Below, in pieces: positions 1 to 32,784 of a DNA stretch of 32,784 nt (position 1 is its first letter; each line of letters begins with the position of its first letter). A program made the translations under genes and the position numbers. The stretch spans positions 1 through 32,784 of the forward strand of contig JANQKU010000144.1 in assembly GCA_028280955.1 (NCBI GenBank), read 5' to 3'. The notes under the pieces were generated by a model. It saw only the letters and a list, made by a program, of their open reading frames with translations, was not told where the DNA came from and did no database searches. The DNA comes from Opitutaceae bacterium. GTDB lineage: Bacteria; Verrucomicrobiota; Verrucomicrobiia; Opitutales; Opitutaceae.

Positions 1-1130
1 CTCATAATAACCGCACGTTTAATCCGGTTCTGTAGCTCCCTCACATTTCCCGGCCAAGCATAACGTTTTATGGCATTTAACGCCTTTTTTTCAAAAGAGA
101 GGCCAGACTTCCTATTTTCACCCGCAAAACTCTGCAATAACGACAGAGCCAGTAAATCAATATCCCCCTCTCGTTCTCGAAGGGGAGGCAGAGCCAACTC
201 CACAACCGCTAAACGATAATACAAATCTTCACGAAAGGTTCCATCGGCCATACCTTTTTGTAAATCCACGTTTGTCGCCGCAATCACCCGGGCCTCCACT
301 GTTATTTCCTCCCTGCCACCAACTCGTTCAATACATTGTTCCTGAAGAAATCGTAAAAGCTTTACTTGAACCGGTAGAGGAATCTCCCCGATTTCATCCA
401 AAAAAAGCGTTCCATTGATAGCCTGTTCTATTCGGCCTTTACGCTGAACATGAGCCCCAGTGAAAGCGCCCTTTTCATGTCCAAAAAGCTCACTTTCCAA
501 AAGGGATTCCGGAATAGCGCTACAATTGATTGCCACAAAAGGCCCCTCTTTACAGGCACTACGATGGTGAATAGCCTTTGCGGTAAGCTCCTTTCCCGTC
601 CCACTTTCCCCAAGAATTAAAACAGAAGCATTTGTCGTAGCAACTTTACGGATTGACTCAAATACTGCCTGCATCGAAAGGCTGGAGCCCAGCATACCTT
701 CAAAAGAGTCTCCCTGTAACTGCTGTTTCATCTCCCGATACTCCCGTTCCAGCAGCGCAACATGGAAACAACGCTTCAACAATTGCTTGAGTTCGTCCAT
801 ATCGACTGGTTTGGATAAAAAATCGTATGCGCCAGCTCCTATTGCCTTCAGAGTATTCTCTTTTTCCCCCTGTCCTGAAACAATAACAATTTTAACCAGA
901 GGATCCATTGTAAGCATCTCCGATAACGTCTCAAGTCCTTCTTCCGGTGAATTGGGATACGGAGGGAGACCCAGATCAAGCAAAACAACTGACGGATGGA
1001 TGGAAGCAAACAATCCCATTGCTTCAGCTCGATCATTGGCTTGAGCAACAGTGTACTGCTCCGCTAAAGCCCAACGCATCTGCGTCCGGACCTCTTTATC
1101 ATCATCGACTATCAGTAAGTGTGGTTTCAT
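1..1130 (-). CDS. prsR: Sigma-54-dependent response regulator, PEP-CTERM-system PrsR-like (3' end outside window)
   Basis: Minus-strand translation from ATG at 1130: MKPHLLIVDDDKEVRTQMRWALAEQ... receiver domain with VVLLDLGLPP, then AAA+ domain with Walker A GESGTGKE, GAFTGA sigma-54 contact motif (GHEKGAFTGAHVQRKGRIEQA) and WPGNVRELQNR. ATGA overlap with the upstream kinase gene. Not in the ORF track because it runs off the window. Confidence 0.92.
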   Translation of the reverse strand, partial: MKPHLLIVDDDKEVRTQMRWALAEQYTVAQANDRAEAMGLFASIHPSVVLLDLGLPPYPNSPEEGLETLSEMLTMDPLVKIVIVSGQGEKENTLKAIGAGAYDFLSKPVDMDELKQLLKRCFHVALLEREYREMKQQLQGDSFEGMLGSSLSMQAVFESIRKVATTNASVLILGESGTGKELTAKAIHHRSACKEGPFVAINCSAIPESLLESELFGHEKGAFTGAHVQRKGRIEQAINGTLFLDEIGEIPLPVQVKLLRFLQEQCIERVGGREEITVEARVIAATNVDLQKGMADGTFREDLYYRLAVVELALPPLREREGDIDLLALSLLQSFAGENRKSGLSFEKKALNAIKRYAWPGNVRELQNRIKRAVIM

Positions 1131-3229
1131 CTCTCAACTCTCGAAACGGGCAAAAGTATTTGAAATGTAGTGCCTAAATTCAACTCACTCTCAACCGTTA
1201 TTCTGCCTCTGTGAGCCTCTACAATCATTTTACTTTGAAACATCCCTATGCCAAGTCCGTTCTTTTTAGTAGTTTTAAACGGACGAAACAACGAATCGTT
1301 AAGGAATTCTTCACTGATTCCACATCCATTATCTGTCACTGTTAGAACCACACACTCTTCGTGTAAATTCGTCGTCACCAAAATCTCACCTCCCTCTGAT
1401 ATCGCTTCTGACGCATTGAGCACAAGATTATCCACAACCTTGAGCATCTGTTCAGAGTCAATCGAGATTTTTGGCAATGATCCCAGTTTGGTTCTTATAA
1501 CGATTCCGACTTGCTTTTCCCATCCAGAAATAGCCTTTTTGATAACTTCGTTAAAATCTGTTTCAACAGGTTGTATCTTAAGTTCATGACGCAACATACC
1601 CAACCGTTCGATAATGTAGTTAATTTTCTTTCCCGCTTGGGAAATTCCTCTTAAAGCGTCTTCACGAAATTCCGGATCATCCCAATGCACTGGAAAATTT
1701 TGTATCATCAAGTTGAGTGTCGAAGCAGCATTCTTCAGATCGTGAACGAAAAAAGCCCCCATCGTTTGAAAAGCTTCCAGCTCTTTAAGCTGCAGATTCT
1801 TTTGAGAAAGCTCAACATTGAGTAAACTGGAAGCGGCGTGGCTACCAACACATTTTAATATATCAAATTCCTGAACAGAAAAAATTTCTCCCCCAACCCG
1901 ATCTCCCAAGACCATCAGTCCAAGAAAGGTTTCCCTTCTGATAAGAGGAATACAGATACGGTTTCCTCCATGAGGAAACTGCCGAGGATTCGCCTCTCTC
2001 AATGCCTTAACCCACTTCTCTTGAGAAACATCCAAATCAATGGGTTCCAGATGCTCCTGAAAATACCGAACTAATTCCGAATCTAATCTATGATCAATAC
2101 GGCTAACGTCGAAAAGGGACGTCGAACCCGCAAGCGTCATACTTTCTTCATTACGATCCACCAACCAGATATTAACGGAAAGCGCTTGAAAGACATCGGC
2201 AATCAATCGAACGAGAGATCGGCACAATTCTGTTCTCTCCAATTGAAAAGACGTCTTTTCAGAGAACTTTAACCAGATCTTACGGTAATCATAAAGAGGT
2301 CTTTTAAAATGGCGACCCACAAAACGCCGCATCTGTAATCGAAAACGATCAGACTGCAATAAAAGGGCCAATAATACCACTGAAACCATTATGACCAAGG
2401 CCTTTAAGGGGAAAGCGACATCACCACCCCAAAAAGCAACGACTTTTGCCAAAACACCTACGATAATCAGATAAACGCCAACCAGTAAAACGGTCAGCGA
2501 ATTGCGAAGAATCTCCTGAGAAGGATAAACCTCTAATTCAAAATGCCCGACTCGGAATAGAGAACGTAAAATCAAAAGAGACGCTATTAAGAGAGCACCC
2601 GATCCAATGATATCCATGGAGGGATCGATGCGGGAAAAGAGCAGCGCCTGACTGCTGGTGTACAAGCGAACCGCAAATAAGACTCCAAGGCCCAAAACCA
2701 TGAATTTGATGCGCCAGCGCATTGTCCCTATAGCTGCCCGAAAAGTACGCTCCAGACTCATCAACACGATGACAGACCCCATCAATAAGGACAAATGAAT
2801 GAGAAAACCCGACCATCCCAAAAGAATTGTCCAAGCCTCACTCGGCAAAACGTGAAAACCCAATACGGCCAGATCATTGTGAAAGAGCAATGCAACCACA
2901 ACCGGCAAAAAGAAGAAACCTGCCAATGGATAACGCCACTTTGCGAGTAAGCCCTGTGCCTCTCCACGAGCATAACTTAAACTGAAAAACAACCATATTC
3001 CTGGAAGAAACGACATCACTATAAGTCGAATTCTTTGCCAATAAAGCACTTCCAAAGACTGATTGGCCATCTCACTAAAGCCAACACAGAGGCTTTCAAC
3101 CATTAATACGACCATTCCAAGAGCAAAAACCCAACGAATAGCCGAATGTCTATTTTCGATAACAACAGCTCCAGCAAGAATGACGCAAAATAGAACACCT
3201 GCGAAAGCAAATAAGACATCAACACTCAT
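1127..3229 (-). CDS. prsK: PEP-CTERM-system histidine kinase PrsK-like (membrane N-terminus, GAF, HATPase)
   Basis: 700 aa; multi-TM N-terminus, GAF-like middle, H-box FFVHDLKNAAS, N-box NLVLNASEAI, G-boxes DNGCGIS and GLGIGMFQSK; adjacent to prsR and near an exosortase. Confidence 0.88.
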   Translation of the reverse strand: MSVDVLFAFAGVLFCVILAGAVVIENRHSAIRWVFALGMVVLMVESLCVGFSEMANQSLEVLYWQRIRLIVMSFLPGIWLFFSLSYARGEAQGLLAKWRYPLAGFFFLPVVVALLFHNDLAVLGFHVLPSEAWTILLGWSGFLIHLSLLMGSVIVLMSLERTFRAAIGTMRWRIKFMVLGLGVLFAVRLYTSSQALLFSRIDPSMDIIGSGALLIASLLILRSLFRVGHFELEVYPSQEILRNSLTVLLVGVYLIIVGVLAKVVAFWGGDVAFPLKALVIMVSVVLLALLLQSDRFRLQMRRFVGRHFKRPLYDYRKIWLKFSEKTSFQLERTELCRSLVRLIADVFQALSVNIWLVDRNEESMTLAGSTSLFDVSRIDHRLDSELVRYFQEHLEPIDLDVSQEKWVKALREANPRQFPHGGNRICIPLIRRETFLGLMVLGDRVGGEIFSVQEFDILKCVGSHAASSLLNVELSQKNLQLKELEAFQTMGAFFVHDLKNAASTLNLMIQNFPVHWDDPEFREDALRGISQAGKKINYIIERLGMLRHELKIQPVETDFNEVIKKAISGWEKQVGIVIRTKLGSLPKISIDSEQMLKVVDNLVLNASEAISEGGEILVTTNLHEECVVLTVTDNGCGISEEFLNDSLFRPFKTTKKNGLGIGMFQSKMIVEAHRGRITVESELNLGTTFQILLPVSRVER

Positions 3230-3312
3230 TTCTTAATTTCTTCAAAACATGAGCAGATGAACGACAAGCGCAATGGCAATATATTTTCACCTCACTTTAC
3301 ATCACTGCCACC

Positions 3313-3347
3313 AAAAAAAGCCGCATTGGAATTTCCATGCGGCTTTC
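3313..3347 (-). terminator. Rho-independent terminator downstream of the VPDSG-CTERM gene
   Basis: On + strand AAAAAAA-GCCGCATTGGAATTTCCATGCGGC: GCCGCAT/ATGCGGC stem (plus GGAA/TTCC with a bulge); on the minus strand the stem is followed by a T7 run. Confidence 0.85.
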
Positions 3348-3368
3348 CTCTATGAAATAGAATTTAGA

Positions 3369-4043
3369 CTAGATCTTCGCAGACCTGTATTTTGTAACGA
3401 ATAAACTCAGTAACAACAAACCTAAACCAAGCATCCAAACAGTTGTGCCACTGTCCGGGACAGCTGTTGGTCCACCTTCATCTATTGAGTTAACTTCAGT
3501 ATCTGGATTTGAACCAGAATCATCTCTACCGCCTGGATCTGGATCACTAGAACTACCTCCATTTGCCGATCGTGTTGGTTTTAAAGAATTCCAGATGCCA
3601 TTATCCTTAGAATGTCTCGCATATCCACCGCGGTATGATCCGGAATTCGATGATGTGTCAGCACTCATTGTTTGACTTGATCGCCCTCCCTGTTGGGTCA
3701 TTCCTCCACCGATAGAAGCAGGTACCATACTGGGAAATAAAGGTTCTGATTCCTCTGAGCTAAAGTCATCTTTGACAGCATTTTTTGTCTGTTGGGTTCG
3801 ATAGGGCAGAGCAGAAGAAGCCGTGTCGTATTGATCAGTCTTACTGTAACCGAAATCATCAAACAAAATACTATTACCGGCCGCAATATCAAAAACTTCT
3901 TCAATCATATCTTCTGAGTCTTCACCAAAGGATACATCTTTTGAAACATAACCAGAATCCCAATAGAGCGAAGCATTGATAACACCCAAACCCAATAGCC
4001 CTAGGAAGATGCCACAAAATAAAAGTCGTTTCTTATTTTTCAT
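3369..4043 (-). CDS. VPDSG-CTERM sorting domain protein, acidic/Ser-rich low-complexity surface protein
   Basis: 224 aa; N-terminal signal/TM segment; C-terminus ...TAVPDSGTTVWMLGLGLLLLSLFVTKYRSAKI = VPDSG motif, hydrophobic helix, basic tail. Confidence 0.9.
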   Translation of the reverse strand: MKNKKRLLFCGIFLGLLGLGVINASLYWDSGYVSKDVSFGEDSEDMIEEVFDIAAGNSILFDDFGYSKTDQYDTASSALPYRTQQTKNAVKDDFSSEESEPLFPSMVPASIGGGMTQQGGRSSQTMSADTSSNSGSYRGGYARHSKDNGIWNSLKPTRSANGGSSSDPDPGGRDDSGSNPDTEVNSIDEGGPTAVPDSGTTVWMLGLGLLLLSLFVTKYRSAKI

Positions 4044-4072
4044 ATGTATTGTTTATTATACGACAACAATTA

Positions 4073-4088
4073 AGCACCCTTCATGCCA
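4073..4088 (-). promoter_or_regulatory. Sigma-54 (-24/-12) promoter for the VPDSG-CTERM gene
   Basis: Minus strand TGGCATGAAGGGTGCT: GG-N10-GC exactly, 30 nt upstream of the ATG at 4043; close to consensus TGGCAC-N5-TTGCA. Confidence 0.75.
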
Positions 4089-4196
4089 GTATCGAAAAAC
4101 AACCTTCATTTATTATATAAATATTTGAATATCAATATTTTAAAAACTTTATGAGTATTTTTTCCTAAGGGTAAAATCAGCCATAAAATAGACTAT

Positions 4197-4229
4197 AAAG
4201 TGTAAACTAGACCGACATTTTTACACTTT
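4197..4229. promoter_or_regulatory. Candidate PrsR enhancer (inverted repeat) upstream of the sigma-54 promoter
   Basis: AAAGTGTAAA (4197-4206) - N13 - TTTACACTTT (4220-4229), perfect 10-bp inverted repeat, about 150 bp upstream of the predicted transcription start. Confidence 0.65.
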
Positions 4230-4425
4230 TCGAAATTCCTTATTCAAGAGCCGATTTGTCTAGTTAAATCGAGATTTCTTCACCACCAAGTAATTGTTCA
4301 AAGTCAAAACTCATTGTATCCCTTCACTTAGCTTTTTTTAGTTTGCTCAATCACACATCAGTATTTTCAGAGCGACCTAGGGTTCCATAAACTATATTTA
4401 TCGACTATCATCATATCCCATATAA

Positions 4426-5385
4426 TCACCTATGACTTCTCATTGAGGATCTACTATGAAACACCTTTCCTTCCGTTGAAGTTTCAGCTCGATTTCGTTC
4501 CGATTTCACGAAAAAAAACAACAATAAGAACAAAGGCACCAGCGACAAAGCAAAAAACACTGGACCACCATTTCTGTGAATTTCAGAATCAATCATCTCT
4601 GGTCCAATTTGCACACACAGTTGGGCAATGACAAAAATCCGCAGGCTGTTTCGTACAATTGCCAACGGAATAATAAACAGAACTAAAATAACCCGTTTCC
4701 AGACGGAATGTAAAAAGAGGTTAGCAGCAACCAGACTGACAATAAATAAAACCAGACTTGAGCGGATTCCACTACATTCCCGCGCTACTTCTAAACTAAT
4801 CCCAGGAAGGTGAAAAACTAAATCATAACGAAGAATTGGTGTCTCGGCTAATTTCAGAAACCAGTAGGAAACATCTGCTGAAGCGTATTGAAAAAAAGTT
4901 TCTATGCCTTCTTTTAAAAAAACAGGAAACGGAACCATACATACCAGAAAAACCAAGGGAAAGGTAAAAGTCTTCAAAGTTTCTCTTCCTAGAAAAAAAC
5001 TCGCACCTGCCAGAAAAAACATAACAAAGGCAAAGATCGTCGCAGAAAGATAATTTTCATGTGTCAAAGAAGACCCACTACCCACTATAACCCAATAGAA
5101 CCCGAGCACAACTAGTCCTGTTAACAACGGGAACAATGCCAGCATACGATTTGGCGATGAAGGAACCGGTAAGTTCTTCCTTTTTAACCAAATCAAATAA
5201 ACACTAACACAAGGGATAAGAAGAATATGAGAGTATAAATCAGTCCCCATTGCTAAGTGAATCAACTGGTATAGCGGCAAACTGAAACTGACAATAAGGC
5301 CCAGGATAAACAGCAAGAAATGCCATGGCATAAGTAAGCCAAACAGTGATCGTGCACTATGAGACCACTCTGAAATAACATTCAT
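4426..5385 (-). CDS. xrtC: Exosortase (XrtC-like, VPDSG-CTERM-associated)
   Basis: Multi-TM protein with exosortase catalytic residues in order: Cys in VARECSGIRSSLVLF, Arg in IVRNSLRIF, His in DSEIHRNGGPVFF. ORF opens at 5436 but the ATG at 5385 (MNVISEW) is preceded by AGGAAGGGG. Confidence 0.88.
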   Translation of the reverse strand: MNVISEWSHSARSLFGLLMPWHFLLFILGLIVSFSLPLYQLIHLAMGTDLYSHILLIPCVSVYLIWLKRKNLPVPSSPNRMLALFPLLTGLVVLGFYWVIVGSGSSLTHENYLSATIFAFVMFFLAGASFFLGRETLKTFTFPLVFLVCMVPFPVFLKEGIETFFQYASADVSYWFLKLAETPILRYDLVFHLPGISLEVARECSGIRSSLVLFIVSLVAANLFLHSVWKRVILVLFIIPLAIVRNSLRIFVIAQLCVQIGPEMIDSEIHRNGGPVFFALSLVPLFLLLFFFVKSERNRAETSTEGKVFHSRSSMRSHR

Positions 5386-5469
5386 TTTCGATTCCCCTTC
5401 CTTTTCTTTCGTTATATAACCATGCTGACCTTTCATCTGCCTCGACCCTCAAGGAAGATGAAAGTTTTA

Positions 5470-6756
5470 TCATGCTTTCCAAACCTGGCCAGGCTGAGTA
5501 TCTATTTCAGTCATCGCATTACGCGTATCTACGATACAAGGACACCATTTTGCCAATTCTTTATAGTCGATAGACTTGTGGTTGGTTGCAATCAAAACGC
5601 AATCATAAGAACTTAGAGAATCCTCGTCCCAAGGAATCGATTCGATACCAGCCCATTGAGAGTGTTCACGTGTCATAGGAATTGTGGGTACATAAGGATC
5701 ATAATAACCTATTTCTGCTCCACGCCCTTTTAGCAGATTCATCAGTATATAACTAGGCGATTCACGGTCGTCATCCACATTGGGTTTGTAGGCGAGTCCT
5801 ATGAGAAGAACTCTGCTGCCATTGACTGACTTTTTCTGTTCATTCAATGCTTCTGCTACACGACTAATAACATATTCCGGCATCGCTGTATTAATCTCAC
5901 CTGCTAATTCGATGAAACGTGTATTGTGTCCGTATTCGCGTGCTTTCCAGGTTAAATAAAAAGGATCGATCGGGATACAGTGACCACCTAACCCTGGACC
6001 GGGATAAAAGGCCATATAGCCAAAAGGTTTTGTCTTGGCTGCATTGATAACTTCCCAAACATCTATATCCATAGAATCGTAAATGACTTTCAGTTCGTTG
6101 ACTAAAGCAATATTTACACCACGGAAAATATTTTCCGAAAGCTTTGTTGCTTCTGCAGTTCTGCACGACGAAACCGGAACAAGTGTCTTAATTGCGATTG
6201 AATACAGTGCTTTTGTTTTTTCCAGACAGGTCGGAGTGAATCCCCCAATCACCTTTGGGATGGAAGCCACTTTACTCTCTGGATTCCCCGGGTCTTCACG
6301 CTCCGGTGAAAAGGCCAAATGGAAATCTGTGCCGGCCTTCAGATCAGAACCTGACTCGAGCGCATCTTTTAAAGGACCATCTGTCGTACCTGGATACGTC
6401 GTTGATTCAAGAACAACAAGTGTTCCTTTCTTGAGATGAGGGGCAATTGCCTCTGCTGTTTTAATTACATAGGAGATATTAGGCTCCCGGTTTTTACTCA
6501 ACGGCGTAGGCACACAAATCATAACTGCGTCCACTTCCTTCACTCTAGATAAATCCGTGGATGCCGAAAAACTCCCCTCTTCAACCAATTCAGTAACTAC
6601 ACTTGTTTCGATATGTTTAATGTAGCTTCGTCCTTCGCTGATCGCATCGATTTTCTTTTGATCGACATCGAGACCTAACACCGTCGCGCCAGATCGCGCG
6701 AATTGAAGGGAAAGCGGTAAACCGACGTACCCGAGTCCAATAATTGCAATATTCAT
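5470..6756 (-). CDS. Nucleotide sugar dehydrogenase (UDP-GlcNAc 6-dehydrogenase / WbpA-like)
   Basis: Rossmann MNIAIIGLGYVGLPLSLQFARSGATVLGLD; catalytic Cys motif GPGLGGHCIPIDPFYLTWKAR. The track ORF start (6777) is a TTG codon; ATG at 6756 preferred. Confidence 0.9.
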   Translation of the reverse strand: MNIAIIGLGYVGLPLSLQFARSGATVLGLDVDQKKIDAISEGRSYIKHIETSVVTELVEEGSFSASTDLSRVKEVDAVMICVPTPLSKNREPNISYVIKTAEAIAPHLKKGTLVVLESTTYPGTTDGPLKDALESGSDLKAGTDFHLAFSPEREDPGNPESKVASIPKVIGGFTPTCLEKTKALYSIAIKTLVPVSSCRTAEATKLSENIFRGVNIALVNELKVIYDSMDIDVWEVINAAKTKPFGYMAFYPGPGLGGHCIPIDPFYLTWKAREYGHNTRFIELAGEINTAMPEYVISRVAEALNEQKKSVNGSRVLLIGLAYKPNVDDDRESPSYILMNLLKGRGAEIGYYDPYVPTIPMTREHSQWAGIESIPWDEDSLSSYDCVLIATNHKSIDYKELAKWCPCIVDTRNAMTEIDTQPGQVWKA

Positions 6757-6859
6757 AATTAATTTGTTGTCGCTCAATTAGATTAGATTTTTTCAGAAAC
6801 TGGAGCTGTAAGCCTTTAATTGATTGATTTTCTTAAGGTTGAGTAAACTCTTCTCGGAA

Positions 6860-9800
6860 TCAATCTAGCTTTGCAACTAGGGCTTTCGCCAATTCTTCCA
6901 CAAACGGTTCTACCAGCATAGCATGCGGGTTGAAATTAAATTTAACATCGATGAATTCTCCTCGAGCTAGGTCTTTCCAGCCCATGTTTTTGTCTGTGTA
7001 AAATGAATAATTTCGTTTCGGCCTGAAATTGACGATAACGCCATCATAGGGTCGCGGTTTGTACTTCATCGCTGCCATATGATTGATCTGATGGATACTA
7101 TCATGAATAGACTTCACTCGAGATTTTTTCTTGAACACGTTTGTCATGTTACCAAACAAAAGCGAGAACTCTCCATCCTTCCCCACTTGAATTTTACTTG
7201 AGAGGTATGACGGCCACATACTGAAAGGCACTTTTATGAAATTACCGATATGAAACCATGTTTTTTGCAAAAGAAAACTGACAAGATTTCGTTCCTTCAT
7301 TAGTGAGAAATTGTATGTATCTAACAATGCTAAGAGAGCGACCTCTTGGCCTTCCTTCCGTAATATTTGCGCCATCTCATAAGCAATCGTCCCTCCCAAA
7401 CAATAGCCTCCTAAATGATAAGGACCAGTTGGCTGTATTGATTTGATCTCTTCTACATACTTTCTGGCCATTTCCTCAATGGTTGTCAGAGGCTGTGTTT
7501 TTGTATCTTGGCCTTGAGATTGAAGGCCGTAAAAAGGATAGTTATCACCCATTTTCTGAGAAAGTATCCGGTAAAAGAGGACATTTCCTCCAGCCCCGTG
7601 AACACAGAAAAACCTGGATTTCGAACCTTGAGGTTGAATGGGCACGAGAGAAGACCACTCTTCGAGTCGCTCATCATCTTTTTCCAGCTCGATCGCCAGT
7701 AGCTTAACAGTTCCCGACCTGAAGAGAGTTGCAAGCTGTAGGCGTTTTCCAAATATTTGCTCGATTTTATTGAACAGTGAAACTGCTATGATAGAATGTC
7801 CTCCCAAATCAAAGAAATTATCGTTTCGCCCAACTTGAGAAACTCTTAGAAGAGACTGCATAATGTCAGCGAGTTTCTTCTCCTTCTCTCCCTGGGGGGG
7901 GTGGAAATCTCCATCCGGAATTCGAGTTTCCGTCTGCTCTGGTTCTGGCAACGCTTTTCTATCGACCTTCCCGTTCGGTGTAAGAGGGAGTGTATCCATC
8001 GTAACCAAAGTAGCAGGGACCATGTATTCCGGCAATTTGCTTCGAAGAGCGCCTCTTAGTTCATCTGGATTGAGTTTTGACGAAGTGTCTGCCTGAACGT
8101 AGGCGACCAGACGTTTATCGCCAGGAATATCTTCCCGGGCAATCACAACCGCCTGTTTGATACCAGATTGTTGAGAAAGGACCGTCTCGATTTCTTCGAG
8201 TTCTATGCGAAACCCACGAATTTTAACTTGGAAATCGACACGGCCAAGACACTCAACTATTCCATCAGGTCTGTATTTGGCTAGATCACCTGTACGATAG
8301 ATTTTTTCTCCTTTACGAAAAGGATTGGGAATGAACTTCTCTTCCGTCAATTCCAAACGTTGGAAATATCCTCTAGCCAGTCCGTCTCCGCCTATCATCA
8401 GTTCACCAGGAACACCGATAGGCGTCGGCTGCAGAGTTTGATCGAGAATATAAAGCTGAGTGTTGCCAATAGGTCTTCCAATGTGGATGTCCTCAAAACT
8501 TTCAACCCTGCAACATGTGGACCATACAGTCGTCTCTGTAGGACCGTACATATTCCATAATTCGGAACATCGAAAGAGAAGCTTTTCTGCAAGGTCCGAG
8601 GGCATAGCTTCGCCTCCACAGAGAATTTTCAGATTTTTAGAACCTTGCCATCCATTTTGTATCAACATGCGCCAGGTAGCCGGTGTGGCCTGCATGATTG
8701 TAATGTTGTATTTTTCGATAGCTCTTTGTATCGCTTCAGCATCTATCGCAGTCTCCCGCGGGGCAACGACAACCTTAGCTCCTTTCAATAGCGGCAAATA
8801 TAGCTCAAGAACGGCAATATCAAACGAAAGGGTTGTGACCGCCAATAAGATGTCTCGTTGATTCAATCCAGGCTCTTTTCCCATCGATTCCAGGAAATTA
8901 ACCACAGCTTGATGTTCGATTTGCACCCCTTTAGGCCTTCCTGTCGATCCAGATGTATAGATAACGTAGGCAAGATTGTGTGAACCGGAAGATGGCTCTG
9001 GTCTGGTGGAGCTACTTTTTTCGATGGATTGACTGTCTCTATCTATACAAACGACCTTAGCAGGCATTTCATCGAGTGAATCCAGAAGACTCTGTTGGGT
9101 AACAAGAATGGGAGATTTTGCGTCGCTGAGCACATAGGCGATGCGATCGGCAGGGTAAGCCGGATCAAGCGGCACGTAAGCAGCGCCAGACTTAAGCACA
9201 CCTAACAAAGCCACGAGCATCTCCAAGGAACGTTCAAGACAAATACCAATCAAGGCGTCAGATTGGGCACCCAGCATTTGCAAGTGATTGGCTAAACGAT
9301 TGGCACGTTTATCCAACTCGCGATAAGAGATTTCAACCTCTCCAAAAATAGCTGCTATCGAAGCCGGGGTCTTTGTGACTTGTTCTTCAAAGAGTTGATG
9401 CAAGCAAACCGTTTTATCATATTCGAAATCGGTAGTATTCCAATCATTCAATATCTGTGCGCGCTCAGATGACCCGAGGATGGGCAATTCGGCAATTTTA
9501 TCTTCCGGCCGGGCGATAGCAGCTTGCAGTAGCTGGCGAAAATGAACACCCATGCGTTCGATAGTCTTCCGTTTGAACAAATTAGTTGGGTACTCAATTG
9601 TCAGATTTAGCGTATCGCCTTCGTGGACAGCTAAAAGAGTTAGGTCGAATACAGAAATGGAGTCGGAAGGTGGGAGATGAGTAATCTCAACTGAGGGCAA
9701 ATCAATCGCGAACAGCTCCGGTTGATTCTTATAAGAGAAGAATACTTGAAAAAGTGGATTGAAGTCTGTTGACCGAGAAGGGTTTAAATGTTCGACGAGT

Positions 9801-10945
9801 TTCTCTAGATGGAAGCTTTGATGGCTTAGCCCATTTACAGTTTCCTGACACACCTGGCGCAAAAGATCGCAAAAAGATGCAGAGGGATCTTTCAGGGTCC
9901 GTAGAAGAACCACATTCTCAAAACAACCCATCATAGACTCTGTTTCACTCAAACTTCGGTTAGCTGCAGGAGTGCCAATCGTCAGGTTCCGTTGCCCAGT
10001 ATATCTGTATAATAAAACACTGAATACTGATAAGAGAACCGTATGAACAGAGACATTTTCTCGAATACTGATGTCGAATACTGCTTGGCAAAGCGATTCA
10101 GACATTTCAATTTTTACCGAATCGCCTTCGAATGATGGTCGTTGCGAACGAGAATAATCCGTAGGCAGATTCAACGCCTCGGGTAAATCTTTGAACTTTT
10201 CTTTCCAATAGCCAAAACTCTCTTCGTAAATCTTTGTCCCAGGCTGATCGCGTTCCCATTGAGCGAAATCTGCGTAGTGTAAAGTCAACTCAGGCAACGA
10301 CAGACTTTCACCTCTTAAGTAGGCGCTATATAGCTGTTCGAGTTCGTTAGAGAAAATGCCCATCGAGATATCGTCACCGATAATGCGATGTACATTCACA
10401 CCGAATACATGCTCATCAGATGTAAGTCGGATCAGATGAAAACGGAAAAGTGGACCCGTAGTGAGATCAAAGTTAAATAAGGTTTCACGACTGATGATAG
10501 CATTCATTTCCGCTACGCGTGCTTCATGCGGCAGTTTGCTAAGATCAACAGGATCCAGAACAACGGGTTGTGAATCGTGAATGACTTGAATGGGATCCCG
10601 CCCTTCTTGAACAAATGTCGTGCGTAACGTTTCATGCCGTTCAACAATGACACTCAAGGCATACTCCAAGGCGGGAATATCAAGTGGGCCACTAATGCGC
10701 TTGAACTCCGACATGTTGTAGGCGCCAGTATTCGGAAATAAGTGTTCCAAATACCAAAACTGTTCTTGCGAATGCGAAAGCAATAGCGGACGACTCAAAT
10801 CACGCTTCGGCAAACTTGGGGTATGGCCCTTCTGTTTCTTCCGCTTCATTAGGCTATCTTCTAAAAAGCTGGTTTGGTCTGCCCTGGGCAATATATCACT
10901 GAGCTCATTATCCGTTCGACTTGTGGATGGCTTGGAATCTTCCAT
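6860..10945 (-). CDS. Single-module non-ribosomal peptide synthetase (C-A-PCP-TE)
   Basis: 1361 aa. C domain: LSHSQEQFWYLEHL, RHETLRT, altered HHxxxDG (HRIIGDD). A domain: YTSGSTGRPKG, NMYGPTETTVW, YRTGDL, QVKIRGFRIELEEIE, NGKVDRKALP. PCP: FFDLGGHS. TE: FFCVHGAGG, GYCLGG, LLDTY, NPHAMLV. Confidence 0.95.
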   Translation of the reverse strand: MEDSKPSTSRTDNELSDILPRADQTSFLEDSLMKRKKQKGHTPSLPKRDLSRPLLLSHSQEQFWYLEHLFPNTGAYNMSEFKRISGPLDIPALEYALSVIVERHETLRTTFVQEGRDPIQVIHDSQPVVLDPVDLSKLPHEARVAEMNAIISRETLFNFDLTTGPLFRFHLIRLTSDEHVFGVNVHRIIGDDISMGIFSNELEQLYSAYLRGESLSLPELTLHYADFAQWERDQPGTKIYEESFGYWKEKFKDLPEALNLPTDYSRSQRPSFEGDSVKIEMSESLCQAVFDISIRENVSVHTVLLSVFSVLLYRYTGQRNLTIGTPAANRSLSETESMMGCFENVVLLRTLKDPSASFCDLLRQVCQETVNGLSHQSFHLEKLVEHLNPSRSTDFNPLFQVFFSYKNQPELFAIDLPSVEITHLPPSDSISVFDLTLLAVHEGDTLNLTIEYPTNLFKRKTIERMGVHFRQLLQAAIARPEDKIAELPILGSSERAQILNDWNTTDFEYDKTVCLHQLFEEQVTKTPASIAAIFGEVEISYRELDKRANRLANHLQMLGAQSDALIGICLERSLEMLVALLGVLKSGAAYVPLDPAYPADRIAYVLSDAKSPILVTQQSLLDSLDEMPAKVVCIDRDSQSIEKSSSTRPEPSSGSHNLAYVIYTSGSTGRPKGVQIEHQAVVNFLESMGKEPGLNQRDILLAVTTLSFDIAVLELYLPLLKGAKVVVAPRETAIDAEAIQRAIEKYNITIMQATPATWRMLIQNGWQGSKNLKILCGGEAMPSDLAEKLLFRCSELWNMYGPTETTVWSTCCRVESFEDIHIGRPIGNTQLYILDQTLQPTPIGVPGELMIGGDGLARGYFQRLELTEEKFIPNPFRKGEKIYRTGDLAKYRPDGIVECLGRVDFQVKIRGFRIELEEIETVLSQQSGIKQAVVIAREDIPGDKRLVAYVQADTSSKLNPDELRGALRSKLPEYMVPATLVTMDTLPLTPNGKVDRKALPEPEQTETRIPDGDFHPPQGEKEKKLADIMQSLLRVSQVGRNDNFFDLGGHSIIAVSLFNKIEQIFGKRLQLATLFRSGTVKLLAIELEKDDERLEEWSSLVPIQPQGSKSRFFCVHGAGGNVLFYRILSQKMGDNYPFYGLQSQGQDTKTQPLTTIEEMARKYVEEIKSIQPTGPYHLGGYCLGGTIAYEMAQILRKEGQEVALLALLDTYNFSLMKERNLVSFLLQKTWFHIGNFIKVPFSMWPSYLSSKIQVGKDGEFSLLFGNMTNVFKKKSRVKSIHDSIHQINHMAAMKYKPRPYDGVIVNFRPKRNYSFYTDKNMGWKDLARGEFIDVKFNFNPHAMLVEPFVEELAKALVAKLD

Positions 10946-11275
10946 AGATATATAATATTAATTCGAAATGGATAAGCTTATACAGACACGAAATAATTCA
11001 TTGGTACTTCAAATTACAGTTTTCCCTTTGAAAAAACTAAGTCTTTTTCTATCGGCAAACTGTGATCTCTTGGGTGAACTCCAACCGATTTTAAATCGTT
11101 CGTAATTGAATCTATCTTTAGCATTACTTTAGTGAAAAGAAGATTTAGCAAAGAATTAGTCCTGAGTGGATCTAAGTCTATGGTAACACATGGCCCTTTG
11201 CACTATTACCCCAGATAGTCGTAAAACCGTATTACGAATTGCTTTAAATAAACAAGACTGAGAGTGACGGACTCG

Positions 11276-12454
11276 TTATTCATCTCTTTCGATACTTCGC
11301 TTCAGATCGATGATAGGAATACCGTGAATTTGAGATGCTTTTTTAAGGTCACTGTATTCCGCCTTTACTCTGCGCGTTCCTAACGGAGTATGGAATACCT
11401 TTATGCGAATTTTCCCATAGTCTGTAGTCAATATTTCTTCGCTCCGATCGAGGGTTTTGCGTTCTACCGGATAAAAACGGACACCAATTGCCGTTGTATT
11501 TTCCAAGATACAATCACATACGGATTCAAGGTTTACCTGCTTCACTAGAGCGCTAACCTGATATCCTGGGCGACTTTTTTTCATAAGGGCCTGCGTAATG
11601 GTGAAGTCGAGAGCACCTGACTTAAGCAGCTGTTGCTGGAAATTGTCTCCTAGCAGTTCGGGAGAGCAGTCGTCAATATTCGTTTCGACCACAAAGACTG
11701 GCCTTATTTTTCCAATTGAGGTTGAGAGAGTTCCCAGCGAAAGCCTAAGCACATTGGGCGCGACAAAGTCTTTTTTGCCGGGACCGTACGCTGATTTTTC
11801 GATAGCCAGAGGGGGAGATTCAAAAATGGGATTGAGGTAGCGGAGGATAGCAGCTCCGGTTGGAGTGGTTCGTTCTCCCCTTTCTTCCCCTTTAAAGCAA
11901 GGCATTCCCTCTAGCAACTTGGCCGTTGCAGGAGCCGGAATGGGGAGTTGCCCATGTTGCGTACTAACCATCCCATAGCCGAGACATATCGGGTCCGAAT
12001 AGGTCACACCGATGTCGAGCTGGTCGATGAGAATCGCACTGCCTACAATGTCAACAATCGAATCTACTCCGCTGATTTCGTGAAAGTGGATCTTCTCGAT
12101 ATGAATATCGTGTACCTGCGATTCTGCTTCACCAATGAGCAGAAATATCTCTTTGGCAATAGATTTAGCCGTTTTCGGGATATCAGCCTTGTCAATAATG
12201 GCGATGATGTCACTTAAGTGACGATGATGTCCATGATCTTGATGCATGTTGCTTGCAGTAAGATCAACCACGTTAATGTGTTTGCACACAATGCCGTTTT
12301 TTTCGACTTGAGCGATCTCAATTCTGGTATCGTGAAGGCTTAGTTTCTTCGGGAGCTCAACAATATCGCTATAGGCATCAAGCAGCCCACAAAGCGAACC
12401 CAGGAACATATCGCCGGAAAGACCTGAAAAAGGTTCTATATAGAGCGTATTCAT
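11276..12454 (-). CDS. larC: Nickel-pincer cofactor biosynthesis nickel insertase LarC
   Basis: 392 aa; MNTLYIEPFSGLSGDMFLGSLCGLLD, His-rich MHQDHGHHRHLSDI, HFHEISGVDSIVDIVGSA, GERTTPTGAAILRYL. Confidence 0.93.
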   Translation of the reverse strand: MNTLYIEPFSGLSGDMFLGSLCGLLDAYSDIVELPKKLSLHDTRIEIAQVEKNGIVCKHINVVDLTASNMHQDHGHHRHLSDIIAIIDKADIPKTAKSIAKEIFLLIGEAESQVHDIHIEKIHFHEISGVDSIVDIVGSAILIDQLDIGVTYSDPICLGYGMVSTQHGQLPIPAPATAKLLEGMPCFKGEERGERTTPTGAAILRYLNPIFESPPLAIEKSAYGPGKKDFVAPNVLRLSLGTLSTSIGKIRPVFVVETNIDDCSPELLGDNFQQQLLKSGALDFTITQALMKKSRPGYQVSALVKQVNLESVCDCILENTTAIGVRFYPVERKTLDRSEEILTTDYGKIRIKVFHTPLGTRRVKAEYSDLKKASQIHGIPIIDLKRSIERDE

Positions 12455-12506
12455 TTAGACGTATGATTCAGTTGCTCTCACTCCCAAGAGAAAACCCTAT
12501 ATTGCT

Positions 12507-13160
12507 TCAAGTATCGATTTGCATAAGAATTCGGTAGGCAGCTATAGCTGCGCCGTAACCATTGTCGATATTCATTACAGTAATTCCATTTGCGCAGCTG
12601 GAAAGCATCGCATTGAGAGCAGCAATTCCTTCTGCGGCGACTCCGTAGCCAACACTCGTGGGAACTGCGATAATTGGTTGCGAGAGGAGACCTCCCATAA
12701 CGCTGGGCAATGCGCCCTCAAATCCAGCTACGACGATAAGCACCTTCAGCATTTTGAGATCTTCCAGACGATCAAAAAGACGGTGAATTCCAGCAACCCC
12801 TACATCGTTCACTCGTTTGGCTGGAATTTTGAGAAAATTAAGCGTGTAATAGGCTTCGTTGACCACGTGTAAATCTGAACTACCAGCGCTGACAATGCCA
12901 ACACGAGCGTCCATTTCTTCAAGTTTGTTAGCCCGAAGAACAAAAGACTGTGAAACTACGTCGTATTCAGCGTTCGGGAAATGCCGTCGTAGAGATTCCG
13001 CTTTTTCCACCTGAACACGAGTGGCTAACGCATTGCGTCCCGTAGATTGATACTCACCAAGAATGCTCTTCAGCAAGTCAACCGATTTTGTGGCTCCATA
13101 AACAACTTCAGGAAAGCCCAGTCTTTCCTCTCTATTTGTATCCAAATTATAATTATCCAT
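12507..13160 (-). CDS. larB: Nickel-pincer cofactor biosynthesis carboxylase/hydrolase LarB (AIR carboxylase-like)
   Basis: VGIVSAGSSDLHVVNEA, VNDVGVAGIHRL, VVAGFEGALPSVMGGL, PIIAVPTSVGYG. ORF opens at 13196; ATG at 13160 overlaps the larE stop by only 8 nt and is preferred. Confidence 0.93.
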   Translation of the reverse strand: MDNYNLDTNREERLGFPEVVYGATKSVDLLKSILGEYQSTGRNALATRVQVEKAESLRRHFPNAEYDVVSQSFVLRANKLEEMDARVGIVSAGSSDLHVVNEAYYTLNFLKIPAKRVNDVGVAGIHRLFDRLEDLKMLKVLIVVAGFEGALPSVMGGLLSQPIIAVPTSVGYGVAAEGIAALNAMLSSCANGITVMNIDNGYGAAIAAYRILMQIDT

Positions 13161-13962
13161 GATTTGGGATGGCACGATTAAGCTTACCTGACACAAGACC
13201 TTCTTCGTCGATTTGAACCTTCTTAAACCCCAGTCTTTTTAAGGTGATTTCCACTTGCGGAAAGACTGAACGTAAATGATCGATCGCGTCAATCGGGGTT
13301 TCAATTTTTGCAGTTTCTCCGAAATGACGAACCCGAACTATATCAAGACCAAAATGGTTCAAAGCAATCTCGGCGGCTTCGACCTGGTTCAGTTTTCTCT
13401 CAGTGACGTTCTGCCCGTACGGTATGCGCGAACTTAGGCAAGGGCTTGCAGGCTTGTTCCAAACGGGTAACTTGAAATGCTTAGCGAGTGCTCTGACTTC
13501 GGGTTTCCCTAGGCCACAATCAGCTAACGGTGAGAGGACCGCTTGTTCATTCGCAGCTTGGAGTCCAGGTCGAAGATCACTGTGATCGTCCTGGTTAGTG
13601 CCGTTCAAGAGGACAAACCGTGGGTATTCGGCTTGGTGAACCTTACGAGTCATTCGGTAAAGTGTGTCTTTGCAGTAGTAACACCGGTTGAAAGGGTTAC
13701 GGGCATAATCGGGGTTTGTTAATTCTCCTGTTTCGATGATGCGTAAAGTGATCTGGAACTCTTTGCAAAATTTTCGAGCTATCTCCAAATCTGCGCGTTT
13801 TAAACTGGGAGAATCAGCGATGATGCCAATGGCATTCTCACCCAGAAAACGTTTGGACAAATAGAGAACCAAAGCGGAATCAACGCCTCCAGAAAAAGTG
13901 GTTAGACTGCCTTCGAGAGGCTCGAACCAGCTTTCCAGCCGTTTTAGAAGAGAAGGTATCAT
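13153..13962 (-). CDS. larE: ATP-dependent sulfur transferase LarE (PP-loop)
   Basis: PP-loop FSGGVDSALVLYL; RNPFNRCYYCKDTLY; PASPCLSSRIPYGQNVT; directly upstream of larB-larC. Confidence 0.93.
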   Translation of the reverse strand: MIPSLLKRLESWFEPLEGSLTTFSGGVDSALVLYLSKRFLGENAIGIIADSPSLKRADLEIARKFCKEFQITLRIIETGELTNPDYARNPFNRCYYCKDTLYRMTRKVHQAEYPRFVLLNGTNQDDHSDLRPGLQAANEQAVLSPLADCGLGKPEVRALAKHFKLPVWNKPASPCLSSRIPYGQNVTERKLNQVEAAEIALNHFGLDIVRVRHFGETAKIETPIDAIDHLRSVFPQVEITLKRLGFKKVQIDEEGLVSGKLNRAIPNHG

Positions 13963-14146
13963 ACAAGATATTATTTGAAGAGCTATATCGAGTTTTCGCA
14001 GTGAGTTTTAGCTGACTAAAGCTGTTTCGACTTTGATCGAGATTCCATCAGCTGAACAACTAGTGGGAATCCAATGAAAGAAACGAGGTTATCCTTTCCT
14101 CTCAATCGATCTTTATGTTTCAGAGAAGGAAAACGATAAAACCTAT

Positions 14147-14380
14147 CTAACGGTTCTTACTGAAAAAGCGATTCCCCTTTAAAAGTTTGCGGAAGTATAT
14201 CCGTGGTCTTGCGAATCGAATGAGCATGGATACTAAAACAAGTCCTCCTACGATGAAAGCAAAAACCCATGCTCCTGATTCTGGAGGATGAGGGTGTACG
14301 TGAGGCAATGCATTCGTATGGGCCAAAGCATCGATCACAAAAATGATTAAGAAGGTAAAAAGTTGGCAGGTAATTTTCAT
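14147..14380 (-). CDS. Small His-rich exported protein with PESG + TM + basic tail (possible sorting signal)
   Basis: 77 aa: MKITCQLFTFLIIFVIDALAHTNALPHVHPHPPESGAWVFAFIVGGLVLVSMLIRFARPRIYFRKLLKGNRFFSKNR; signal-peptide-like N-terminus, four His, PESG followed by a hydrophobic helix and Arg/Lys tail. Short, and no strong Shine-Dalgarno seen. Confidence 0.55.
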   Translation of the reverse strand: MKITCQLFTFLIIFVIDALAHTNALPHVHPHPPESGAWVFAFIVGGLVLVSMLIRFARPRIYFRKLLKGNRFFSKNR

Positions 14381-14472
14381 GAATCTTTATATTATTTTCA
14401 ATATTCTGTTTCGGCTAGCGTTAAAAAAACTGAATCTAGAAATGACAATCTCTCCTATCATCTTATAATTTG

Positions 14473-15096
14473 TCAAAGAGTTAGCGCATAAAGATAGCCC
14501 ATGGTGTTGCGCAATACTAGATAGATACCTCTCCGTGACGTCCACCAACGCGTGACTTTGTACGAAGACTCTGTTCCAGCTATAATTCCGACACAGTACT
14601 CGAGGCCGAAAGACTTCCTGAAAATAATCCAACTTTTTCGCGCATGCACGCCAAGTGTCATTACATTGATTGAAGTGCTTTCTGGCATTTCTTGTTTGAT
14701 CCAATTTAGTGTTTCCTGAGCAGACTGCACCGTTCGGCCAGAAGCACCCTCGACAAATGTAATTGGAATTATCGCCCCCGTCTCTATGCCATAATCATGT
14801 AATCGAGACGCAGCCAAATCCGCAAACGACTTCCCAACAATCGGCGATTCCTTTTCTGTAACAACGGTTCCGACGGTAAGGATGTAACGGCAATGTCCCT
14901 CTTTATAATATTGAACGGCCTCATCCAGCGCAGGGCGATCCCATAGCCAACCTTCCACTATTAATATTTCGGCTTCAACAGGACGGCTGATTGCCAGAAA
15001 ATTGTGAATAGACACGACAAAGAATACCAAGACTGCTAAGGTTATGATAGACGCAATAAACACATTCCCTCTCTTGATGCGCACTTTACTAAACAT
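14473..15096 (-). CDS. YdcF/SanA-like (DUF218-type) membrane-anchored protein
   Basis: 207 aa; N-terminal TM, AEILIVEGWLWDRPALDEAVQYYKEGHCRYILTVG..., SAQETLNWIKQE; similar in layout to DUF218/YdcF proteins. Confidence 0.6.
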   Translation of the reverse strand: MFSKVRIKRGNVFIASIITLAVLVFFVVSIHNFLAISRPVEAEILIVEGWLWDRPALDEAVQYYKEGHCRYILTVGTVVTEKESPIVGKSFADLAASRLHDYGIETGAIIPITFVEGASGRTVQSAQETLNWIKQEMPESTSINVMTLGVHARKSWIIFRKSFGLEYCVGIIAGTESSYKVTRWWTSRRGIYLVLRNTMGYLYALTL

Positions 15097-15120
15097 GGGA
15101 ATCCGCCTTCGCCTTTGAGA

Positions 15121-16164
15121 TCATGGAAACCGTTTAACAACTATCGGACCAATTCTCTTTGCAACAGTCAATGGCATACGTTTCCAAACAGCGGATACTA
15201 AATTGCGTTTCCAACCTCTCTTCTTGGTAGATTCCGTCGAGCCTCCCGTATTAGGATAATATTGATAAAAATAAGGATGTGGCCTACCACCCCAGCCCAA
15301 GCGAAAATCGATGGCTTCCTGGGTTTTCGGAATGCGCCCAGAATGAAAGATTTCAAATCCTTCGGATGCGAATTGCGATATCAGTTCCCAATAGAGCCCG
15401 TATATCCCAATATCGCCTTCATCCGAATTTGGAAGAACACACGAAAACGGAAATGAGACAGTTTTCTTAAAAGCTTTGGTCATCGTTGCTGCAACTACGC
15501 GTCCGTCGATTTTTGCCACAGCTATAGAGTACATTTTGAATTCGATGAGCGACCTTATCCAGTCAATGTTGTTGCAGGGAACACCCTGCGATGCATGGTG
15601 GCGTAAGAGTATATTGTAAAATGAATCGATGTCATTCGATGGATGTTCCACCTGAAGCCCCATGGAAAGAGCTTTTTCTGCCAATCTTAGGTTTTTGGGA
15701 TCAATCTCTTTGCACAGAGAGTCAAGGTCCGATGTCAAAGCGAGTTCTTTATTGAAATAGTTTTCGTCCGTCTTGAGATCTCCAGGAATTCGAATCTTGT
15801 ATTGCTTGAGGGTAAGTGGTAGATTTCCCCTTTCTTTGCTTATAGAAATAGCGACCTCCAATAAGGCTACACGAGCTTCTTCATTGTCTGCGACAATACC
15901 CCCGGCCACAGCAAACGGAACTGAAAGAAGTGCAGGACGTTTTCCATTAGCAGAACCGTAATATAGAGGCAAAACCCCAATGAGTTTTGATCCTTCGAAA
16001 GCTGCATGCGGCAGAAAATCATATTTATAATGTTCAGATAGAACCTCAGCCCAATCGTAGGCCTGCCAAGCTATGGCATATTGAGATTGTTCAATATACT
16101 CGTTCCAACGTTCTTTAAACTCTGGACCCACTTTCCTTACTTCAATCATAGTTAGATTCGTCAA
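15121..16164 (-). CDS. FemAB/GNAT-fold family protein (exosortase/EPS-associated type)
   Basis: 347 aa; PLYYGSANGKRPALLSVPFAVAGGIVADNE, LRHHASQGVP, GLYWELISQFASEGFEIFHSGR, matching FemAB-like proteins of PEP-CTERM loci. Confidence 0.75.
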   Translation of the reverse strand: MTNLTMIEVRKVGPEFKERWNEYIEQSQYAIAWQAYDWAEVLSEHYKYDFLPHAAFEGSKLIGVLPLYYGSANGKRPALLSVPFAVAGGIVADNEEARVALLEVAISISKERGNLPLTLKQYKIRIPGDLKTDENYFNKELALTSDLDSLCKEIDPKNLRLAEKALSMGLQVEHPSNDIDSFYNILLRHHASQGVPCNNIDWIRSLIEFKMYSIAVAKIDGRVVAATMTKAFKKTVSFPFSCVLPNSDEGDIGIYGLYWELISQFASEGFEIFHSGRIPKTQEAIDFRLGWGGRPHPYFYQYYPNTGGSTESTKKRGWKRNLVSAVWKRMPLTVAKRIGPIVVKRFP

Positions 16165-16176
16165 TTAATCGTTTAT

Positions 16177-17616
16177 CTAGTCACATTCGTTAACAACCAT
16201 TTGATATTTTCCTGATAGCTGCGGAGCAATCTCGTCTGGGTATTCGAAGACTAGTTTCGCACTGGAAAATAAGTTAGTTATTATGGAAGAATTCAGTCGC
16301 TTTTCTATATGCGGACCGAAATCAGGTCCTTTTACGAGACGTATTACAATAACATCGTTGGGCCGATACACAACTTGGAAACGGTTGATAGCTTCACCCA
16401 AAGATGTATCCATAAATGTGCGGCACCAAAAGTTGGGAGCAATCAGCCGACCATCGCTGGTCGTAAACGTTTCTCCCGTGCGCCCAGTAAACTCGCCGAT
16501 CATTTCCAAAGTTCTGCCACATTCACATCGGTCGCTAGATATTTTTCCTAAGTCGCCCGTTCGATACCTTATAAATGGCATCGGCGTGGGCATAAGAGTT
16601 GTCGCAAGTAGCTCACTCGGACCACTGTCCTTACTACTATCCTCGGCCTCTAGATAAATGCTCTCCTGATTTAGATGAAGGTTTCCCAGTTCACAGCGGC
16701 CTGCAATATGCCCAAGTTCACGAGTACCGTATATATTAGTAACGCTACATCGAAATACCTCCTCAAGGATGGCTCGTTCGTGATCGTAAAGCGGCGCAGC
16801 CCATGTGATCAACAAGTTAGGACCGTTTTTCGGAGCTGCTTCTGGGTGGTTCTTTATGTATTCGGCAAATCCTGTCAGTGCCGAAGTGAAGCCCCAAAGA
16901 ACTTTCGGTTCAAATTTTCGTAACTCACCTGCGCTGAACGCGTGGTCTTCTTCGGTCAGACTAACACCTGGCAGAGCAAGTTGATTCCAGAGCCAGCGAC
17001 GCATCACCACTACCTTACTATTTCGTAGGTATTCAGCTGAAACCCTAGCCATCCTAGCTTCACGTTCCCCCGGCTTTATCCCAAACCATTGCCGCAAACG
17101 AAGCTCGTTTGCCCAGTTGCTTGCAGTAATGGATCCATTTTCATAGAAGACAGTGGGTGCTCCGGTTGATCCACTTGATCGATTGCGTATTAACTGGTGG
17201 CCTTTGCTTCGAAACCTGGCAAAAGGTAAGGGTTCACCTGGGGGGCGATCATCCTTCTCGGCTTTTTCCGCAGCCTGACGCCAGCGTTCATCAATCAAAT
17301 CTAGGCGATGGTCTACGAGATCTTGGCGAGAAAGAGGCGGGATGCTTCGAATATCTTCGGGAGACTGTATGTCTAGCGGTTCTAAACCAATGTTTTTGAA
17401 AAGGCGTCTGTAGTAAGGAACATGCTGATTCGCATAGCCTATGACGGTTCGTAAGCGCGCGAATTGAATTTGCTTGAGAGATTCCGGATCGGTGAAGTCG
17501 TTTCTAATGAATTGTCGATAGGAATTAAGTATGCCTCTGCGATTGAATACAGAATTCGATAAAGGGAATAAAATATTCCCAATTATTCCCGCTTCAAGTT
17601 TTCTCCAAGCACTCAT
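16177..17616 (-). CDS. Phenylacetate-CoA ligase (PaaK/CapK)-like adenylate-forming protein
   Basis: 479 aa; RNRSSGSTGAPTVFYENG, VTNIYGTRELGHIAGRCE, PFIRYRTGDLGKISSDRCECGRTLEMIGEFTGRTGE. Confidence 0.85.
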   Translation of the reverse strand: MSAWRKLEAGIIGNILFPLSNSVFNRRGILNSYRQFIRNDFTDPESLKQIQFARLRTVIGYANQHVPYYRRLFKNIGLEPLDIQSPEDIRSIPPLSRQDLVDHRLDLIDERWRQAAEKAEKDDRPPGEPLPFARFRSKGHQLIRNRSSGSTGAPTVFYENGSITASNWANELRLRQWFGIKPGEREARMARVSAEYLRNSKVVVMRRWLWNQLALPGVSLTEEDHAFSAGELRKFEPKVLWGFTSALTGFAEYIKNHPEAAPKNGPNLLITWAAPLYDHERAILEEVFRCSVTNIYGTRELGHIAGRCELGNLHLNQESIYLEAEDSSKDSGPSELLATTLMPTPMPFIRYRTGDLGKISSDRCECGRTLEMIGEFTGRTGETFTTSDGRLIAPNFWCRTFMDTSLGEAINRFQVVYRPNDVIVIRLVKGPDFGPHIEKRLNSSIITNLFSSAKLVFEYPDEIAPQLSGKYQMVVNECD

Positions 17617-18249
17617 TTATTCAGAAGGCACTCGAGTTGTCTTTTCAATCCAGAGCCATTTGCGATATTTAATCGTAGCGATAACGTCTAATCCTACCTT
17701 TCTGCACAAGGCAAGATTCGCCTTGTTGTTTACATCAGTAGCACCATAGATAATATATCTTTCTCCTTCAAACAGATCCTTATACAGTTTGTAACGAAGT
17801 TTTGAACCCAGTCCGTGGCCACGGTAAGCAACACTAACAGTGATCTGCTCAGAAAATGCTTCATCCGGTCCTAATGGAGCAGTGTATTGGACAACAGGAA
17901 TATGAATCTGATCGTAACTAATAAGATTAAATCCCGCAACCATAGCATCATCCAGAGCGACTAAACATTTGCCACCACCTTTGAGAATCTCATCCAGCCG
18001 CATTTCTAACCATTCTTCCATTTCAACAATCTGTGAGATAATTGACCGCTCTCCAATATCGACGAACCGGAATTGAAAGTTTGAATCAAGATTATTAGGA
18101 AATTCGACCTTGCGGATATCCGTTTTGTAAAGCAGATAGGTTCGCCGATAGAATAGCGGTCGGATGATCCCGCCAAGGGATTTCTTAATTGTTGGCAGAA
18201 TTCCGTAGTCCCGAAGGTTCCTACGCACTTTCTTAATTACGTGGATCAA
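17617..18249 (-). CDS. GNAT family N-acetyltransferase
   Basis: 210 aa; acetyl-CoA motif VAYRGHGLGSKLRYKLYKDL and NNKANLALCRKVGLDV; stop codon directly abuts the next ATG (TAAATG). Confidence 0.75.
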   Translation of the reverse strand: MIHVIKKVRRNLRDYGILPTIKKSLGGIIRPLFYRRTYLLYKTDIRKVEFPNNLDSNFQFRFVDIGERSIISQIVEMEEWLEMRLDEILKGGGKCLVALDDAMVAGFNLISYDQIHIPVVQYTAPLGPDEAFSEQITVSVAYRGHGLGSKLRYKLYKDLFEGERYIIYGATDVNNKANLALCRKVGLDVIATIKYRKWLWIEKTTRVPSE

Positions 18250-18309
18250 GAGATAAATGAAGTTCTTTGATTGACTACGACAAATTTACGCAAAAATTTG
18301 AGGAGTCAA

Positions 18310-19848
18310 TCAACACTCAGATGAAGATCCAACAGGAGGCATACCAATTGTTTTAACAGGCTCTTCTGAGCCAGTTATATTTGAATCGTCTTTCCAATAC
18401 TCGATATGTCCGACCCAGTTGGGATGTGGGGCATACTTTAGATTGTAGCGTTGTTTTAGCTCATTCAGGTCGTAACTCTCATCTCCTTCGATAATTGTAA
18501 GTTCTTCCAGTGATTGATTGGTAAGCGGCAGCTCTGGAACATCTTTAGTGTAAGCGTTTTGAATCAAAGGAATGCGACCAACATCAAATCCCATTAACGT
18601 CGCGGCAACCGCATCGATATCTGAGCAATTAAAGCTGCCCAACAAGGCTCCGGAATAGACCGGATCAGTTTCGAGTGGACCATCACCTTCACCCCCAACG
18701 ACCCCATCAATGATAGTAAAGATAGTTCGTTGCTTAGAAGATTGTACTTCACCTTTCTTATTCGAATACATAATAATCCGATTTAGGTCGTGCAGAGTAC
18801 GCCACACCGTATCATTACCATGCCACATAGCTTCGAAGATATCATCTTTGAAGGGAACGATCCTTTGCGATTCCCACATCAGTTTCTTAACAATTGCCAG
18901 AACAAATTTTATGGGAATGAATGGAATGGTTTCTTTTTGATCATGTAACCATGTAATGATATTTTTACGAAATGAAGGATTGATATACTGGTCGCCCCCT
19001 TCGCTTACAGAGCCGACTGTGAAGTGTGGCAATGCGTCCTTCAAAGAAGGAATCCCCATGAAGTTTTTCAATGCCAAAGTAATAGCGGTGCGCCGATGGG
19101 TTTTGAGCTTAGGGATTGTGATAACGACATCCGACTCAAGTAAAGAATTCGGGAAAAGGTATTCGTGTTTTGTTTCTGTATGATGCTCACGCATCTTTTT
19201 ATAGGAGGCGATAGCGATACGCAACTTCATAGGATCAATACCATGAAAACAACTCTTGTCCTTTAGATCGACAAATGTGTATCCGCGCGGATCATGCTCA
19301 ATCTTCTGTCTTTTCCATCTCCCATAAAGATAAGTGCGAACGCCTTTGTTCATTCGTAGATCGAAATTTTCTATCGGAATATCAGTTATTGTTCGGTACC
19401 ACTCGAGCAATTCACGAACACCTGACACCTCCATTGCCTTATCGAAGTCACTCATATAAAGCTGGCAGTCGGCGAGAATGATTCGCCCTTCGCCCTTCAA
19501 CGCTTTGCAGACATAATCGAGTATCGGACGAATAACGGATGCATGATTAATCACGCCAAAGATGTCTTTACCCTGTGTATGTTCATGTACAACGGTGTTG
19601 GGTTTTACAAAAACCGTCATCCCAGGTTTGATAAAATCTCCGTATGGATTCCATTCAGGAGTTCCGTAATTTTCTTTATCGAGACCGATATTCCTGAGGA
19701 TTTCACGGATACCACTATACACTTGATTCTCTTCACTGATTCCTTCACCCCCATATTCGGGAAATCGTTCGGAAGGATGGAAAGGCGATTGCTCAGGATA
19801 AGCTGCCGTTTTGATAAATTTGAGTACGGTTGTTTTGTTAGTTTTCAT
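18310..19848 (-). CDS. DUF362 domain-containing protein
   Basis: 512 aa; MTVFVKPNTV, GRIILADCQL, DVVITIPKLKTHRRTAITLALKNFMGIPS, IIDGVVGGEGDGPLETDPVYSGALLGSFNCSDIDAVAATLMGFD. Confidence 0.8.
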   Translation of the reverse strand: MKTNKTTVLKFIKTAAYPEQSPFHPSERFPEYGGEGISEENQVYSGIREILRNIGLDKENYGTPEWNPYGDFIKPGMTVFVKPNTVVHEHTQGKDIFGVINHASVIRPILDYVCKALKGEGRIILADCQLYMSDFDKAMEVSGVRELLEWYRTITDIPIENFDLRMNKGVRTYLYGRWKRQKIEHDPRGYTFVDLKDKSCFHGIDPMKLRIAIASYKKMREHHTETKHEYLFPNSLLESDVVITIPKLKTHRRTAITLALKNFMGIPSLKDALPHFTVGSVSEGGDQYINPSFRKNIITWLHDQKETIPFIPIKFVLAIVKKLMWESQRIVPFKDDIFEAMWHGNDTVWRTLHDLNRIIMYSNKKGEVQSSKQRTIFTIIDGVVGGEGDGPLETDPVYSGALLGSFNCSDIDAVAATLMGFDVGRIPLIQNAYTKDVPELPLTNQSLEELTIIEGDESYDLNELKQRYNLKYAPHPNWVGHIEYWKDDSNITGSEEPVKTIGMPPVGSSSEC

Positions 19849-20109
19849 TGTTTTTTAAAAAGGAGATTTTTCTGTAATCGGAGAACTGCCAGGAAAACTA
19901 ACACTAATCTACTGGTTTCCAATGTAATTCAATGTAAGAGTTCGGGTCAAAAGATGAAAATAATCACATACCACCTTTAATTTCAATACTCTGAAGACCC
20001 AATGGTAAAAAGAAAATTACAGCCCGAATCGATAGGAATCGTCATCATTGAATAATTAGATATGAAGAGTTTAAATGACTCTATTACCGTGGAAATAAGG
20101 ACGCAGAAG

Positions 20110-21093
20110 TTATCTCTCTTCTCCTAAATGTTTATTTGGTAACAAATAGTTCTGAACATAATCTTCGATCGCCTCTTCAAGAGACGTGAATCTCCTGCGG
20201 TATCCAACAGAACGGAGCTTGGACATGTCTGCTTGCGTATGATATTGATATTGGTTTCGCAGTTTTTCCGGCATATCAATATAAGAGATCTGCTCCGGTT
20301 TTTTCAGTGCTACGAACATGGCACGAGCAAGATCATTCCATGTGCGCGCTACACCAGTACCAACGTTGAAGACACCGTTAGCAATGGTATTCTCCAAAAG
20401 CCACAAGCTTACATCGACAGCATCCTTAACATAGATGAAGTCACGTTCTTGCCCACCATCAGGATAGGATGGATCATATGATTTGAATAAGGTAAAAGGG
20501 AGATCTTCACTGATCTCGGGAAATTTTTTGTTCACCACACTACGCATGACACCTTTGTGCCATTCATTCGGACCAAACACGTTGAAATAACGGACTCCAG
20601 CTGTGACTTCTAACAGCCCTTCATCACGTGCCCAAATATCTACGAGTAGTTTGGATTTTCCATAAGGATTAAGAGGAGCAAATTGATCGAATAATTCAGG
20701 ATCATCGCTAAAGCCCAATGCTCCATCACCATAGGTCGCAGCACTACTTGCATAGATACACCGAACATTATTTCTGAAGCACCAAAGGATCAGTTCCTTC
20801 GAATAATTCACATTATTGTCCTGAAGATAATCCCAATTGTCTTCGGTTGTATCAGAACAAGCTCCAAGATGAAGCACACCACTTACATCAAATTGATCAT
20901 AAAATCCCTGACGAAGTCGTAAACGAAATTCATCAACTCCAATGGTCTCGCGAAATCGCAACGATCTGAGATTTCGACCTTTCTGCTCGTGATCAATATT
21001 GTCGACCACAAGAATGTCGTCGCAGCCTCGCGTATTTAAAGCAGCAATGATAGCAGATCCAATAAAACCGGCTCCTCCAGTAACGATAATCAT
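20110..21093 (-). CDS. hldD: ADP-L-glycero-D-manno-heptose 6-epimerase
   Basis: 327 aa SDR: MIIVTGGAGFIGSAIIAALN, ASSAATYG, NPYGKSKLLVD, RYFNVFGPNEWHKG. Confidence 0.93.
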   Translation of the reverse strand: MIIVTGGAGFIGSAIIAALNTRGCDDILVVDNIDHEQKGRNLRSLRFRETIGVDEFRLRLRQGFYDQFDVSGVLHLGACSDTTEDNWDYLQDNNVNYSKELILWCFRNNVRCIYASSAATYGDGALGFSDDPELFDQFAPLNPYGKSKLLVDIWARDEGLLEVTAGVRYFNVFGPNEWHKGVMRSVVNKKFPEISEDLPFTLFKSYDPSYPDGGQERDFIYVKDAVDVSLWLLENTIANGVFNVGTGVARTWNDLARAMFVALKKPEQISYIDMPEKLRNQYQYHTQADMSKLRSVGYRRRFTSLEEAIEDYVQNYLLPNKHLGEER

Positions 21094-21103
21094 GGTAATA
21101 ATT

Positions 21104-22159
21104 TCATTTTGTAGAACGGATATTTTTTACAATCTCGCTCGTGGAAAAATTGTTTCGTTTTACGATTGTATGGCCTTTTATACCGAATTTTTGCATTGTT
21201 GCCCATTCGACCCAAGTTGTTGGCTCACCATAGTCGGGCCCATTGACTTGAACGTGTGGTTTCACACTTTCGAGCAGTGACAACATAGGTTCTTCTGAAT
21301 AGGATCCTGGCATTGTGACCACGTAGTCTACGCAGATGAGAGCCGCCAGCATCGCGCAACGGGCCTCTTCAGGTATAAGCGGTCGACTTGGACCTTTTGC
21401 TGCGGTCACTGCGTTGTCTGCATTGACGCCGACAAATAGAACGTCTCCTTGTTTTCGAGCCTCTTCGAGCTGATCTAGATGGCCTGCATGAATCAAGTCA
21501 AAGGAACCATTAGTAGTGACGAGTCGCCGACCCATTCCTCGAAGCTCCGCAGCAATTTCGGCAGCTTCTGCTGATGTAATTATTTTTTCGTTACGCCAAT
21601 TATAACGATCGAATTTCGATTCTCCATTTGCCATTTTCTCTGAAAATTCTAATAGCGATTCAATAATCATGTCAGGCTGAATCTTCAAAGATTCCGGTTG
21701 CCAATAAGGGCTTCGGATAAGCGCAGTTTGGGCCCCAATATTTTTACCGAAACCAATGTCCGACTCTTTGTCGCCAATAACCCAGCTTCGCTTGTAGTCA
21801 ATAGGACCAATAATTTCTTCAGCTTTTCGAGCCAACCCAATCTCGGGTTTTCGGCATGCACAGCCCGCTTCTCGGTGATGAGGACAATAAACAATTGTAT
21901 CCAGATAAACTCCAGTCTTTTGTAGTAGGCTTTTCATGTACCCATGGAGAATGTCCACATCATCCTTTGAAAATCGACCGTCGGCGATACCGGCCTGGTT
22001 CGAAACGACGACAAGCGACCATCCCTCTTTTTGTAGTGCTCTTAGGGCCTCTGGAGCTCGTTGGGTAAACTCCCAGTCGGAAATGCGGTGCACGTAACCG
22101 TGGTCCAAATTGATCGTGCCATCACGATCGAGAAAAACGACTCGTTTGGGTGCAGCCAT
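21104..22159 (-). CDS. Fusion: heptose-1,7-bisphosphate 7-phosphatase (GmhB) + heptose-1-phosphate nucleotidyltransferase (HldC / HldE C-terminal domain)
   Basis: 351 aa; N-terminal HAD-IIIA VVFLDRDGTIN...VVSNQAGIADG...CPHHREAGCACRKP; C-terminal TTNGSFDLIHAGHLDQLEEARKQGDVLFVGVNAD. Confidence 0.92.
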   Translation of the reverse strand: MAAPKRVVFLDRDGTINLDHGYVHRISDWEFTQRAPEALRALQKEGWSLVVVSNQAGIADGRFSKDDVDILHGYMKSLLQKTGVYLDTIVYCPHHREAGCACRKPEIGLARKAEEIIGPIDYKRSWVIGDKESDIGFGKNIGAQTALIRSPYWQPESLKIQPDMIIESLLEFSEKMANGESKFDRYNWRNEKIITSAEAAEIAAELRGMGRRLVTTNGSFDLIHAGHLDQLEEARKQGDVLFVGVNADNAVTAAKGPSRPLIPEEARCAMLAALICVDYVVTMPGSYSEEPMLSLLESVKPHVQVNGPDYGEPTTWVEWATMQKFGIKGHTIVKRNNFSTSEIVKNIRSTK

Positions 22160-22171
22160 GTGGGATTAAAG

Positions 22172-23182
22172 CTAGCTAAGAAAGATTTGCAAGAGCTCTT
22201 CTTGAGTCAGGGCGACAGCGCCGATTTTACTTGCAATTACCGCCCCTGCTCCATTGCCAATATGGGCTACCTCCGTATCGTTCGCCCCAGAAAGTTTTGC
22301 CAGCACGATAGCAACCGCGGCGGTATCTCCGCAGCCTGAAGTGTCGGCCACTTCCACGCGATGGACCTGTGGTACGTGGACTCCTTCCGTTTCTGCTGTT
22401 TGCACGTAAATACCGTCCTCACTGAGCGTCAGAAACACATTAGTTTGAAACGTATCATTGAGTTTGGTCGCAAGTTCTTCTTTGGGTACCCCCCCCTGCA
22501 GATGTTGATTTAGGCCGAGATATTCATGGGCTTCCTTGCGGTTTGGCGAAATATAAGAAACTCCTTTGAAAAGGCTGATATGAGTCGGCTTTACGTCAGC
22601 CATCACCGGGATATTGTGCTCCTTGCTAGCAGTCAGAACTGCGGCAGCCACACCTTCCGTCAACATGCCCTTTGAGTAGTCTGAAACAAGAATAGCATCG
22701 ATGGATTTTGCTTCCGCGAGGATTGAGGAAATGACCTTTTGCTCAATTTCAGGAGAGATATCGTGAGTTTCCTCAAAGTCGACTCGCAACATTTGCTGGC
22801 CACCCACCATATAGCGCTTCTTTTCTACCGTCGCGCGACTGGTATCCTTTATAAGAATAGGCTCATAACCTTCAGCAAGCGCTGCTTCTTCGAGTTCCTC
22901 GGATGCTCGATCGGAACCTACTACACTAATCAATTTGGTGGTGGCGCCCAGAGCGGAAGCGTTTTTGGCAGTATTACCCGCGCCTCCTGTTGCCCTGTAT
23001 TCTTCTTTTGCGTGGAGGATTGGAACCGGAGCCTCTGGATTGATGCGTTCGACCTTGCCGATAACGTATCGATCGATCATTACATCGCCAACGACAAGAA
23101 TGCACTTACTACGAAATTGACCAATAATTTCGATGGCCCTGCTCGAGCTTACGCCCTCCGGTTGAGAATTGTTTTCATTCAT
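22172..23182 (-). CDS. hldA: D-glycero-beta-D-manno-heptose-7-phosphate kinase (stand-alone kinase domain)
   Basis: 336 aa PfkB/ribokinase family; KCILVVGDVMIDRYVIGKVERINPEAPVPIL, GGAGNTAKNASALGA, VADTSGCGDTAAVAIVLA. Confidence 0.92.
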   Translation of the reverse strand: MNENNSQPEGVSSSRAIEIIGQFRSKCILVVGDVMIDRYVIGKVERINPEAPVPILHAKEEYRATGGAGNTAKNASALGATTKLISVVGSDRASEELEEAALAEGYEPILIKDTSRATVEKKRYMVGGQQMLRVDFEETHDISPEIEQKVISSILAEAKSIDAILVSDYSKGMLTEGVAAAVLTASKEHNIPVMADVKPTHISLFKGVSYISPNRKEAHEYLGLNQHLQGGVPKEELATKLNDTFQTNVFLTLSEDGIYVQTAETEGVHVPQVHRVEVADTSGCGDTAAVAIVLAKLSGANDTEVAHIGNGAGAVIASKIGAVALTQEELLQIFLS

Positions 23183-23194
23183 GGCTTTAAACGT

Positions 23195-23761
23195 TTATCG
23201 CGGCTCCAAAGTTTCGCAAATCAAGTGTATGGCATGAAGGTGAAGTTCCTGTACTATTGCTGCTTTGTCACTTGGACTAGTAACGGCAAAATCTGCCATT
23301 TCCCGAAACGGGCCTTTCATACCCGTGAAGGCGATAATCGTCATACCGCATTTACGGGCCGTTTCGGCGGCAAGCAAAATATTTTCACTGGTACCAGAAG
23401 TCGTGAGACCAATAAAAATATCCCCTGGCTGGCCAAGGGCTTCGACCTGGCGCGCAAATACGTTTTCGTAGCCATAATCGTTTCCGATGCATGTCAGAAC
23501 CATGCTGTCAGCGGTTAGGGCAACGACGGGATAGGCCTTTCTGTTCAATCGGTATCGTCCGACGAGCTCATCTGAAAAATGTTGGGCTTCTGCCGCAGAT
23601 CCACCATTCCCGGCAATTAGGACCTTTTTATGCTCGGCGAATGTTGAGGAGAGCTGATTGGAGACCATTTCCACTTGCACGTGAAATTCTGCGATGTTGT
23701 CGCAAGCTCTGACCAATTCCTGAGTGTGTGAAAGAAAGAGGGATTTCGCTTGTGAATGCAT
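23195..23761 (-). CDS. gmhA: Sedoheptulose-7-phosphate isomerase
   Basis: 188 aa SIS domain; LIAGNGGSAAEAQHFSDELVGRY, GDIFIGLTTSGTSENILLAAETA, QELHLHAIHLICETLE. Confidence 0.93.
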   Translation of the reverse strand: MHSQAKSLFLSHTQELVRACDNIAEFHVQVEMVSNQLSSTFAEHKKVLIAGNGGSAAEAQHFSDELVGRYRLNRKAYPVVALTADSMVLTCIGNDYGYENVFARQVEALGQPGDIFIGLTTSGTSENILLAAETARKCGMTIIAFTGMKGPFREMADFAVTSPSDKAAIVQELHLHAIHLICETLEPR

Positions 23762-23878
23762 GGGTCTTGGTTTCCAAAGTATGGTTTATTCAGATAGTGA
23801 CACTACGTTGGGAATTTGGATAGCAGCCGGTCTCTGTTGTTGAAAGCAATGAAGGTCCTGTCCCAAGTAAAAGACCAT

Positions 23879-25162
23879 CTATTCGCTGATGATGAGATCG
23901 CTTGGTTTTATCAGGACACTATTCGAAACGTATTCGAAAGCCCCAGCATCCGGTTTCTCTCCGACGGGTCTCGCTATACCACGGAAGTCTTCCACGACAA
24001 CGCCAGACAGATCAATCCCCGCATCGATGGGAGTGGAATCTGGAACGAGCTCGTAATTCGCCCCATCGGGGGCGGGAAAAACGAAATAGGCAGGAGATGC
24101 GGCAACATTGCTTCCGCTGGCAGGTCCAACGTTGTTCTGTAGGTCCACAGATCCACCTAGGGATTTGTATGCGCTCGATGGAAGTGCGTCGATAGTGTTG
24201 TGATAGATTCTCCGGGTATGGCTGTCGTTTGCTCTGTTGTTTACAAGCACACCGTAAGCGCCAGGATCCAACGCGTAGATCACGTTGTTATAAACCAAGC
24301 AACCTGTTCCGGCGTGTATCGCCGTTCCTGTATCATGTAATATGTTGTTTCGTACAATGTGGTTTGGATTTGAATTCCAAGCTTGGACTCCATTGTGGGA
24401 TTCGGAGATTTGAATTGCGCCGTAGTTCCCTATTGCCCTGCTATTGTAAATGAGGTTTCCCTCGATGACACAATCATGCGTTCCAGGCTTTAGCTCTATA
24501 GCTTCGCCGCCATAATCGTCTGTGCTAGTGTTATATACCGTATTATTCCGAATTGTCACATGGTGAGTGTTATCCAAAGGGCCGGCCGAACCCGTTCCGA
24601 CATAAATCCCTTCGCCATTGGCAGAGCCTTTACCCGTATCATGCACAATGCAATCCTCGATCGTTATGTACTCCGAATTTCCATGTACGTGGATACCTTC
24701 CTGCCCGATTTCGAATACGGTGCAATCCTGGATCGTAATATGAGAGGACGATTCGATATAGATCCCCTGATTCATATTGGTCACACCTATTCCATCGAAA
24801 ACTAGATAGGAGCAATCTATAATCTTTGCCCGACCCGTATTAAATCCTGTACCACGCACCACGGGCATAGAACCGGGATATGCCTTGATAACCGTAGGTT
24901 GGCTTTCCGTGCCGGACAATCCGGAAGCGATGTAAAGTGTCTCGTTGTACGTACCAGATTTCACTAATAAGGTATCACCACCCTTCATTCGGCTCAAGCC
25001 ATAGTTGAGCGTGCACCAGGGATTCGCTTCAGTGCCATTCCCATTAGTGTTCGCACAGTTTGCTTCAGGCGAATTATCGACGTAGTAGGTTGCTGCTTGC
25101 ATAATCGATCCCTGAGAGTGGATGATCAATAGGAAAAACAAAAATAATCCAAATTTTAACAT
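23879..25162 (-). CDS. Secreted right-handed parallel beta-helix protein (pectate-lyase-fold)
   Basis: 427 aa; signal peptide; repeated SSHITIQDCTVFE / SEYITIEDCIVHDTG / HHVTIRNNTVYNTS / CVIEGNLIYNSRA rungs; DAGAFEY near the C-terminus. Confidence 0.85.
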   Translation of the reverse strand: MLKFGLFLFFLLIIHSQGSIMQAATYYVDNSPEANCANTNGNGTEANPWCTLNYGLSRMKGGDTLLVKSGTYNETLYIASGLSGTESQPTVIKAYPGSMPVVRGTGFNTGRAKIIDCSYLVFDGIGVTNMNQGIYIESSSHITIQDCTVFEIGQEGIHVHGNSEYITIEDCIVHDTGKGSANGEGIYVGTGSAGPLDNTHHVTIRNNTVYNTSTDDYGGEAIELKPGTHDCVIEGNLIYNSRAIGNYGAIQISESHNGVQAWNSNPNHIVRNNILHDTGTAIHAGTGCLVYNNVIYALDPGAYGVLVNNRANDSHTRRIYHNTIDALPSSAYKSLGGSVDLQNNVGPASGSNVAASPAYFVFPAPDGANYELVPDSTPIDAGIDLSGVVVEDFRGIARPVGEKPDAGAFEYVSNSVLIKPSDLIISE

Positions 25163-25532
25163 AAAACAATATATGGCATCGGCGTTATCACAATAACCTT
25201 TAATCGCAGAACAATCTGCACATTTTTACTAAATTCTCAAAGATAAACATCATAAGTTCCATCGCTGTGTGTTTCCCATGAGAAAAAGAAGAGTTTTAAG
25301 TAAAAAAATAGAAACGCCGGGCAGTCGATGTGGCTAATCTCCATGCCATGCCGGAACAAGCCAACGAGTTGCAATCAGCCAGCGGTAGCCATACTTATCA
25401 ATAGTCTATAATCTTGATCATCGCAAATCACGTGCTCTTTAGGCGATCTGATTTCTTTATGTACGTATGATCTGATTCCCGACAATTTGAACTACAAGTA
25501 ATTCATCGATATCCCACTCAAATGCCGGAGTA

Positions 25533-26786
25533 TTAAATCACTGATTCATAGACGAAAGCTGTTATAACACCAACTTTCTTCCATGAATAACGCTCATTAG
25601 CGAATGCTACAATCTCCGCGGACCGGTCTTCAAGATGTCCGTAAAGATCACTATTGAAATATTCTCCAATACATCGGCCGAGGTCATCAGAGTCTTCAGC
25701 CCTGCAAATGAAACCTGTCCGACCAGGAATTATTTCCTCTCGCAATGAACCCACGTCAGTTGCAAGAACTGGTAATCCAAAACTGTATCCAAGAAACAAG
25801 ACGCCACTCTGGAAGATGTGTCTATAAGGTAACACAAGAAGGTCTGCTGCCTTGAAGTAAATTTCGACTTCTTCATCAGGTATGAATTTGATCATCGTGG
25901 TGACACGGTCTTCGATTCCTGATTGTACAATGTCGTTGCAGATTTGATTCCAGTAAACTTCAGAGCCTTTCATTCTACCCGCAATAACAAGTCGCAATTT
26001 TCTATCCTTTTTGATCAAAGGCTTTATCGCGGTCACAAGATATTCCAGGCCTTTATAAGGCGCAATATTGCCAAAAAAAAGGACTGTTTTATCATCACTT
26101 TCGATTTCAAGTTGTTCTCTTGCCTCTGAGCGTGTTAAATCAGTTTTAGGCAATGTATTATTAATGCCAAAAGGAATAACTACAATCTTCTCTGCAGTAA
26201 CAGCAAACTCGGCCATCAATTCTCTCTTCATCAATTCGGTGTGTACGAAAATACGATTGGCGAGCCGATATTGCATTCTGAGAGAGAACCTGTTCATCCA
26301 ACTATCGCAACCGTCACGTTTCCCAATGTTGACGTTATGAGCCGTAAACAAAACTCGTTTTCCCAAGAGTCTATAAAATCCCATAACGAATATTCGATCA
26401 ATGAATTCAAATTTGTTATGCCAAAGAATGTGAAAAACTTTCGCACGCGTAGTGAGAGCATAGCAAATAAGACGCATATAGTAGAAGATAACGCGTATCG
26501 CTTTTCCGAAACCACCGCCCGTGGCCGACTGATCACCTCGGAGATTGAGAAAAGTAAGCGTCTCAGACTGATGGAACTCAGGGGTATCAATGTTGTCACT
26601 ACCAATCAGATCACATGGAATACATTGCTCGATAAGCGTAAAGGCAAGGCCAAGGGCATACGGACGATCACCGCCACCGGTTAAGATAGCAACGCGAGGA
26701 CCGGCATAGCCCTTTTTTTCAGCTGGATCCTGAAGTCCTTCGGATACGGTTTGAAAATTTACCAGACTCGTGGATTGCCCGTTCAT
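25533..26786 (-). CDS. Glycosyltransferase family 4-like
   Basis: 417 aa; VLFTAHNVN, VIPFGINN, VLFFGNIAPYKGLEYLVTAI, LVLPYRHIFQSGVLFLGYSFGLPVLATDVGSLREEI. Confidence 0.88.
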   Translation of the reverse strand: MNGQSTSLVNFQTVSEGLQDPAEKKGYAGPRVAILTGGGDRPYALGLAFTLIEQCIPCDLIGSDNIDTPEFHQSETLTFLNLRGDQSATGGGFGKAIRVIFYYMRLICYALTTRAKVFHILWHNKFEFIDRIFVMGFYRLLGKRVLFTAHNVNIGKRDGCDSWMNRFSLRMQYRLANRIFVHTELMKRELMAEFAVTAEKIVVIPFGINNTLPKTDLTRSEAREQLEIESDDKTVLFFGNIAPYKGLEYLVTAIKPLIKKDRKLRLVIAGRMKGSEVYWNQICNDIVQSGIEDRVTTMIKFIPDEEVEIYFKAADLLVLPYRHIFQSGVLFLGYSFGLPVLATDVGSLREEIIPGRTGFICRAEDSDDLGRCIGEYFNSDLYGHLEDRSAEIVAFANERYSWKKVGVITAFVYESVI

Positions 26787-26806
26787 GCGATTCCTTTCAA
26801 TTATTT

Positions 26807-27685
26807 CTACTTCAACTGGCGAAGTGTAGCTTCCAGAACATCTTCCAGACTGATAGATGTAGTCGCTGCAGGATCGAAATCTCGTTTATAAAAATGTTCT
26901 CCAAGCAAAGGAGAGACGAGTTTTTCCATAAGACCATATTCGTAAATTTCCCATGGACTCGTGCAGTTAAAAATCGAAACACACTTTACGCCACTGCCGA
27001 GAGCAAAATGCATTGGTAAGCTGTCGCCACTGACAAGGCATTGATGGCCCTGAACATCTCCGAGATGTTCCAATAATGTCGGTCGAGTCGGGAGTATGTT
27101 TACCTTAAAGCCACGTGATTCGAGCTCACGCTGCAATTCACCATAGTAGGCCCACGCCTTCATTGGCCAAACAGGACCGGCAACCGGAGAGAGCGCTACA
27201 TCACCGCACATGCCTGTTTCACTTCCTTTTGGAAGCACATAGGTTTCACTTTTGAATTTCATGCCCAAGCCTTCGAAAATTAGATCCTGGTAAGTGCGAC
27301 GATTCTGGTACTTCAGTTCATCAGCTCTCTTACGCCCGTAACGACTAATGAGACTCAGATCAAACCAAGCGTGTGAATCATCCGAATACTGAAGTTTGTA
27401 TTTCTCATTCAAGTAAGCCCCAAAAATCTGCTTCCCTTTAATTGAAGTGGCAAATCTACCTGTATCTTCAGTATCCTCAAGATTAATGACGAGGTCGTAG
27501 CACCGATCCCGCGCAGATTCTCTCCCTTCCCACGACAAACAGCGAAGATTCTCTCTCATGTTTTGAAGCAAAGACATGTTCTTTTTGTCTGTTATCCAAG
27601 TAGTGGATCCCTGAAATCGGTGTAATAGTGTGGAGGTTCTTACAACATCGCCAGTGGCTCCGAGCTTAATAATTAGAAGATTCAT
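26807..27685 (-). CDS. Glycosyltransferase family 9 (heptosyltransferase-like)
   Basis: 292 aa; MNLLIIKLGATGDVVRTSTLLHRF, DLVINLEDTEDTG, ALSPVAGPVWPMKAWAYYGEL, LVSGDSLPMHFALGSGVKCVSIFNCTSPWE. Confidence 0.85.
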   Translation of the reverse strand: MNLLIIKLGATGDVVRTSTLLHRFQGSTTWITDKKNMSLLQNMRENLRCLSWEGRESARDRCYDLVINLEDTEDTGRFATSIKGKQIFGAYLNEKYKLQYSDDSHAWFDLSLISRYGRKRADELKYQNRRTYQDLIFEGLGMKFKSETYVLPKGSETGMCGDVALSPVAGPVWPMKAWAYYGELQRELESRGFKVNILPTRPTLLEHLGDVQGHQCLVSGDSLPMHFALGSGVKCVSIFNCTSPWEIYEYGLMEKLVSPLLGEHFYKRDFDPAATTSISLEDVLEATLRQLK

Positions 27686-27759
27686 TTTTATCGGTATTTA
27701 TTAAAGTTTAACGAAAAGATTTTAATTTTGCTTTGGTGCTTACAGAAAGATAGATGACA

Positions 27760-29232
27760 TTACCTGATTGGGCTTTTCGAAATATCATTCGGTTTAACCG
27801 CTGCGACTATAGAGTTTAATATTTTTCGTATCGTAGAATGGGCAAATATTAAAAGAAATATCAAATATGTAACGGAACCAATTAAAATCTTAACGAAGAG
27901 TAGAAATATAGCTTTTGAGTCGTCTGGCATTAACGTATCTCCAAAATAAACACTCAATACCATTAAGCTTGCTGCGAGCGTGGGATAGAAACATGGTTTT
28001 ATATATTCGACAATCGATAACCCAATACGATGACGCAAAAGTATCAACGTTGGGATAGACATAATTAGGCTGTTCATGATAAGGCCCATCACGACATGAT
28101 TTATACTAAATCTAATACCAACTAAACAGGCTAACGCAACTCCTATAGTCGAACAAAGGTTAATATAAAAATTTTGGCGCATTAACCCTGTAGCAATAAT
28201 TCCTGTCAGGAAAAATATCTGTAATATAGAAATCAATGTGTATAGAGAAAGCAAAGAAGCTGGGCCCGAAGCAGCAATCCACTTGTCCCCGAAAAAGATA
28301 ACGGTAATTTCAGGAGCGACGAGTGCAATGCCAACAAATATAGCAAACGCGATTGGAGCGACCAATTCCATACCTTGATAAATCAAATCGCACATTCGCC
28401 GATGATCATTCTGAATTTTTGAGATAGCTGGAAGCGAAACTTTGGCAAGTGGTCGATGCGTTAACATCCTTGCCATTTCGGGAATTTTTCCCGCTACGAC
28501 ATATAGGCCGAGAGTGGAAACACCTGTGAATCGACCTATAATAATTTGATCCAGCCTTGAAGAGATATAAGATAGAATATGAGAGCCAAGTAATGGTGTC
28601 CCAAATCCAAGTAAATCGCGCAGGGATCGTATGGAAAAATTTTTGGATGGCTTGAAATCGGAAATAGCCAATATAAACAATGATCCGGTAATCGAAAACG
28701 TTAATTGCTGCCACACTAAAGCCCAAACCCCATATCCATTAAAGGCCATTATTACTCCAACTATACCCCCAATCAATGTCGCGAGCATTGTTCGTATAGT
28801 CGATTCACGAAAGCGCATTTCTCGAACAAGCAGAGCAGATTGAACTGCAGAAAGAGAATTGATGATCAGTATAAGGGATGACCATCGCAATAGATTAACT
28901 AAGTCTGGTTCGTCGTATATGTTCGCTACATATTTTGCAACTACCACAGTGGCTAAACAGAGAAATACGGCCAAGCCGAGACTTAACCAAAAAGCTGTAT
29001 TTATATGTGTTCGAGTGAGATCTGATCGTTGGATTACGAATGTAGCAATTCCCTGTTCAGTGATCATTTTTGCTAGGCCCATATAGACAAAGACTAAACC
29101 CATGAGGCCAAATGATCGAGGTTCAAGCAACCGAGCCAGAGTGGCAAATATAAAAAAAACCATAAACTGACGGGATATCATATTTATAGTTTCCCACTTA
29201 AGGCCCTTAGATATCGATGATTTAAGAGACAT
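27760..29232 (-). CDS. Polysaccharide flippase (Wzx/WzxC-like, MOP superfamily)
   Basis: 490 aa, about 12 or more TM segments; MSLKSSISKGLKWETINMISRQFMVFFIFATLARLLEPRSFGLMGLVFVY..., LGFGTPLLGSHILSYISSRLDQIIIGRF. Confidence 0.88.
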   Translation of the reverse strand: MSLKSSISKGLKWETINMISRQFMVFFIFATLARLLEPRSFGLMGLVFVYMGLAKMITEQGIATFVIQRSDLTRTHINTAFWLSLGLAVFLCLATVVVAKYVANIYDEPDLVNLLRWSSLILIINSLSAVQSALLVREMRFRESTIRTMLATLIGGIVGVIMAFNGYGVWALVWQQLTFSITGSLFILAISDFKPSKNFSIRSLRDLLGFGTPLLGSHILSYISSRLDQIIIGRFTGVSTLGLYVVAGKIPEMARMLTHRPLAKVSLPAISKIQNDHRRMCDLIYQGMELVAPIAFAIFVGIALVAPEITVIFFGDKWIAASGPASLLSLYTLISILQIFFLTGIIATGLMRQNFYINLCSTIGVALACLVGIRFSINHVVMGLIMNSLIMSIPTLILLRHRIGLSIVEYIKPCFYPTLAASLMVLSVYFGDTLMPDDSKAIFLLFVKILIGSVTYLIFLLIFAHSTIRKILNSIVAAVKPNDISKSPIR

Positions 29233-29242
29233 GAATTTGGAA

Positions 29243-29297
29243 AATGCTAATTAAATATAATAAATTCTAAATAGGAAGTAATACCCTATTTAGCATT
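29243..29297 (-). promoter_or_regulatory. Overlapping inverted repeats in the leader of the flippase gene
   Basis: CTAAATAGG (29267-29275)/CCTATTTAG (29285-29293) and AATGCTAA (29243-29250)/TTAGCATT (29290-29297) share the TTAG of the right arm, so the two stems are mutually exclusive; 11 nt upstream of the flippase ATG (29232). Confidence 0.4.
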
Positions 29298-29481
29298 CAC
29301 ATTTTGTGCTTCCAGTGAGGATTTTAAATAGCTAACTTAGTATTCTATCGATAAATCAAGTTTATTCTATACTATAAGTTAACTCTGAAACATTAATCTC
29401 AAGATATTCTGTGTTTACAATGATGTAAATTCATGGTCACCTATTATTTTCAGTGATTGATTCTTTTATAAAAAACATTTT

Positions 29482-30333
29482 TTATTCCTTTGTTGGTTGG
29501 TTCCCGGTGAATTCTTCTGGAGCTAAATAACCCTTATGGTTTTTCCCGGATTTAATTATATTTGACCTGTGCAAAGCATTAAGACGGTTGTAAAGGATCC
29601 GATGTAATGGGTTTTTCCCTTTACGCCACGAGCTGCTCATTAAATGCACACCGTAGCTTCCAAACTTGTACCATCTATCGAAATCGTACCGAGAACCATT
29701 GATCAATATTTTGATCGATTTCCGCAACTTAGAATTTTTAGCGAATGTCTTTGTTACCAATCCTGGACCAGTAGTAGTTAGTACTTTCGCATCATTTCTT
29801 AAAAATCTTGGTGCGGATAGCAACAGCTCATTTTTATCGAAATCAATTTTTGTTGCTTCAATACAATCTTCGATGATTGCTTTTATAAATGGATGACCTG
29901 GTGCAGCCCCAAACGCATAATTACCTAAGTCCCAATCGAAGTTATAGATTTCTCTAAAATGGTTGAAAATTGTAATTTTCTCAAAAGGAAATACGCATTC
30001 TTCTCTTAATAAAGGGGTGATGCTTTCTGATAGTAACACATCAAGATCAAAATAGAATCCTCCATATCGATAAATCGCAAGATAGCGAAAAAAATCAAAC
30101 CGCTGAATGGAGTATTTGAAATTGTAGAATGCATTCCTATATCTCAACTCTTCTTTGTCTATAAATTCTTTGACCTTTTCATCGTTAAAAAAAGTATATT
30201 CAAATTCTGGGTTTAGAACTTGAACACTTTTAGTGCAAGCTTTAATGAGAGGCGATAATTCAAAAGTTTGCGAGGATGCGTTGGGTCCTCTACAACCGAT
30301 TTGAATTATCTTTTTGGGTATGGTGGTTTTCAT
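29482..30333 (-). CDS. DXD-containing sugar-binding glycosyltransferase (GT32-like)
   Basis: 283 aa; IPKKIIQIG, RFDFFRYLAIYRYGGFYFDLDVLL (DXD motif). Confidence 0.8.
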   Translation of the reverse strand: MKTTIPKKIIQIGCRGPNASSQTFELSPLIKACTKSVQVLNPEFEYTFFNDEKVKEFIDKEELRYRNAFYNFKYSIQRFDFFRYLAIYRYGGFYFDLDVLLSESITPLLREECVFPFEKITIFNHFREIYNFDWDLGNYAFGAAPGHPFIKAIIEDCIEATKIDFDKNELLLSAPRFLRNDAKVLTTTGPGLVTKTFAKNSKLRKSIKILINGSRYDFDRWYKFGSYGVHLMSSSWRKGKNPLHRILYNRLNALHRSNIIKSGKNHKGYLAPEEFTGNQPTKE

Positions 30334-31042
30334 TTTTTAGGTATCTAATTTAAATGTATTTTGTAACATTAGTGTTTCGGCAAGTGCGTTTATCTAAAAA
30401 GTAATTTTTAGTTCATAAGGTTGATATAAACAAATCGAGGTATCTCACATTTGAATGTAATTGAGATTCGTGGTCTCATTCTCAAAAGTTAATTAGCAAT
30501 TAGGCCAATCGCTTTCACTTAATAATTATACAGAAGATCCTAAATTTTAATGAGCAGTTTTAATCTGGCAAAAAAGAAAACGAAGACCAATCGCTATACA
30601 AAATTGATATTGAGCTTATTACCTCTTTTTAACGCTAAAGCTCAGGATAGTCTAAAACTGCGTCAATATTAAGAACAATGGAAAATTGAAAGGATCTTCG
30701 CTTGGATTCAAAATTTTCACAGAGTCTTGAATAGTCATAAATGCAAACTTCAAAACCATCAGACTTTCGTTGAGCTGTAATGCATCTGTATCTTACTCAA
30801 AAAGCATTTGTCGGATAGTTTCTGAAATTCCAGCTCGTTTTATTGCCTCTGTTGGCGGTTGTTTTTGTGGTTTTTACACCACCTATTTTTGGTACGATAT
30901 GGAAACTCTTTATAAAAATTCATTTCGGACACTTGTAAAATCAGATGTATCCTACTATAATTATTTTTCAGTGGTCTAAGTACTGGGTAATTGATTCTTT
31001 GTACTTCACTAATTTGGTCAGAATATACAATATAGAAAAGAG

Positions 31043-32683
31043 TCAAGGATTCGACTGTAAATTAAGATCAGTAGGACCATCCGGAGGAGTAGGACCAGTA
31101 GAAGTTCCTCTTAAAGGATGCGGATAAGGATAAGGGATGTACCCAGGCTTTGCGGTATTGTTGAAATACTCTCTATTTTCTTTGATCATCACTGATGAGT
31201 CGGGTTGAACCTTACTTGTGAAACTCGAATTCATATAGTCAACTTTGAATGGTAATGCACTTAAGCCTCCGGAACCATTGTACGTATTATCCCAAGCGTA
31301 CCAAGGATTCAGTGTTTGTGTTGAGTAGGTGCCGTAGAAGACGGTCGGACCCGTCCATCCTACTTGATCAAGACCAGGATAGCCGTTGGTAATCACATAT
31401 ACATCGCCAACGTCCCAATCGTTATCTACGCCGCCTGTCAATGTACAGGTAAATGTGGTCGATGTATTTGCCGTCGCGAATCCTCCACTACCATCGGTTC
31501 GATTCCAAACGTAATAAGTTTGGAGATAATCCCCCGGACTAGAAGTGCCTCCATCACCAAGATAAAAATTAGTTGTCCATGACTGTCCTGAGTCTGATAA
31601 TACGGCAGAATTGTTAGGGCCATCGTGCGTTCCCGTTCCATCAGTGACAGGAGTATTTCCATCGTAAGCATAGCTGCCGTCAAGCTGTCCTGAATTATAG
31701 GAAAATGGATCGAAAACGGTTCTATAACTTTTGAGGACAATTTTATTGGAGTTTGTTGCTCCAGTGTTCGTGATGGTATTTCCCCATACAACACCCGTTC
31801 CGCCTCTTGCCTTTACAATTCCCTCATGCGAAGTTCCCGTATCGTTGTGTATAGTGTTGTTGTATATCTCGGCTGAATGCCCAGTCCTTATCGATGAGTC
31901 ATTTCCGTGAATACCCAAAGTGAAATTCGTCATCGTGTTGTGCCGCACAACCGCCTTACCTCCTGTATAGAGTTCTACAGATGCATCTCCCGCCGCATCC
32001 TGGGAAAGCGTGCAATCCTCAATAAAAATAGCATTCGCCGTTCCGAATCCAGGATCATATTTCAAGCTACCCGTTCCAGTACTTTCCGATGGAGGAGAAT
32101 TACCGTCACTACCTTGAATCTGAAATAGTTGAAAAACTCCATCACCGGATGATGGATAGCTTTTGGCCGTGATTGTACAATCATGGATAACTCCTGTCGC
32201 ATGAGGAGAACCGCGACTGCTCCAAGAAGTTATACCACGCCGACTAATATTGGTGATCGAAATATTTCGGATAATGAAATCCTGCGAATCATTTACTTTT
32301 ATTACCTCATCTCCAGGCGCTGCCGAATCCGCTTGAATGAAAGCCAAGTCTTCAACGATACAGTCATCATTGATAATCAGTCCATCAGTACCTGATGTTG
32401 TCTTAATGGTAGTGCTTCCTGATCCTTGGCCTCTCAATGTGAGTCCAGTCGTTAAAGTGACAGTACTGGTCCATGTTGTACTACCCGAAGGCAAGAGTAT
32501 AATATCACCAGGCCCTGCTGCATCAATGGCAATTTGAACGGCATTTTGCGAGAGATTCGAAACATTGATTGTTGCGGCTGACACGAAATGAACTTGGCTT
32601 ATTGTAAATACTAAACCGATAAACACGAATGGTTTCAAAGTTTTCATTTGTTTTTTGACTAGCATGGCGTATTCGTTGACCAT
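31043..32683 (-). CDS. Secreted right-handed parallel beta-helix protein
   Basis: 546 aa; signal peptide (alternative start MKTLKPFVFIG at 32647); INVSNLSQNAVQIAIDAAGPGDIILLPSGSTTW, DCIVEDLAFI, DFIIRNISITNISRRGI, NTMTNFTLGIHG; C-terminus IPYPYPHPLRG... Confidence 0.83.
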   Translation of the reverse strand: MVNEYAMLVKKQMKTLKPFVFIGLVFTISQVHFVSAATINVSNLSQNAVQIAIDAAGPGDIILLPSGSTTWTSTVTLTTGLTLRGQGSGSTTIKTTSGTDGLIINDDCIVEDLAFIQADSAAPGDEVIKVNDSQDFIIRNISITNISRRGITSWSSRGSPHATGVIHDCTITAKSYPSSGDGVFQLFQIQGSDGNSPPSESTGTGSLKYDPGFGTANAIFIEDCTLSQDAAGDASVELYTGGKAVVRHNTMTNFTLGIHGNDSSIRTGHSAEIYNNTIHNDTGTSHEGIVKARGGTGVVWGNTITNTGATNSNKIVLKSYRTVFDPFSYNSGQLDGSYAYDGNTPVTDGTGTHDGPNNSAVLSDSGQSWTTNFYLGDGGTSSPGDYLQTYYVWNRTDGSGGFATANTSTTFTCTLTGGVDNDWDVGDVYVITNGYPGLDQVGWTGPTVFYGTYSTQTLNPWYAWDNTYNGSGGLSALPFKVDYMNSSFTSKVQPDSSVMIKENREYFNNTAKPGYIPYPYPHPLRGTSTGPTPPDGPTDLNLQSNP

Positions 32684-32784
32684 ATCATCTCTTAAGTTTC
32701 TGTTCCTTCATTCGGCTAAATAATCACAACCTGAACAGCGTTTTGTCACAGAAATCATTGCGACACAGAACAACAAACTGAACG

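Follow-up and report, generated by a model that had tools for sequence, protein, structure and literature searches.

Positions 4073 to 4229 of the window (the whole 32,784-nt stretch of Opitutaceae DNA analyzed here) very probably comprise a sigma-54 promoter and an upstream activator site for the predicted regulator PrsR, which together would switch on a gene encoding a VPDSG-CTERM protein. Both elements, their arrangement, their conservation and their association with VPDSG-CTERM genes were observed in this genome and in its relatives. The finding is the known PrsK-PrsR-RpoN circuit on the XrtC/VPDSG branch outside the Proteobacteria, and the XrtC/VPDSG-CTERM system, a second and distantly related sorting system, is probably under the same PrsK-PrsR regulators as the proteobacterial exosortase systems. 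In our literature search, no mention of VPDSG-CTERM and no treatment of VPDSG-CTERM regulation were found; the same box and promoter, placed before the substrates of a different exosortase, provide a first regulatory hypothesis for these proteins.

Promoter, inverted repeat and gene context

The region lies between xrtC (5436-4426), which encodes a VPDSG-CTERM-specific exosortase (TIGR04151, 302.6 bits, cut-off 300; PF09721), and the predicted target gene (4043-3369), followed by prsK (1127-3229) and prsR (1-1130), all on the minus strand. The target gene encodes a 224-aa VPDSG-CTERM protein, recognized by TIGR03778 (VPDSG_CTERM; 23.6 bits, cut-off 22) and PF18205 (25.0 bits, cut-off 25). PrsK is a sensor histidine kinase (TIGR02916, 379.4 bits, cut-off 300). 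The product of prsR is an NtrC-type response regulator which matches TIGR02915 over model positions 1-371 (526 bits, cut-off 502.6) and carries the GAFTGA motif, as had been read from its translation in the preliminary description; the contig stops short of the 3' end of the gene, truncating the protein at about residue 377.

The promoter, TGGCATGAAGGGTGCT (4073-4088, minus strand), has its -24 GG at 4087-4086 and its -12 GC at 4075-4074, with 10 nt between them, and is close to TGGCACG-N4-TTGCW. The placement of a GG-N10-GC element 30 nt before the start codon (ATG at 4043) in the preliminary description was thus correct, and the element obtained the top sigma-54 score of the window (31.5 out of 32.5, the next match scoring 29). 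The accompanying statement that only one weak GG-N10-GC match exists elsewhere was inaccurate: the window contains further, weaker sigma-54-like matches, none of them as high-scoring and none with a box upstream. Only 2 weak matches were obtained in a sigma-70 promoter scan of positions 3250-4500, versus 4.2 expected, and RpoN is encoded in the genome (PF04552, 205 bits, contig C211). Transcription of the target gene would be expected to start at about 4062, giving a predicted leader of only some 19 nt in which no Shine-Dalgarno sequence is evident, a feature that we count against the proposed reading.

The exact 10-bp inverted repeat with a 13-nt spacer noted earlier at about 150 bp upstream was also found, at 4197-4229, i.e. 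154-186 bp 5' of the start codon (AAAGTGTAAA at 4197-4206 and TTTACACTTT at 4220-4229 on the forward strand). Read on the gene strand, the promoter-distal arm is AAAGTGTAAA (4220-4229) and the promoter-proximal arm is TTTACACTTT (4197-4206). The 32.8 kb contain several perfect repeats whose arms measure 9-10 bp, and the probability of finding such a 10-bp repeat by chance in this 382-bp intergenic region is 0.023. Taken alone, the repeat is mildly unusual and is weak evidence; together with its context, it is far beyond chance.

Recurrence of the elements upstream of VPDSG-CTERM genes

Genome-wide, TIGR03778 detected three VPDSG-CTERM genes: that of the window and two small ones carried by contig C207. 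The pattern GTGTAAA-N(8-24)-TTTACAC occurs four times in the 3.68-Mb draft genome and, with a gap of 13 or 14 nt, it precedes all three of these genes, whose sigma-54 elements (TGGCATGAAGGGTGCT, TGGTATACAAATTGCT and TGGCATACGAATTGCT) follow the repeat at distances of 111, 106 and 108 bp, respectively. A sulfatase-like ORF extends with its 3' end into the fourth copy (C224:12327, N24), which was considered a chance occurrence. With the same box and promoter before three VPDSG genes, the detected regulon would therefore consist of three substrates of the neighboring XrtC.

Across 200 genomes of the family, GTGTAAA-N12-15-TTTACAC was found in six places. Five are upstream of VPDSG genes, and the remaining one lies on the xrtC contig of the sister species G032, at the point where that contig breaks off. 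Contig C409 of G032 carries prsK, prsR and the orthologue of the window's VPDSG gene, arranged as in the window. Within the diverged intergenic region, the box, the distal arm (with one mismatch) and the promoter, conserved as TGGCATGAAGAGTGCT, stand out as conserved islands. Further copies of the repeat were found in G109, before a small VPDSG gene and 78 bp upstream of TGGCACGTATATTGCT, and in G139, before a VPDGG gene and accompanied by TTGCACGCCATCTGCT. A combined pattern of box and promoter, TGTMRG-N5-TTTACA-N(84-114)-TGGCRY-N6-TGC, gave 11 matches in 252 family genomes, versus one for the reversed-pattern control. Ten of these 11 matches precede genes of the VPDSG, IPDSG, VPDTG or PDA type of CTERM, and the eleventh is located before a subtilase-like ORF running off the locus. 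The enrichment before other VPDSG-CTERM genes anticipated in the preliminary description is therefore borne out in the genome (3/3) and, for exact matches, in the family (10/11), as is the enrichment in related genomes.

Two observations were made alongside this survey. On G032 contig C120 (locus L309, 53-3349), prsT (TIGR02917, 407 bits, cut-off 312) directly follows xrtC; in the window it is the VPDSG gene that follows xrtC, and no prsT was seen there. In G453, which belongs to another family of the same phylum, box and sigma-54 promoter stand before a partial frame encoding a PrsK-like N-terminal region (TIGR02916, 123 bits), and also before a PilZ gene whose downstream neighbor is a response regulator-PilZ gene; these sites may reflect autoregulation and a link to c-di-GMP.

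An unbiased de novo EM search covered, for 37 VPDSG-CTERM genes, the 160 bp that precede the sigma-54 site. It returned a 17-nt motif, TGTCGGaATncTTTACA (also given as gTGTCGGaATncTTTACA), in 84% of the regions, with a log-likelihood of 181 versus 65.5 in the best of eight shuffled sets; 29 of the 37 genes scored above the 99th percentile of shuffled sequence, a partly circular count, as the matrix was derived from the same 37 genes. The best match of the window (score 18.1) is TGTCGGTCTAGTTTACA at 4201-4217 on the minus strand, a PEP-CTERM box and predicted PrsR site whose TTTACA half is overlapped by the proximal repeat arm. Exact TGTMRGN5TTTACA sites number four in the genome, three of which precede VPDSG genes; the fourth (C147:18008), within a coding frame, was attributed to chance.

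Strong sigma-54 sites were found between -130 and -25 in 29 of 71 VPDSG genes versus 1 of 71 in the control interval. A weighted score was needed for this count, since an exact sigma-54 regular expression had recovered few promoters at the first 30 VPDSG loci. A strong sigma-54 site is lacking from over half of the VPDSG genes sampled, so that other control exists, a further point against the proposed reading; many VPDSG genes also have no box.

In the degenerate copies found before other VPDSG genes, the distal arm is often absent and TGTCGG-N5-TTTACA is kept. Moreover, the spacing within the 17-mer is fixed while the gap between the repeat arms varies from 13 to 15 nt, which argues for the 17-mer as the binding unit. 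Judged by sequence conservation, the conserved element is thus the 17-mer TGTCGG-N5-TTTACA (4217-4201, minus strand) overlapping the gene-proximal arm. The distal arm is an extra half-site outside it, conserved in the genus and also present in a few relatives: it accompanies all boxes seen in the genus (with one mismatch in the G032 orthologue) and occurs singly in G109, G139 and G088, and no sign of it was found in the 121 proteobacterial boxes among the matches listed. The proposal that the inverted repeat is the PrsR box of the VPDSG branch accordingly stands as regards an arrangement of box and sigma-54 promoter common to VPDSG-CTERM genes; as regards the element itself it does not, as the 17-mer is what is conserved, not the repeat.

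Relation to the proteobacterial PEP-CTERM box

The box is not a new one particular to the VPDSG branch: its length and its TTTACA end match motif 1 of Proteobacteria. According to Haft et al. (2006; PMC1569441), motif 1 is a 17-nt element ending in TTTACA before proteobacterial PEP-CTERM genes, separated from a sigma-54 motif 2 by 62.8 ± 10.6 nt (range 32-92). It is assigned to PrsR by phylogenetic profile and is limited to Proteobacteria among the species of that study. RpoN dependence has been shown for pepA of Aquincola tertiaricarbonis RN12 (PMC9850573).

We scanned about 85,000 species genomes with the pattern TGTCGG-N5-TTTACA-N(48-78)-TGGCAY-N6-TGCW. At least 119 stretches matched, nearly all proteobacterial by record title, and the center of the box was A/T-rich. 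Among the matches listed, where many loci are short, a PEP-CTERM-like ORF was present within 2.5 kb at 67 of 121 sites; on the divergent side the figure was 17 of 105. The consensus TGTCGG-N5-TTTACA is common to these proteobacterial matches and to the box described here which, as far as sequence can tell, is the proteobacterial PEP-CTERM box.

The two systems share a 17-nt box with a TTTACA end followed by a sigma-54 promoter, the position of this pair before single exosortase-substrate genes (PMC1569441), and the proximity of PrsK and PrsR, joined in the sister species by PrsT. They differ in their targets, which are here VPDSG-CTERM proteins of XrtC and there PEP-CTERM proteins of XrtA, and in the extra half-site of the window's genus. 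Moreover, the box is found here outside the Proteobacteria, to which the 2006 motif was confined, and the spacer is longer, mostly 87-132 bp in VPDSG genes versus a mean of 62.8 and a maximum of 92 (PMC1569441). The pepA promoter likewise belongs to an exosortase-substrate gene with a predicted enhancer upstream; there, however, RpoN-dependent expression was measured, in a proteobacterium and for a PEP-CTERM system, whereas our description comes from sequence (PMC9850573).

The spacer of the window, at 112 bp, falls outside the 32-92 nt range reported by Haft et al. (PMC1569441). Among the matches listed, the proteobacterial spacer measured 63.5 ± 6.9 (pattern range 48-78), and nearly all values clustered at 51-53, 60-66 and 73-76, the intervals between being almost empty (Rayleigh statistic 75 for a period of 11-11.5). 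The spacers of VPDSG genes group at 87-91, 96-102, 107-112 and 122-127, with a Rayleigh statistic of 7.6 at 11 (jitter P = 0.014). The stepping of about 11 bp is thus very strong in Proteobacteria and moderate in VPDSG genes, and we treated the longer spacer, with its similar helical stepping, as a variant rather than a different element. Looping contact of a bound activator with sigma-54 polymerase would require the helical face to stay constant, and the stepped spacing makes this geometry directly testable. No mention of helical phasing occurs in the consulted part of the 2006 description of the box (PMC1569441).

The sites of enhancer-binding proteins of the NtrC/AtoC/ZraR type are 17-bp dyads with a 5-bp center, bound by a dimer with a Fis-type HTH and located upstream of a -24/-12 promoter. 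The box has the same 17-bp dyad and 5-bp center but differs in half-site sequence, and its halves are unequal (TGTCGG versus TGTAAA).

The predicted regulator and competing explanations

The C-terminal HTH missing from the window PrsR is encoded at positions 2-214 of contig C207 (VTLEDLELPSKS...LGISRPTFYELMEKLGIPKSVK*). Because no second PrsR above cut-off was found in the genome, C207 most likely abuts the window, which would place the two other VPDSG-CTERM genes just downstream of prsR; all three VPDSG genes would then flank prsKR. That the DNA-binding domain of the regulator is attached through this presumed join was counted against the proposed reading. Over the 200 family genomes, PrsR (TIGR02915 above cut-off) was present in 32 and a strong XrtC match in 31, with both in 29 (Fisher P = 3e-29), and the recognition helix of PrsR is similar between the family and Proteobacteria (LGVSRPTLYDLM versus LGISRPTFYELM). 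Within VPDSG-positive genomes, the set included only six VPDSG genes from PrsR-negative genomes, too few to show a gene-level association of box and PrsR. Box-bearing VPDSG genes also occur in two family genomes, G152 and G025, in which neither a PrsR above cut-off nor a strong XrtC match was found; the assemblies may be incomplete, PrsR may have diverged, or another activator may act.

These two genomes argue for binding of the box by an NtrC-family activator other than PrsR, together with the several related regulators per genome that score below cut-off (up to 428 bits). We regard this as distinctly improbable, given that PrsR co-occurs with XrtC and is encoded in the same locus, that its HTH is conserved, and that the same box accompanies PrsR in Proteobacteria (PMC1569441). 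It is also unlikely that the whole inverted repeat, with both 10-bp arms, is the operator and acts as one unit for PrsR or another dimeric regulator. Both arms are indeed exact at the three sites of the genome, nearly exact in the G032 orthologue and again present in G109 and G139; however, their distance takes values of N13, N14 and N15, whereas the TGT..G-N5-TTTACA spacing is constant, and the distal arm is missing from most VPDSG boxes and from the proteobacterial boxes among the matches listed.

The position of the repeat downstream of xrtC and on the same strand would suit a role as that gene's transcription terminator or as an RNA hairpin, an explanation we consider very remote: the stem is AT-rich and has no T-run, no terminator-like site was found in 3250-4500, and in C207, G109 and G139 the repeat stands before VPDSG genes that do not directly follow an xrtC. 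As for repeat and GG-N10-GC meeting by chance, the modest improbability of a single 10-bp repeat in an AT-rich intergenic region (P = 0.023) leaves room for it, but the comparative data, with 3/3 genes, conservation in the sister species, de novo recovery and genome-wide rarity, refute it and reduce its probability to practically nil.

Under the preferred reading, that of a sigma-54 promoter with an upstream PrsR site, PrsK would phosphorylate and thereby activate PrsR. A dimer of the phosphorylated regulator would occupy the imperfect 17-bp palindrome TGTCGG-N5-TTTACA (4217-4201), loop across the roughly 112 AT-rich bp up to the promoter and drive open-complex formation by sigma-54 RNA polymerase at 4088-4073, the outcome being that the gene of the VPDSG-CTERM surface protein is turned on. 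The outer repeat arm, as an extra half-site, may strengthen binding in the window's genus. PrsR binding, RpoN dependence and activation rather than repression are inferred.

More broadly, PrsK, PrsR and sigma-54 may form a portable module that crossed phyla with exosortase loci, passing from PEP-CTERM/XrtA to VPDSG-CTERM/XrtC systems. In this scenario, to which we give slightly less than even credence, the DNA code and the phasing would have been kept, the site would have moved some 3-5 turns further away, and, in the window's genus, the additional half-site would alter PrsR oligomerization. The rule of box plus promoter supplies a sequence criterion for finding regulon members, and comparing the shared circuit across two unrelated groups offers a way to ask which surface-matrix signal PrsK detects.

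Other genes were also observed in the window. A 1361-aa NRPS-like protein (adenylation domain, TIGR01733) is encoded at 6860-10945, adjoining a nucleotide-sugar dehydrogenase gene in the exosortase/EPS cluster, and larC and larE (nickel-pincer cofactor) were found at 11276-13962 within the polysaccharide cluster. Finally, a complete-looking ADP-heptose pathway, consisting of gmhA, a heptose kinase, a GmhB-adenylyltransferase fusion and an epimerase, is present at 20110-23761 within the exosortase locus.
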